Source: a virus. Taken from it: a DNA stretch of 46,994 bases. The translations under genes were made by a program, and so were the position numbers. Every line of letters starts with the position of its first letter. Within the stretch, counting starts at the first letter, position 1. This document shows, in pieces, positions 1 through 46,994 of the stretch. Where the stretch lies: positions 1 to 46,994 of the IMG/VR virus record IMGVR_UViG_3300036852_000016; one strand, given 5' to 3'. The notes under the pieces were generated by a model. That model was not told where the DNA came from, ran no database searches, and saw only the letters and a program-made list of their open reading frames with translations.

Positions 1-127
1 GGCATACCTTGTTGGTCAAAGTGCTGATAATAGAGTGATGGTGATACTCCAAATGCACCGGGACCATGTTGTGCATTTGAGCCGGGCATTCTAGCCACAT
101 TACTACCCATACCACCAGCCGCTTTAA
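1..127. repeat. Terminal direct repeat, left copy (circular-contig overlap)
   Basis: Bases 1-127 are identical to the last 127 bases of the window (46868-46994). A direct overlap of exactly 127 bp is what de Bruijn assemblers with k=127 leave at the ends of a circular molecule. I therefore read it as an assembly overlap on a circular or circularly permuted genome, not as a biological terminal repeat. It lies inside a coding gene, which also argues against a physical end. Confidence 0.95.
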
Positions 128-908
128 CTTCCATCATTCTACGAAAGTTAGGGTCAACCATTCCACCAGCCATCCTATTACGTTGTGGCTGTTGTGGTTG
201 CATTGCCTGTGGTTGTCCACCCCTATTATTCATCATGCTCATCATTCCCATCATACCTAACATACTATTCATGTCAGGTTGTGATTGCATAGATGATGGT
301 CCTTGGACCATATTATTCATGCCCCCACCATAATTACCCATAGGTGCCATAGGTGGTCTACCCATACCGCCACCACCCATAGGGGCCATAGATTGTGCTC
401 CCGGAAACATATTGGGAGCAGTTCCATTCATAGAAGTTCCACCACTATTAGGAAATCCTCCTTGCCATTCCCTTTGAACTGGTCCCATTGACCCAGGGTT
501 AATACCACCACCAGTAATACCCTGTCCACCCATGTTATTCATAGTAACATTAGGCTGACCCATCATGGTATTACGCTGTAGTGGTTGCCTACCCATTTGA
601 TGTGGCAACTTATCATTACCATGTCCAGAATCTACGAAATTGATTCCGGGCATATTAGTCTGAGGTAATTTATATCGTTTATTAAAGGCATTTGCTGTAT
701 CCTTTCCGAATCCAGCATTTTTAGCCCATCCTGCGTAATCACCCTTAGTATTTCTACCAAGAGCATCAAAATCTTTTCTATTCTGTCCGGTTAAACCCCT
801 TCGATATACAGAAGGGTCAAATCCATGACTTGTAGCCATTCCACCCGGTCCCATTATTCTATTACCGGGAGGTAAAGTTTGTGGTTGTGGTCCTACGTTA
901 ATAGGCAT
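1..908 (-). CDS. Met/Gly/Pro/Gln-rich virion-associated protein, N-terminal part (continues across the circular join)
   Basis: The gene starts at ATG 908, reads leftward to base 1 with no stop, and continues at 46867 to a stop at 46783, giving 330 aa. The frame is kept across the join (993 nt). The first 100 residues look folded (DFDALGRNTKGDYAGWAKN). The rest is low-complexity sequence rich in Met, Gly, Pro, Asn and Gln, with runs such as MGMMSMMNNRGG. The start overlaps the stop of the upstream 54-aa gene (TAATG), and the end overlaps the portal start in the same way. Its place between the terminase cluster and the portal suggests a structural or assembly role. The family is unrecognised. 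Confidence 0.85.
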   Translation of the reverse strand, partial: MPINVGPQPQTLPPGNRIMGPGGMATSHGFDPSVYRRGLTGQNRKDFDALGRNTKGDYAGWAKNAGFGKDTANAFNKRYKLPQTNMPGINFVDSGHGNDKLPHQMGRQPLQRNTMMGQPNVTMNNMGGQGITGGGINPGSMGPVQREWQGGFPNSGGTSMNGTAPNMFPGAQSMAPMGGGGMGRPPMAPMGNYGGGMNNMVQGPSSMQSQPDMNSMLGMMGMMSMMNNRGGQPQAMQPQQPQRNRMAGGMVDPNFRRMMEVKAAGGMGSNVARMPGSNAQHGPGAFGVSPSLYYQHFDQQGM

Positions 909-1072
909 TATTTTACTCCGTGTTTCTTTTTGACACTACTAGAAGGACCAGTATCTAACCCACGTTTATTTGCAGTAGCATAAAAGACTTTCTTGGCATC
1001 GCTACCATACTGTTTTTTCATTTTGGACATTACTTCAGAACCATGTCCTTTGAAATATTTATTTAGTGGCAT
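908..1072 (-). CDS. Small basic virion-type protein (54 aa)
   Basis: This ORF runs from ATG 1072 to TAA 908-910, and the stop shares one base with the next start (TAATG). It reads MPLNKYFKGHGSEVMSKMKK and then QYGSDAKKVFYATANKRG. The pattern 'GSEVM..MKKQYG..K...VFYATANK' is one I recognise from small proteins in phage structural clusters, of unknown function. The tail GPSSSVKKKHG resembles the C-terminal tail of the neighbouring metallopeptidase-like protein (GPSSAMLKKTQ). That suggests a shared peptide motif or a small local duplication. Confidence 0.8.
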   Translation of the reverse strand: MPLNKYFKGHGSEVMSKMKKQYGSDAKKVFYATANKRGLDTGPSSSVKKKHGVK

Positions 1073-1592
1073 TCTTCACCTGTGTTTTCTTTAACATAGC
1101 AGAAGATGGACCAGTATTAATCTTTGATGGAGTATATTTAGGATGTAGAGAATAATCTCTACCACCAGTTATTGGGTCTACATAATTAGGTGTTTTCATG
1201 CGCCGCGCTCTATCGCGTTCTGCTTGAAATGCTTCTAATTCATGTGGTTGCCAATAGTAAGGATTATTAAGATTAGATGTTGTTGGAATACCTTCAGGAA
1301 CTTGTGGTTTGGGACTAAAAATTTCTCCCAATTTTTTATACCAAGGCATATCTTGCATTTGCCCGGTATGTGTCATCTCATGAGCAACTATCTGTTCTCT
1401 ATCAAATTGATTATAGCCCTGATTTGAAATTGTATCAGGATTATAAATCATATTACCAGAAAAAGGATTTGAAACAGCGTTTGCTCCACGTGGAGTAAAT
1501 ATTTTAGTAAGTAGTGAAGAACTAGATGGAGAAACAGATATCTTCTTTACACCGGGCATCTCTTTCGAGACTTTTTGATATGCCCGTTGCAT
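1059..1592 (-). CDS. HExxH zinc metallopeptidase-like virion protein
   Basis: The protein is 177 aa from ATG 1592. A TTG at 1646 would add 18 residues, but those overlap the upstream gene, so I prefer the ATG. The centre holds a metallopeptidase zinc motif, IVAHEMTHTGQ, followed about 50 residues on by HELEAFQAERDRARR. The latter supplies a plausible third ligand (Glu), in the manner of gluzincin and DUF4157-like domains. The C-terminal tail shares GPSSAM with the next small protein. It sits between TerL and portal, so a head-maturation or entry role is possible. Catalytic activity is inferred from the motif alone. Confidence 0.75.
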   Translation of the reverse strand: MQRAYQKVSKEMPGVKKISVSPSSSSLLTKIFTPRGANAVSNPFSGNMIYNPDTISNQGYNQFDREQIVAHEMTHTGQMQDMPWYKKLGEIFSPKPQVPEGIPTTSNLNNPYYWQPHELEAFQAERDRARRMKTPNYVDPITGGRDYSLHPKYTPSKINTGPSSAMLKKTQVKNATK

Positions 1593-1608
1593 AGATTCAT
1601 CTAGGAGC

Positions 1609-2007
1609 TTACGTTCCTGTTGTTGTTTCTCTTTCTTTTCCGGCAATGTCTAATTCTCTTTCTAACTCTGCCGTTTCTTCTTTCACAACTTCTGGTGAAT
1701 CAGGTTTTGGTGCTTCACGTAGACGCTGAGCTTTAACTCTATCCTCAGCTTCTAACATTTGTCTACGCACATGCCACGGAACTGTGCGTGGACGTGTAAT
1801 CTGTGGTGCCTCAGTTACAGGAGTAGGTTCAGGTTCTTTTAGTATTTTAGCTAGTAGTTGTTTTTTCTCATAATTTGAAAATTCAAGTTGTTGTTTCAAA
1901 GTCTCGCAAGACTGACAGACTTTTTCTTCAACAACAACTTCATTCTTCAATTTACGAGAATTATATTTTATTTCTAAGTATTGCTTATACCAGTCTAGTA
2001 GAAACAT
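1609..2007 (-). CDS. Coiled-coil phage protein with CxxC motif
   Basis: This 132-aa ORF starts at 2007, sharing one base with the terminase stop (TAATG), with GGAG upstream. It has a short hydrophobic start (MFLLDWYKQYLEIKY), a CQSC motif, a helical stretch (ETLKQQLEFSNYEKKQLLAK), a Pro/Thr linker, and then a charged region with VPWHVRRQMLEAEDR. I recognise the general type, CxxC followed by a coiled coil and 'W..RRQMLEAEDR', from other phage late operons. No function is established to my knowledge. The position directly after TerL suggests a packaging or portal-assembly accessory role. Confidence 0.75.
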   Translation of the reverse strand: MFLLDWYKQYLEIKYNSRKLKNEVVVEEKVCQSCETLKQQLEFSNYEKKQLLAKILKEPEPTPVTEAPQITRPRTVPWHVRRQMLEAEDRVKAQRLREAPKPDSPEVVKEETAELERELDIAGKERETTTGT

Positions 2008-3791
2008 TAAGCTCTCCTTCGATGATATCGACTAACCACTTGCATCTTACTTTTAGCGTCGATAGCATGCATATTACGATAGTAAGCGGTAAAGTCTTGA
2101 GTTGCTTGTAATTTACGAGTAATTTCTTCCTGTTTCTGAATTTTCTCAAACTCAGTAACAGATTCTTCAAAATATCGCTCTGCTTTATCGCAAGCATAGC
2201 GAATATCATCGTATGGGTCATCACCATCAAACTCTGCTACGTCCTCAGCAGGTTTACCAGATGATGCTTTCTTGTCGTAAGAACAAGCTTTTATTGCATC
2301 AATCATGATTGGGCAACAATTTGGATGCCCTTCATGATTAGTTTCCTCACAACAGAATATCTGTAAACGTGGAAGATTAGTCTCCGGTTCTGGAGGGTCA
2401 AATAGTGATAAATATGACTTATAGTCTAGTAATCCTTTATTTCTGAGTAGCCACATGGCATATTCCTCAGAATAAATTGGCATATCCTGTGGTGGAATTA
2501 CCGGTTTAGGAGTCCACCTTAAGTATTCATGTAGTAATAGTTTTCCTGCTACACGTGAGCCGGGAGAATTATTTGATAGTTCAATAGGTCTGCCAATGGC
2601 AGTTTCAATTTGTTGCTGAATAGTATGTTCTTGTCCCCGTTCTTGCGAGACTGATTTGCACCAAGCTAGAATGCGAGGATGTTCTCTCTCAGCAACATTC
2701 TTAACTTCTGGTGCCCATACTTCAATCTTGGTTTTCAACCAATATAACTCCTTATACAAATAGAGCCTTTTTGCAGGAGATATAGCGTAAAAACCAACAT
2801 AGTTCATAGCCGCGAAACCCCAATCCCCTATTATCATGCGCGGCCACCATGATGGGATTTCAAACGGTTGAACTACGTGTAAAGCATTATCAGGCTCATC
2901 AGGATAATGCCTATCGCGGAATTCATCAAATACCTGTCCCTGATATGCATCCCAATCACCGAACTTCCTAGCTTTCCGCTCAGCCTCAGATGGTATACCA
3001 TCAAGACGTGCAGAATAGTCTGGGTCAGCGTTAGGGTTATCAGCAACGGTCGCATGTATGTAAATCCTCTTTACATTACCTTTACCGAGGATAATTTTTC
3101 CACCCTCAGGTGCAGGTGCGACAAATCTCTTTTTAGTAAATGTATGTCCTATTCCGCCCGGCATTCCTGCCGCACGAATTATTGCTGGAATACTGGTAGG
3201 GTCAGATGACCTAACGCGAGTAAAACCAATATAGAGATAAATATACTCAGTAAAGGAAGTAAGCTCGTCTGGAGTAAAGAGATTAATCTCCATCGAGTCA
3301 TATTTGTGAACATCATTTTCTTCCTCGCAGTGTCCGAGAAATATCATTGCACCAGCATTAGACATTCCAGTTCCACCAAACTGGTCCATACGTGGAAACG
3401 TCCACGCCATGTCTGTTTTATTAAAAGTAGCTCCAAACTTAGGATAGATTTCTCGTGAGCGAGGAACTATCTCATTCCTAAGTTCAGGAAAAGTTCGACG
3501 CATGAAAACCTGTTTGAACTTAGGATTTTCATGCCATCGATGAATTAGTCCATATACAAGTAATACGTCAGATTTTCCAGAAGCGTTTCCACCTCCATAA
3601 AATCCTTCAAATATACTTGTGGGCAGGGAAAGAAACTGTTCCTGCTTCTTATTGGGTTTCCAGAACCCTTTATCAAATGCCATCTTACTAGACTGTTCCT
3701 TTATTTCTGGAGAAGGGATACAGTTAAGTTTTGCCCCAAGTGCAAAAGGGACAGCAGCGAATCTTTGTAATAGTTCTCTACGAGTAAGCAT
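2007..3791 (-). CDS. terL: Terminase large subunit (packaging ATPase/nuclease) with a Tat-like N-terminal extension
   Basis: This is the packaging motor protein, 594 aa. The Walker A motif is GGGNASGKS (about residues 66-73). A likely Walker B/DE is at FTPDEL (D175, E176). The RNase H-like nuclease domain begins near IIGDWGF (D323), with more acidic residues toward the C-terminus. The first 36 residues are odd: MLTRRELLQRFAAVPFALG reads like a twin-arginine leader, and a conventional terminase would begin at the internal MAFDKGFW (3683). The upstream start at 3791 has the better ribosome site (GGAG, 7 nt before ATG). The extension also overlaps the preceding 66-aa gene by 91 nt. TerL is confident; the exact start is less so. 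Confidence 0.95.
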   Translation of the reverse strand: MLTRRELLQRFAAVPFALGAKLNCIPSPEIKEQSSKMAFDKGFWKPNKKQEQFLSLPTSIFEGFYGGGNASGKSDVLLVYGLIHRWHENPKFKQVFMRRTFPELRNEIVPRSREIYPKFGATFNKTDMAWTFPRMDQFGGTGMSNAGAMIFLGHCEEENDVHKYDSMEINLFTPDELTSFTEYIYLYIGFTRVRSSDPTSIPAIIRAAGMPGGIGHTFTKKRFVAPAPEGGKIILGKGNVKRIYIHATVADNPNADPDYSARLDGIPSEAERKARKFGDWDAYQGQVFDEFRDRHYPDEPDNALHVVQPFEIPSWWPRMIIGDWGFAAMNYVGFYAISPAKRLYLYKELYWLKTKIEVWAPEVKNVAEREHPRILAWCKSVSQERGQEHTIQQQIETAIGRPIELSNNSPGSRVAGKLLLHEYLRWTPKPVIPPQDMPIYSEEYAMWLLRNKGLLDYKSYLSLFDPPEPETNLPRLQIFCCEETNHEGHPNCCPIMIDAIKACSYDKKASSGKPAEDVAEFDGDDPYDDIRYACDKAERYFEESVTEFEKIQKQEEITRKLQATQDFTAYYRNMHAIDAKSKMQVVSRYHRRRA

Positions 3792-3901
3792 AATATCACT
3801 CCGATAAATAGTCCAGTCGCAAAGACCTTAGCGGTGTATATTCTGAATTGCCGTTTAGCAATTCGTTCTATTAAAGTTTCATATACTCGCCACGTAGCCA
3901 T
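3701..3901 (-). CDS. Small single-pass membrane protein
   Basis: This 66-aa ORF starts at 3901, sharing one base with the stop of the 93-aa gene (TAATG). It has a basic N-terminus (ERIAKRQFRIYTAK) and then a hydrophobic helix, VFATGLFIGVILCLLVENYY (residues about 26-45). The C-terminus overlaps the start of TerL by 91 nt. Coupled start codons and a clear membrane segment support a real gene. Its place in a cluster with a spanin/holin-like protein and a hydrolase is compatible with lysis, but that is inference. Confidence 0.7.
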   Translation of the reverse strand: MATWRVYETLIERIAKRQFRIYTAKVFATGLFIGVILCLLVENYYKDSLLSLLHLGQNLTVSLLQK

Positions 3902-4182
3902 TATACTGTAGGTGGCTGGGTGACTTTCAAATCTTTGAATTTTTGGATTCCATTAACAAGCGATTTTGCCGCTGTAATGTATTCTTCAACTAGTGGTTTG
4001 ATACCTTCTTCCTTCAGTAAATCTTTACCGAAGGTAACTTCCAAACCCTGCACAAATGGTGCAGCTAAATCTACAGCAGTATCAATCTTTTCTTGCTTAC
4101 TGCCTTTAGATTTAATAGTCTCAACTACAGCCATCGCCATGTTGATGATGTTGAGAATTTGAAAGAGATTGACTTTTTTCAT
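3901..4182 (-). CDS. Small helical phage protein
   Basis: The ORF encodes 93 aa and overlaps the stop of the hydrolase gene by four bases. The start (MKKVNLFQILNIINMAMAV) is amphipathic. The centre is helical (SKGSKQEKIDTAVDLAAPFV), and the end is proline-tipped. Similar small proteins with a 'GSKQEK' helix sit near lysis and terminase genes in other phages, as far as I recall, but the role is unknown. It is tightly coupled to both neighbours. Confidence 0.7.
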   Translation of the reverse strand: MKKVNLFQILNIINMAMAVVETIKSKGSKQEKIDTAVDLAAPFVQGLEVTFGKDLLKEEGIKPLVEEYITAAKSLVNGIQKFKDLKVTQPPTV

Positions 4183-5816
4183 AAATTCCCCTGTAAAATG
4201 TAGCCAACCATCGTATCTTTCCTGCCTTCACAAAATAATTGCTGACCTACAGGAACATGATGGTCATCGACTGAGAAATCTCTAAAGTCAACTGCTTTGA
4301 TATTAGAATCCCTGCGCGCGACTCCACAATTGGTGTTACCAGACTCACTAGGATTCTTCACACCAACGAGAACTTCAATGAATTTATTGCCACTAATAGC
4401 AGCATAATTCTTATTAACACTACCCGGTCCACTTCCCTCCCAGAATCCACCGTTAGGATGATTAACTCGTGGGTCCAAAGGTAGTGGATGATTAGAACGG
4501 CCATTGTTAACTACTTGCCAGTTCTCAATACCTTGTGGAAGGAATTCATCGACCCTGCGCACATGCTTCATGATATTATCGATATTCGGAACTTCCCACA
4601 TATTCTGTGGTCTATTGTGAGCAGGACTCGCGATACCTGTTACACCTTGACCTACATGTAATACGTAGAATGCTCCAGAACAGACAATACCTACGGCACG
4701 TTGCATAGCCAGTTGCATATGGTCAGAGAGTTCTGCAACTGAAGATTGTGGACCTTGGTCCTCATTATTAGAAGTGATTTTTGGAAATTCCTTACAGTCA
4801 TATCCCTGTCTAACATTCGACCAGTAATTGTCGTGTTTAGACCTGCGCAAATGGACTGTATACATGTTAACATCAGCAGTCTTGCTGAGATTAATCATGC
4901 TTGAATATCCACTGTCAGGATGGGATAGTGATACGAGATTTGGTGTATTCGCTCGAAGATAGCGACCCACTTCTACCAAATCGGCAGGAGTAATCTTATC
5001 AAGTCTGCCATATTCATTGGCGACTTCATAATGCATTACTTTATGCTCAGCCCCAGTTAGGGCATTCTTGACTTTTTTTTCAAACCCTTTATGGTCAGCA
5101 TACTTACCACCAACTAGGGTTATTTCAGAACGTAGACCATATTGGTCGTATGCTGTATCTACGAACTCACGTAGTATATTCTCATAATCGGACCATAATG
5201 GAAGGATACTACGTCCTTCCCAATTCACTTCCCCTAGTATTCGTAAGTAGTCGAATTGATATTTCTTGAGCCATTCTAAATGCTCATGAATTCTATCACG
5301 TTCAAATTTCCATCCATATAGACCCCAGAAGAATGTGAGTCCTAATGGATGAAACAATCCACCATCATCGATAGCACATCTACCATCGGCTCTAACTAAT
5401 CCTTTCCTCATACCAGGAACAGGAATAGGAACTTCTAATGGGATACGCTCGAAATCTTCCCATGCACCTTGGTTTAATGTCTGTTGAATTGGAATTCCAT
5501 CTAAATCTAAGCGCGCAGTTAGGAATGTTTTGTGGAAGGTTTGGATTTTAGTTCCAACCCACTTGAAACTTTCCCACGGACCTATTGCAGTTCTATTAGT
5601 TGAGATATTTAGTTTGTCATCTTCTGCACAAACATAATTCCCACTGTAAGTTTGGAGTGCAAAACCCTCTCCGGGTAGTGGTATTTCTTTTAGTTCTTCC
5701 CATATACCCTGCGCGCTACGATTAGCTACTAAAGACACACCATTATCGTAGTATATGCCACCACCTAACTCGGCACATACATACAGTTGATTATGGGCCT
5801 TTAGTGCTATTTTCAT
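4179..5816 (-). CDS. Beta-trefoil plus glycoside hydrolase-like (TIM barrel) protein
   Basis: This 545-aa protein appears to have two domains. Residues 1-130 hold three similar repeats, each with an aromatic 'Q/I-G-x-W-E-x-F/L' motif (QGIWEELKEI, IGPWESFKWV, QGAWEDFERI). That is a fascin/ricin-type beta-trefoil, probably carbohydrate-binding. From about residue 145 the pattern is that of a clan GH-A hydrolase: a strand start near HPLGLTFFWG, HYEVANEYG with candidate acid/base N267-E268, and YTVHLRR with H322. A nucleophile candidate is E352 in TSNNEDQG. It would cleave a surface or capsule polysaccharide, or cell-wall glycan. It is encoded between TerL and the membrane proteins, not with the fibres. 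It overlaps the 93-aa gene by 4 nt and shares one base with the stop of the 81-aa gene. The substrate is unknown. Confidence 0.75.
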   Translation of the reverse strand: MKIALKAHNQLYVCAELGGGIYYDNGVSLVANRSAQGIWEELKEIPLPGEGFALQTYSGNYVCAEDDKLNISTNRTAIGPWESFKWVGTKIQTFHKTFLTARLDLDGIPIQQTLNQGAWEDFERIPLEVPIPVPGMRKGLVRADGRCAIDDGGLFHPLGLTFFWGLYGWKFERDRIHEHLEWLKKYQFDYLRILGEVNWEGRSILPLWSDYENILREFVDTAYDQYGLRSEITLVGGKYADHKGFEKKVKNALTGAEHKVMHYEVANEYGRLDKITPADLVEVGRYLRANTPNLVSLSHPDSGYSSMINLSKTADVNMYTVHLRRSKHDNYWSNVRQGYDCKEFPKITSNNEDQGPQSSVAELSDHMQLAMQRAVGIVCSGAFYVLHVGQGVTGIASPAHNRPQNMWEVPNIDNIMKHVRRVDEFLPQGIENWQVVNNGRSNHPLPLDPRVNHPNGGFWEGSGPGSVNKNYAAISGNKFIEVLVGVKNPSESGNTNCGVARRDSNIKAVDFRDFSVDDHHVPVGQQLFCEGRKDTMVGYILQGNL

Positions 5817-6061
5817 TAGAATTTCTTTAATGAAACAAGTGGACTAGCATTCGTGCAACGAATAAATCCACCAGCTACTTCTATTTGTTCATTCGCATCT
5901 GGAGTTAATGCAACAAAATTTGCGAATATAACATCATTTGATTGCTCAAATGTAGCTACTGCTTGGTCACAGAATAATAGGCATCGTGAAGAAGGCAATG
6001 CGTAAATTACATCTTGCAGCATTAAGTGAGGATATCCAATTGAAAAAAGTTCTGTTGGCAT
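5816..6061 (-). CDS. Small beta-rich phage protein
   Basis: The ORF encodes 81 aa beginning MPTELFSIGYPHLMLQDVIY. It has alternating hydrophobic stretches that suggest a compact beta fold and no membrane segment. Its stop shares one base with the hydrolase start. Small proteins starting 'M..ELFSIG.P.L.LQ..VYALP' recur in phage late operons in my recollection, without known function. A virion or decoration role is possible but unsupported. Confidence 0.7.
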   Translation of the reverse strand: MPTELFSIGYPHLMLQDVIYALPSSRCLLFCDQAVATFEQSNDVIFANFVALTPDANEQIEVAGGFIRCTNASPLVSLKKF

Positions 6062-6062
6062 A

Positions 6063-6365
6063 TTACACCTTATCCTGTCCTACATCTGTAGAACGACCTG
6101 GACGTTGAATAATAGACTGAGCTAGTAATGCTGCTGTTTTATCCTTATCAGCAATAGTATTTTTGAGTAATTCATTTTCCTTTTGTAAGGAGATGATTTG
6201 CTCATTGTATTTAGTTTCTTTGCTGTTAACATGGCCCTCGATAACTGCTGCCTTAATTAATGTCTGGTCAGCAACTTTCCCGGTTCGCCATGCTATGATA
6301 ACATTAACTACTACCGCTCCCACAGCGGCAATAATTAATAAAAGCTCCGTTGCTGTGTATTCCAA
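6063..6365 (-). CDS. Membrane-anchored coiled-coil protein (spanin- or holin-like)
   Basis: The 100-aa protein has one N-terminal membrane helix (LLLIIAAVGAVVVNVIIAW, residues about 8-26). A long charged coiled coil follows (EQIISLQKENELLKNTIADK) and then a short tail. An N-terminal anchor followed by a coiled coil is the layout of inner-membrane spanins (Rz type) and of some T7-like lysis accessory proteins. I see no nested lipoprotein gene for an outer-membrane partner. Neighbouring genes encode a hydrolase and another membrane protein, which fits lysis. Confidence 0.65.
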   Translation of the reverse strand: MEYTATELLLIIAAVGAVVVNVIIAWRTGKVADQTLIKAAVIEGHVNSKETKYNEQIISLQKENELLKNTIADKDKTAALLAQSIIQRPGRSTDVGQDKV

Positions 6366-6370
6366 ATCAT

Positions 6371-6946
6371 TTATTCCTTTGCCTGAACCACATCGTAGTG
6401 TTCCTCTTTACGAAATTGAGGACTATAGAATACGAATGTGGGCCCACTATTACTTGGAGCTTTTGGACCATCAGGCTCCATATTCTTGAATACTACTGAC
6501 ATATCCTTGGCGATACTAGCTAAGTCTCTAACCTTAGCACCACCAAGTTTTTCATCAGTAATATGGCGCAACGCAGCCATGAGTTTATGGCGTGCGCGCT
6601 TACCTATTTTCTCTTTAGCTTTAAGGATATTACTACCGTTGGGAGTCTCATCATATGATGATGTGCTAGTTGCACCCACACCATATGCTGATGCTGAAGA
6701 TGGTGAGATACCAAACTGACGTGCAAGTTCTACAGCTTGGTCCCTGCCTTCCGTGATAGCAGTTTCACCTATTACTTTGCGTAGACTATTGGGGACTTCG
6801 ACGTTACCTACACCCCTACCCTTAGCAGGCATGTCTACAACTTCGCCAGTTACAGGTTTAGAATTTGACCCCTCACGTGGTTTTTCTGAGCTACCTTTCG
6901 ATAGCTCAGAGTCAAACTCTTTATCCGATACTATTCCCATCGCCAT
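6371..6946 (-). CDS. HTH protein, candidate terminase small subunit
   Basis: This 191-aa protein has a disordered N-terminus and then VPNSLRKVIGETAITEGRDQ followed by a helix-turn-helix-like segment, AVELARQFGISPSSASAYG. A basic helical region (KEKIGKRARHKLMAALRHIT) and a conserved-looking end (PTFVFYSPQF) come next. An N-terminal HTH with a following oligomerisation region, upstream of TerL in the same operon, is the usual arrangement for TerS. The call is by architecture and position; a late transcription regulator is the main alternative. Confidence 0.55.
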   Translation of the reverse strand: MAMGIVSDKEFDSELSKGSSEKPREGSNSKPVTGEVVDMPAKGRGVGNVEVPNSLRKVIGETAITEGRDQAVELARQFGISPSSASAYGVGATSTSSYDETPNGSNILKAKEKIGKRARHKLMAALRHITDEKLGGAKVRDLASIAKDMSVVFKNMEPDGPKAPSNSGPTFVFYSPQFRKEEHYDVVQAKE

Positions 6947-6967
6947 ATAGTTCCTACTATGAGGATA

Positions 6968-7240
6968 CTAGACGACGGGAGGAACTACCGGAACAACTGG
7001 TGGAATATGTGCAGCCTCGCGCTGTGCTTCCATTAAATCATTATGTGCTCTCGCACATGCTTCATTCGCCTTAGTGAGAGCATCCTGTTTCTGTGGAATG
7101 TTCTCATCAGCTTTCTTCCTCGCAGCTACCATATCTACTTCCTTAGTAGCTGGAATAGTAATGGTAGTGGGACTTGCACTAGTAGCCGGAGCTATAGGTG
7201 CAGGAGAATTCGGAGAGGGAGGATTTGGTGATGTTGGCAT
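6968..7240 (-). CDS. Pro/Ser-rich protein with a short coiled coil
   Basis: The ORF encodes 90 aa. The first 30 residues are Pro/Ser/Ala-rich (SPNPPSPNSPAPIAPATSAS). A helical charged centre follows (KKADENIPQKQDALTKANEA) and then a Pro/Val tail. No family is recognised. Position in the late operon and regular spacing from its neighbours support expression. Low complexity makes homology calls unreliable. Confidence 0.6.
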   Translation of the reverse strand: MPTSPNPPSPNSPAPIAPATSASPTTITIPATKEVDMVAARKKADENIPQKQDALTKANEACARAHNDLMEAQREAAHIPPVVPVVPPVV

Positions 7241-7261
7241 CTTACTATCTCCTAAATGATG

Positions 7262-7381
7262 TTAAGTAAACCACTTTCCGTTATGTCCTTGTGGTTTACG
7301 AAAACCGAACCAAGGTTTTAGTATTGGACAATGTAGTATGAATGCTACCACAAAGCCCAATACTAATAACCCTAGTAACAT
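7262..7381 (-). CDS. Small membrane protein (39 aa)
   Basis: ATG 7381 lies four bases after the stop of the 75-aa gene. The product begins MLLGLLVLGFVVAFILHCPI, which is one membrane helix, and ends with a basic tail (KPWFGFRKPQGHNGKWF). No Shine-Dalgarno motif is evident, so translation would depend on coupling. An upstream in-frame start exists but would lie inside the 75-aa gene. It could be a holin-like or accessory membrane protein. Confidence 0.5.
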   Translation of the reverse strand: MLLGLLVLGFVVAFILHCPILKPWFGFRKPQGHNGKWFT

Positions 7382-7385
7382 GGTA

Positions 7386-7613
7386 TTACGAGATAGTGAA
7401 GTTATAGTTGTTACCGGATACCACGCACGTAACTGTGGTAACTCCGGTAAGGTCGAAATCCTTGATTGGAGGAGAATTGGTATCTCCACCATCAAACAGT
7501 TGCAAAATCTTACGGTCAGGCAGAAACAGAATACCAGGCTTGCCACTAAATACGGCAGCTGTATTCTGCTTGTCTGGACCAGACTTCGCAGTAATTGTGA
7601 GATTCACTGGCAT
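7386..7613 (-). CDS. First gene of the leftward (late) operon, small beta-rich protein
   Basis: The ORF encodes 75 aa starting MPVNLTITAKSGPDKQNTAA. A strong ribosome site, GGAGG, lies 7 nt before ATG 7613. The pattern of short strands (GILFLPDRKILQLFDGG, TVTCVVSGNNYNFTIS) suggests a small beta-sandwich. It is the first gene after the leftward promoter at 7711-7739 and follows a leader of about 90 nt that contains a long stem-loop. Function is unknown. An early-expressed inhibitor or a virion component are both possible. Confidence 0.8.
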   Translation of the reverse strand: MPVNLTITAKSGPDKQNTAAVFSGKPGILFLPDRKILQLFDGGDTNSPPIKDFDLTGVTTVTCVVSGNNYNFTIS

Positions 7614-7654
7614 ACTGTTTCCTCCACTCCGATTCTGGCTTCCTCGATGAACTT

Positions 7655-7695
7655 CGACTGAATAGAATTAATAATATTAATTCAATTTTCAGTCG
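7655..7695 (-). other. Long stem-loop in the late-operon leader
   Basis: Two nested inverted repeats form one stem: CGACTGAA (7655-7662) pairs with TTCAGTCG (7688-7695), and GAATTAAT (7665-7672) pairs with ATTAATTC (7676-7683). They are separated by a small internal loop, with a 3-nt tip. It would fold at the extreme 5' end of the leftward transcript (predicted start near 7704). No U-tract follows, so it is more likely an mRNA-stabilising, RNase III or antitermination element than a terminator. Confidence 0.7.
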
Positions 7696-7710
7696 GCTCT
7701 CTCAGCATCC

Positions 7711-7739
7711 AGACTACCACATATAGCACTGAAAGTCAA
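7711..7739 (-). promoter_or_regulatory. Leftward sigma70-type promoter (late arm)
   Basis: Read leftward, TTGACT (7739-7734), a 17-bp spacer and TAGTCT (7716-7711) form a good -35/-10 pair. The -10 is preceded by TGTGG, exactly as in the rightward promoter at 8202-8230. The predicted start is near 7704, about 90 nt before the first leftward gene. Confidence 0.65.
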
Positions 7740-7909
7740 ATTTGTCACATCTTCATAATGAGAGGACAAGTTTTTCAGAATTATATATTATTTTTGGGAT
7801 GAGAAACTAGGTTCTTACAATAAGGAGTCTCTTTGTAATAAAAACTTCCCAAGACATTTAATCGTTATGGGCCGCAAGAATCGTGCCAACATGGGACCAC
7901 TACAGGATG

Positions 7910-7925
7910 CGTATACCGGTATACG
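7910..7925. promoter_or_regulatory. Perfect 16-bp palindrome (candidate operator)
   Basis: CGTATACCGGTATACG reads the same on both strands. Its core, TATACCGG/GGTATA, recurs at the candidate origin (9245-9253 and 9369-9385). A dimeric DNA-binding protein is the likely reader; the ribbon-helix-helix protein at 18068 is one candidate. Confidence 0.5.
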
Positions 7926-8007
7926 ACACCCCTACATATGGTGTGAAAATAAATGTCACTTGTAAGTCCTTTGTTTTCAATAGGTTGCCACATATTGTCA
8001 TAAGGTC

Positions 8008-8022
8008 TGACATAATGTGTCA
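8008..8022. promoter_or_regulatory. TGACA-N5-TGTCA inverted repeat (candidate operator)
   Basis: This is a perfect 5-5-5 inverted repeat. Related TGTCAC/GTGACA half-sites occur at about 7744, 7953 and 9680-9696, close to the promoters. A repressor or activator site is inferred. Confidence 0.4.
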
Positions 8023-8142
8023 CCTGCGCCTTCGCCTACGATATATGTAAGTTGTTGATAACAAAGGAGTTAAGCCACTTCCGGAAGCGAAAGCCTACCA
8101 TTGTAGACTTGGTATGCGTTATGCTTTATATACTGGTATGGA

Positions 8143-8163
8143 CGGCCTAACGCACGAAGGCCG
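8143..8163. other. GC-rich stem-loop upstream of the rightward promoter
   Basis: CGGCCT (8143-8148) and AGGCCG (8158-8163) are perfectly complementary around a 9-nt loop. There is no T-tract on either side. It could be a structural or protein-binding element. Confidence 0.35.
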
Positions 8164-8201
8164 AAACAACCCGGAAAGGCAGGTGAGTTAGAGAATAGGT
8201 G

Positions 8202-8230
8202 TTGACAAATCGGCCGACTTGTGGTAGACT
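8202..8230 (+). promoter_or_regulatory. Rightward sigma70-type promoter (early arm)
   Basis: TTGACA (8202-8207), a 17-bp spacer and TAGACT (8225-8230) form a near-consensus promoter. The predicted start is near 8237, followed by a 39-nt leader with a small GGGG/CCCC hairpin. The sequence AAATCGGCC and then ACTTGTGGTA in the spacer is echoed at 9626-9647, where the -35 box is missing. Confidence 0.75.
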
Positions 8231-8275
8231 GTCTCTACTGATGGGGTAATTCCGCCCCCGACTAAGAGAGGCTAC

Positions 8276-8626
8276 ATGAAAACACTGGTTGGCAAGTTCA
8301 CGTTCGCTATCCCGGACGGTCATCCGCAGGCTGGTGAGAAAATCGAAAAGGCTTTCGATTATTCTCAGACTGAGAACGACTCAGAAGCTTCCGGAATTAT
8401 GACCGAAAAGAAGTGGTCACTTTCCGGAATGGTGAACGACGTTCTCAAGGCGAACGCACGCAGCAATGCGTATCAGGCTGCACTACTTCCGTATCGTCCA
8501 TCGGAAGTATCGCCTGAGGATATCAAGGAGCGGATGATTCGAGATTACATCCGCCTTGGTATTCCGGAAGATACGGCACGCAAGCAGGTCGAAGCTTTGC
8601 TTGCAGCCGCGGCACCGACGGCGTAA
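8276..8626 (+). CDS. First early protein, unknown function
   Basis: The protein is 116 aa with ribosome site AGAGAGG just before ATG 8276. The start MKTLVGKFTFAIPDGHPQAG suggests a small beta domain. The second half is helical with YRPSEVSPEDIKERMIRDYI. Its G+C looks higher than most neighbours and its codons look adapted, as for the SSB-like gene at 17244. That suggests high early expression. I do not recognise a family with known activity. First-gene position behind a strong promoter fits host take-over or replication control. Confidence 0.85.
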   Translation: MKTLVGKFTFAIPDGHPQAGEKIEKAFDYSQTENDSEASGIMTEKKWSLSGMVNDVLKANARSNAYQAALLPYRPSEVSPEDIKERMIRDYIRLGIPEDTARKQVEALLAAAAPTA

Positions 8627-8678
8627 TCCGACGGGGGAAGGACACCAAACTTCCCCCACATTAAAAGGAGATACTATT

Positions 8679-8756
8679 ATGGACTATCCACTTGTAATCG
8701 GCTGCATTGTATATGTCATTCTCATGGGCGCTGTCGCACGATTCTGCATGAGGTAG
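8679..8756 (+). CDS. 25-aa membrane micropeptide
   Basis: ATG 8679 follows a very good ribosome site (AAAAGGAG, about 7 nt). The whole product is essentially one membrane helix (YPLVIGCIVYVILMGAVARF) with a short basic end. It lies between the first early gene and the candidate origin. Too short for family assignment, but the ribosome site and hydrophobic pattern together make it credible. Confidence 0.65.
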   Translation: MDYPLVIGCIVYVILMGAVARFCMR

Positions 8757-9035
8757 GGGTTTCCCCTACTATTTCCCACCTATAGCTAATCGCACAATTG
8801 CTTTCGCTACGCGAAAAAGTTATATGCTAATCGCATATTAATAATATTATCATTCTCTTTTGTTATCTTCGCCCTCCCGCGAAAGTCTCGCTACAATCGA
8901 ATATGAGCACGCGCGCAAGCCATCCAGCCAGTCAGGTATTCCCCTCTCGAATTCCCTTCCCATATTGAAGCCTGACGCTATTACGCTATATCCTGCGCGC
9001 AAGTCTCGATTCTATTTGACAGTCCAGCCACAAAG

Positions 9036-9051
9036 AGCATAATATTATGCT
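9036..9051. repeat. Perfect 16-bp AT-rich palindrome
   Basis: AGCATAATATTATGCT is fully self-complementary. It shares the AATATTAT core with the four TAATATTATC decamers in this region. A protein-binding or melting element at the origin is possible. Confidence 0.5.
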
Positions 9052-9131
9052 AACTATACTATTATCTTAACCATTCTGAGAAAAAACATTGAATCAGATA
9101 TACTTCCGGAACCCTAATTCTCCTAATACCA

Positions 9132-9174
9132 TACTGTCTCCTTACTGTTTCCTATCTGTCTCCCTACTGTCTCC
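9132..9174 (+). repeat. Left iteron array (four 11-bp units)
   Basis: Units are TACTGTCTCC (9132), TACTGTTTCC (9143), TATCTGTCTCC (9153) and TACTGTCTCC (9165). Spacing is 10-12 bp, close to one helical turn, so a protein would bind one face of the DNA. Confidence 0.7.
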
Positions 9175-9440
9175 TACCGGTCTTTTTGGGTCAAGTGCTT
9201 GACTGTCAACGACTTACACGAAAGGGGGGGACTCCGGCTATGGCCTATACCGGCATTTGTGCCACTTTGGGCTACAGTTAGGGGTTGTGGTTCTTTCTTT
9301 ATTTTTTTTTTTTTTTTTAATAATATATACCATAATAATATCCCATCCCAAACATGGGATTTAATGGTGGTATAGGCTATACCGGAAGTCGGGGGGTTGG
9401 CCCTAACTGCCTCAGAATCAACGACTTAGGCCCGATTCGG

Positions 9441-9495
9441 CAGTAGGGAAACAGTAGGGAAAGAGTAGGGAAATGGGAGGGAAACAGTAGGGAAC
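9441..9495 (-). repeat. Right iteron array (five 11-bp units, inverted)
   Basis: Units are CAGTAGGGAAA (9441), CAGTAGGGAAA (9452), GAGTAGGGAAA (9463), TGGGAGGGAAA (9474) and CAGTAGGGAAC (9485). The period is exactly 11 bp. The complement, TTTCCCTACTG, matches the left array motif. Confidence 0.75.
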
Positions 9496-9620
9496 CCGGA
9501 GTTTAGTGTTTCCGTTATTCAATTGAGAACTATGCAATATTATAATATTATCAATCTGATACCATGAAGAAGCGAAACACTAATATTATCTTCGCCTTTT
9601 GTTCGCTGTGTCTAAAAGAC

Positions 9621-9658
9621 TGTGGTAAATCGGCCACACTTGTGGTAATTTTACCACA
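9621..9658. promoter_or_regulatory. Tandem TGTGG/CCACA inverted repeats (operator candidates)
   Basis: TGTGGTAAATCGGCCACA (9621-9638) and TGTGGTAATTTTACCACA (9641-9658; 8-bp perfect arms) sit side by side. They lie about 30 bp upstream of the -35 box at 9690. The first resembles the spacer of the 8202 promoter. Repressor or activator sites are inferred. Confidence 0.55.
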
Positions 9659-9679
9659 GCGAAAGCACAACAGCTTGTG

Positions 9680-9696
9680 GTGACAAATTTTGTCAC
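9680..9696. promoter_or_regulatory. 17-bp palindrome overlapping the -35 box
   Basis: GTGACAAATTTTGTCAC has perfect 8-bp arms around one base. Its right arm overlaps the TTGTCA -35 element at 9690-9695. A protein bound here would block or tune the promoter of the replication operon. Confidence 0.6.
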
Positions 9697-9717
9697 ACTA
9701 TTAGTAGTTGGTATAAG
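9690..9717 (+). promoter_or_regulatory. Promoter of the replication operon
   Basis: TTGTCA (9690-9695), a 16-bp spacer and TATAAG (9712-9717) make a plausible sigma70-type promoter. It lies about 85 bp upstream of the 9804 gene. The leader contains the hairpin GTGTCC/GGACAC (9742-9761). Confidence 0.55.
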
Positions 9718-9741
9718 ACTTGCATCTTGTAGTGCCGTAAG

Positions 9742-9761
9742 GTGTCCGCCAAATAGGACAC
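9742..9761 (+). other. Leader stem-loop upstream of the replication operon
   Basis: GTGTCC and GGACAC pair around an 8-nt loop. It is placed shortly after the predicted transcription start, like the leader hairpin of the leftward operon at 7655. Confidence 0.45.
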
Positions 9762-9803
9762 TAATATTATCAACTATTTTCAGAATAACCCTCAGGAGTC
9801 AAA

Positions 9804-10538
9804 ATGGAAAGAATCAGAAAAGGTAATGATTATTTCGGTGAATGTGAATGCTGTGATGCTTCACATACTGAAGAAAATCCTGTCAAGATTACAGTCCACT
9901 ACGGTAATATGTGGTTCTGTGATTCTTGCTGGGCCAAAGAATCAGAAGTTACCAAAGAGTTAAAAGCTACTAATCAAGTCCAGAATGTAGTTACCAACGC
10001 CTTGCGCGAAGCGGCACACGTTGATAATACCGTGCAAGTCCGGACGGATTTATTCAACGCTCAAACAGTTTCCATTATCAATCTGAAAGCTGAGATTGAT
10101 AACAATCCAGAAATCGTGAATAAACCATATGTGCTCGCTGAGCAACTTATGGCGCGTTTCGAGAAATTCAAATCAGTAATCTTCGAATATAATGAGAAGA
10201 TTGTTGAAGCGAATAACGCTCAAAAAGCCATCCAAGTATATCTTAATCAGATGGCGAATCAATTGCGTAGTGAAGAACGTGAAAAACTTAAGATTGCTGA
10301 TATTTCGTATCAGCCTGCCAAAGTAAAGCCTGTCACTCCACGTTCTATTAAAACTACCGGAACTAAGAAGTCTACTAAACTCGATAAAGTTGAGCTTCGC
10401 AAGTATGCTGCGGAGTTAGGCGTAGCAGAATTTACACTTCAGATGGTAGTAGTTGCGAAAGGATGCAGTATTCAAGAGGCTGCGGAAATGCTCAAAAAGA
10501 GTATTAATGCTGCTAAAACTCAGACTGCTACGGAGTAA
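9804..10538 (+). CDS. Zinc-binding helical protein, first gene of the replication operon
   Basis: The 244-aa protein has ribosome site AGGAG before ATG 9804. An N-terminal four-cysteine cluster (GECECCDASH, then WFCDSCWAKE) suggests a zinc ribbon. The middle (residues about 55-170) is a long helical region (NPEIVNKPYVLAEQLMARFE). The C-terminus is basic and helical (VELRKYAAELGVAEFTLQMV). Its place beside the iteron region makes it a candidate origin-binding protein, but I recognise no initiator family. Function unknown. Confidence 0.85.
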   Translation: MERIRKGNDYFGECECCDASHTEENPVKITVHYGNMWFCDSCWAKESEVTKELKATNQVQNVVTNALREAAHVDNTVQVRTDLFNAQTVSIINLKAEIDNNPEIVNKPYVLAEQLMARFEKFKSVIFEYNEKIVEANNAQKAIQVYLNQMANQLRSEEREKLKIADISYQPAKVKPVTPRSIKTTGTKKSTKLDKVELRKYAAELGVAEFTLQMVVVAKGCSIQEAAEMLKKSINAAKTQTATE

Positions 10539-10543
10539 CTACT

Positions 10544-10732
10544 ATGATAACTATTTTTGAATATCAACAGGGAATAGACATTCTTACTCGTAAATATTTC
10601 TTCGGTGAAATTACCAGCGAAGAATATATGAAAGGTATGAATGAATTATCATCCAAATACTATAAAGTCATTCCACGTTCGGAAGAACGTCAATTGTGGA
10701 AAGACAAATATGGAGAAAAGGACGATATCTAA
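10544..10732 (+). CDS. SHOCT-like small protein
   Basis: The 62-aa product contains ILTRKYFFGEITSEEYMKGM, the 'L...G.IT.EEY...' pattern of SHOCT helical hairpins that often tether or oligomerise other proteins. It is the middle gene of a tight cluster and its stop is adjacent to the start of the SprT-SNF2 gene. A partner role with that protein is inference. Confidence 0.65.
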   Translation: MITIFEYQQGIDILTRKYFFGEITSEEYMKGMNELSSKYYKVIPRSEERQLWKDKYGEKDDI

Positions 10733-12940
10733 ATGAATCGAAATACTGCAACAAAACTATTACGCGACGAATTAGATAAGCATGGACTTAATGATTGGTC
10801 CATTCGTCTAATTCCTAGTGATAATGCATTAGGTCTGTGCAGTCATACAGATAAATGTATTATACTCAACGCTCACCATGTAGATACACATCCTGAACCT
10901 GAAATTAAGGATACTATTCTACATGAGATTGCACACGCATTAGTTGGTCCTAATCATGACCATGATGCTACATGGACAACTAAAGCAATGGAGTTAGGAT
11001 GTAATAACCTAACTAAATGTGCAACAATAAGTTTGGACCCTCGTATCATTGACGCGATTCGCTCTGGTGCTACTATTCAAGTAGAATTTGAAGAACCCAC
11101 TATTGAGCGTAACGTCAAAGTCGAGGAAAAGGTTTACAGACCTAAATATCAGGTAACACGCTTACAGGATAAATGTCCTGAGTGTGGTAAGGTCGCCGTC
11201 GAGAAGTTTGCAATTAATACTGTGGACAAAGAAGGTAATGAAGTAAAGCTCATTACTCTTGAATGCTTCCACATTATTAAGAAGGTAATTCCACGCGCTA
11301 CTCAGTATGAGACTATGGTTAGTAATGATTGGAAGCCTGAAATTAAAGCTTGCAAACATGACTGGCCCACTAAAGAGGAAGCGCGTGAGAAGCATATTCC
11401 TAGCAATTGCTGTAAGAAGTGTGGAGAATTCAAACTCTATAACTTCCAGACAGTAGGTGCTCGTGCTGCGGAAGTAGCATTAGCTGTGCAGAAGGGTTAT
11501 GGAATCTTCGATGATATGGGCCTTGGTAAGACTATTCAGGCTCTAGCATTGTTGAGGTTCCATGCTAAGACTTATACACCTACGATGGTGGTTACTAAGT
11601 CTGCTATTAAGTTTCAGTGGTTTAAGGCTGCTGTTACATGGTTAGGTCCAGAATTCATCGGACAGATTATCTCAACGTCAAGAGACTATCTCATGCCGGG
11701 CCTCAAGTTGTATATCATTCCATATGATTTACTTCGTAGGTTCCCGCGTGAGAAATTACATGCATTAGGTATTAAGTTAGTAATACTTGATGAGGTTCAA
11801 CAGATTAAGAATCCTGATAGTTCGAGAACACAGGAAGTGCGTAAACTTGTGTCAGCTAATAGTGACTGCAAAGTCATTGAATTATCTGGCACACCTTGGA
11901 AGAATCGTGGTAGTGAATTCTTCCCCGCGCTCAATTTAATTGACCCTGTGAAGTTTCACAGTTATCAGCATTACTTAGATACATGGGTTGAATTCTATTA
12001 CGAAGGCGCCAAGAAAAAGATGGGCGGTATTCGTAATGTGAAGAAATTCAAGGAATACACTTCATCACTCATTATGCGTCGTGAGTATAATGAAGTGATG
12101 GATGAATTCCCTGAAATTAATCGTATGAAGTTGCCTGTGCAACTTGATGACTTACAACAGTCTACATACGATGACTCAGTATCAGAATTCGTTGAATGGT
12201 ATAATGAGTATGTTATCGGTGGTGAGGAAGATAAGATATCTGGTATCGAAATCCTCGCAAAAATGGCGCGTATGCGTCATATCACCGGACTTGCTAAGAT
12301 ACCAGCAACATTAGGTTTCCTCGAACAGTTTATTGAGGATACCGACAGGAAGATTGTAGTATTTGTCCATCATAAAGACGTTGGGCAATTGCTGATAAGC
12401 GCACTTACCAATTGTAGCAAGGAAACTAATCCTGATTGGTATGAGTTCGCACAAGAATTACGTAATCAGGGAATTAAAGTATTCTCATACACTAGTGAGC
12501 ATACTGGTAAACCTGCTGGATATCAGTTACAAGAGGACTTTAACGCTACTAAACGCTGTATCATGATTGCATCTACACTAGCGTGTGGTGAGGGATTAAA
12601 CCTTCAAACATGCGCTGATACTATGATGCATGAGAGACAGTGGAATCCTCAGAATGAGGACCAAGCTGCGCCGGGACGTTTCCGTCGTATTGGTCAGGCG
12701 TCAAGTGTTATCAATATCACGTTCCCTGAGGGGGAAGGAACTATTGATGAACATCTTGATGTAATTGTCGAAACCAAGCGTCGTAATTTCCATGCAGCCA
12801 TGAATAAGGGTGAAGCTCAGACATGGAATGAAGGCGAAATTGGTAAACAATTAGCAGAAGTAATTGTGCGTAAGCACAAAGAAAAATTCAAAGGTGTTAA
12901 GACTGCGGCTAAGTCTGTAACGGCTGCGGCCAGACTATAA
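10733..12940 (+). CDS. SprT-like protease fused to SNF2-family helicase
   Basis: This is a 735-aa fusion. Residues 1-100 are SprT-like, with LHEIAHALVG (H64, E65, H68) and then NHDHDATW (H77), the zinc-metalloprotease motif of Spartan/SprT proteins. Two cysteine pairs follow (CPECG near 148-151, CCKKCG near 226-230). The SNF2 core has Walker A DMGLGKT (261-267), motif II LDEVQ, motif III LSGTPWKN, motif V ACGEGLNLQT and motif VI GRFRRIGQ. Spartan enzymes digest proteins crosslinked to DNA and SNF2 motors displace proteins from DNA. A single enzyme that removes roadblocks from phage DNA is a reasonable inference. It sits directly downstream of the candidate origin. Confidence 0.9.
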   Translation: MNRNTATKLLRDELDKHGLNDWSIRLIPSDNALGLCSHTDKCIILNAHHVDTHPEPEIKDTILHEIAHALVGPNHDHDATWTTKAMELGCNNLTKCATISLDPRIIDAIRSGATIQVEFEEPTIERNVKVEEKVYRPKYQVTRLQDKCPECGKVAVEKFAINTVDKEGNEVKLITLECFHIIKKVIPRATQYETMVSNDWKPEIKACKHDWPTKEEAREKHIPSNCCKKCGEFKLYNFQTVGARAAEVALAVQKGYGIFDDMGLGKTIQALALLRFHAKTYTPTMVVTKSAIKFQWFKAAVTWLGPEFIGQIISTSRDYLMPGLKLYIIPYDLLRRFPREKLHALGIKLVILDEVQQIKNPDSSRTQEVRKLVSANSDCKVIELSGTPWKNRGSEFFPALNLIDPVKFHSYQHYLDTWVEFYYEGAKKKMGGIRNVKKFKEYTSSLIMRREYNEVMDEFPEINRMKLPVQLDDLQQSTYDDSVSEFVEWYNEYVIGGEEDKISGIEILAKMARMRHITGLAKIPATLGFLEQFIEDTDRKIVVFVHHKDVGQLLISALTNCSKETNPDWYEFAQELRNQGIKVFSYTSEHTGKPAGYQLQEDFNATKRCIMIASTLACGEGLNLQTCADTMMHERQWNPQNEDQAAPGRFRRIGQASSVINITFPEGEGTIDEHLDVIVETKRRNFHAAMNKGEAQTWNEGEIGKQLAEVIVRKHKEKFKGVKTAAKSVTAAARL

Positions 12941-12951
12941 GGAGACTATTA

Positions 12952-13257
12952 ATGAATTTCTTCACTCGCATTAACTCAATGGGCCTGACTTATCATTTCA
13001 CTAGAAAGAATGATAAGCAGACTTCTGTTGTGTGTAATCGTAAATCGATTATACTTGACATGCCACTTGAGGAAATAGCTCAATGTTATTACAATTGGCA
13101 AATGAGAGGAATGCATATTCAGAATGCGTTCCCCAATATGCCGGCAGAACAGCGTGAATTTCTACTCACTAGTATTACTCCAACTGAGTGGAATGAAATA
13201 TTCAAAGATAAGTCATACTCCACCGATTTGTGGAATTTGTGCATTGGAAATGAATAA
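12952..13257 (+). CDS. Conserved small phage protein with a REF-L-TP-EW motif
   Basis: The 101-aa protein has ribosome site AAGGAG before ATG 12952. It contains MPLEEIAQCYYNWQMRGMHI and EQREFLLTSITPTEWNEIF, a pattern familiar from short phage proteins ('...REFL.TGITP.EWD..F') of unknown role. It is translated immediately after the helicase. No catalytic motif is visible. Confidence 0.8.
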   Translation: MNFFTRINSMGLTYHFTRKNDKQTSVVCNRKSIILDMPLEEIAQCYYNWQMRGMHIQNAFPNMPAEQREFLLTSITPTEWNEIFKDKSYSTDLWNLCIGNE

Positions 13258-13378
13258 CAAATTCCACGGTATTAATCGTAAGAAGTGGGATGGACCTAGG
13301 GCCGAAAGTATGCGTCAGTATGCTATTCGCTGGCGTCAACGTAATCCTCGGTATAGGCCAGAAACGACTAATGCTTAA
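13250..13378 (+). CDS. Small basic protein (42 aa)
   Basis: ATG 13250 overlaps the preceding stop by 8 nt. The product is strongly basic and Trp/Arg-rich (YAIRWRQRNPRYRPETTNA), suggesting nucleic-acid binding. The next gene starts one base after its stop. Expression is supported by coupling rather than by a separate ribosome site. Confidence 0.55.
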   Translation: MNNKFHGINRKKWDGPRAESMRQYAIRWRQRNPRYRPETTNA

Positions 13379-13379
13379 T

Positions 13380-13658
13380 ATGGAAAAATGGAAGCTACGT
13401 AACGGAAGCACAATAGTGTTTACGCCCAAGCGAAACAAGAATAAGTTAGCTCACAATGGTATTATGTGCAAAGTATTCGCATATGATGGCCCCGGCGGAG
13501 CACTACTCGGAAGTGGTTGGATTATCTATCGGGACGATGGTAATATGTCCTCGCCCGACCTATTTGACCTTAAGGGTGAGAAATTACCAGAAGGATGGTA
13601 TACACTTAGGGTCACTGATGAAACTAAACTGGTAGTGATACCAAGGATGGTTCAATGA
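13380..13658 (+). CDS. Small beta-rich phage protein
   Basis: The 92-aa product starts MEKWKLRNGSTIVFTPKRNK. An alternative ATG three codons upstream (13371) overlaps the previous gene. Strands at GIMCKVFAYDGPGGALLG and WYTLRVTDETKLVVIPRM suggest a small beta-barrel. No family recognised. Its stop overlaps the next start (ATGA). Confidence 0.65.
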   Translation: MEKWKLRNGSTIVFTPKRNKNKLAHNGIMCKVFAYDGPGGALLGSGWIIYRDDGNMSSPDLFDLKGEKLPEGWYTLRVTDETKLVVIPRMVQ

Positions 13659-13882
13659 TACATGTATATTGGGGAATAGTAACATTCCTCGCATTATGCG
13701 TAGGATTCATGTTAGGGCATGAGAAGGGTATAGATAATACTCTCAAATATTTTACTACTCATCCTATTCCAAGAGATTGGATTAAGATATGTCGCTTGGA
13801 CCATAGTGAATTGGTTAGAGAATCACATTCCAAGGGCATACAGTATGTAACTTGTCCAGATTGTGATGAGGAATTAAGCTAA
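13655..13882 (+). CDS. Small membrane protein with C-terminal CPDC
   Basis: The 75-aa ORF begins with a membrane helix (VYWGIVTFLALCVGFMLGHE). The soluble tail ends TCPDCDEELS, with a further Cys earlier (KICRLDH), possibly a half zinc-site. It overlaps both neighbours by a few bases. Localisation to the membrane in the early operon suggests interaction with a host envelope protein, but this is inference. Confidence 0.65.
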   Translation: MIHVYWGIVTFLALCVGFMLGHEKGIDNTLKYFTTHPIPRDWIKICRLDHSELVRESHSKGIQYVTCPDCDEELS

Positions 13883-14073
13883 TGGATACTAAGAACCTTG
13901 TCAAGAAGGTAACTGCAAGAGACAGAGAGATTAACTACCTATTAGGTGGTGGAGTCTCAAAGTTTCGACTAGTCGATTCTATTGCCAAACGAACTGAACA
14001 GTTTGACAATAGAGTCAAGAAGAATCGTAAACGTAATAAGGCTGCAAAGCAAAGTCGTAAGAGGAATCGATGA
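13882..14073 (+). CDS. Small highly basic protein
   Basis: The 63-aa product ends in a Lys/Arg-rich tail (RVKKNRKRNKAAKQSRKRNR), typical of nucleic-acid-binding extensions. The first half is helical (VKKVTARDREINYLLGGG). Its start shares one base with the preceding stop and its end overlaps the next start by four bases. Confidence 0.65.
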   Translation: MDTKNLVKKVTARDREINYLLGGGVSKFRLVDSIAKRTEQFDNRVKKNRKRNKAAKQSRKRNR

Positions 14074-14273
14074 TTCCAATCTATTTACACGAATACACCT
14101 TTACTATGATGAAACCCAATAAAATGGGTATTCAACAAGTAGTCGTAACTATCGTGACTGAAAGTAAGGAAAAGAATGACTTTGATGTCTCTGTGCAGGC
14201 AGAAGCATTATTTGAGGGAGACCTCAATGTCAGTCACAAAATACTGTTAGAGGGATACAAGAAAAATGTCTAA
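14070..14273 (+). CDS. Small beta-rich hypothetical protein
   Basis: The 67-aa protein contains alternating strands (MGIQQVVVTIVTESKEKNDF) and no cysteine or membrane segment. It is located just before the nuclease gene and overlaps its start by 8 nt. No family recognised. Confidence 0.65.
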   Translation: MIPIYLHEYTFTMMKPNKMGIQQVVVTIVTESKEKNDFDVSVQAEALFEGDLNVSHKILLEGYKKNV

Positions 14274-15282
14274 TGAGCTAGACAATTCGTCTGTTAACGA
14301 AACAGACTTACAAAGTGCTGTCGAGATTGTAGCAGGGGGTATGAAGAATGTCATACTTGATGCTACAGTTCTAACAACACTCATGGCGTGTCCTCGCCTC
14401 GCAGATTTTCGATTTAACCATAACCTTCAATCAATTAATGGTAAATCGAATTCGCTTGAGTGCGGTTCACTTGTTCATGTATTCCTCGAATACTTCTATA
14501 AGTCTATTATAGGTGGTGTTAAGAGGGAGCAAGCTACAGGATTCGCATTTGCGGCAGCCGAGTTATATGTTAAAGGCTGTCCTACATGCACAGATTTCGT
14601 TGCAACTGATGAATTAAAGAAACCCGCCTGCAGACATAAACCTAATGAATTTCCCGGTATGCAGAATACACCGAAGGAATCAGAAGGTTATAAAACAGGA
14701 TGGCACTATGTATTGGATACATGCCAACAGTATGTAGACCATTGGCGTAGTGACCATTGGGTTCCTCTCGAAGTTGAAACTGTCAAACAGAAAATTCTGT
14801 ATCAAGACGAAGAAATCAGAATTCTGTGGAAGGCAAAGCTAGATTGGGTTGTGGATACTAATCAGGGTATATACTCTGTAGACCACAAGACCATGAAGCA
14901 ACGTCGCAACACTAATTCCATGAATAATCAGTTCATGGGTCAGTGCCTCATTATGGATACTCGTAATGTATTTCTCAATAAGATAGGTTTTCAGACTTCA
15001 CTGAAACCTGAGGAGAAATTTACGAGACCTCCTGTCTCATACTCAGCAGAACGTTTGTTTGAATGGCAATCTGAAACATTGCCATACTATGCGAAGCTTC
15101 TGCTTATGTATGCAGAGACAGGACACTTTCCACCTAACTTTACTCACTGTGAAGGTAAGTATGGGGACTGCGCGTTCTATGAGAACGTGTGTTCTGGTAA
15201 TCCTTCTATGCGTGAGGAAAATATTAAACTCTTTTTCAAGGTTGGTCCTACGTGGAATCCAACTAATGATGAGGATGAATAA
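14266..15282 (+). CDS. PD-(D/E)XK nuclease, RecB/Cas4-like with a probable iron-sulphur cluster
   Basis: This 338-aa protein shows the RecB-family nuclease order: GSLVHVFLE (histidine motif, residues about 66-74), AKLDWVVDTN with GIYSVDHKT (the D...DxK catalytic pair), then NNQFMGQCLIM (motif Q). A Cys near the N-terminus (LMACPRLADF) and a C-terminal cluster (CEGKYGDC and YENVC) match the four-cysteine 4Fe-4S arrangement of Cas4 and AddB nucleases. An inserted CPTC...C region is extra. It probably acts as an exonuclease in recombination with the Sak4-like ATPase. There is no CRISPR array here. Confidence 0.85.
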   Translation: MSNELDNSSVNETDLQSAVEIVAGGMKNVILDATVLTTLMACPRLADFRFNHNLQSINGKSNSLECGSLVHVFLEYFYKSIIGGVKREQATGFAFAAAELYVKGCPTCTDFVATDELKKPACRHKPNEFPGMQNTPKESEGYKTGWHYVLDTCQQYVDHWRSDHWVPLEVETVKQKILYQDEEIRILWKAKLDWVVDTNQGIYSVDHKTMKQRRNTNSMNNQFMGQCLIMDTRNVFLNKIGFQTSLKPEEKFTRPPVSYSAERLFEWQSETLPYYAKLLLMYAETGHFPPNFTHCEGKYGDCAFYENVCSGNPSMREENIKLFFKVGPTWNPTNDEDE

Positions 15283-15488
15283 TGGGTTACGCAATAATGT
15301 ATGGAATTTGTGTGGCATGTAAGCGAACCATCGCATTCAATCCACATAAGGTTCCATCACTAATGATTAATGGTAAACGTGAGCCTATCTGTAAGAATTG
15401 TGCAGAACGCTGGAATGAATTACATCCGGAGAATGCACGTCCTATACAAGATGGTGCTTACGACTACATGGATGAAAATGAATTATGA
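15282..15488 (+). CDS. Small zinc-finger protein
   Basis: The 68-aa product contains GICVACKRTIAFNPHKVPSL and PICKNCAERWNEL, two CxxC knuckles about 24 residues apart with an 'FNPHKVPS' signature. I recognise the type from phage genomes, with unknown function. Starts on the last base of the nuclease gene and overlaps the next gene by four bases. Confidence 0.75.
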   Translation: MGYAIMYGICVACKRTIAFNPHKVPSLMINGKREPICKNCAERWNELHPENARPIQDGAYDYMDENEL

Positions 15489-15616
15489 CTACTTGGCAAT
15501 GGCTATTGATGAAGGCTGTAATTCGTATGGTCCTCAACTCACACGGAATATATCCCTATAGTCCGAAAGAAAAAGAAGCGGACGTAGAGAAACTAATGCA
15601 AGGACTCGAAAGATGA
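15485..15616 (+). CDS. Small hypothetical protein (43 aa)
   Basis: ATG 15485 overlaps the preceding stop (ATGA) and its own stop overlaps the next start in the same way. The product begins MTTWQWLLMKAVIRMVLNSH and ends with a charged helix (KEKEADVEKLMQGLER). It fills an otherwise empty gap in the operon, which supports it. Confidence 0.6.
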   Translation: MTTWQWLLMKAVIRMVLNSHGIYPYSPKEKEADVEKLMQGLER

Positions 15617-15780
15617 GTAAAGAATATCGAGTAGAAATTAAGTTTGGTAAAACTTGGGTCCATGTGGACAAGTTTACCAGACAGGTTGATGCATTACACC
15701 ATATTAAAGAAAATAGTGGTGAAAGGTATCCCATGCGAATACTCCGTATTGTAAAAACGGTCGTATTCGAGGAGAAATAA
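15613..15780 (+). CDS. Small hypothetical protein (55 aa)
   Basis: ATG 15613 overlaps the previous stop, and the next gene begins immediately after its TAA. The product (KEYRVEIKFGKTWVHVDKF, then YPMRILRIVKTVVFEEK) has a beta-alpha-beta look. GAGGAG at its 3' end is a ribosome site for the next gene. No family recognised. Confidence 0.65.
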   Translation: MSKEYRVEIKFGKTWVHVDKFTRQVDALHHIKENSGERYPMRILRIVKTVVFEEK

Positions 15781-16092
15781 ATGGCTAAGAAATTGGCAAA
15801 TCATTTACATAAATACAGGAAGGTAAATATCGGTTCTACCGATAAAGAATACCTTGTGTATAAGTGTATGCATCCGGCGTGCTCACACTACATTCCTATC
15901 GCTTTGGCAGAGGGAAAACTTTGTGAATGCAATCGTTGTGGTGAGCCAATGATTATTTCTAAGGTAACACTAAATGGTTCCAATGGGGGGCCAATGGCTA
16001 AACCACATTGCTCTGACTGTATTGAGAGAAAGAAGGTCAAGAATGAGGATGTGGCGGCTATTGCGGCGTTTCTTGAGGGAAATAAAACTTAG
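15781..16092 (+). CDS. Zinc-ribbon phage protein
   Basis: The 103-aa protein has CMHPACSHY and CECNRCGEPMI followed by HCSDCIERKK, making three cysteine pairs. The 'C.HP.C.HYI......L.GK..EC..CG' pattern is one I recognise from small phage proteins. It is a likely zinc-binding, possibly nucleic-acid-binding protein. Starts directly after the preceding stop. Confidence 0.75.
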   Translation: MAKKLANHLHKYRKVNIGSTDKEYLVYKCMHPACSHYIPIALAEGKLCECNRCGEPMIISKVTLNGSNGGPMAKPHCSDCIERKKVKNEDVAAIAAFLEGNKT

Positions 16093-16094
16093 AC

Positions 16095-16133
16095 TAACTC
16101 CCATTCGTAGGCATAAACCCATAATGGGAGTTA
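16095..16133 (+). other. Perfect 11-bp stem-loop in an operon gap
   Basis: TAACTCCCATT (16095-16105) pairs perfectly with AATGGGAGTTA (16123-16133) around a 17-nt loop. It occupies most of the 80-bp gap between two early genes. No T-tract follows. RNase III processing or mRNA protection is more likely than termination. Confidence 0.65.
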
Positions 16134-16172
16134 TGTCATATGGATGGCAACTAGAAAAGGATAGGTTCAGAA

Positions 16173-16367
16173 ATGACTAAATACGCAATTAAAAGAGGTG
16201 ATGTATTCGTGAAGGACCATCCTTCCGGATTTCACTGGACTGAAAGTGTTGAACGTGCAATGACGTTCGATAGTATGAGTGGGGCTATCGGATATGCCAC
16301 CATGCATATGGGTCTCGAAGCAAAAGAATTCGACATTGAAATTCTCGAAGGAGCAATAGGGGAATAA
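16173..16367 (+). CDS. Small hypothetical protein upstream of the Sak4-like gene
   Basis: The 64-aa product (KRGDVFVKDHPSGFHWTESV ... MTFDSMSGAIGYATMHMG) looks like a compact alpha/beta domain. The last codons overlap the Sak4-like start (TAATG). No recognised family; partner function with the ATPase is possible. Confidence 0.65.
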   Translation: MTKYAIKRGDVFVKDHPSGFHWTESVERAMTFDSMSGAIGYATMHMGLEAKEFDIEILEGAIGE

Positions 16368-17230
16368 TGCCAAGTCTTGAGTCTATTAACATGGAATCTC
16401 TCTTTACTATGTTGAAAGGTGAGCCGGGAACACGTAAGTCTACGTGCGCCTTGTCTTATCCCGGTAAACAATATTGGGTTTCCACCGACCAAAAGATGGA
16501 AGCACTGACATTACCTGCTAAGAGATGGGGTATCTACGGTAAAGGAATGATAGACTACGATGACTATAATGATTGGGATAAGCCTCGCGCCAAACTCGAA
16601 TCATTACAAGTCAATTGTCCCTATAAGCTAATCGTCGTAGATAGTATTACTTCCATTGGCGACGCTATGACTAGTCAAGTCAAGAAGATGAAGCGTCGTG
16701 AAGGTGGTGGTAAGACTATTGGCGGCATACCAGTTTCAGGGTTGGAGGAATTCAACGCTGAGTCATCTGCGTTCCAAGAGATGATGGCTATTTTGAAAGA
16801 CATTCATAAGTTCCATAACGTGAATATCATTCTAATAGCGCATGTTCTCGGCGCTCGTAAAGACAACGATGCTAATAAGTTGACTCATCATTCACGAATA
16901 ATCGTGACTGGTGCCGAAAAAATTAGCGCAAAGATAGCCTCATACATGACAGAGGTATATCACTTCAACATTATACCTGCATTTGAGGCAGACAAGGAAG
17001 GTGCATACGCATTAAGGACCACACATACTGGTAATGATTATGCGCGGACTTCATTACCATTAGCTCAGGAAATTACGTTCAATGCTGAGCCTCTATACGA
17101 GAAGTGGATTGGTCCTGCAATCAAGAGACTTCGGGAAGAAAAACCTATTGAACGTATACCAACAATCCCAAATTCCCAAACTCCCAACATCCCAAACACA
17201 CAACAAAACGTAACACCTTTCGTCAAGTAG
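16367..17230 (+). CDS. Sak4-like RecA-fold ATPase (single-strand annealing/recombination)
   Basis: The 287-aa protein has Walker A GEPGTRKST near residue 18 and Walker B LIVVDSITS near residue 92, then a sensor-like NIILIAHVLG. This RecA-fold core without DNA-binding N-domain is typical of Sak4 annealing ATPases and related phage NTPases. The last 30 residues are a Pro/Asn/Thr linker (TIPNSQTPNIPNTQQN). It is followed by an SSB-like gene, the usual Sak4 partner, and preceded by a RecB/Cas4-like nuclease, which together would form a recombination module. Confidence 0.75.
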   Translation: MPSLESINMESLFTMLKGEPGTRKSTCALSYPGKQYWVSTDQKMEALTLPAKRWGIYGKGMIDYDDYNDWDKPRAKLESLQVNCPYKLIVVDSITSIGDAMTSQVKKMKRREGGGKTIGGIPVSGLEEFNAESSAFQEMMAILKDIHKFHNVNIILIAHVLGARKDNDANKLTHHSRIIVTGAEKISAKIASYMTEVYHFNIIPAFEADKEGAYALRTTHTGNDYARTSLPLAQEITFNAEPLYEKWIGPAIKRLREEKPIERIPTIPNSQTPNIPNTQQNVTPFVK

Positions 17231-17243
17231 GAGACAACTAACT

Positions 17244-17660
17244 ATGGCAACAGTTACATTTAGTGACCGCGACTTACTCCGTGGGAAAGTCATCACTCCC
17301 GCGTGGTACAGGGTCAGAATCGAAAGTGTGGGAGAGGCTCCTGCAAAGGCTTCTGAGAAGGGGCCGTCCACAAACTATCCCGTTGAAGGGACAGTTCTTT
17401 TCAACGGTGATACTGGTGACAAGGAATTCGCCAATGTTCCGTTGGATTGGAATTTCAATAGCAAGGCTATTGGCTTTGCTGTTGGATTCTTGCAGGCTTT
17501 CGGCGTGGAAGTCAAATCAGGGGTTCGCTTTGATTTGAAGTCGGCGGAAGGGCGTGAAGTTGACGTATTTGTGGAGAACGATACTTACCAGAATCGTCTG
17601 GTAAATCGCGTTAACCATAAGTATCGTCCCGTCAAGCCCGAAGTTCAGCCGACTGCGTAA
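17244..17660 (+). CDS. SSB-like protein (candidate ssDNA-binding)
   Basis: The 138-aa protein begins MATVTFSDRDLLRGKVITPA and continues with VPLDWNFNSKAIGFAVGFLQ and REVDVFVENDTYQNRLVNRV. This strand-rich pattern resembles phage OB-like proteins that accompany Sak4 ATPases. Codon choice and G+C look higher than neighbours, as expected for an abundant protein. It lacks the acidic C-terminal tail usual for SSB; a separate ultra-acidic 48-aa protein is encoded next. Function is by context and fold impression. Confidence 0.6.
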   Translation: MATVTFSDRDLLRGKVITPAWYRVRIESVGEAPAKASEKGPSTNYPVEGTVLFNGDTGDKEFANVPLDWNFNSKAIGFAVGFLQAFGVEVKSGVRFDLKSAEGREVDVFVENDTYQNRLVNRVNHKYRPVKPEVQPTA

Positions 17661-17666
17661 TAACTG

Positions 17667-17686
17667 TAGAGTGCGCGCACACTCTA
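17667..17686 (+). other. Stem-loop after the SSB-like gene
   Basis: TAGAGTG (17667-17673) pairs with CACTCTA (17680-17686) around CGCGCA, then TTACATTT. A weak terminator or processing site in front of the acidic microprotein gene. Confidence 0.5.
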
Positions 17687-17724
17687 TTACATTTAACTCT
17701 CGTTAACTAACAAGGAGAATGACA

Positions 17725-17871
17725 ATGGAAAAAGAACAGACTGAGGAAGTGGTGGACATGGACGAACAAACCAAGGATACCACCGAAACTGATATCGACG
17801 AAGATGACGATGACGACGATGAGGACGATGACCTCGTTGAAGAAGTCGAATCTGAGGACGATAAAGAATAG
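17725..17871 (+). CDS. Ultra-acidic 48-aa microprotein
   Basis: A good ribosome site (AAGGAG, 8 nt) precedes ATG 17725. By my count 29 of 48 residues are Asp or Glu, with a core of IDEDDDDDDEDDDL. There is no hydrophobic core. Such proteins can mimic DNA or act as detached acidic tails. Position right after an SSB-like gene that lacks its own acidic tail is suggestive. It could also be a decoy for host DNA-binding proteins. It is bracketed by stem-loops on both sides (17667 and 17913), which would favour a stable separate mRNA. Confidence 0.75.
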   Translation: MEKEQTEEVVDMDEQTKDTTETDIDEDDDDDDEDDDLVEEVESEDDKE

Positions 17872-17912
17872 TAACTGAACAAGACCTACTGTGTGGGTGT
17901 TGTAAAAACGGT

Positions 17913-17944
17913 GTTGTGTATTGAGCCTCACGTGTATACACAAC
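17913..17944 (+). other. 9-bp perfect stem-loop
   Basis: GTTGTGTAT (17913-17921) pairs with ATACACAAC (17936-17944) around a 14-nt loop. No T-tract follows. Confidence 0.55.
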
Positions 17945-17984
17945 TGTATTCCGTGCCCTACGGGACAGCATTGATGCAGTAATA

Positions 17985-18033
17985 GGGGTTCCTACAGACG
18001 TAGCCAATAGGCCGTATCAACTGTAGGAACCCC
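17985..18033 (+). terminator. 13-bp perfect stem-loop, possible terminator or processed RNA
   Basis: GGGGTTCCTACAG (17985-17997) pairs perfectly with CTGTAGGAACCCC (18021-18033) around a 23-nt loop; GCCTTTAA follows. The stem is long and GC-capped but the T-run is short. It may be a weak terminator, an RNase III site or part of a structured RNA. Confidence 0.5.
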
Positions 18034-18067
18034 GCCTTTAACTAACTGTATTGACTGGAGAGAAATA

Positions 18068-18325
18068 ATGAAAAGATTTTACGTAACTTCAAGTCCGGGC
18101 GTGAGAATCCAGACTATGAAGCGTAAGCCTCGCGTCATAGCACCTAGACTCTTTAGTGGTGAGCGTAGGGAGTCAATAGGTCATGGTCTGCCACCAGAAA
18201 TAAAGTCGGGACTTCGACTCATCGCTCGCAACGAGAATAAGTCTGTTTCATGGGTATTGGAGCAGATTATTATTAAATATTTTGGGTTCAAAAGACCCAA
18301 ATACATCGAAAGGAAAAAGAAATGA
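18068..18325 (+). CDS. Ribbon-helix-helix-like DNA-binding regulator
   Basis: The 85-aa protein has a basic N-terminus. It then shows HGLPPEIKSGLRLIARNENK followed by SVSWVLEQIIIKYF, which matches the strand-helix-helix pattern of Arc/MetJ/CopG repressors ('LP.ei...L...A...n.s.s.vl...i..y'). It is the best regulator candidate in the genome for the palindromic sites near 7.9-9.7 kb, by inference. Ribosome site GGAG before ATG 18068. Confidence 0.7.
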   Translation: MKRFYVTSSPGVRIQTMKRKPRVIAPRLFSGERRESIGHGLPPEIKSGLRLIARNENKSVSWVLEQIIIKYFGFKRPKYIERKKK

Positions 18326-18501
18326 ATCGTAAACACGAGTTGTTTCTAATTAACTTAGGTTTGGAAACATTGTTAGAACGTGTAACAGTTAAACCTAAAC
18401 CGACTGTCGAGAAGAAACCGAAAAAAGCGAAATGGTCAAAAGCTCGGCATAAGAAATATGCTGAGACGATGGCTAAAAAGTGGGGGAAGAAGAACAATTA
18501 A
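18322..18501 (+). CDS. Small basic protein downstream of the RHH regulator
   Basis: The 59-aa ORF starts at ATG 18322, overlapping the RHH stop (ATGA). The first half is hydrophobic-helical (HELFLINLGLETLLERV); the second is Lys-rich with KWSKARHKKYAETMAKKW. The WxxARxxxxAxTM pattern resembles short DNA-binding tails in phage proteins. Co-translated with the regulator. Confidence 0.65.
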   Translation: MNRKHELFLINLGLETLLERVTVKPKPTVEKKPKKAKWSKARHKKYAETMAKKWGKKNN

Positions 18502-18538
18502 TCCCTCGCGCTATTTTGAAATGACTGCCCATTAAAAA

Positions 18539-18557
18539 GAGCATAAGGCAGATGCTC
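18539..18557 (+). other. Stem-loop before the cold-shock gene
   Basis: GAGCAT (18539-18544) pairs with ATGCTC (18552-18557) around 7 nt, 37 bp upstream of the cold-shock gene start. Leader element or processing site. Confidence 0.4.
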
Positions 18558-18593
18558 CAATAACATCAACTACTTTCAATCAGGAGTGTAGTA

Positions 18594-18902
18594 ATGGCAA
18601 ATGCGTTTCAGAAGTTCTTTCAGGGGGATGCACCCACTGAACCTGATACCACACCTGTTAAGCCAAATGAACAACGGGTGAAAGGTAAGATTATCAAGGT
18701 ATCCGAAGATGGATGGGGTTTTATTTCATCCAAGGATATCAAGTTCACTCGAATCTTTTTCCACTGGACTTCCCTGAAACAAGATACTCTCAAGTTTCAG
18801 GAACTCAAAAACGGAATGAAAGTGGAATTCACACCAGTTGAAGTTGCTGACAAAGGCTGGCGTGCAATCAAGATTCGAGTGTTGAAAGATGGTGAATCGT
18901 AG
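18594..18902 (+). CDS. Cold-shock-domain RNA/ssDNA-binding protein
   Basis: The 102-aa protein has a disordered N-terminus followed by a cold-shock OB-fold (about residues 28-98): VKGKIIKVSEDGWGFISSKD with RNP1-like GWGFI and RNP2-like IFFHWTSL. Strong ribosome site (AGGAG, 7 nt). Such proteins bind single-stranded nucleic acid and melt mRNA structure. That would fit an operon full of stem-loops. A second, shorter cold-shock protein is encoded at 24678. Confidence 0.85.
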   Translation: MANAFQKFFQGDAPTEPDTTPVKPNEQRVKGKIIKVSEDGWGFISSKDIKFTRIFFHWTSLKQDTLKFQELKNGMKVEFTPVEVADKGWRAIKIRVLKDGES

Positions 18903-19191
18903 AGCTTTTCTACGCATCCTTGCACTTGGGGTAGTCGGTCATGAGTTAGATATTGACCGATTACTCTGGGTGCCTGGTGCAAAAAAGATATTCATTCCCA
19001 AACCGGGATTAACTAATTCGCAAATAATGGCGGCTGAATGGGCGCGATTTGCTCCCAAAATAGCTACACTATTTGAAAGAGATTCTACCTTCTACACATT
19101 AATTAACAAAAAAGAATTACCAACAGTATCTTCAAGAGATATGAGGATACCTCTGACTATTATACCGGGAGGAAATAATGAGTCTGACTAG
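18889..19191 (+). CDS. Tat-like leader fused to a copy of the capsid N-terminal arm
   Basis: The 100-aa ORF overlaps the cold-shock gene by 14 nt. Residues 1-35 look like a twin-arginine leader (NRRAFLRILALGVVG) followed by DRLLWVPGAKKIFIPKP. Residues about 48-95 match the start of this phage's major capsid protein (41775-43037). APKIATLFERDSTFYTLI parallels LPKIRVLFERDDKFYANI, and SSRDMRIPLTIIPGG parallels SNRQMRVPLELRPGG. The rest of the capsid protein is absent. It is transcribed with replication genes, not with the head genes. It may bind capsid subunits or a capsid-arm partner, or be a relic of recombination. Confidence 0.8.
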   Translation: MVNRRAFLRILALGVVGHELDIDRLLWVPGAKKIFIPKPGLTNSQIMAAEWARFAPKIATLFERDSTFYTLINKKELPTVSSRDMRIPLTIIPGGNNESD

Positions 19192-19339
19192 AGATGAATG
19201 GTGCAAGATGTGGGAGTCCATCAAAATTATTGAATATGAACTACCCATGCCTATGCATTCTGACCGTAGAAAATTTATTGAACAGGAAGTTCAAAAAATA
19301 AAAAGGTCTATTCAAAAAGTAATTGGTCAGATGGAATGA
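19178..19339 (+). CDS. Small helical protein (53 aa)
   Basis: ATG 19178 follows GGAGG within the end of the previous gene and the stop overlaps the next start (ATGA). The product (DEWCKMWESIKIIEYELP ... FIEQEVQKIKRSIQKVIGQM) is a helical, probably dimerising protein. No family recognised. Confidence 0.65.
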   Translation: MSLTRDEWCKMWESIKIIEYELPMPMHSDRRKFIEQEVQKIKRSIQKVIGQME

Positions 19340-19590
19340 CATTCTTAGAGCGATATAACCAAGAAACAACATGGCATGGAAAAGCCATAGTGATGGAAAT
19401 TTATCACTTGGCTATGTCTACGCGCTCTAAGAATTGGACTATCACTAAGACTGCTGAACACTTCGAATGTAGCATTGGGCTAGTATCTGAGAACTTAAAA
19501 TTAGCCCTCGCACTACATACTCAAACAGAGTTAATCAGATGCAGTTCACGGCAAGACGCCTTAAAGTGGTTAAACGGAAAACATGGCTAA
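19336..19590 (+). CDS. HTH DNA-binding protein, unknown role
   Basis: The 84-aa product carries WTITKTAEHFECSIGLVSEN, a helix-turn-helix of the ParB/sigma-like type, followed by LKLALALHTQTELIRCSSRQ. Phage proteins with this 'WTI..TA..F.CSIGLVSENLKLA' pattern are familiar to me as small regulators of unknown target. It overlaps neighbours on both sides by a few bases. Confidence 0.7.
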   Translation: MTFLERYNQETTWHGKAIVMEIYHLAMSTRSKNWTITKTAEHFECSIGLVSENLKLALALHTQTELIRCSSRQDALKWLNGKHG

Positions 19591-19783
19591 AATATGGGAA
19601 CAGCAACCTTTTGAGGTGCTTAAACAATGGATAGACGATATCCTTGAGGAAGCATCAGACGACTTAAATGATTGGGAGACTAAGTTCATTGATGACATGA
19701 ATATACGTGTCATTAATGGGTGGCCGCTAACTGAGACTCAAGAAAAGAAATTAGAGTCTATTTATGCTGACAAAACCTCCTGA
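19583..19783 (+). CDS. Small acidic helical protein
   Basis: The 66-aa product (FEVLKQWIDDILEEASDDLN ... WPLTETQEKKLESIY) is helical and acidic. It overlaps the HTH gene by 8 nt and the following zinc protein by 20 nt. It could be an oligomerisation or adaptor peptide. No family recognised. Confidence 0.65.
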   Translation: MAKIWEQQPFEVLKQWIDDILEEASDDLNDWETKFIDDMNIRVINGWPLTETQEKKLESIYADKTS

Positions 19784-19940
19784 TATAACTAGTCCTACTA
19801 CTAATCAACAAACTGGTAATACTTGTCCTGAATGTGGCAAACAGTGGTTAGATGATAAACCTACACCAGGTATAATTCATCGAACTAAATTTTGTGATAA
19901 CTGTGCTTTCTGGCACGATAGCGAACCTGATAAAAAATGA
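19764..19940 (+). CDS. Small zinc-ribbon protein upstream of the polymerase
   Basis: ATG 19764 begins inside the preceding gene. The 58-aa product has TCPECGKQW and KFCDNCAFWH, two CxxC knuckles with about 20 residues between. Its stop overlaps the polymerase start (ATGA), so the two are translationally coupled. Confidence 0.7.
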   Translation: MLTKPPDITSPTTNQQTGNTCPECGKQWLDDKPTPGIIHRTKFCDNCAFWHDSEPDKK

Positions 19941-22600
19941 GCGACGATAAGAAATACGTAGCGGGGCATGGGCCAATAGGCGCGAAGCTTATGATACTAG
20001 GGGATGCCCCTACGTATAAGGATACCGCTTCAGGTAAAGCATTTACAGACTCAAAAGAACTTAACCAACTATTACCAGACACCGGTATTCGTAAAGAAAA
20101 CTGTTGGCTGACTACGGTTTCTAAATATGAAGTCCCACCTAATACTGGGAAGAAAAGAATTCCATTTGCTGTCCGTGCCAAAAATGCTGGCATTGATATA
20201 GAACAACAACTCCATGAATTGCAGGAAGAAATTAATGGAATCAAACCCAACTGTATTTTGGCTGTCGGCGGAACTCCTTTATGGGCACTCTCTGGAAAAA
20301 CTAAAATTGGCAACTACCGTGGAAGTATCATGCATGGCATGGGAGTTAAATTCGTCCCGAGTTATAATCCAGCTCACTTGTCATGGCACGCGACAGATGT
20401 TGAATTCAAAGGATACTGGAATCGACAAATAATGATTTTCGACTTTAAGCGTGCATATGCACAAAGTCGATATCCAGAATTAATCCTTCCCTCGCGCACA
20501 CTCGAAATCTGTAAGAATAGCGCACAGCTAGCCGAATTCAGACAGCGATACAAGGGTAAGCTTAGAATGTCTGTGGACATTGAAGCTAACGGAACTTGTA
20601 TCCCTGTTTGTATTGGACTAGCTTTCAATAAGCATCATGGGATGTGTGTTCCACTATGGAATACAGATGGTATCTCTACTATTCCCTCAGCAGACTTAGT
20701 TCAATGCTGGATAATTCTAGCGGAGATGCTCTATGAAAACGAAATCATCGGACAAAATTTCAATTACGATAGGGATAAAATTAAACGACTTGGTTTCATT
20801 ATACGAAAGCTCGCCTCCGATACCATGCTTAAGGCTCATGCGATTAATCCAGAACTCCCTAAAGGACTCGCATTTAATACCTCCCTCTTTACAGAAGAAC
20901 CTTTCTATAAAGATGAAGGTATGTATAAAGGGAAAATCGAAGATTTACTCAGTGGATGCGCACGAGACGCATGTGTTACATTTGAAGTAGATGAGAATAT
21001 GAATGCAGACCTAGATGAATTAGGTCAGCGTCAATTCTTTGAGAATTTCCTGATGAAATTCCCTGACTTGTATTGGGAAATAGAAAAGCAAGGATTTCGA
21101 GTAGACCATCCTGAACGTGACCAACTATTACGTAAATATGTTGAGTGGGATGAGAAGTGTCGATATGAACTATTCAAACTCACTGGTGCAGAAATTAATG
21201 TTAATAGTCCTAAACAAATTGGTATACTACTGTGGGAGAATCTTAAACTTCCTCGAAAAGAAAGCACAGGTGAAGAAGAAATTACTGCTTTACTTAATTC
21301 TCCCACTGCCATCAAAAAGCCGGAACATAGAAGAATATGTGAGCTTATTCTTGAGGACCGTCGTGTTAGAAAATCCATCTCTACATATCTCATGGCACTT
21401 CCAGACTACGATGGTAGAATGCGAACGACGTACTTTCCTTGTCTTGATACAGGAAGAAGTTCCACAGGACAACAAGACCCACCAATTAGACCAATCGTCG
21501 AAGTTATAGATGAAAATGGAAAGAAGAAAGATAAGGTATTAGGCACAGCCTTCCAAACCATGACAAAGCATGGTGATATCGGTGCAGACATACGTGGTAT
21601 GTATGTGCCCGATACCTTCCACTTTGAAACCATTGATGATATAATGGTTCAAATAGAGGAAGAAGAAGAATTTGTTCAAGCTGACTCATCACAAGCTGAG
21701 GCCAGAGTAGTATGGTTACTCGCAGACGATGATGAAGCTTTGAAATTGGTAGATGAAATAGACTACCATGCTCACACAGCTACATGGTTCTTTGGACGTA
21801 ACGAAGAACTATTTGATTACGACAAAAAGAAGTTAGGCTATGAACATCCAATTCGATTCTGTGGAAAAACTCTACGCCACGCGGGGCATCTTGGCGCTGG
21901 TAAACGACGTGCAGCCATCGAAGTTAATACCCAAGCGCGTAAGTATAAAATTCCAATCGCAATCACTGAACAGATTGCAGAACGAGCTTTACAAATATTC
22001 CACAGTAAGCAGCCTAGAATACAACAAGTATTTCAGACTGGTATTGTAGAGTGTTTGAGGAAGAACCGTCAACTAGTAGCAGGATTGCCATACGGAATAG
22101 ATGCACCTGCTGGTGGTAAAAGAACATTCTTTGAGCGTTGGGGAGAAGAACTTAATAGACAAGCATTCTCTTACATACCACAACGCACCGTCTCAGATAA
22201 CACTAAAGCTGCTGCAATTAGAATTCGTGAACGTATACCACACATTAAGATTGTGATGGAATCTCACGACGCACTCTTGTTCAGTATACCCATCAGTAAG
22301 AAGATGGAATGGATTCCTATTATTAAAAAGGAGATGGAACGACCAATAGATTTTTCACAATGCTCACTACGTAGACACAAACTAAAGATTCCGTGTGAAG
22401 TGGAAGTTGGTAAGAACTATAGGGACTTCAAGAAGTTCAAGGATATACCAATTATTGCTGAACCTACGGAATTACTAAACATGCCACCTAAGACTGTAAC
22501 TGAGTCTTTCCTCGCGTCTGTTATACCACCAGACACTAGGCTTACAGATATCATTTACAGTCATGACAAGACTATTCGGAAATTTGAGGTAGGAGAATAA
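19937..22600 (+). CDS. polA: Family A DNA polymerase with N-terminal UDG-like domain
   Basis: This 887-aa protein has three parts. Residues 1-175 resemble family 4 uracil-DNA glycosylases (AKLMILGDAPTYKDTASGKA, then ENCWLTTVSKYE), but the usual GEAPG is GDAPT, so activity is doubtful. A 3'-5' exonuclease follows: D214/E216 (SVDIEANG), D278 (FNYD) and D344 (CARDAC). A glycine stands where Tyr is expected four residues before D344. The polymerase has motif A D583 (ADSSQAEAR), an odd motif B with K644 and R647 (GKTLRHAGHLGAGKRRA), and motif C H777-D778-A779. The usual HDE is therefore HDA. Similar UDG-polymerase fusions are known from SPO1-like phages. Confidence 0.93.
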   Translation: MSDDKKYVAGHGPIGAKLMILGDAPTYKDTASGKAFTDSKELNQLLPDTGIRKENCWLTTVSKYEVPPNTGKKRIPFAVRAKNAGIDIEQQLHELQEEINGIKPNCILAVGGTPLWALSGKTKIGNYRGSIMHGMGVKFVPSYNPAHLSWHATDVEFKGYWNRQIMIFDFKRAYAQSRYPELILPSRTLEICKNSAQLAEFRQRYKGKLRMSVDIEANGTCIPVCIGLAFNKHHGMCVPLWNTDGISTIPSADLVQCWIILAEMLYENEIIGQNFNYDRDKIKRLGFIIRKLASDTMLKAHAINPELPKGLAFNTSLFTEEPFYKDEGMYKGKIEDLLSGCARDACVTFEVDENMNADLDELGQRQFFENFLMKFPDLYWEIEKQGFRVDHPERDQLLRKYVEWDEKCRYELFKLTGAEINVNSPKQIGILLWENLKLPRKESTGEEEITALLNSPTAIKKPEHRRICELILEDRRVRKSISTYLMALPDYDGRMRTTYFPCLDTGRSSTGQQDPPIRPIVEVIDENGKKKDKVLGTAFQTMTKHGDIGADIRGMYVPDTFHFETIDDIMVQIEEEEEFVQADSSQAEARVVWLLADDDEALKLVDEIDYHAHTATWFFGRNEELFDYDKKKLGYEHPIRFCGKTLRHAGHLGAGKRRAAIEVNTQARKYKIPIAITEQIAERALQIFHSKQPRIQQVFQTGIVECLRKNRQLVAGLPYGIDAPAGGKRTFFERWGEELNRQAFSYIPQRTVSDNTKAAAIRIRERIPHIKIVMESHDALLFSIPISKKMEWIPIIKKEMERPIDFSQCSLRRHKLKIPCEVEVGKNYRDFKKFKDIPIIAEPTELLNMPPKTVTESFLASVIPPDTRLTDIIYSHDKTIRKFEVGE

Positions 22601-22602
22601 TT

Positions 22603-22767
22603 ATGTATGACCCAACTTATATAAAGACAGAAATTGATGCAAATCCTGAATGGAAACTTGCATTTTTTCTGTCGGAATGTGAGAATGACCATGCCCCGAT
22701 TGGATGGGGTAAATATATTTGGTTGGCCAAATTACTATTGAGTAAGTATGAAATGAAGGAAAAATGA
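22603..22767 (+). CDS. Small hypothetical protein (54 aa)
   Basis: ATG 22603 follows AGGAG from the end of the polymerase gene; stop overlaps the next start (ATGA). The product (DANPEWKLAFFLSECENDHA ... IGWGKYIWLAKLLLSKYEM) is helical with aromatic residues. The pattern 'N..WKLAF.LSE..N..AP.GW..Y' looks conserved-type, but I cannot name a family. Confidence 0.7.
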   Translation: MYDPTYIKTEIDANPEWKLAFFLSECENDHAPIGWGKYIWLAKLLLSKYEMKEK

Positions 22768-22988
22768 AAGCACAATTTGAGCTAACACTAGTATGTCGAA
22801 GTGAGTCCAAAATAGTTAACGCTAAAGGTGAAACTATGTGGGACTGCACTTCAATAGACACTGTTATGGACAGTAACCTAACCGGGTTACTGGGTCAATT
22901 CTTAATCGTCTTAGCGTCAGTTCACAAGCGTATTGTGAAAGACATAAAGACAGAATTGCAGGTGATTGATGACGATATCCCCTTCTAG
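22764..22988 (+). CDS. Small hypothetical protein (74 aa)
   Basis: The product (KAQFELTLVCRSESKIVNAK ... LLGQFLIVLASVHKRIVKDI) has a beta start and a helical, mildly hydrophobic end. It is coupled to the upstream gene (ATGA). No family recognised. Confidence 0.65.
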   Translation: MKAQFELTLVCRSESKIVNAKGETMWDCTSIDTVMDSNLTGLLGQFLIVLASVHKRIVKDIKTELQVIDDDIPF

Positions 22989-22989
22989 T

Positions 22990-23154
22990 ATGGATAAGGA
23001 CCATAACATGAAGCCACGCGAAGTTAAATGTCTTCGGTGTAGACAACACTGGGTTTCAGACGACATGCGCCCTGAATGTCCAGATTGTCACATTCCGGCT
23101 ATAACTGTAGTAAAGAGCATTCTACCAGATGAATTGGTTACAGGAAATAGTTGA
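22990..23154 (+). CDS. Zinc-ribbon protein
   Basis: From ATG 22990, two bases after the preceding stop, the 54-aa product reads KPREVKCLRCRQHWVSDDM and PECPDCHIPAI, a compact four-cysteine zinc ribbon. Longer starts at 22966/22969 would overlap the previous gene. It overlaps the following large gene by 26 nt. Confidence 0.65.
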   Translation: MDKDHNMKPREVKCLRCRQHWVSDDMRPECPDCHIPAITVVKSILPDELVTGNS

Positions 23155-24421
23155 GCAACACAATGAACTAGAGAGTCCTGAATCATTCTGGTATTGGAGC
23201 GCGATAGCTGCAATGTCGGCAGTTATCAAAGACCAAGTATGGCTGAATAGACAAATCTACAATTTATACCCTAACATCTATGTGATGTTACACGCTGAGA
23301 GCGGACTGAAAAAAGGTCCGCCTATTAGCATGGCAAAGCAATTGGTTAGACCTGTCAATAACACACGTATCATTGACGGTAGGTCATCAATTCAGGGTAT
23401 ATTAAAAGATTTAGGAACAGCATATACTCAGCCGGGCGGAAAGATTCAGAGTAAATCTGTCGCGTTCATTTGTTCCTCTGAATTATCTTCCTCTATCGTG
23501 GAAGATAAAGTAGCGACTAAGATATTAACTGACCTATATGATAGGCAGTATAATGTCGGAGAGTGGAAATCTCTACTCAAAATGGAAACATTTGAGTTAA
23601 AGAATCCTACTATCACAATGTTGACTGCAACTAATGAGGCTATGAGTGAGGATTTCTTTACCCGGTCGGCCATACAGGGTGGATACTTCGCGCGCACTTT
23701 TATTATATATGAGAAGGAAGGGCAGAACAATAATTCTCTCATATACAGATTGGAGAATCCACCTAACTACGCTAATTCTGCAAACTACTTGAAAGAGATA
23801 GCTAAACTCACCGGACAATTTGCACCAATGGAAGGTGATAAGTCCGATGAATTTAAGTATCGTAAAGTCAAGAAGTCTAAGCGTGGTTCACGTGAATTAT
23901 ATTTCAATGAAGTTGGAATCATATACGATGATTGGTATGATAACTTCAAAGAACTAATTAAAACATCTGAAAAAGATGAGACCGGCACACTAAATAGGTT
24001 CGGTGATTCGGTATTGAAGGTGGCAATGCTATTAAGCCTCGCACGCGAACCTAAATTAGTCATAACTCCTGAATGTATGGCAGAAGCCATAGTTCAATCT
24101 GAGAAACTATTAGGTAATGTTCGCAAGACTACTATGGGTAAGCAAGGCATTAGTCAAGCTGCATTACTCAAAACTCTTATCATCATGGAACTTCTTGAAA
24201 GACAGCCACATTCAGTTACCCGAACAGTTCTGATGAAGAAGATGTGGCAACATTATGAGAACGCTTCAGAATTCGATGATATGATGGCTGGCTTTGATGC
24301 ATCAGGTATGATTAAAACTGCTAGTGTAGGGAATCAAATTCTCTATACCATGCCTGAAACTCAAGCCAATGAACTTAAAGTATTCATGACTGGTAAAATG
24401 GGGACTAAAAACAACGATTAA
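23129..24421 (+). CDS. DUF3987-like replication protein (degenerate P-loop)
   Basis: The 430-aa protein begins WLQEIVEQHNELESPESFWY and continues AIAAMSAVIKDQVWLNRQIY and LHAESGLKKGPP. That last motif is the altered P-loop region of DUF3987/YfjI-type proteins associated with phage and plasmid replication. Later ICSSELSSSIV, TMLTATNEAM and GYFARTFIIYE fit the ATPase core. The C-terminus has a winged-helix look (RQPHSVTRTVLMKKMWQHYE). It is the best candidate here for a replicative helicase/primase-type function, though catalytic lysine placement is atypical. Confidence 0.6.
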   Translation: MNWLQEIVEQHNELESPESFWYWSAIAAMSAVIKDQVWLNRQIYNLYPNIYVMLHAESGLKKGPPISMAKQLVRPVNNTRIIDGRSSIQGILKDLGTAYTQPGGKIQSKSVAFICSSELSSSIVEDKVATKILTDLYDRQYNVGEWKSLLKMETFELKNPTITMLTATNEAMSEDFFTRSAIQGGYFARTFIIYEKEGQNNNSLIYRLENPPNYANSANYLKEIAKLTGQFAPMEGDKSDEFKYRKVKKSKRGSRELYFNEVGIIYDDWYDNFKELIKTSEKDETGTLNRFGDSVLKVAMLLSLAREPKLVITPECMAEAIVQSEKLLGNVRKTTMGKQGISQAALLKTLIIMELLERQPHSVTRTVLMKKMWQHYENASEFDDMMAGFDASGMIKTASVGNQILYTMPETQANELKVFMTGKMGTKNND

Positions 24422-24433
24422 AAGGAGAGACAG

Positions 24434-24667
24434 ATGCCAAAGTATCCTATCGACGCTAAGATGCAAGACCGTTTGGACAATGATTTTTCATATCATGCTC
24501 CAAAGGATGACCAACCTGCGCGCTACAATACAATACGAGAATTCGCTCACGATTTTGCGGTATGTATTGTAGAAAATACTCCAACTTCGAGAGAGCAATC
24601 AGTAGCTCTCACACTACTGGACCAAGTAGTAATGGAAGCAAACGCAGCAATCGCACGCAACGAGTAG
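24434..24667 (+). CDS. acb2: Acb2/Tad1-hairpin family protein (cyclic-nucleotide sponge, anti-CBASS)
   Basis: The 77-aa protein carries DFSYHAPKDDQPARYNTIRE, TPTSREQSVALTLLDQVV and ANAAIARNE. Together these match the helical family whose founding member, Acb2, binds cyclic di- and trinucleotides and so blocks CBASS signalling. Family proteins usually read 'VMWANAAIARNE'; here the Trp is Glu (VMEANAAIARNE). Strong ribosome site (AAGGAG). Expression with replication genes would let it act before CBASS effectors fire. Ligand range cannot be read from sequence. Confidence 0.8.
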   Translation: MPKYPIDAKMQDRLDNDFSYHAPKDDQPARYNTIREFAHDFAVCIVENTPTSREQSVALTLLDQVVMEANAAIARNE

Positions 24668-24677
24668 GAGACACATC

Positions 24678-24920
24678 ATGCATGGTCTGGTAAAGAATCT
24701 GGTCCAAGGAAAGAATTTTGGTTTTATCAGGGGTGAAGATGGTAAAACTGAATACTTCTTTCACAGGGAAGATTTCGCGGGGTTTTGGGACGACCTCGTG
24801 ACTGATTGGCAACGTGGTAAGAATAGTCACATTGCTGTAGAATTCGATGTTGTCAATTCGCCTAAAGGTATTCGTGCGGCTCATGTTAGGAGATTGGACC
24901 ATCCTAATCAGGGAACATAA
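24678..24920 (+). CDS. Second cold-shock-domain protein
   Basis: The 80-aa protein consists of one cold-shock OB-fold: LVKNLVQGKNFGFIRGEDGK with the RNP1-like NFGFI, then YFFHREDFAGF and SPKGIRAAHVRRL. Good ribosome site (TAGGAG) and 10 nt after the Acb2-like stop. It is a distant paralogue of the 18594 gene. Likely binds single-stranded RNA or DNA. Confidence 0.8.
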   Translation: MHGLVKNLVQGKNFGFIRGEDGKTEYFFHREDFAGFWDDLVTDWQRGKNSHIAVEFDVVNSPKGIRAAHVRRLDHPNQGT

Positions 24921-25147
24921 TGCCTATATTAACACCCCCACCATCTGACGACGAAGAAAAAGATGATGGTTCTATCTTTGGTGTGAAGCCTGCACAGCAT
25001 CATACTTGGGAAGAATATAGGCGTGTTCAATTATTTCTAAATGTTAATAATTGGAAATGTCCCTGTGGACTTACTTTACATGGACGAGTATTGAAGTGCG
25101 TTCGTTGTGGAAAGGACCGACCCAGTGACTACAGAAAACGAGGATGA
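24920..25147 (+). CDS. Small zinc-ribbon protein with acidic N-terminus
   Basis: The 75-aa product starts MPILTPPPSDDEEKDDGSIF and ends with a zinc ribbon (WKCPCGLTLHGRVLKCVRCG). Starts on the last base of the cold-shock gene (TAATG). No defined function; nucleic-acid binding is plausible. Confidence 0.65.
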   Translation: MPILTPPPSDDEEKDDGSIFGVKPAQHHTWEEYRRVQLFLNVNNWKCPCGLTLHGRVLKCVRCGKDRPSDYRKRG

Positions 25148-25415
25148 TTTAACTAAAAAAGTTAAATACGTTCTATCTCAAACACAGTCACGTAATCATG
25201 AGTGTCATTGGCCGGGATGTAAAGTCCAAGTAGCACCTGCATTATGGGGTTGTAGAGAACACTGGTATAAATTACCACATATCCTAAGAACTAGGATTTG
25301 GGCTGCTTATAGAATAGGTCAAGAGAGGGATATGAATCCTTCTGAGGCATATATAGAAGTAGCTAAACTAGTCCAGAAATGGATAAAGGAGAACTATCCT
25401 AATGACGGAATATAA
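25125..25415 (+). CDS. Zinc-binding phage protein with CHxPGC motif
   Basis: I prefer GTG 25125, which has AAAGGA 8 nt upstream (96 aa). A GTG at 25107 adds six residues. The product has HECHWPGCKVQVAPALWGCR, then EHWYKLPHILRTRIWAAYRI, the 'C..PGC...V.P...GC..HW..LP..LR..IW..Y' pattern that I recognise from phage proteins. Likely zinc-stabilised; role unknown. Confidence 0.75.
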   Translation: MTTENEDDLTKKVKYVLSQTQSRNHECHWPGCKVQVAPALWGCREHWYKLPHILRTRIWAAYRIGQERDMNPSEAYIEVAKLVQKWIKENYPNDGI

Positions 25416-25848
25416 ATTAAAAAATGGCAGACTTATGACTCCTCATCAAATGAGGAATAATGAGCCTGCATTTGATGAAATGATAGTAGAGGCTGATAGT
25501 GTGAGCGATGGTCATCATACAATGGACGAATTGTATGAACATCGCATTAGGCTTTACCTCGCACTAGTCAAGATTTACGATAACTACATTACACCTATGC
25601 GGTATCAGGTAGTCTGTTGGAAGTCTAAACTACATGATGATGGGTCATCCTACGATGGTTGGTTCCTTTTAGGAATGACCTATACTAAACCCAATTTCGT
25701 GGAAGGAATGCCTCCCGAAACATGGGATATTAGTTATCATATTCCCAATAAATATTGGGGACTAATCAACGTAATTGCGTTACCCAAAGCGCCTAAATAT
25801 ACAGGCTATACGCCTAATGATGTATTAGAAAGGTTACTTAGACTATGA
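25402..25848 (+). CDS. WDGH-domain-like phage protein
   Basis: The 148-aa protein has a helical start (HTMDELYEHRIRLYLALVKI), then WKSKLHDDGSSYDGWFLLGM, WDISYHIPNKYWGLINVIAL and a C-terminal YTPNDVLERLLRL. The layout matches a common phage domain ('...WFI.G......ISYH.P..YW......L..AP.WDGHT..DV..RL'). In this copy WDGH itself is degenerate (KYTGY). Function unknown. Confidence 0.7.
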   Translation: MTEYKLKNGRLMTPHQMRNNEPAFDEMIVEADSVSDGHHTMDELYEHRIRLYLALVKIYDNYITPMRYQVVCWKSKLHDDGSSYDGWFLLGMTYTKPNFVEGMPPETWDISYHIPNKYWGLINVIALPKAPKYTGYTPNDVLERLLRL

Positions 25849-26039
25849 AAAAACTAAGTTGGTGGCGACGTTGGTATTACAATCAGACTTATAGAATGAT
25901 AGGATTAAAGGCTGGTCCTATTATGCTCAATATGAGAGGAGAATATCTCTATGTAGACCCCTATGGTTCTATATGGAGAGTAGTTCCAACTGGACAAAAT
26001 AATATCCCACTATCAATTGAACTATTTAGGAGAGGGTAA
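25845..26039 (+). CDS. Small hypothetical protein (64 aa)
   Basis: The ORF is coupled on both sides (ATGA at the start, TAATG at the end). A basic aromatic start (KKLSWWRRWYYNQTYRM) leads into MRGEYLYVDPYGSIWRVVPT. It could be a membrane-edge or nucleic-acid-binding peptide. No family recognised. Confidence 0.6.
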   Translation: MKKLSWWRRWYYNQTYRMIGLKAGPIMLNMRGEYLYVDPYGSIWRVVPTGQNNIPLSIELFRRG

Positions 26040-26248
26040 TGAATAAATTCAAGCCCGGTGACAGGGTGAGAATGAAATACTTCGATGGTTATGCAACAGG
26101 AGAAATAACTATCGTAACTGAGGATACTTGTAAGATAATATTCGATGGAGACTTCGACTTAGCTTACTGGTATTACCCTAAATCAGAACTGGAGTTAATT
26201 GATGGCGAAAAAGAGCATCAAGAAACCAAAAGAAATACTGACATATAA
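26039..26248 (+). CDS. Small SH3-like beta-barrel protein
   Basis: The 69-aa product starts NKFKPGDRVRMKYFDGYATG and continues EITIVTEDTCKIIFDGDFDL and YYPKSELELIDG. That is the typical pattern of an SH3/KOW-like barrel ('F..GD.V..K...G..G.I..'). It overlaps the next zinc protein by 47 nt. Likely protein or nucleic-acid binding. Confidence 0.65.
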   Translation: MNKFKPGDRVRMKYFDGYATGEITIVTEDTCKIIFDGDFDLAYWYYPKSELELIDGEKEHQETKRNTDI

Positions 26249-26357
26249 ATGTCAATTTTGCGAAGAAGAATCGCTGGCAAAAAACTGGATAGACGATAAG
26301 TGTCCACTATGCAAACGTCAGTATGACCCCATGTTAGCCCAAGAGGGGGATGACTAA
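26202..26357 (+). CDS. Small zinc-ribbon protein (51 aa)
   Basis: ATG 26202 lies inside the end of the SH3-like gene. The product has TYKCQFCEEESLAKNW and DDKCPLCKRQYDPM, two CxxC pairs, and a basic start (AKKSIKKPKE). The stop shares one base with the next ATG (TAATG). Confidence 0.65.
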   Translation: MAKKSIKKPKEILTYKCQFCEEESLAKNWIDDKCPLCKRQYDPMLAQEGDD

Positions 26358-26776
26358 TGACGCATAGTTATAAATGCATTAAATGTGGTGGAGATGGATA
26401 TAAGCAGTTATCTATATTTCACCCAAAAATAACCTGCGACAGATGTGAGGGAGTAGGATGGATAATACTTACGGAACAGTTGAATTTCCCGACGGTAAAG
26501 GATACGTCAGACATGGCAGCCCTACCTTCTATGCCCTTTTGGAAGAGATGGCTAATACGCATGATGCTAAGTCTCACGATTATGCGTCCGATAAAAATCC
26601 TAGTGGTAACTACCACTTTGCAGGTAAAGTGGCTCAAATGTTTGCTCACTCTAGCGATGATGCTGGATTCGTGGGCCGCATCGCTGAGAAGATATACAGA
26701 CTTGCAAACCTTGAATCTTCAGGCAAAAGTCCAAAGAATGAGTCAGTTGCTGACACAGAGAAAGACATCTGTGTAA
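26357..26776 (+). CDS. DnaJ-type zinc-ribbon ORF with a long out-of-frame overlap
   Basis: The first 40 residues form two zinc knuckles (YKCIKCGGDGYKQ and ITCDRCEGVGW), like half of a DnaJ cysteine-rich domain. From about residue 35 onward the ORF overlaps the MazG-like gene in another frame for 319 nt and looks like a shadow (no domain pattern). The N-terminus is credible because of TAATG coupling. The true end of a functional protein, or a frameshift joining it to the next gene, is uncertain. Confidence 0.45.
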   Translation: MTHSYKCIKCGGDGYKQLSIFHPKITCDRCEGVGWIILTEQLNFPTVKDTSDMAALPSMPFWKRWLIRMMLSLTIMRPIKILVVTTTLQVKWLKCLLTLAMMLDSWAASLRRYTDLQTLNLQAKVQRMSQLLTQRKTSV

Positions 26777-27069
26777 TAACTGCACTATGGATGGCTGATA
26801 GGCGGGACCGTCGCGCTCGTATTACAGCTATCAATGACAAGATGAAAAGGGGTGAATGGGAAGGATTAGGGGGTGCCCAACATATCCCTCCCACACCTAA
26901 GAAGAATCCACTAATGAATGAACTATTTGACCTAATTACACTAATGCCCGATAGTCAGACGGATGAAATTATTCTGTACATCCGTCAATTACGTGAAGCG
27001 CGGGGAATGCGAAATTCTCTAAACCTGCGTGGAGATGAGAAAAACCAGAACCCAGAACGCAAGACCTAG
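26458..27069 (+). CDS. MazG-like/nucleotide-modification-associated protein (all-alpha NTP-PPase type)
   Basis: The 203-aa protein has FYALLEEMANTHDAKSHDYA, NYHFAGKVAQMFAHSSDDAG, RIAEKIYRLANLESSGKSPK and ESVADTEKDICVITALWMAD. The order K-x-x-DYA, then K..R..N and E...DT..D, is that of DUF1599/MazG-like proteins seen beside nucleotide metabolism genes. It would cleave or sense (d)NTPs, by family analogy. Ribosome site GAGGGAG close to ATG 26458. Last gene of the rightward arm; its 3' end overlaps the opposing membrane gene. Confidence 0.7.
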   Translation: MDNTYGTVEFPDGKGYVRHGSPTFYALLEEMANTHDAKSHDYASDKNPSGNYHFAGKVAQMFAHSSDDAGFVGRIAEKIYRLANLESSGKSPKNESVADTEKDICVITALWMADRRDRRARITAINDKMKRGEWEGLGGAQHIPPTPKKNPLMNELFDLITLMPDSQTDEIILYIRQLREARGMRNSLNLRGDEKNQNPERKT

Positions 27070-27177
27070 TGCAATTAAATTAATATTGTTAATAGTCTTT
27101 CCGAATGCAGCGGAAATAAAGCATACGAAAGCTAATAACAATAAAATTATGTTAATGGTGTCAATTGGAATATTCAT
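27019..27177 (-). CDS. Two-helix small membrane protein, last gene of the leftward arm
   Basis: On the minus strand ATG 27177 follows AGGAG by 5 nt, 9 bases after the preceding late gene stop. The 52-aa product has two hydrophobic helices (INIILLLLAFVCFISAAF and LIALGLAFWVLVFLIS) with a short basic/Asn turn. A hairpin of two helices suits a class II holin or a small virion membrane protein. Overlaps the opposing MazG-like gene by 51 bp. Confidence 0.75.
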   Translation of the reverse strand: MNIPIDTINIILLLLAFVCFISAAFGKTINNINLIALGLAFWVLVFLISTQV

Positions 27178-27185
27178 CGTATCTC

Positions 27186-29297
27186 CTATTGAGGTGGACC
27201 ATATGTCTGAGAACCCATACCAAAGGTGGAGAGGAACGTAGCTAGAGCTTTAGCCTGTGGTGGTGTTACTTCGTCATTAACTAGTTCATATACATCCTGA
27301 ACTAGCATAGGCAAGAATCTTTGGGCAATAGCATTCTCCATCGGATTTGGATTAGTTAAGTCCATTTTCTGTCCAGAAATTTCCTTCTGTCCAGATAGCA
27401 TTCCCCAACCAAAATTAACGATTGGATTAGTTTTAGAACGTATAAATCTACCCAATACGTCAGCTTGAGTAGACTGTCCAAATTGAGGATTAACTAGGTC
27501 GTATTCTCTACCCGTAGTGGTAGATTTCATCTTACCACCAATTTCCCCTAGTCCGACTGCTGATAAATCTAGTTGTGGCATAAGACGCTGCATAGCCACA
27601 ATATACTGTTGAAAACCACCATAGGGGTCAATTCGAGTGTTTCCAATTTTAGGTTTACCAAGGTCACTAGATGCTGGGTCTGTTTCTACAGTAGCTCCAC
27701 CTAGTCTCATTAACTGAGTAAAGGTGCCTGCTGTGCCAGCAATAGCAGCTAGAGATTTAAGATATTCTCTACGCACTGATGGTTGATTCATCATATAAAC
27801 TTCAGGACTAAATAGAGCTTGTGCTCCCTTACCCATCATATTCAGTCGCGAAGCTATAAGACGTGGTGAGAACAGTGCTGTAGACAATGCTTTAGCAGAT
27901 GATTCCAAACCATGCAAATCACCCCTACCAGTAGCGTTATTAACAAAGTCAGCAATCTCCTTACCAACCTTGACGTTATTACGCATATTCTGACCACTGA
28001 CTACACCAAAGTCCTTGGTCATCTGTTTGAACGTATCTGCTCTCAACTTATTCAGGAAAGCTGTATACGCTCTATTAGACCTACGGATACCCGGAATTTT
28101 TTCAGCAATCGATGACATCATAGTTTCCTCGCGCGAGGATATATTATTCAAGTCAGTTAGTTTTAATCCTACATCCTCTGCGAATGAGGGTTTAACTTGA
28201 CCATCAGCAGTAACCCTCTTTTTGAAAATAGGGTCATCAGTAATTCCCTTTTGAATAGATTTATAGGCATCCTCAGAACCCCATGCCCTAAACATATCAG
28301 GCAGAGAATTCCAGAATTCTTTCTTATGAATAAGTCCAATCCCCTGTCGAAGTGGAGCGGACATATCCATAGAGGACATAATTGTGCGAGGCACATTTGC
28401 AGCATCTAATAATGCATTAGCTTCTAATTGAGGGGGTTCTGGCATCATAGGTTGAGGAGATTCTTTAATCTTCCTCATGACTATCTTACTGCCATCACCT
28501 GCTAATTCTTCATAGTTAAAACCAAGCTTAATAGCATCAGTTAGCTGTTTTCTAGTCATGCTAGAAGCACTAACTGTATATTTAGTCCCTACTGGAACTG
28601 CTCGTAGTTTCTCATATTTATCGATATATGCCTGTTGTTCTGGAGTTTTTGCAACTACTGGTTCTGGAGCTTTTTTAACAGTAGATGCAATTTCAGCAGC
28701 CTTAGTAGGTCCACCGGGTTTGAAGAAATCTGGACCCATAGATTCAGCAGTAATAGGTGCATCTTTAACACTTTTTCCAATAGTAGATAATTTACCAGTA
28801 GGCATACCTGACATAGCACCAAAAGCTATATCACCCATACCTTCGGCTACATTACCTTCTGCTATTTCAGCACCACCATGTAGAGCTTGCGCGCCACCTA
28901 ATACCTTAGCTGCAATTTGAGGTAATCTACCTTTTCCAGCAGTAAGTATATTAGCCGGTGATGCTAGTGAAGCAGCACCTTCTGTAGCTCCACCAAGAAA
29001 TCCTTTCATAGTAGCCATTGGTTCAGAAAACATATTTCTGGCTACATCAGGAATAGCTGATAATGCATCCATTACACCGCCTGTCATTGGACCCTTTACG
29101 CCTGAGATAGATTCTGCAAATCTCTGTGCAGGGTCAGTAATGAACTGTGGTGCATTAAATACAGTATCATATAGTCCACCTAACATAGATGGTTGTTCAG
29201 GCGCAGGTGTAGGTGAACTTACATCCTGCCATCCTGACTCATTAGGGTCTATATCTGTCCAACCTTTTTCATTAGGGTCTATTTGGCGAGATGCCAT
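27186..29297 (-). CDS. Large candidate internal virion (ejection) protein
   Basis: The 703-aa protein starts with a short repeated motif (IDPNEKGWTDIDPNESGWQD), then a Gly/Ala-rich region with amphipathic helices (MKGFLGGATEGAASLASPAN). The second half has KALSTALFSPRLIASRLNMM and SVRREYLKSLAAIAGTAGTF, followed by Asp/Pro-rich loops. That second half resembles the 'ALFSPR...SR' domain of very large phage polyvalent and ejection proteins in short-tailed phages. It lacks peptidase or transglycosylase motifs that I can see. It is the penultimate gene of the late operon, where ejection proteins usually lie. Confidence 0.65.
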   Translation of the reverse strand: MASRQIDPNEKGWTDIDPNESGWQDVSSPTPAPEQPSMLGGLYDTVFNAPQFITDPAQRFAESISGVKGPMTGGVMDALSAIPDVARNMFSEPMATMKGFLGGATEGAASLASPANILTAGKGRLPQIAAKVLGGAQALHGGAEIAEGNVAEGMGDIAFGAMSGMPTGKLSTIGKSVKDAPITAESMGPDFFKPGGPTKAAEIASTVKKAPEPVVAKTPEQQAYIDKYEKLRAVPVGTKYTVSASSMTRKQLTDAIKLGFNYEELAGDGSKIVMRKIKESPQPMMPEPPQLEANALLDAANVPRTIMSSMDMSAPLRQGIGLIHKKEFWNSLPDMFRAWGSEDAYKSIQKGITDDPIFKKRVTADGQVKPSFAEDVGLKLTDLNNISSREETMMSSIAEKIPGIRRSNRAYTAFLNKLRADTFKQMTKDFGVVSGQNMRNNVKVGKEIADFVNNATGRGDLHGLESSAKALSTALFSPRLIASRLNMMGKGAQALFSPEVYMMNQPSVRREYLKSLAAIAGTAGTFTQLMRLGGATVETDPASSDLGKPKIGNTRIDPYGGFQQYIVAMQRLMPQLDLSAVGLGEIGGKMKSTTTGREYDLVNPQFGQSTQADVLGRFIRSKTNPIVNFGWGMLSGQKEISGQKMDLTNPNPMENAIAQRFLPMLVQDVYELVNDEVTPPQAKALATFLSTFGMGSQTYGPPQ

Positions 29298-30580
29298 GTC
29301 TTACCCCCATCTGTAGACTCAAGAGTCCTAGTAGCACCACCCGGACCTTTTTGAACCCTTTTCATAGTTTGTCCAGTATCACCAGTTCTACCAGGTTGTT
29401 GTATTGGTATATCTTCACCATACACAGCCTTAGTAATTTGAGCATGTTCCTCAGGAGTAGGACCAGTAGACCATCCACTCGCAGGAGGTAATATACGAAA
29501 TTCATTACCTGGACTAAATTGGATATACTTACCCAATTTAGGATTTTTATTCGCAAATTCCCTTGCAGCAGTAGCCTGACGAACTTTAGTCTGTGTAGGT
29601 AATTCTCCTCTACCTGCGCCCGTTTGTGTTCCGGGTTTAGATAGTTGACCTTCTACACCAATTGGCTTTGTTTCGCCAGTAATTTGATTAACAAGAATGG
29701 TCTTACCATCAGCAGTATTAAATGCTGTCCATCCTCGTGTTTCTGCTAATCCTTCCCTACCAGTTTGACGTAATTCTTCTGTCTTACGAGCCTCACCACC
29801 CTGAGCACCAATACGTTCTAATGCGTCCTCTTGTGTAACTGCCATTTTATCAGCATCAGACAGAGAACCAGTATCGATATCAGTTTGATGAGTCTGACCA
29901 GTAGCAGGGTTAGATACAATAACTTTAGGACCACTAAAGTCAAATTTGAAGTTTTTCTGTGTTGACTTCAATCTGTATACTTCAGCACGGTCCTGCATTA
30001 TTTTAGTTCTAGCAGCATCCTTTTCTGCACGCGCTTGGTCTGCTGCTGATAGTCTTTCTTGTGTTGCAATAGTTCCTGCTAGTTGACGTTCATTAACATT
30101 AGTGCCTCTCTCTAAACTTGCAGCATCTTGAGCAGCACCAATCTTATTTTTCCAATCGGCAACTTTTCTACCCCTATTGCCTTCTATTACAGACATACCA
30201 GTTCCCGGTCTAGCCATATCAGCTAATGAAGCTGCAATAGCTCTAAGCCATCCGGGTTTCTGAGCTTCAGGGTATTCACCAAGCAAGGAGTTAAATTTAT
30301 CTTGAGCCATAGTTTCTGGCTGATAAAGTTCTCGCATTCTGGCACCTACATCAAATCCCCCTGTAGGTTGTGTTTGCACAGGTGCCATAGGAGTTTGCGC
30401 AGGTAAAGCTTGCTGTGTAGGTGGCCCAAATGAAATATTACCAAATGGGTCTTGTTGTGGAGCAAACCCCTGTGAAAAATCTTGTGGTGGCATAAAATCA
30501 CCACCAGCTATACCCGGTGCTGCTATTTCTGGAGCACCAAATAAATTTTTTAATCTCAGCATCTGCATCAAATCAGGCAT
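29279..30580 (-). CDS. Candidate internal/tail virion protein
   Basis: The 433-aa protein has a Pro/Gln-rich N-terminus (PPTQQALPAQTPMAPVQTQP), helical segments (KPGWLRAIAASLADMARPGT; ADQARAEKDAARTKIMQDRA), and a C-terminus with GGATRTLESTDGGKTWHL. Disordered and helical composition between two other large virion genes suggests an ejection or tail-interior protein. It overlaps the next gene by 19 nt. Confidence 0.6.
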   Translation of the reverse strand: MPDLMQMLRLKNLFGAPEIAAPGIAGGDFMPPQDFSQGFAPQQDPFGNISFGPPTQQALPAQTPMAPVQTQPTGGFDVGARMRELYQPETMAQDKFNSLLGEYPEAQKPGWLRAIAASLADMARPGTGMSVIEGNRGRKVADWKNKIGAAQDAASLERGTNVNERQLAGTIATQERLSAADQARAEKDAARTKIMQDRAEVYRLKSTQKNFKFDFSGPKVIVSNPATGQTHQTDIDTGSLSDADKMAVTQEDALERIGAQGGEARKTEELRQTGREGLAETRGWTAFNTADGKTILVNQITGETKPIGVEGQLSKPGTQTGAGRGELPTQTKVRQATAAREFANKNPKLGKYIQFSPGNEFRILPPASGWSTGPTPEEHAQITKAVYGEDIPIQQPGRTGDTGQTMKRVQKGPGGATRTLESTDGGKTWHLAK

Positions 30581-31887
30581 TATTTCACCGCCTCTTTTTG
30601 CGATGCTAAGACTACTCCCATAACGTCAGCAAGGTGTAAAGTTTTACCATCACCTATGCCAAACTTCTTTTTGAAATCTTGCGCCATCGGTCCGAAATGC
30701 TTTACATCATCACCTTTGTATTTCCATGTGTAAAACTGTAGTTCCTTAAGCTTATTAGTGAAGTTGCTACCTTTGACAGTAGAACTTCTACCAACAGGCT
30801 TAATGCTATGTTTCATAGTTCGGCTAGAATAGGTATAGAAATCATTCTGTGGGAAGTTAACCTGCCCAAATTGATAGTTATTGTTATTCTGACCAACAGG
30901 TTGTATATCTGTTTTCTTATTTTGGTCAGATACAGCCATAGCAACATATGGTGCAGCTACACCAGCATAGTGTAGTGCAGTTTTCCACCATGGGTCGCCT
31001 TTAGCACCTTCTTGTGCGCCAAATCCTCGCAATTGTGCATCTAGTAATCCCATGCCAAATTGATTCCTAGATTGTTCCATTCCTGCACGTTGTTGCCATG
31101 CATTTAATGCTTGATTACCAAACATTGATGACATTCCGGGAGTAGTGCCATACAAACTAGCTTGTCCACCCATACCAGCTAGTTGCATTTGTCGCATATT
31201 CTGTAGTGATTGCTCAGTCATAGCCTGAGCTTGTTGTTGTCTACCTGCTTCCGATGAAGCAAGTCCACCCATAGTAGAACCAGTATTAGATATACCAGTT
31301 AAACCAAATTGTTTACCCTGTCTAATAGAATCTGCTAGACCAGCATTAACGCCAGTCATAGCATCAGCCATTTGTCCGGGTAATTCTCTCTGTGCTTTGG
31401 AGGCAGCAGCTATATAGTTAGGGGCACCACCACCCCCACCTAATGAGCGCGCACGGTCCATTTCCATCATGGTATTTCCATACGCAGAACGTATAGGAGA
31501 CATACCACGCGCACGTAATTCCTGAACATCCTGTGGAGAGTATCCACCAGTAGCAGCAAAATCACGATATCCCGGCATTGCTTCATCGAGATATCCGTAT
31601 GCTTTGCCTAACTCTTTAGGACGTGGTGCAGAAAATTGTGTAGACTTAAGTCCCTCTTGGAACTTTTGATAAGCCCCCATGATATTACTATAATCCTGTG
31701 TATTCTGTCCCACAGCATTATTGTAATTTGTCATGAACTGGTCGCTAATAGGCCCAAATGCAGTCTCATTAGCACTAGGTTGTTGTGTGCCTTGATATGC
31801 AGTTTGAGCCTGCTGTATTACATTTGTAGCAGGATTCTTAGCTGCTGCCTCAGCAGCTTGTTGTTCAGGTGTTTTCTTTTTACCCAT
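30580..31887 (-). CDS. Virion protein with C-terminal S74-type chaperone region
   Basis: The 435-aa protein has a long Gln/Met/Gly-rich helical body. A C-terminal region follows with SDQNKKTDIQPVG and, about 37 residues on, SSRTMKHSIKPVG. The sequence then continues LKELQFYTWKYKGDD and KHFGPMAQDFKKKFG. 'S....K..I.P...L..L..Y.WKY.......G.MAQ' is the signature of intramolecular chaperone (peptidase S74) domains. These trimerise fibres and cut themselves off at a Ser-Lys dyad. Two candidate Ser/Lys motifs in tandem are unusual. The N-terminal body looks like an internal rather than fibre protein. Confidence 0.7.
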   Translation of the reverse strand: MGKKKTPEQQAAEAAAKNPATNVIQQAQTAYQGTQQPSANETAFGPISDQFMTNYNNAVGQNTQDYSNIMGAYQKFQEGLKSTQFSAPRPKELGKAYGYLDEAMPGYRDFAATGGYSPQDVQELRARGMSPIRSAYGNTMMEMDRARSLGGGGGAPNYIAAASKAQRELPGQMADAMTGVNAGLADSIRQGKQFGLTGISNTGSTMGGLASSEAGRQQQAQAMTEQSLQNMRQMQLAGMGGQASLYGTTPGMSSMFGNQALNAWQQRAGMEQSRNQFGMGLLDAQLRGFGAQEGAKGDPWWKTALHYAGVAAPYVAMAVSDQNKKTDIQPVGQNNNNYQFGQVNFPQNDFYTYSSRTMKHSIKPVGRSSTVKGSNFTNKLKELQFYTWKYKGDDVKHFGPMAQDFKKKFGIGDGKTLHLADVMGVVLASQKEAVK

Positions 31888-32261
31888 TATGGCACCTTCA
31901 TGCTTAATGTAGTTAAGCCGTGTCTCCCAAATCCATGTTTTATAAGATGTTCCGCATATTCATCATTGTTGACGAATGCATAAAGCTCACGAATACGGAA
32001 CGACTTACAAGTAAACAACGAGATTGTCTGGGCCTCAACGAGTGCGCGGCCAATAGTGATTCTACTGCGGTCTTTGTTTGTGACTAATACTGCTTCAGCC
32101 ACATTCTCTACACCACCTGCCATAATGATGCCTTGGTCATCTTCAATAACAAAGGCATTAAGCATATCGTTGAGTTTAGGAAAATCAAACTCAGGATAAT
32201 GCTTATCATGTAATTCTTTTACACGCCAATAATCATCATCAGTGAATGCTCTTGATTTCAT
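31887..32261 (-). CDS. GNAT-like acetyltransferase fold protein
   Basis: The 124-aa protein has the GNAT-type order: FTDDDYWRVKELHDKHYPEF, FVIEDDQGIIMAGGVEN, ISLFTCKSFRIRELYAFVNN and AEHLIKHGFGRHG. The acetyl-CoA loop (Q/RxxGxG/A) is not clear, so catalysis is uncertain. Small GNAT-like proteins are common beside tail genes. It overlaps both neighbours by a few bases. Confidence 0.65.
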   Translation of the reverse strand: MKSRAFTDDDYWRVKELHDKHYPEFDFPKLNDMLNAFVIEDDQGIIMAGGVENVAEAVLVTNKDRSRITIGRALVEAQTISLFTCKSFRIRELYAFVNNDEYAEHLIKHGFGRHGLTTLSMKVP

Positions 32262-32605
32262 TTTACACCATTATGTCCGATTGAATAATGATTACCATCC
32301 CCAAATCTACCACCCCAATGACAAGTGTAGATTCCGGTTGATTGCAATTCCCACCATTCACCTAATGGTCTATGGTCCTCAGTTTTAGTAAGATACTTAC
32401 CATCTCGAAACAAATTCAAATCGATTGCTAAATTCATGGTATGTAGTGAATTCTTGATACCACTACCCTTTTTAGCTAATCGAGCAGCTTCTTCAGGTGA
32501 ACGTAACCATTCACCACCTTTTACTTGATATCCTAGTATAATAGCTTGGTCTATTAATCTAGGCACCAAAGCAGCGAAAATAAACTGCTTTTCAAGTAAT
32601 TTCAT
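32258..32605 (-). CDS. M15-family peptidase endolysin
   Basis: The 115-aa protein has SLHTMNLAIDLNLF (H55, D62), matching SxHxxxxAxD, and DGNHYSIGHNG (H106). These give the zinc ligands of M15 D-Ala-D-Ala or L-Ala-D-Glu peptidases. Length and compactness match single-domain phage endolysins. No signal peptide is visible, so export would need a holin. It is located among tail genes, far from the membrane genes at 6-7 kb. Confidence 0.85.
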   Translation of the reverse strand: MKLLEKQFIFAALVPRLIDQAIILGYQVKGGEWLRSPEEAARLAKKGSGIKNSLHTMNLAIDLNLFRDGKYLTKTEDHRPLGEWWELQSTGIYTCHWGGRFGDGNHYSIGHNGVK

Positions 32606-32928
32606 GCAAGCACTTCCTCATCACCATCTATAGTGAGAGTAAGAATATTATTAGTTCCTGCTAATGCCTGAATAATTTCAGCAGCAGCAAGAATATAATA
32701 ACAATAGTGGTCTAAAATTTGATTAGCGCCAATACTAAAGGCATCGAAAATACGAGTGCCAGCAGCATCAGCACCAATAGACATAGTGAATGTTACAGCA
32801 GAACCAGAAGGATTCTGAACATGCACATGCCTTACAATTCCACGTCTATTAGCTGGAACTGTATATTTAGTTGCAGCAGCGTTAGAAACTTGCGCAGGAC
32901 CAGCCATTCTAACTTGAACTTTTGCCAT
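32602..32928 (-). CDS. Small virion protein, beta-sandwich type
   Basis: The 108-aa product (VPANRRGIVRHVHVQNPSGS ... TFTMSIGADAAGTRIFDAFS) has regular strands and a C-terminal TLTIDGDEEV. This pattern is common in small phage tail or fibre-associated proteins. Its end overlaps the endolysin start by four bases. Function inferred from position. Confidence 0.65.
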   Translation of the reverse strand: MAKVQVRMAGPAQVSNAAATKYTVPANRRGIVRHVHVQNPSGSAVTFTMSIGADAAGTRIFDAFSIGANQILDHYCYYILAAAEIIQALAGTNNILTLTIDGDEEVLA

Positions 32929-32935
32929 GTTATCC

Positions 32936-33355
32936 TCATATCAACTGTGTGAATGTTCCACCAGTTGCAGGAGTGCCACCAGTTACTAAGCTACTTCCTA
33001 CAAATGGCATAGATTCACATTCACAATCTTCGCCATCCATTCCCGCTGGTCCAATTAAACCTTGTATACCTTGTATTCCTTGTGGTCCTTGTGGACCCCA
33101 ATTCCAATCAGTATTTTCATTATCATCACTAATGTCACCCATTGGCATATTACCACTAGTGATAATAGTTCCACCCCCTCCACCACCACCAGAAGGAGGA
33201 GTAATAGCAATTACCTGAGATTCTACTTCGTTTATTCCTTGTCTTAATGCTTTAATTAGTTGGTCAATAACTTGAAACAAAGCGTTATTTTTCTGGCTTA
33301 AACCAGATGTAAGTAACTGAGCCTGTAGACGGTCAAGCTGTGGAATAATAGCCAT
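32936..33355 (-). CDS. Collagen-like phage protein
   Basis: The 139-aa protein has an N-terminal helix (LDRLQAQLLTSGLSQKNNAL), a seven-glycine run, and then about eight Gly-X-Y triplets (GPQGPQGIQGIQGLIGPAG). An Asp/Glu/Cys patch and a Thr/Gly-rich tail follow. Short collagen triple helices trimerise phage fibres. It probably pairs with the adjacent 957-aa fibre-like protein. Confidence 0.75.
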   Translation of the reverse strand: MAIIPQLDRLQAQLLTSGLSQKNNALFQVIDQLIKALRQGINEVESQVIAITPPSGGGGGGGTIITSGNMPMGDISDDNENTDWNWGPQGPQGIQGIQGLIGPAGMDGEDCECESMPFVGSSLVTGGTPATGGTFTQLI

Positions 33356-33645
33356 TATCCGGGATATTCAATAGCCACAGCTTTCGCATAAATGATAATA
33401 CGACGAATCAAAAATGTTTCATTTAATTCAGTCGTAAACAATTCGTATCGAATTCGCTGGCCCTGCAAATTAGCAAGGCGCGTAGGTTCAATACGTGCAG
33501 TTGCAGCCATAGGTAATGGAACTAAAGTTTGTTGTAGAACATCATCCAAACCAGATAATCTATGTTGTAGATTACCTGCGCCCGTTAATCGTAGTCTGAC
33601 ACCAACTACGTGATGTTCTGATTCTTCTCCGCCTCTTTTAGCCAC
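33355..33645 (-). CDS. Small virion protein next to the fibre
   Basis: The 96-aa product (EHHVVGVRLRLTGAGNLQHR ... RIRYELFTTELNETFLIRRI) is beta-rich with no membrane segment. Overlaps the fibre gene by 8 nt and shares a base with the collagen-like gene start. A fibre-associated or adaptor role is likely. Confidence 0.65.
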   Translation of the reverse strand: MAKRGGEESEHHVVGVRLRLTGAGNLQHRLSGLDDVLQQTLVPLPMAATARIEPTRLANLQGQRIRYELFTTELNETFLIRRIIIYAKAVAIEYPG

Positions 33646-36511
33646 CTATATACCCCGTTTTCGCTATAGGTAGAATGGGCACATCCACACTCTCTTGACC
33701 TGTTTGGGTATCTTGTAATGTATCATTCAATTTACCCGGAACAAGAGTATAGATGCCTGATACATCTTGTAGCATGAGTAATGGAGATGCTCCATTAAAT
33801 ATTAAACCACCTTCACTTACAACGATAATATCTCCTGATGGTGGACTTGGAGGAATACCACCGGGAGGAACACAGTATGTTGGATAGTATGTGCCATTAA
33901 GCATTCCACCAACGGCACCACAAATAGCCCAAACAGTATACGTTACACCATTTGAATTTATAGATGATTGAACAGTAATTTGGTCTACTCCAACAGCAAC
34001 AATTCCAGTAGTAGCATCATCACCAAAACTAGATGTAATTCCACTAACAGCACCAGCATGTGATGGGTCACGAAATCTACCATTACCAGCTGATGCTTGA
34101 ACCCATACAAATAGGGGCATTCTGCCTGATAGTGGTGCAAGTGGTATAACGCGAGGATTCGTGCCATTACCCACATAAGTAGTAGCTTGAACCATTACAT
34201 TGGTGCATCCACCCGCGCCACCATCTGCGGTTCGCCATAGTGAATATACCCAATTAGCTTTATTAGTTAAGGCATGAAAAGGAGTAAGAGTATTTAGAAC
34301 TCCTGAACCAAAATTACCCCCCGAAACATTACCGACGGCATCTATTCTTATAAAAGTATTACTAGTAATTCCCGGTCCTTTTAAGTAAAGACCATTACTA
34401 GTTGCACCACCTGATTGAATCAAATTATCCTGAACAAATCCAAAATCAGCAGTAAATCCGGGACTGAGTAATGGATTAGCTACTGGACTAGGTCCATTAG
34501 TAGGATTTGCAAATACACCAGTAAAATTATATCTACTACCGGGGTCACAGAATGCTATATATTGATAAGTAACAGCATTAGTATTAAGAGCAGTATCAGT
34601 ACTCCATACTCTGAGTTTATATACACCTGAAGAATCTGCAAATAAACGCATTTGTGGATATATATTATTATTACTAGGTATTTCTGAACCCAAAGAAGTT
34701 GCAAATAACATACGTCCAGCAGCTGCGCCAACACGTCTAACGTATAAAAAATGAGTTGGACCAGGTAAAATTATATCTTGAACAGTCCCATTACCAACAT
34801 AAGTTCCACCTGCTGCAAATACTGGTGCAGCAGGCATAGAAGAAAAAAATCCCCATTCAGTATTAGGATAATTACAATTATGAAGATTAGTTAATCTACT
34901 TACGGGTAATTCAAATACAGGGTCATCTTCCGGACCCCATACTCCTAAATATTCTATACAAGCTGCAAGACAATTAGTTTGGTCAATATTAGCATCTGCA
35001 GATTTAGTATGAATTACATGAAATGGAGAGATTTCAGCAGGCAGAATCATGCCCGTTGGTGAATATAATACGAAATTATTACCAAGGAAAGTAGTTTGAT
35101 TTATAACTGATTGAACAACTGCACCACCAGCTAGTCTATAGCCTAGTTGTCCATCTGTTCCACCAGCATTAGTTGCATGTAAACTTATGACAGCAGATGC
35201 AGCACCAAGCACTACACCATAGGTAGTGCTAAAATTACTTTGTAATGGTGCATCAGTTATTCCATCAATTTGTGCGCCTGACGTAGAACTTTGAAGTTGA
35301 GACCCTGCAGCATCTATGTGTATGCGCGAGGGATTTATATCTTGTTGTAATATTGCGAAATCATTAGGAGTCCAGTTAGTTAATGAAGCTGATTCTGGAA
35401 ATTGTCTCCTAACATGACTACCAAGTAACCAATCAATTGAAAAATTATCATCAATAAAAGCTAGTGTAACAGTACTGACATTGGCTGGTAACTCTGAACC
35501 AATCCAATCATCAAGGTCAATCATACCAATATTGGTATTAACAAATTGTTGACCAAATACTATAGAAACTAGATTACCCCCAGAATCTATTCCTTCATTT
35601 GTAGTATCAAGAAAGCCTTGTGCAAAAACTCCATTTATATAAACTTGAACTCCACCATCACCGGGATTTCCGGTCATAGAGAATACGTCAAATCGATACC
35701 ATTGACCAACAACAGGAGTTAAAACTACTCCTTTATCAAAATAAGTGCTGGCATTATTAATATTAAATAATTTAACATTACCAGTTGATTGATATATTAG
35801 TTGAGCGCCCATTGCAGAGCCAAGACTACATGTAGCACGCCAAAATCCTATATCACTTGCGGATGTAGGTGGCGTAACTCTGGCTCTGAAATAGAATCTA
35901 TCCCAATGTGTTCTAGGATTACTCCCACCAAATGCAGTAAAAGTCTGAGTCAAAAATGTATTATTTGGACCTCCCGCGCGAAATCCACAACCATCAGGAG
36001 TTCGTGAAGCATCACGAGTAAAAGTAGCAACAGCATTACTTGATGCACTATCCAAGTCCATAGGATGTTCAAACCCATGAACCCATCTACGTTTTGCAAT
36101 TGCAGTAACAGGTGGGTCAGATGCTACACCTGCACCTTGACTTCTAATAATAGTTGCTGACCATTTACACAATGCATCTGGTCCAGCAGGAAATATAGAT
36201 GCGGGATTACCGGGTTGACCCGGAACTATAAATGAATTAATCGTAGGGTCGGCTATAACTCCAGATGGATTTGGAAAATTAAAATTTGTACCTGGAGGGT
36301 CCAATTGCCAAGGACCAACAGTATACATTCCTTTTGGAATTGCACTCACATCCCCAGACGGTAGTGGATTGTATGGAATTCCAAAAAGTGCTGCTGCGTC
36401 AGCTGGGCACATATCTAGTATAGGACTTCCAGCAATGGAAATCGCAAACTGATATTCAGCTTCATCTTGGAAAAATATGACGTAATTTAGATATGCTATA
36501 ATTTGGGCCAT
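33638..36511 (-). CDS. Large tail fibre/receptor-binding protein with LamG-like domain
   Basis: This 957-aa protein has three parts: an N-terminal region of about 150 residues; a laminin-G/ConA-like jellyroll at about 150-345 (RRWVHGFEHPMDLDSAS ... GQWYRFDVFSMTGNPGDGGV ... MIDLDDWIGSELP); and a long beta-rich rest. At least two copies of TYVGNGT (VQDIILPG; NPRVIPLAP) start similar 50-residue units, suggesting repeated fibre modules. LamG domains usually bind glycans. It is the longest gene here and is encoded with the collagen-like protein. Cell-surface recognition is inferred. Confidence 0.8.
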   Translation of the reverse strand: MAQIIAYLNYVIFFQDEAEYQFAISIAGSPILDMCPADAAALFGIPYNPLPSGDVSAIPKGMYTVGPWQLDPPGTNFNFPNPSGVIADPTINSFIVPGQPGNPASIFPAGPDALCKWSATIIRSQGAGVASDPPVTAIAKRRWVHGFEHPMDLDSASSNAVATFTRDASRTPDGCGFRAGGPNNTFLTQTFTAFGGSNPRTHWDRFYFRARVTPPTSASDIGFWRATCSLGSAMGAQLIYQSTGNVKLFNINNASTYFDKGVVLTPVVGQWYRFDVFSMTGNPGDGGVQVYINGVFAQGFLDTTNEGIDSGGNLVSIVFGQQFVNTNIGMIDLDDWIGSELPANVSTVTLAFIDDNFSIDWLLGSHVRRQFPESASLTNWTPNDFAILQQDINPSRIHIDAAGSQLQSSTSGAQIDGITDAPLQSNFSTTYGVVLGAASAVISLHATNAGGTDGQLGYRLAGGAVVQSVINQTTFLGNNFVLYSPTGMILPAEISPFHVIHTKSADANIDQTNCLAACIEYLGVWGPEDDPVFELPVSRLTNLHNCNYPNTEWGFFSSMPAAPVFAAGGTYVGNGTVQDIILPGPTHFLYVRRVGAAAGRMLFATSLGSEIPSNNNIYPQMRLFADSSGVYKLRVWSTDTALNTNAVTYQYIAFCDPGSRYNFTGVFANPTNGPSPVANPLLSPGFTADFGFVQDNLIQSGGATSNGLYLKGPGITSNTFIRIDAVGNVSGGNFGSGVLNTLTPFHALTNKANWVYSLWRTADGGAGGCTNVMVQATTYVGNGTNPRVIPLAPLSGRMPLFVWVQASAGNGRFRDPSHAGAVSGITSSFGDDATTGIVAVGVDQITVQSSINSNGVTYTVWAICGAVGGMLNGTYYPTYCVPPGGIPPSPPSGDIIVVSEGGLIFNGASPLLMLQDVSGIYTLVPGKLNDTLQDTQTGQESVDVPILPIAKTGYIGG

Positions 36512-36921
36512 TAGAATTGGCTCTGTGCTGTGAACTTCGGTAACACACGAATTACACTTCCTGCAATTGGAGAAAATGGAACATTAGCTGGTGGAAATCG
36601 TTCTGCCCACATAAGTTTACCATCACTATTTCTGATTACAAAATAACCATAGATAGTGCCGGGAGCGTTAATTACACCAGTAAAAGACCATTCCTGTATA
36701 GCATTGTATGTGGCTACTGAAGGGTCGCCAGCAACAATACCCCAATTAGCAAAAGTAAGTGGTTTAGCTAAATATCCACCACCTGCTATTTCAGTGAATG
36801 CAGCAGCAGTTGACGCACCAGTAGGTGTGACATTATTTCCGTATAATTTTAGTGTTAACGCAGGAGTGAGTTTCTCAGTGAGAATCTCAACTTCTAATGC
36901 GTCCGGAACAACTAGGCTCAT
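36511..36921 (-). CDS. Small tail/fibre-associated virion protein
   Basis: The 136-aa protein (LTLKLYGNNVTPTGASTAAA ... WSFTGVINAPGTIYGYFVIR ... KLMWAERFPP) is a strand-rich domain familiar from phage tail clusters. Overlaps the nozzle-like gene by four bases. Likely a structural adaptor for the fibre. Confidence 0.65.
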   Translation of the reverse strand: MSLVVPDALEVEILTEKLTPALTLKLYGNNVTPTGASTAAAFTEIAGGGYLAKPLTFANWGIVAGDPSVATYNAIQEWSFTGVINAPGTIYGYFVIRNSDGKLMWAERFPPANVPFSPIAGSVIRVLPKFTAQSQF

Positions 36922-38432
36922 ACTTGGTCACACCCTATAAGAAGCTCATTGATGTTAATCAGAGCCACAGTGTTTACTAATGCTGGAAATGTAAATGGAC
37001 TCCACCTAATTTTCTTAGGGTCTAATCCATTTGCATAATCCGCATGAAGCATCTGTCTATCTGTTGTAACACAGTAAAGAAATTGATTCGTAGAATCATT
37101 CACAATCTGAATTCTACGATTATCAGTTTTGAAAGTTTGATTACCCCAAACTTCCCAAATTTTCCAACTAAGTTCTGGTAGGATGTATCTACCATTAAAT
37201 AGCGCAATTCCGGTGTATGTGCAAACCATCAAATAGTCTACATTAGATGAACCGGAATCAATAACGGTTGCAATTCCATGAACACCACATCCCATCGCAT
37301 TATCAACTGATGTGAGAGACCATGATGCTGGAAAACTACCATTATCTACAAATCCTACTGTCTTGTTTCTCTGCATCGTATAGAGAACATCTCGAAGCTC
37401 AGCTATATTAGTGACAGGATTACCATTTGGAGGCACTAAACAAAATCCGTTGATTTGATTAATAGCCTCAGGTTCTCCAACTGCACTAACGCGAACTATT
37501 GAGATATTATCATATTCTGTGCAAAGACAAAGTCTATTGTGATAGATACAGAGATTAACTCCAGCTTTTATTTCAGCGAAGTTATCAAGTAAATGACTTG
37601 CGTCCAACAGTAAATCTTGGTCAAAGAAAGAAATATTAGAAAGAACAGTAACGACGTTATTCGGAATAGTCGCTCCGGGGATGAAGAATAACTGATATCC
37701 ATTTACGTCACCATTGTAGTTCTGAATTACCTTAGAAGCTACGATGTGTTTCTTGACGACAAATGCATCAGGACTATTAGCAACAGTAGTAAAATCTACT
37801 TCTTGTAATGCTGTGGTAGTATGTACTACCAAACCACCGGGCGCAGTAAGGTAGCCGGTATCAGTTTCATAAACATAACCAAAAATATGCACGCCAGCGT
37901 CAGTATGACCAGCAGCGCCATTAACCACAGTAATATCTGTAGTAGGCCCATTTCCTGCGGCTTTCCGCGCAGTAGTTCCATCACCCTTGTAAACATACAA
38001 AAACTCATTTTGCATTCCACGTTCACGGTTTAGTCCCGCTATTAGTTCCGTGAAAAAGGGAGTTATGTATGCTCGTCCGTTATATGGAACAAAGCCAAAA
38101 TCTGTCATTCCAACAATAGTGAGAATTGGACCAAACATTGTAGTTGAATCTACAACATGATAAATCTCTCCACTTGCACCATTTTGAACTAGAACTAGTA
38201 ATGTCTGTTTATCACTAGTTGGATAATTATACATCCTTAATACGCTAGACAAGGGGGAAGCGATATTTTGATGTCTATCGATTCCATCCCTTGTCTTAAA
38301 TGCGCGTGGACCAGCAAACATTATATTCTGGCATTCACTAAAATGGTCCATAGGCGTGGATTCAATATCCTCCTGCGCCCACAGGCCATTAAATTCTTCC
38401 AGAACTATAGGTTGATGGTCCCTGAATGACAT
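36918..38432 (-). CDS. Nozzle/tail-stabilisation-like protein
   Basis: The 504-aa protein starts LEEFNGLWAQEDIESTPMDH and has repeating strand patterns (SPLSSVLRMYNYPTSDKQTL, LVLVQNGASGEIYHVVD, GGLVVHTTTALQEVDFT), resembling the beta-propeller nozzle proteins of short-tailed phages (T7 gp12/P22 gp10 class). 'F.GLW..ED....P..HF.....N..F' at the start is typical of that group. It follows the adaptor-like gene, as expected. Confidence 0.65.
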   Translation of the reverse strand: MSFRDHQPIVLEEFNGLWAQEDIESTPMDHFSECQNIMFAGPRAFKTRDGIDRHQNIASPLSSVLRMYNYPTSDKQTLLVLVQNGASGEIYHVVDSTTMFGPILTIVGMTDFGFVPYNGRAYITPFFTELIAGLNRERGMQNEFLYVYKGDGTTARKAAGNGPTTDITVVNGAAGHTDAGVHIFGYVYETDTGYLTAPGGLVVHTTTALQEVDFTTVANSPDAFVVKKHIVASKVIQNYNGDVNGYQLFFIPGATIPNNVVTVLSNISFFDQDLLLDASHLLDNFAEIKAGVNLCIYHNRLCLCTEYDNISIVRVSAVGEPEAINQINGFCLVPPNGNPVTNIAELRDVLYTMQRNKTVGFVDNGSFPASWSLTSVDNAMGCGVHGIATVIDSGSSNVDYLMVCTYTGIALFNGRYILPELSWKIWEVWGNQTFKTDNRRIQIVNDSTNQFLYCVTTDRQMLHADYANGLDPKKIRWSPFTFPALVNTVALININELLIGCDQV

Positions 38433-38434
38433 TA

Positions 38435-38935
38435 CTATTCACCACCCATTACATATACTATGTGGATATCAAATTTGCCTGCGGTTAAGGCAGCAGTAGC
38501 AATAGTAATGGTTATTTTACCTTCAGTTGTAACTTTGAAGATGGTAGCCGAAGTCCACTTTGGAATTAATTCTCTGGGCACTCCTGCTACATATGATGCG
38601 ATTGCAGTAGCAGCTTTCAATAGTGCAGACTGAGCACCAGAACCAAATCCAATGGCAATAGTAGCAGCACCACCGGAAGTGGGAAGTGTAATACCATGTT
38701 CGATGCCACCTAGAATGATAGCACCGGCAGGAATTACTGGAGAATTTTTCAGTGTAATGGTTCCAACTGCACCACCATCAACCGCGAAATCATAGGTAGC
38801 TTTTACAGTTTGAAGTGCTCCACTACCACTTTGCATTGAGGCATTAATTGAACCTTTAGATTCGAGCAATGATTTAATCATTGCCCACATATTACCACGA
38901 GGACTAAACTGACCTTGACCCGTACCGTAAGACAT
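38435..38935 (-). CDS. Virion beta-protein (decoration or tail)
   Basis: The 166-aa protein has an N-terminal helix (NMWAMIKSLLESKGSINASM) and then a Gly/Ala/Thr-rich beta domain (VKATYDFAVDGGAVGTITLK, PAGAIILGGIEHGITL). Proteins of this type are common between head and tail genes. Role inferred from position only. Confidence 0.65.
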   Translation of the reverse strand: MSYGTGQGQFSPRGNMWAMIKSLLESKGSINASMQSGSGALQTVKATYDFAVDGGAVGTITLKNSPVIPAGAIILGGIEHGITLPTSGGAATIAIGFGSGAQSALLKAATAIASYVAGVPRELIPKWTSATIFKVTTEGKITITIATAALTAGKFDIHIVYVMGGE

Positions 38936-38982
38936 TCTCCATCTCCTTTGAGACAGGGCGAAATTGCCCCAGAGTTATGTCA
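38936..38982 (-). other. Short gap with a weak stem-loop
   Basis: Read leftward, GGGGC and GCCCT can pair (one G-U) around AATTTC near 38956-38970. There is no U-run. It precedes the 166-aa gene and its GGAG ribosome site. Confidence 0.3.
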
Positions 38983-39687
38983 CTACCACGCATTACCGCG
39001 ACGTTTATATCCCGAACGAAATGGCCTTCTCCTTGTCATGATAGTTTGTTTAGATTTACTAGAAATACCAGTAACTCTATCCAAACCTAGAACAGCGTAA
39101 TTATTAAGACCCCCTGCACTCGTAAGATTCCTCTCAATGAATTCTGCACACAACGCAGCAGTTCGATATTCAAGGAATGTGCGAGCATTGACAATGTTGA
39201 TAAGAGAGTTCTCATCAACAAGATTTTCAAATAGTTGTTTGATATAATCAATTTTAATATCATTATTCTGTATAGAAGGAAGAACTATGATTTTCTGGTC
39301 CTGCCATACATAGATACTAAATTGATTACGTTGAATATCTTCTACACCATGTGGAAGATAATCTTTACGAGTCATGGGAGTATAAGGATTAGTATTCCTT
39401 ATACGTTCCCATAATTGTTGTGGTTCTACGAAATCATTTGGTAATCCCGGTGTTCCTACACCAGCATTATAAACAATTTCAGTATCCCCCGCATCCATTG
39501 GAATTACAGCAGAAGTTAATTGAGTTACAGGAATGCCGTTTAATTCAAACATCTCCTGTAACTCTTGAATAGCAATTTGTAGATAGGGTAATTGGGCCAC
39601 ATAGGTATAATTAGTCCGAGCAGTATCGTTCAGCAATGATGCTGACTTGTCCATTACTTGCCCGGCTGTTAAATCTACTGCGGCCAT
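38983..39687 (-). CDS. Head-to-tail adaptor-like protein
   Basis: The 234-aa protein has an N-terminal helix pair (SLLNDTARTNYTYVAQLPYL, AIQELQEMFELNG). A beta region follows (TSAVIPMDAGDTEIVYNAG, YVWQDQKIIVLPSIQNNDIK), then helices and a basic C-terminus (MTRRRPFRSGYKRRGN). This order resembles gp11/gp4-type adaptors that attach to the portal ring. It is placed between capsid and nozzle-like genes. Confidence 0.65.
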   Translation of the reverse strand: MAAVDLTAGQVMDKSASLLNDTARTNYTYVAQLPYLQIAIQELQEMFELNGIPVTQLTSAVIPMDAGDTEIVYNAGVGTPGLPNDFVEPQQLWERIRNTNPYTPMTRKDYLPHGVEDIQRNQFSIYVWQDQKIIVLPSIQNNDIKIDYIKQLFENLVDENSLINIVNARTFLEYRTAALCAEFIERNLTSAGGLNNYAVLGLDRVTGISSKSKQTIMTRRRPFRSGYKRRGNAW

Positions 39688-39692
39688 CTATA

Positions 39693-40442
39693 TTACCCCT
39701 TTGGCATCTTATCCCGAGCTTCCATTATCGACTTCGTTAATGGATGGTCAGGGTCAGGGAAATGACATTGTGCGCAAACAGGAAACTGTGGATTCTTGAG
39801 AGAACCACAAGCTTTGCAACGCACCATGTCAACCATGAGAAATTCTTTCATCCAATCCTTAGTGGCTGTAAGATTTAACTCTTTCGCAGCCATTCGCATA
39901 TCATCAGCGATAGCGAGAGGATTGCCATTGGAACGTGCCCACAATGAATCAGCCATTTTAATAAGTAGTGTATACCAGTTCTGTTGGCGAGTTTTCGCCT
40001 TTTCCAGTTCTGATTTATATTCCTTCTTAATCCATTCAATAGTAGCGAGGTTATCTATCTTTCCCTCTTTATCAGTTTTGCATCCCATTACGTAAAATAG
40101 TCCGGGCATATGCGAATCCATGTTACACGCAAGATACCCATTCAAATAGTCACGGACTACTGAGTCCGCAATCTGAATAGAAGATACAGGAATTTCAAGT
40201 AGTGGCTGTTCTTCGTCAATATCTCTCCACCATGACGAAGGACCAACTACAAGAACTCCTGGATTCTCGAAACTACCAGCAGGAATTTTGAAAATTCCCG
40301 GCTGAATAGTGCATTTCTTTTCTTCGATATCTTTTGGGAATATCGAAACAACAGTTGATTTATCTAGTGGATTAATAGGACCACGAATAGTCCTACGCTT
40401 CCAATCGTTAATTCCCGGAAATGCTCCTACTGCTCCTGCCAT
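39693..40442 (-). CDS. Virion-cluster protein with C-terminal zinc ribbon
   Basis: The 249-aa protein ends with MVRCKACGSLKNPQFPVCAQ and CHFPDPDHP, a clear four-cysteine zinc ribbon. The middle has MADSLWARSNGNPLAIADDM and the N-terminus is Pro/Ile-rich. 'PG..YV.GCK' style motifs occur in the centre (GLFYVMGCKTDKEGK). Coupled to the 195-aa gene (TAATG). Possible assembly factor or structural protein. Confidence 0.65.
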   Translation of the reverse strand: MAGAVGAFPGINDWKRRTIRGPINPLDKSTVVSIFPKDIEEKKCTIQPGIFKIPAGSFENPGVLVVGPSSWWRDIDEEQPLLEIPVSSIQIADSVVRDYLNGYLACNMDSHMPGLFYVMGCKTDKEGKIDNLATIEWIKKEYKSELEKAKTRQQNWYTLLIKMADSLWARSNGNPLAIADDMRMAAKELNLTATKDWMKEFLMVDMVRCKACGSLKNPQFPVCAQCHFPDPDHPLTKSIMEARDKMPKG

Positions 40443-41029
40443 TATTCATTCTCCTTGACTGGTGTAGTAATTTTGGGCTCACCAGTATAGCCTACAGCTT
40501 CACCTGTAACAGTTCGGAGCAACAAGTTGGATTCGTCCCCAAACAGTTGTTCCTCTAATTCCTGAACTCTCATAGCTTTCTCATGAGCACTTTGTTCAGG
40601 ATTAATCTCAGGGTCAACATATTTTGCCATGCTAGATTTTCCTAGCGCAGCATACATAGTATCGATTACAAGCTTACACGCATCCACGCGCGGGGGTAAA
40701 GGATTATTCATGTTATCCTTAAACACCCACAGGGGTTCATACGACATTCCAGAAGTAGGAAGTTCTTCTTGATTAGCTAGTGGAACAATTACCAGTCTTT
40801 CAAGAATATACTTATCCTTCCAGTCAACATCATTCTGATTGTATTTAGGTTTCTCCAATACCTGTGGATATTGAAGTTTGAAACCTTCAGGAGTTATGTT
40901 CGTTAGCCGTTTCTCATACTGGTCCCATGAACTTACAACTCTAAACATGGGACGACCAGTATCAGAATCGATACCGAACAAGCTGACCAGTTGTTTATTA
41001 ATCGATTCAATGGGTTCAGTTAATTCCAT
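40442..41029 (-). CDS. Hypothetical virion-cluster protein (195 aa)
   Basis: The protein (DTGRPMFRVVSSWDQYEKRL, QYPQVLEKPKYNQNDVDWKD, KYILERLVIVPLANQEELP) is mixed alpha/beta and probably globular. The C-terminus has an acidic helix (EKAMRVQELEEQLFGDESN). No family that I can name. Operon position suggests a head-assembly partner of the zinc-ribbon protein after it. Confidence 0.65.
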   Translation of the reverse strand: MELTEPIESINKQLVSLFGIDSDTGRPMFRVVSSWDQYEKRLTNITPEGFKLQYPQVLEKPKYNQNDVDWKDKYILERLVIVPLANQEELPTSGMSYEPLWVFKDNMNNPLPPRVDACKLVIDTMYAALGKSSMAKYVDPEINPEQSAHEKAMRVQELEEQLFGDESNLLLRTVTGEAVGYTGEPKITTPVKENE

Positions 41030-41045
41030 GATATCTCCTAAAGAT

Positions 41046-41075
41046 GTGAGGACGCCTATTTGTAGACGTCCCCAC
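41046..41075 (-). other. Stem-loop between head genes
   Basis: GTGAGGACG (41046-41054) and CGTCCCCAC (41067-41075) pair with one G-U in the leftward RNA around 12 nt. It sits in the 58-bp gap between the 99-aa and 195-aa genes. No long U-tract; may be an attenuator that keeps capsid transcripts more abundant than distal ones. Confidence 0.5.
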
Positions 41076-41087
41076 TCATAGTGTTAA

Positions 41088-41387
41088 TTAGACAGGAGAA
41101 GCAGGAGTATGCGTTGCCGCAACACCTGTGAGTCTCTCCTTGAGTGCGATAAGCTGAGCGTTAACTTCCTCAGCCTCAGCCGCACTAAGTCCACCGGCGA
41201 TACGTGACACAAGGTCAGCAATATCAGCGGCGATTTCATCTGTGGTAGAATTGATTGCTACCAATTCTGCCTTGAGGTCGTCTACTTTCGCCATCATTAC
41301 TCCTTGATTAGAGATAATCCTGTCCAACTTACTATCAGTAGTTGAATCAGGATGATGATGGATGTGAATGTGAATCTCCACGTTCAC
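41088..41387 (-). CDS. His-rich-start coiled-coil virion protein
   Basis: The 99-aa protein starts MNVEIHIHIHHHPDSTTDSK, a natural His cluster, and then forms a heptad coiled coil (VDDLKAELVAINSTTDEIAA, NAQLIALKERLTGV). The pattern suggests a trimeric fibre or decoration spike, possibly with metal-bound His at its tip. Located just after capsid decoration genes. Function inferred. Confidence 0.75.
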   Translation of the reverse strand: MNVEIHIHIHHHPDSTTDSKLDRIISNQGVMMAKVDDLKAELVAINSTTDEIAADIADLVSRIAGGLSAAEAEEVNAQLIALKERLTGVAATHTPASPV

Positions 41388-41401
41388 CCTCCATTTTGTT
41401 T

Positions 41402-41422
41402 GTGCGTGGATAGTATGCGCAC
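41402..41422 (-). other. Weak stem-loop after the decoration gene
   Basis: GTGCG (41402-41406) and CGCAC (41418-41422) pair around 11 nt in the 48-bp gap. Short stem without U-tract. Confidence 0.3.
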
Positions 41423-41435
41423 CCCACTCCCCTAA

Positions 41436-41762
41436 CTAGGCTACTGCGAGCTTTCCGCCAGAGTATTTCTTGGTAGCAGGATTGTAGAACATCAATACTA
41501 CCTGTCCTGCTGTAGTTGCTGCGATTGCTGTGGCGATATTACCCGCAGCAGTCATAGCCCAAGTTCCAGATGATACAAGAATTAACATATGTGCGCCTTC
41601 TTGCGGAGGCGTAATGTTAACAATTGCAACAGCACCTGAAACCACACTTAAAAGAGTAGTAGGAGCAATTGTTGCTGCCGATGCAAGAGTAACAGGCATC
41701 GGCTGTAACAAAGTCTGTGGTAGTGCGAAGTTTCCAGCATTAAGGTCGGGACTTTGTGCCAA
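41436..41762 (-). CDS. Candidate head decoration protein
   Basis: The 108-aa Ala/Thr-rich beta protein (LASAATIAPTTLLSVVSGAV, ILVSSGTWAMTAAGNIATA, TAGQVVLMFYNPATKKYSGG) immediately follows the capsid gene. Small Ala/Thr-rich beta-proteins in this place commonly decorate capsids. Named from position and composition. Confidence 0.65.
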   Translation of the reverse strand: MAQSPDLNAGNFALPQTLLQPMPVTLASAATIAPTTLLSVVSGAVAIVNITPPQEGAHMLILVSSGTWAMTAAGNIATAIAATTAGQVVLMFYNPATKKYSGGKLAVA

Positions 41763-41774
41763 TTTAATCCCTCC

Positions 41775-43037
41775 TTAATAACCAGAAGGAACCGCCAACG
41801 TATCAATATAGGCAGTAGCAGCAGGGTTCGAGACGAACGTCTGCATACCATTGACCATATAGAATATGTCAGCAGTAACCACACCACCCGAAGGGCCACG
41901 AATTTCGAAGATTTTACGTCCATCGGTAGTGTAGAATCCGATAGGCAAAATCTCCGCGCGTCCCCACACTTCATCGACAACAAAGTCGATTCTAGTTCTG
42001 TCCCAATTAAATGAACCAGTAACATTGGAACCGGCCATTTGCATACCGGAACCTTTACCATTGCCGAAATACATGTTCAGAGACTCATCCTTAGCAGCCT
42101 TCTGAATCATGATTACAAGCTGACCAATTTCCTCGTATGCCTGAATCTGAGCAGGATGTGTCCAGACACGAGGATTAAAATCATTGTCGATTCCTACTCT
42201 ATCGCCAATTCGATTAATCGCCAAACGCGGGAATGGAAGCGCCAAAGCACCACCACCAGCATTTACACGATTAGAACGAATTTCAGGAGTAGCTGCTCGA
42301 CTAAAGCCAAGCCATGTTCCTGCAGAAGCATTGCTGTGATGATAAGGCACACCAAACAATGCTGGCAGTGAAGCAGGATTAGCAATACCATTAACAACTA
42401 GTCTATCAGTAGCGATTGCGCCAGCGATAGCAGGTGTTACGTCAATCTGTTTATTTGCAACATCCCACTTGGTAATCAGCCCACTTCCCCGAAGGGTTGC
42501 AAGTGTAGCATCGAATACCTGTATGGTCTGTCCAAATCGAACAAGCTTTGCACCAAATCCATCGGTGCCAAGAGTATAAGTATCAACGCCCGCAGCAGTT
42601 GCAACAGCAGAAATAGTGCCCACGGCACCAGTTCCGTCTTGCATCATCTGAGCGTCTAACTGTCTACGCAGTTCATCCAATGCACTCGCAGTAAGTCTGC
42701 GAATTCCATTGGTGATAGATTTTCTTTCGTCATCAGTTGACCACTGTGTCAACTTCGTATATTCGATGTTCTCGGACACGAATACAGAAGTTACGACAGC
42801 TTTGTCAAAAGTGGGTCCACCACCACGTCCCAAGTCTCCGCCATCAGGATTGAAATACTGAAAGCTTCCACCGGGACGAAGTTCAAGTGGAACTCTCATT
42901 TGGCGATTCGATATTTTTTCTACGTCACGCTTTTTAATGTTGGCGTAGAATTTATCGTCTCGCTCAAAGAGAACGCGAATCTTTGGAAGGACTTTCTCCA
43001 ATTCCAAAGCCGCTACTTGAGCTTCGACAACTGCCAT
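41775..43037 (-). CDS. Major capsid protein
   Basis: The 420-aa protein follows the scaffold gene in transcription order. It has an N-terminal arm (LPKIRVLFERDDKFYANIKK, SNRQMRVPLELRPGG), then YTKLTQWSTDDERKSITNGI with TASALDELRRQLDAQMMQDG. The C-terminal half has EEIGQLVIMIQKAAKDESLN and RTRIDFVVDEVWGRAEI. Long arm, spine-like helix and beta P-domain are compatible with an HK97-type fold. The N-terminal 60 residues are mimicked by the early protein at 18889-19191. No protease cleavage site is apparent. Confidence 0.85.
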   Translation of the reverse strand: MAVVEAQVAALELEKVLPKIRVLFERDDKFYANIKKRDVEKISNRQMRVPLELRPGGSFQYFNPDGGDLGRGGGPTFDKAVVTSVFVSENIEYTKLTQWSTDDERKSITNGIRRLTASALDELRRQLDAQMMQDGTGAVGTISAVATAAGVDTYTLGTDGFGAKLVRFGQTIQVFDATLATLRGSGLITKWDVANKQIDVTPAIAGAIATDRLVVNGIANPASLPALFGVPYHHSNASAGTWLGFSRAATPEIRSNRVNAGGGALALPFPRLAINRIGDRVGIDNDFNPRVWTHPAQIQAYEEIGQLVIMIQKAAKDESLNMYFGNGKGSGMQMAGSNVTGSFNWDRTRIDFVVDEVWGRAEILPIGFYTTDGRKIFEIRGPSGGVVTADIFYMVNGMQTFVSNPAATAYIDTLAVPSGY

Positions 43038-43056
43038 GTTTTCACCTACTTCTCAG

Positions 43057-44421
43057 CTAGTCTGAGTTTAGAAATTCTAGTGTGGACATTCCTTTCGGAA
43101 CTTCCTTAGCTTTATCAGACTTGCCACTTTGTCTTTCTTGGGAACGTGGCCTTCCAGATGGAACTGGACCCCTCTTATTATCGGAGTCATTGTCGTCCCT
43201 AACACGATGGCCTGTGCCGCGTAAAGCTTCGTTCCGGGCCTTTTTTAAGAGTGCAGGCAGCACTGTCTTAGCTTTACTAACATAGGCCGAGCGAATTCTA
43301 TCGGTTGATTCTTTGGTAAAGCCATCAGCAAAAGCTTTTTCCCAAAGTTTATCCAAAAGTGCTCTGAAACGGCTATCTTGATTGATAACCTTCTCAAGAC
43401 TATCCATAGTGTCACGCGCTGCATTCTTGCGCACGTAATCTGTCATTGACTTTTTAGGGTCAATATGAGCATCAATGGTATTCTTGAGAGTGTTATTAAC
43501 ACGCGTATTCAAATCATTACGCGTGTTTTCAAATTGTGTGCGAACATAATTCTGCTCGCGTTCTGCCAGTTGTTTTTCTCTAGTATTGTCCTCAGGTTTA
43601 TCCTGATTGGACAATTGAGTAGGTGGTTTGAAGTCTGTTGTTCCAAACACAAATTGATTCAGTAAAAGGGCTGCATTCTGTAATGCAACACCGGCTTGTG
43701 GTTTTCCCTCAGCATCCATTTGAACACCAAGTCTGCGTGCTTCTTGCACCATTGAAACAATAGTGTGTTTGGTAATGTTACCAATCACATGATAGTATGC
43801 CTTCTCATCAACTTTCGCGAGAGTAGGCAAATAGTCATCTACAATTTTACAGAATCCATTAGGATTAGTTGCCTTGACAGCCTGTAGAACTGTCTCAGTT
43901 GAACCACTCATTAAATCACCCTCGAATCTATCGAGGATTTCTGATTTTTCTACGGCAGCTTTAGCATCTGCAATAGTAGGTAGAAGTTCTGTGAACTGTT
44001 GTTCACGATAGTATGCCTTTTCGAGATAAGGAAATTTCTTAAAGAGGTCTGGATATTCTTTAAGAATTTCTTTACGTCGAACAGGTGTTACAAGTTCCAA
44101 CTGTTCTTCAGTTGGTGGTTCTAGTTCATCTTCTATTTCAGCAAGTTCATCTACTTCTTCTTCCTCATCTTCTTCCTCATCCCCTTCGTCAGGGATTTCT
44201 TCTTCTTCTTTTTCTTTATCCTTTCCTTTATCTTTATCCTTATCCTTGTCTTTATCCTTGCCTTCCTGCAAGTCAATAACGTCTGGTTTATCGTCATCAG
44301 CCCCCAGAAAATCAATGATATCAGTTTTGCTCATTTCACCAGATGCAGCTCCACCAGTAGGAGTTCCACCAGTGGGTGTATCAGGAGGACTCATCAATAG
44401 ATAGTTAGACAGTTGCAACAT
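43057..44421 (-). CDS. Scaffolding-like protein with KD-repeat and acidic tract
   Basis: The 454-aa protein has start ATG 44421 with GGAGAAG about 6 nt upstream. The N-terminus is Gly/Thr-rich, then a run of repeated Lys-Asp pairs (KDKDKDKDKGKDKEKEEEE) and a long Glu tract. The middle and C-terminal parts are helical (ARDTMDSLEKVINQDSRFRA, TVLPALLKKARNEALRGTG) with a basic, Ser/Arg-rich tail. Position between portal and capsid and its helical, charged nature are typical of scaffolds. The GATAAG-type nucleotide repeat at about 44219-44262 is a slippage-prone tract. Confidence 0.8.
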   Translation of the reverse strand: MLQLSNYLLMSPPDTPTGGTPTGGAASGEMSKTDIIDFLGADDDKPDVIDLQEGKDKDKDKDKDKGKDKEKEEEEIPDEGDEEEDEEEEVDELAEIEDELEPPTEEQLELVTPVRRKEILKEYPDLFKKFPYLEKAYYREQQFTELLPTIADAKAAVEKSEILDRFEGDLMSGSTETVLQAVKATNPNGFCKIVDDYLPTLAKVDEKAYYHVIGNITKHTIVSMVQEARRLGVQMDAEGKPQAGVALQNAALLLNQFVFGTTDFKPPTQLSNQDKPEDNTREKQLAEREQNYVRTQFENTRNDLNTRVNNTLKNTIDAHIDPKKSMTDYVRKNAARDTMDSLEKVINQDSRFRALLDKLWEKAFADGFTKESTDRIRSAYVSKAKTVLPALLKKARNEALRGTGHRVRDDNDSDNKRGPVPSGRPRSQERQSGKSDKAKEVPKGMSTLEFLNSD

Positions 44422-46783
44422 TTTCTTCTCCAGTTATGGGTGCTTCTTTACCAGATTTCTTGTTGGGTTTCTCACCGGGAGCAGCACCATTCTCCGGCTG
44501 AGCACCTTGCATTTGCATTTGTTGCATCATTTGTTGCTGTTGAAACATTTGCAACATACGACCATATAGTAGGACATTTCGATAACCAGGTTCATTATCG
44601 ATTTTTGCCATCCTACCAGCTTCACTTCTAATCCATTTTCTAACAATCTCAAATGCAACTTCAAGATTGGTAAATTCTGGGTCAATTTCTACCGATGGCA
44701 TTTCTGGTGGACCTGACATTGGGTCCATAGGATTATGCATCGGATTTGGCATTGGTTCACTATTCACAAGTAGTTTAATGTCATCGTATGTTGCTTCAAC
44801 ATCACTCTCACCGGGAACATAGAAATCTGTAAGACCTATGGCTTCCCTAATGACAGGTAAATTCTCAGGAGCACCCAAAATTGCAAGAATTTCAGGATTC
44901 GCTGATTGCAACAACGTCATGATAATATCTTTTTGTTGGGACCAAGTCATTGGAAGATTTTCATTAGCTTCCAATTCTACTTTCCCAATCTTACCTTCCA
45001 TTTCGGCTTTACGAATGAATACATTGATGAAAGAACCATCTTTGTTACGCTGAACATCACGTTCATCCTCTTGTGTTTCTTGGATAAACATGGGAATCGC
45101 TTTACCAAAGATTTGCTTCCACCATGTAGTCAACATTTTCCAAGTATTCTGTAGTCTCTGTAATGCTTGCGCGCGAGACATAGAATATTCTGATGCTGTT
45201 CCACCACCTGCTACAGCACCACCGAATAGTGATGGTAATGCGCCCGATACTAATTGCGCAAGAGTTTGGATATTCTGTGCAAACGGCATAACTTCTGGTG
45301 ACAAAGTAGCCGTTTTAACTTCATGGAATGCATCTTCGATACTTTTGCCCGACTTTGGCGTAGCTTCATATATACCACCCGGTGTCGATTCCATTTGGCG
45401 GTATGCATTGAAGTTTAATACACCAGGGTCTGCAAAAGTTTGTCCTATTCCGTGCTCAATAGTTTGAAGTATAAGCGATATGAGGTCATTTGTAATTTCT
45501 TGAATACTAACGAGTAATAGGCCAAGCGGGTCATGGTGTAAGTAATCTGATAGAGGATTGTGAGTAAGAGTCCAACAATCATCCAATGCTTCATTACATG
45601 CCTCAGCGAACTCATCATTAACTAGAACTACTTTCGCACCATTCGGATATTTTTGTTTAAGTAAGTCAACTTCTTCCTTAGTTCCGAGTATATTAAATGC
45701 AGCCGGACGTAGCCAAGCATTACGAATAGTAACAGTATTGATGGGGTATTCCCCTTGGTATTGTGGCGATAAACGTCCCCATTGTTCATATGGGTCACGC
45801 GGCCCTGTCGCCGATGCAATTTTCTTTGCAGTAAGAGCATTCTTTCCATGTAAATGCTCGTATCTTTCGATTGCGAGTGAGTAGTGCGTTTCATATGCGT
45901 AGATTAAATATGGTGTGCCAGCTTGATTTTGAGCATAATTGGCAACTTTAACGTAAAGTCCGCCATAAGCTTCTAAACAAATTCGAGTTTTAGGTTCTTG
46001 TGTTACTCCAATTAATCTAGTTACAACGAGTGTTTCACGTTGTAACTCTGGAGCAATCATCATTAAGCAAGCAGGACATAAATCTGCTTCACTATTGTTT
46101 AATGCATCCTGAATTTCGATATCACTATCATCAGGAGCGTATTTATCTTTATTCAAATTAGCTTTAGCTTCTAATGCATCCACCTGACCTTTCATTTCAG
46201 GTGGAATCATTTCATCAGCTATTTCAAACCCACAATTAGGACAACGAGTATATTGATGTTCTTCATCAACATTCTCAGTATTCCTTTTTTCGTAGGTTCC
46301 ATACTTTTCATCAGATTTTGGATATGAATAGCACGCTACCATACCCTCAGTGCAATAAATAAACAAAGCATGAAGCCACAGCAAAGGCACATCGTTGTGA
46401 CGATATACCAATTGGGCAATCTTGTCACCAGCCTTAGCGGTAGATAAATCAAGAGTGCTGTCAGCGTCATCAGGGAAACACTTGATAGGAGGAACAGTAA
46501 CACTAAGAGCAGCAATAATGGATTCGAGATAAGCTCTGAATACGTTAATGGGCTTATCATATGCTGCTTGGTCTGTATCATCTCCTTCAGCAGTCTCATC
46601 CCAAATTCGCCAATCATGGGCAACCTCTGAATACCAAGTTTTCTGGAATCCCTCCCAGAATAGTTTCAGTCTACGCCATGTGCGAATTTGACGTTCACGC
46701 ACAGCCATATCTTCCTTATCAAAGTGGTCAACCACTTCTTTAAGGAGTTTCTGAATCTTTTCGTCTGGGATATTTTTAGACAT
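44405..46783 (-). CDS. Portal protein with a zinc-ribbon insertion
   Basis: I use ATG 46783 (792 aa): it overlaps the stop of the previous gene as TAATG, while a start at 46840 would read through a Gln-rich region of another frame. The protein starts SKNIPDEKIQKLLKEVVDHF. It continues YDKPINVFRAYLESIIAALS (portal wing/stem helices) and LGLLLVSIQEITNDLISLIL, and its barrel end is Met/Gln-rich. A four-cysteine pair, YTRCPNCGFE ... DLCPACLMMI, with about 60 residues between, is inserted in the N-terminal third, which is not usual for portals. It channels DNA at one capsid vertex. The fold assignment rests on helix pattern, size and neighbours. Confidence 0.85.
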   Translation of the reverse strand: MSKNIPDEKIQKLLKEVVDHFDKEDMAVRERQIRTWRRLKLFWEGFQKTWYSEVAHDWRIWDETAEGDDTDQAAYDKPINVFRAYLESIIAALSVTVPPIKCFPDDADSTLDLSTAKAGDKIAQLVYRHNDVPLLWLHALFIYCTEGMVACYSYPKSDEKYGTYEKRNTENVDEEHQYTRCPNCGFEIADEMIPPEMKGQVDALEAKANLNKDKYAPDDSDIEIQDALNNSEADLCPACLMMIAPELQRETLVVTRLIGVTQEPKTRICLEAYGGLYVKVANYAQNQAGTPYLIYAYETHYSLAIERYEHLHGKNALTAKKIASATGPRDPYEQWGRLSPQYQGEYPINTVTIRNAWLRPAAFNILGTKEEVDLLKQKYPNGAKVVLVNDEFAEACNEALDDCWTLTHNPLSDYLHHDPLGLLLVSIQEITNDLISLILQTIEHGIGQTFADPGVLNFNAYRQMESTPGGIYEATPKSGKSIEDAFHEVKTATLSPEVMPFAQNIQTLAQLVSGALPSLFGGAVAGGGTASEYSMSRAQALQRLQNTWKMLTTWWKQIFGKAIPMFIQETQEDERDVQRNKDGSFINVFIRKAEMEGKIGKVELEANENLPMTWSQQKDIIMTLLQSANPEILAILGAPENLPVIREAIGLTDFYVPGESDVEATYDDIKLLVNSEPMPNPMHNPMDPMSGPPEMPSVEIDPEFTNLEVAFEIVRKWIRSEAGRMAKIDNEPGYRNVLLYGRMLQMFQQQQMMQQMQMQGAQPENGAAPGEKPNKKSGKEAPITGEENVATV

Positions 46784-46977
46784 TAGTATTGTGGTTGCTG
46801 TTGCTGTCCACCACCAAGCATTTGTTGATACATTTGCCAAAGATTTGGCTGTTGTTGCTGTTGTTTTGGCATACCTTGTTGGTCAAAGTGCTGATAATAG
46901 AGTGATGGTGATACTCCAAATGCACCGGGACCATGTTGTGCATTTGAGCCGGGCATTCTAGCCACATTACTACCCAT
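46783..46977 (-). CDS. C-terminal part of the Met/Gly/Gln-rich protein (continues from the window start)
   Basis: This is the end of the gene that starts at 908. It reads FGVSPSLYYQHFDQQGM and then a Gln-rich tail (KQQQQQPNLWQMYQQMLGGG) to a stop at 46783. Bases 46868-46977 duplicate bases 1-110, so only 46783-46867 is new. It should be merged with the 1-908 entry as one 330-aa gene. Confidence 0.85.
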   Translation of the reverse strand: MGSNVARMPGSNAQHGPGAFGVSPSLYYQHFDQQGMPKQQQQQPNLWQMYQQMLGGGQQQQPQY

Positions 46978-46994
46978 ACCACCAGCCGCTTTAA
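46868..46994. repeat. Terminal direct repeat, right copy (circular-contig overlap)
   Basis: Identical to bases 1-127. See the left copy; together they show that the contig is closed and that the unique length is 46,867 bp. Confidence 0.95.

Follow-up and report, generated by a model that had tools for sequence, protein, structure and literature searches.

A conserved candidate replication origin with inverted 11-bp repeat arrays around a T-tract in a group of uncultured phages

Results

Genome setting and anatomy of the element

The stretch of DNA that we analysed (the window; 46,994 nucleotides, IMG/VR record IMGVR_UViG_3300036852_000016) is a complete circular phage contig whose first and last 127 bases are identical, giving a genome of 46,867 bp. 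The late genes, such as those for terminase and the major head protein, lie on the - strand, while the replication genes lie on the + strand, starting at 9804, and encode an SprT-SNF2 helicase fusion, a PD-(D/E)XK exonuclease, a Sak4-like protein, a UDG-PolA fusion and a DUF3987 primase/helicase. The first of these proteins (10733-12940) joins an SNF2 helicase to an SprT-like protease domain, and the polymerase (19937-22600) is a DNA polymerase A with a fused N-terminal uracil-DNA glycosylase domain (PF03167, PF00476) that is common to all relatives read. Two cold-shock-domain proteins are also encoded within the operon (18594-18902 and 24678-24920), the first of which is present in nearly all relatives. 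A non-coding gap (Table 1) has small + strand ORFs on one side and the replication operon on the other. No close relative of the phage was found among 50,697 phage records, in which full-length matches to the polymerase are about 25% identical or less even at their best, nor did the DNA of the gap resemble any of these records, and a host search for a relative of the polymerase in genome contigs found none.

Within the gap lies a non-coding element of about 370 bases (9125-9496), in which two mirror-image arrays of 11-bp units surround a 17-T/AT-rich core. The original prediction, made from the sequence alone, had described four units on the left and five on the right on opposite strands, with a 17-T tract and two hairpins between them. 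TRF, inverted repeats and shuffles agree with this description, to which a fifth, degenerate left unit can be added: TRF delimits the left array to 9132-9175 (period 11, four copies), and in register it comprises five units. The arrays are far beyond chance, since lag-11 matches reach 25/33 on the left and 29/33 on the right, against at most 21/33 when the gap was shuffled 1000 times with its dinucleotides preserved. Lag 22 also gives a signal in the arrays, and lags 10 and 12 give none. The spacing is exactly 11 bp, as had been claimed, whereas the accompanying claim that the units present one protein face holds only approximately, the DNA helix having about 10.5 bp per turn. The same motif lies on opposite strands in the two arrays (inverted repeats I1-I3), which point outward from the T-tract. 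The latter is present as described and is the sole run of at least 10 T or A in the genome. The two hairpins could be located as the nested dyads I4 and I5, and outside them two 27-bp dyads, one beside each array, had been overlooked.

Matches to a promoter consensus flank the element on both sides (13 vs 5.5 in shuffles). Further to the right, a block (GCGAAACACTAATATTATCTTCGCCTTTTGTTCGC, 9575-9612) is almost invariant among close relatives, and conserved operator-like dyads, TGTGGTAAAT..CCACA and TGTGGTGACAAATTTTGTCACA, lie at 9620-9695, in place of which other phages have GTGTCC..GGACAC dyads nearby. The sequence AATATTATC has four + strand copies in the whole genome, all of them inside the gap.

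Table 1. Positions of the element, its parts and the associated genes in the window.
Feature	Position	Strand	Evidence or remark
o116, conserved gene for a small protein, to the left of the gap, second candidate binder	8276..8626	+	low-confidence model
Non-coding gap holding the element, about 1 kb	8760..9803	.	ORF list; gap kept in relatives
Sigma70-like promoter directed into the element, TTGACA, 16-18 bp, CATAAT/TAATAT	9016..9045	+	consensus match only, 11/12; partly kept in G001
Left iteron array, five 11-bp units, outermost degenerate	9125..9179	-	TRF, shuffles, unit alignment; AGnnnRGAAWS on - strand
Left 27-bp dyad TCAAGTGCTTGACTGTCAACGACTTAC	9191..9217	.	same-length dyad on both sides in most HTH-bearing relatives
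Inner inverted repeat I4, left arm	9230..9257	.	79% complementary to 9363..9390
17-T tract, beginning of an AT-rich core that runs to about 9343; putative unwinding element	9302..9318	+	one per genome in most relatives
Hairpin I5 beside the T-tract, arms 9326-9346 / 9354-9374	9326..9374	.	inverted-repeat search
Inner inverted repeat I4, right arm	9363..9390	.	pairs with 9230..9257
Right 27-bp dyad CTAACTGCCTCAGAATCAACGACTTAG	9403..9429	.	same comparison as left dyad
Right iteron array, five 11-bp units, AGTAGGGAAAC type	9442..9496	+	TRF, inverted repeats, shuffles, unit alignment
Sigma70-like promoter, out of the element toward replication genes	9523..9551	+	consensus scan 10/12; TTGAGAACTAT conserved in close relatives
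g244, conserved gene to the right of the gap, N-terminal CxxC..CxxC motif	9804..10538	+	found with and without arrays
RHH-like protein, patchy distribution	18068..18325		weak PF01402 match
84-aa HTH protein with a modelled DNA-binding fold like that of ParB/Noc; candidate for binding dyads and/or iterons	19336..19590	+	AF2, fold match, co-distribution

Conservation among relatives

Relatives drawn from 117 IMG/VR loci were compared at the corresponding place. Both-sided 11-bp arrays could be aligned in 21 loci, with a common unit AGnnnRGAAWS and a period of exactly 11. The layout recurs in at least 21 related loci, its place and order being kept but not the wording of the units. Conservation of the repeats in close relatives, on which the original prediction had made itself depend, was thus checked and the layout found to be kept. 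An unbiased scan of whole genomes places the period-11 sites of array-bearing genomes first or among the highest. The T-tract occurs once per genome in most relatives, always on the + strand and between o116 and g244, and a dyad CTAAGT-N15-ACTTAG, mostly of exactly 27 bp, lies between array and core on each side. One relative (G006, IMGVR_UViG_3300036864_000033, rotated positions about 8251-8390) carries a natural tandem duplication of about 120 bp in which the T-tract core is doubled, leaving two 19-T runs. A search of the available literature returned no description of such an element.

Phages without the 84-aa helix-turn-helix (HTH) protein of Table 1 mostly retain the T-tract, which lies there within a long inverted repeat that is unrelated in sequence (GT-rich, GGGGAGAGAG-rich). 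In these distant relatives a sigma70-like promoter lies on the right of the inverted repeat, and the right arm begins there; in two of the genomes examined (G019 and G025) the inverted repeat is not above shuffles. The arms of the inverted repeat and those of the array form have opposite purine/pyrimidine polarity, and the two forms are therefore not established as homologous. In the isolate Microcystis phage Mel-JY34 (PP438425.1), a long inverted repeat in non-coding DNA at about 44.2 kb holds a 9-T tract in its loop and scores 28 against a shuffle maximum of 17. Mel-JY34 has the same genome layout as the window, and its T-tract and inverted repeat, too, precede early genes and have a sigma70-like promoter on the right; unlike the window, it is without the 11-bp arrays, the 27-bp dyad and the 84-aa HTH protein, and its polymerase is 24% identical. 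In the relatives that lack the HTH protein, where an inverted repeat of this kind occupies the place of the arrays, it may serve the same function in a different way. In Desulfofustis phage LS06 (L213), three 17-bp repeats (TTACCAGGATAAGATTA type) lie at about 41500-41600, near the GC-skew minimum of that phage, and an A17 tract followed by AT-rich DNA lies at 43246, 1.7 kb from these repeats.

Candidate binding proteins

The gene for the 84-aa HTH protein lies just upstream of the UDG-PolA polymerase gene. AF2 models the protein as an all-helical HTH domain (pLDDT 95), for which VIA-align gives Z 7.6 with the DNA-binding domain of Noc and 7.5 with Spo0J and ParB, the best match thus falling under the caution line of Z 8. 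The DNA-binding domains of KorB and VirB are also among the fold matches (ParB/Noc/KorB: Z 6.1-7.6, rmsd 2.1-2.9). Foldseek alone returns E of about 1-3 for the model, Pfam HTH_ParB does not match the protein, and tblastn did not find it in phage records. An HMM of the protein does match the HTH of a ParB_N-HTH-methylase in phage LS06 (E 1.1e-5), the gene of which lies directly upstream of the polymerase.

The HTH protein is encoded in 14 of 28 examined genomes; arrays and dyads accompany it in 13 of those 14 (more weakly in G024 and G031), and clear arrays and dyads occur in 0/14 genomes without it (G016 being ambiguous), a co-occurrence that is suggestive only, since it follows phylogeny and amounts to few independent events, being clumped on the PolA tree, where HTH presence needs three changes. 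One genome (G007) has the HTH gene and one dyad, the arrays being absent. Another contig (G027, IMGVR_UViG_3300036851_000016, 62.5 kb), which carries the polymerase gene and the HTH gene twice each, is probably two related genomes joined in assembly. The recognition helix (SIGLVSENL) is nearly constant while the units vary, and we therefore rejected, by eye, co-variation of the helix with the wording of the units; the HTH protein does not explain the variable unit positions. From its modelled fold and its distribution, the 84-aa protein is a plausible candidate for the origin binder. The earlier statement that no known initiator is present holds for searches with Rep3, DnaB, ParB_N and ParA, neither a Rep3 protein nor a DnaB-type replicative helicase having been detected, but it needs qualifying in view of this candidate.

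Two other proteins were considered and rejected. The model of o116 has a pTM of 0.38 and no fold match, and the gene is also present in G016, which lacks clear arrays. The RHH-like protein is encoded in only 4/19 genomes and is absent from most phages with arrays, for which reason it was rejected as their common binder.

Discussion

Theta origins contain an AT-rich unwinding element along with multiple initiator sites and are often aided by transcription, and iterons in plasmids as a rule keep phase with the DNA helix (PMC5043065). The element has multiple phased repeats of one motif that resembles an initiator site, an AT-rich region adjacent to them (17-T, 9302-9343), and a position immediately upstream of the operon with the helicase, exonuclease, Sak4, PolA and primase genes. 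We infer, with a probability of roughly 0.6, that it functions as a bidirectional iteron-type theta origin. A phage protein, for which the 84-aa HTH protein is the best candidate, would bind on both sides of the core, at the dyads, the phased units or both. Bending or wrapping of the arms would then put strain on the AT-rich core until it opens, and replication proteins would be loaded outward on both sides. Transcription from the promoters beside the element may help the opening, as in phage lambda.

The original prediction of an origin is thus partly supported, by conservation of the repeats in relatives but not by GC skew as independent proof. The cumulative GC-skew minimum of the circular genome does fall at 9178, inside the left array, and the prediction thereby survived the skew test that it had set itself. 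However, of 17 complete genomes with the T-tract, only 6 have their minimum at the element, the other 11 having it elsewhere, mostly 1-3 kb to the left, and the GC3 skew of o116, a + strand gene on the left side of the element, is positive, as in the genes to the right. Since skew follows the coding strand, it cannot prove an origin, and we rejected it as such.

As in the phage lambda origin (ori-lambda) and the iteron plasmid origins (P1, F, RK2, R6K), an array of repeated and here putative initiator sites lies beside an AT-rich, strand-asymmetric and here putative unwinding region, with transcription nearby (PMC5043065). Unlike in these origins, the units are 11 bp long, contiguous and inverted on both sides of the AT core, an extra dyad lies on each side, and the search for a Rep3 protein or a DnaB-type helicase was negative. 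The remark in the original prediction that such a layout is unusual for a lytic phage was overstated, because the lambda origin is the prototype iteron origin (PMC5043065).

Because promoter-like sites flank the element, the main rival is a hub of transcription control without origin function, in which the HTH protein would be a KorB/Noc-like regulator that sits on the dyads and arrays and represses or activates the early promoters next to them. The promoter-like sites, present on both sides, outnumber those in shuffles, the right arm of distant relatives begins at a sigma70-like promoter, the DNA-binding domains of KorB and VirB are among the fold matches of the HTH protein, and conserved operator-like dyads follow further downstream (9620-9660). 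However, symmetric arrays around a 17-T/AT-rich core exceed what operators need, the promoters of the window lie outside the arrays, and the T-tract persists in phages that have lost both arrays and HTH protein. We regard such a hub as a serious contender, if an unlikely one.

Where unit columns are variable, identity between the left and right arrays is 0.53 within a phage vs 0.32 with the arrays of other phages, a difference reached by 0/20,000 permutations. This is as expected if the two arms are read by one factor. Gene conversion between the inverted arms would also produce a shared wording, without bearing on function and compatibly with every reading of it. Mixed unit types occur in both arms of one phage (G001, L114), and the HTH helix does not track the wording, as such conversion would have it. 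It nevertheless leaves the constant period, core motif, dyads and placement unexplained, and recombination between inverted arms would flip the T-tract, which is never inverted; we consider conversion as the cause to be distinctly doubtful.

A structured RNA or DNA hairpin, in which the arms pair and the fold rather than the units is what matters, is very unlikely. The 391-nt region does fold strongly against shuffles (z -5.5 as DNA, -6.2 as RNA), and the arms of one phage are more complementary to each other than in cross-phage pairs (36 vs 17), as is also the case in the inner part from the dyads to the T-tract (14.6 vs 10.2 with the inner parts of other phages). Distant relatives also keep an inverted repeat of unrelated sequence. 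However, if pairing were the cause of the shared wording, nested partner units should match best, and they do no better than permuted units (mean z 0.07, standard error 0.17). This speaks against unit-by-unit base pairing of the arms as that cause and leaves a common reader of the arms or recombination. Moreover, the exact 11-bp period and the constant RGAAW core indicate a protein that reads units, and an Rfam search with the element gave no match.

The candidate binder is modelled with a fold whose best matches (Z under 8) are the DNA-binding domains of ParB, Noc and KorB, which act at parS, NBS and OB sites, and its HMM matches the HTH of a phage ParB_N-methylase. The half-sites of ParB, Noc and KorB also end in a GAAA-like sequence, which is a lead only. 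Unlike these proteins, the 84-aa protein is without a ParB_N (CTPase) part or a dimerisation domain and ParA is absent, and unlike their sites, those of the window are tandem non-palindromic units plus a 27-bp dyad. The iteron clusters of R1 parC are in direct orientation, whereas those of the window are inverted. A partition centromere like parC of plasmid R1 or parS is highly improbable: the element resembles R1 parC, with its ten 11-bp iterons bound by ParR dimers (PMC3794156), in having 11-bp units in two clusters of about five, ten in all, and the phage encodes a putative ParB-like HTH fold and an RHH-like protein, but ParA was found in 0/19 genomes (controls matched 14/14) and ParB_N in 0/6, the RHH-like protein is missing from many phages with arrays, R1 parC has no counterpart of the AT core with its T-tract, no integrase was found in 7 genomes, and no plasmid maintenance genes were recognised. 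No ParM was found, the ParM profile PF06406 giving no match either to these phages or to the controls.

Returning to the origin reading, one might go further and suppose that the element belongs to an undescribed kind of phage origin, in which symmetry, period and dT core are selected while the sequence turns over and the arms change their wording jointly. Such an origin would be opened by a stand-alone ParB-derived HTH protein that one lineage would have recruited as its initiator, its sister lineages instead surrounding the same dT core with a long inverted repeat whose sequence is free. We put this forward tentatively, as a possibility that we ourselves think unlikely to hold in full.

For a group of uncultured phages, the element provides a concrete, conserved candidate origin together with a candidate origin-binding protein, and Mel-JY34 is an isolate that gives bench access to a simpler form of it. 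Two arms that lie 270 bp apart and share a wording that drifts between phages constitute a natural experiment on the coevolution of a factor with its sites, or of recombining arrays.

Follow-up and report, generated by a model that had tools for sequence, protein, structure and literature searches.

Phages encode inner-membrane proteins that act in superinfection exclusion, such as Imm and Sp of T4, gp15 of HK97 and SieA of P22. To our knowledge, no superinfection-exclusion protein is made of capsid sequence, and we know of no phage gene class that is built from pieces of capsid protein. On the host side, CapRel-SJ46 binds the major capsid protein (MCP) of SECPhi27, and the Gol peptide of T4 gp23 activates Lit (PMC9712102). 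A TIR system is reported to sense capsids (PMC11312562). In these systems, a piece of MCP can be what the host factor recognises (PMC9712102, PMC11312562). In the mouse, the gag-derived restriction factor Fv1 is a capsid-like sequence that acts on viruses as a separate gene (PMC3948346).

Here we analyse a phage genome stretch of 46,994 nucleotides (the window; IMG/VR record IMGVR_UViG_3300036852_000016) in which a small gene encodes a Tat-like leader followed by a fragment of MCP. Based on sequence comparison, the encoded protein is a member of a widespread set that joins a putative membrane- or Tat-directed leader to an exchangeable MCP fragment. Like T4 Imm and Sp, HK97 gp15 and P22 SieA, these leader proteins are small, accessory and apparently membrane-directed phage proteins; we found no sequence match between them and the four exclusion proteins. 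In the CapRel-SJ46, Lit/Gol and TIR systems the trigger is the phage's own MCP, whereas the bait proposed here would be a separate, leader-tagged gene. Fv1 is a host gene of retroviral origin, whereas here phage genes combine an export-like leader with fragments that are very short; the likeness is one of analogy.

The tails of the leader proteins share homology with short stretches of the P22-type coat protein (PF11651) and of PHROG 14242. Unlike members of these families, the leader genes hold short MCP pieces that differ between phages, carry a leader ahead of the capsid piece and lie away from the MCP gene. An earlier, sequence-only reading of the window knew of no described family with this make-up, and our searches of libraries and open-access text agree. 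No model in Pfam, PHROGs, NCBIfam or PADLOC names the family or ties it to known defence or anti-defence families (seven members were run against PADLOC, without a match), and a PDB sequence search returned nothing that describes a leader-capsid make-up. Among 50,697 phage records there was no named match; the matches that occurred were to the capsid genes, at a single place in each record. In the open-access literature we found no account of Tat together with phage capsid, of capsid decoys or of exclusion by truncated capsid. We regard the class as new in its make-up; its function is putative.

The leader-capsid gene of the window

The gene (18889-19191, plus strand, ATG start) encodes a protein of 100 aa, MVNRRAFLRILALGVVGHELDIDRLLWVPGAKKIFIPKPGLTNSQIMAAEWARFAPKIATLFERDSTFYTLINKKELPTVSSRDMRIPLTIIPGGNNESD. 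Its leader, delimited with a leader HMM and alignments, spans residues 1-37 (18889-18999, plus strand), MVNRRAFLRILALGVVGHELDIDRLLWVPGAKKIFIP, and contains an RR motif and the motif (D)xDRLLWVPGxKxIFxP. The capsid-like tail, residues 41-96 (19009-19176, plus strand), has the core LFERDxxFY and is homologous to residues 3-58 of the window's own MCP, with 24 of 56 positions identical (43%) in a gapless alignment (BLASTP, single comparison, E=1e-14). In a tblastn search of the whole record, the small protein matched only itself and the MCP. The sequence-only reading had put the match at about residues 48-95; the homology to the capsid N-terminal arm is real, but it starts at residue 41. It had also noted that the remaining capsid is missing from the gene, and this holds: only MCP residues 3-58 are represented, and the complete capsid domain set is absent.

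We assign the long ORF at 41775-43037 (minus strand, 420 aa) as the MCP because it matches PHROG 14242 'major head protein' (E=3.6e-8) and is positioned after portal- and scaffold-like ORFs; the assignment also draws on relatives. Residues 3-58 are its N-terminal arm. The AlphaFold model of the leader protein (mean pLDDT 61.8) has little apart from a helix at residues 43-74. That of the window MCP is poor (pLDDT 45.8), and a fold search on it was left out.

The Tat-like leader

Translations and the leader HMM recovered 88 distinct proteins, from IMG/VR contigs and from a MAG, with the consensus MxRRxFLxxL...LDPERLLWVPGxKTIFLP or a variant of it; the RR and WVPG motifs are its invariant positions. 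Like Tat signal peptides (PF10518, TIGR01409), the leader has an N-terminal RRxFLK-like motif and then a hydrophobic stretch. Unlike them, it continues after this stretch into a conserved (D)P/IxE/DRLLWVPGxKxIFxP block, the stretch itself is short in the window clade, and the leader proteins lack a conserved AxA site; no cleavage site is evident in the leader alignment. In the window leader, described earlier as twin-arginine-type, NRRAFLR fits the motif, but the protein passes no TAT model. Two relatives, L110 (18.3 bits) and L123 (17.0 bits), pass NCBIfam TIGR01409 (cut-off 16.7), L111 is just under the cut-off, and the window protein and two others do not pass. Matches to PF10518 are all under the cut-off, with none for the window protein. 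Tat export of the leader proteins is plausible.

The reading frame of the full-length large terminase of the window (2007-3791, minus strand; PF03237) also carries a Tat-like RR leader, MLTRRELLQRFAAVPFALGAKLN, ahead of MAFDKGFWKPNKKQE, as seen by N-terminal comparison. About nine of its closest relatives have this leader as well, and most other relatives start at MAFDKGFWKPNKKQE.

Capsid fragments behind the leader

The same pairing recurs in metagenomic phages. Viral contigs were scanned for DNA encoding W-V-P-G-x-K-x-[IV]-F-x-P, which yielded 39 loci, and a second pattern yielded 93. In GTDB genomes, one MAG contig labelled Acidobacteria has a leader gene, and another member occurs in a further MAG of the same phylum. 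Capsid fragments led to a few more Tat-like starts that lack the WVPG block. The carriers are many uncultured soil-type phages. Close IMG/VR relatives share the leader and the arm of the window protein, with varying arm ends (FYRILSKEKIDVSN and FYRLLSKDKL, each followed by a stop) that run into the start of the next gene.

Among 76 records with leader genes, a P22-type coat protein is over the Pfam cut-off in 33, and a window-type MCP is present in 11 others. When tails were compared by BLAST with all ORFs of their own contig, the MCP came out best in about 25 contigs; a clear non-MCP match below E=0.01 was seen for one tail only, that of G040. MCP HMMs (E<0.05) matched 46 of 83 tails and, with the same profiles, zero to one of 83 shuffled tails (20 rounds); these HMMs were built from MCPs of the same contigs, and the result is not independent of the own-contig BLAST. 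The window tail scores 52.9 bits with an MCP HMM (E=1.2e-16). About 45% of the 83 tails had no recognised source among the MCP HMMs.

Several regions of the MCP are represented. The window-type N-terminal arm is found in 16 aligned members, L109 carries a central MCP piece (LFGIPYHQSNAHTGTWLG against LFGVPYHHSNASAGTWLG) and L094 (858-1304) the MCP C-terminus. Tails of the P22 type derive from the N-terminus (L092, L182, L276, L181), the I-domain (L101, L107, L111) or the C-terminus (L123, L146, L182), and the tail of L127 is a chimera of N- and C-terminal MCP pieces. PHROG 283 'major head protein' gave weak matches to three P22-type tails, at positions 251-279, 306-375 and 9-36, which agrees with the use of several MCP regions. 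The weak match of phrog_9328 to one tail was not used, because this profile also has matches in 9 of 14 control genomes. Since hhalign does not link the two MCP families (probability 3%), the leader became fused to capsid pieces on at least two occasions, and probably on more, because different, non-homologous MCP parts are used. The leader-capsid fusion first noticed in the window is thus real and conserved, but it is confined neither to this phage nor to the N-terminal arm.

We also approached the association from the capsid side, using other ORFs of at least 45 aa that match the MCP of their contig at E<0.01, with a Tat-like start scored by a fixed rule. Over 43 contigs, such a start is present in 22 of 27 MCP-matching ORFs and in 85 of 15,478 other ORFs (0.55%; Fisher p=2e-44); most of these contigs were chosen for their leader gene, which inflates the leader count, and the MCP match of the tails is unexplained by this choice. 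Among the five exceptions, those of G007 and G060 have a leader that fails the rule, that of G047 has RK in place of RR, that of G056 is the MCP itself across the contig ends, and only that of G046 is truly without a leader. In G061, the MCP and the three leader genes, which are on separate contigs of a MAG, may stem from more than one phage.

Some loci hold more than one leader gene. On contig G021 (L225, 15823-19158, minus strand), five RR-leader genes stand in tandem, two of which contain rearranged pieces of P22-type coat protein, one of about 220 aa. Three overlapping leader genes of L182 (4049-5107, minus strand) mirror the layout of the gene for a P22-type coat protein, carrying in turn pieces of that protein's N-terminus, I-domain and C-terminus. 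A second recurring tail, VEALMASIGGPLVVG...LTDQEYALLVDRGRR, whose source is unrecognised, occurs in L092 (3184-3615), L172 (5084-5563) and L106 (6531-7244), and in L092 and L172 its gene lies close to a gene bearing a capsid N-terminal piece. In L105 (9218-9586, minus strand) and L115 (4157-4501, minus strand), the xxFPL/VPL segment of the arm is apparently duplicated within the tail. L216 on contig G016 (12002-12316, minus strand) has one in-frame stop inside the capsid fragment (LTID-stop-VTREALKVLKNQL), which may be a nonsense mutation, a sequencing error or a site of stop readthrough.

Selection and exchange of tails

Where dS is measurable, dN/dS (NG86) is 0.03-0.27 for leaders and 0.08-0.33 for tails, with 0.08 for the I-domain tail in the L101/L111 comparison. 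Therefore, leader and tail are both constrained as protein, by purifying selection. A pseudogene reading was rejected on the values for leader and tail together (0.03-0.33). In nine of ten pairs, L101/L111 being the exception, the leader has diverged less than the tail at silent sites (pooled p=3e-10, five independent pairs), and the block of low silent divergence comprises the cold-shock gene and the leader. Between the window and its relatives, nucleotide identity is 80-97% across this block and drops to 63-70% in the tail. Between G010 and G017 it passes from 83-98% to 51-53% in the tail and back to 73-83% after it. Between G009 and the window, identity is 99.5% for the MCP and about 70% for the small protein. 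The simplest reading would be recombination that broke at the leader-tail junction, with tails as exchangeable cassettes; extra nucleotide-level constraint in the leader would be an alternative cause of the contrast in silent divergence.

No arm of the window clade has the MCP of its own phage as best match among 94 MCPs. For the window arm, the own MCP ranks 77th (43% identity), the best being the MCP of L311 (59%), and across the arms of the clade its rank ranges from 9th to 89th. Position 6 of the arm is Ile in all 19 arms examined and Val in 99% of MCPs; because this Ile is shared by all 19, the window-clade arms form one old family. Positions conserved in the MCP are retained in the arms more than variable ones (63% vs 32%), with E10, F22, D25, F28 and Y29 invariant and R24 nearly so. 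We rejected the idea that the tail was copied recently from the MCP of the window itself, given the rank of that MCP and the derived residues shared among arms. Capture of the arm from a rival phage, for which the closer L311 MCP would speak, is weakened by the fact that these residues are common to all arms of the clade.

Genome context and distribution

The window leader gene lies between a cold-shock-domain gene (18594-18902, plus strand; PF00313, E=3.7e-10), which overlaps its start, and a gene encoding a UDG-DNA polymerase A. Upstream are genes for an SNF2/SprT helicase, a PD-(D/E)XK nuclease and an AAA protein. The polymerase (19937-22600, plus strand) has an N-terminal uracil-DNA-glycosylase-superfamily domain, and phage SPO1 has a similar arrangement. 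In every window-type contig examined, the leader gene is on the strand opposite to the MCP, and the earlier placement of the gene in a replication operon without head genes is borne out, the head genes being on the opposite strand. Judging from gene content, the leader gene region is probably expressed early. In P22-type contigs, the leader gene is mostly 4-10 kb from the MCP and often on the same strand.

The gene is patchily distributed, being present in 4 of 17 near-complete contigs (at least 44 kb) found by MCP alone; for one of the 13 without it, the check was by profile only. Of 37 contigs, 6 have an integrase (PF00589), none of them of the window type; as integrase is this rare, infection would be mostly lytic.

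Discussion

The gene shows the pattern of an arms race. That unrelated phages share one leader and vary the capsid fragments behind it points to a common capsid-recognising target. It is rather probable that at least two unlinked capsid lineages build proteins from this leader and swapped capsid fragments, as mimicry directed against capsid-sensing immunity or against rivals.

For the more specific role, we tentatively favour, at a probability of about 0.38, a decoy or sequestering function against host factors that recognise MCP, slightly ahead of the poisoning of rival capsids. The leader would set the protein at the inner membrane, either as an uncleaved anchor or by export through Tat, and the capsid fragment would mimic the MCP surface as bait for an MCP-recognising protein. 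The first-choice partner would be a host factor that senses capsid protein, of the kind of CapRel-SJ46, Lit/Gol or the TIR system, because MCPs are known immune triggers (PMC9712102, PMC11312562). Such a sensor would be occupied or removed ahead of late capsid synthesis. More speculatively, the membrane leader could withdraw it from the cytoplasm, so that the bait need not trigger it.

Some points weigh against a decoy. A fragment with the sensor epitope could activate rather than block the sensor, as Gol does activate Lit, and the tails do not track the own MCP, as those of a self-protecting decoy might be expected to do. The share of tails without a recognised source counts against it. Known sensors also watch other virion proteins, for example tail proteins, and it likewise counts against a decoy that almost no fragments of such proteins are found behind the leader.

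Alternatively, by analogy with Fv1, a membrane-tethered fragment may co-assemble with or bind the MCP of a co- or superinfecting phage and spoil its capsids. Such exclusion of competitors is possible, if doubtful. A self-assembling lattice as the target would be expected to make the MCP almost the sole source of fragments, which it is; the use of several MCP regions, the better match of the window tail to another phage's MCP than to its own, the early operon and the patchy distribution would also fit. However, the window-clade arms are one old family rather than fresh copies of rival MCPs, and the own MCP, with ranks from 9th to 89th, is not clearly avoided.

We consider it unlikely that the leader is the active part, for example by blocking or loading the Tat translocase, with the capsid piece as a passenger. 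The leader is more conserved, its RR and WVPG are the invariant positions, and it stands before many tails, about 45% of them of unrecognised origin. Against this, the recognisable passengers come overwhelmingly from one protein, the MCP, are under purifying selection (as in the I-domain tail) and keep the MCP-core positions.

Still less probable is a tether or nucleator for assembly of the phage's own heads at the membrane. A capsid-arm ligand on a membrane leader would suit this, and packaging parts might reach the membrane, given that the large terminase has an RR leader in the window and in its closest relatives. However, the leader gene is missing from at least 12 near-complete sister phages that share the MCP type, the same leader precedes fragments of different MCP regions, the operon is an early one, and the tail does not track the own MCP. 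A regulator of the phage's own capsid, which the sequence-only reading had listed as one option beside a decoy, a membrane-tethered ligand and superinfection exclusion, becomes less likely with an arm at 43% identity to the own MCP and 59% to the best other, with the gene absent from most sister phages and with other capsid pieces behind the same leader. Functionless remains of decaying capsid-gene duplicates or chance fusions, to which the fragmentary tails, their variable ends and the leader gene of G016 broken by its stop might point, are very improbable given dN/dS well under 1 in leader and tail, a leader common to unrelated phages, a gene far from the MCP gene and the deep conservation of one arm family.

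With a decoy for host capsid sensors as the preferred reading, the leader motif can serve at once to search for further members, and leader-capsid genes may offer a handle on new capsid-sensing defences, or on a new route by which phages block one another.
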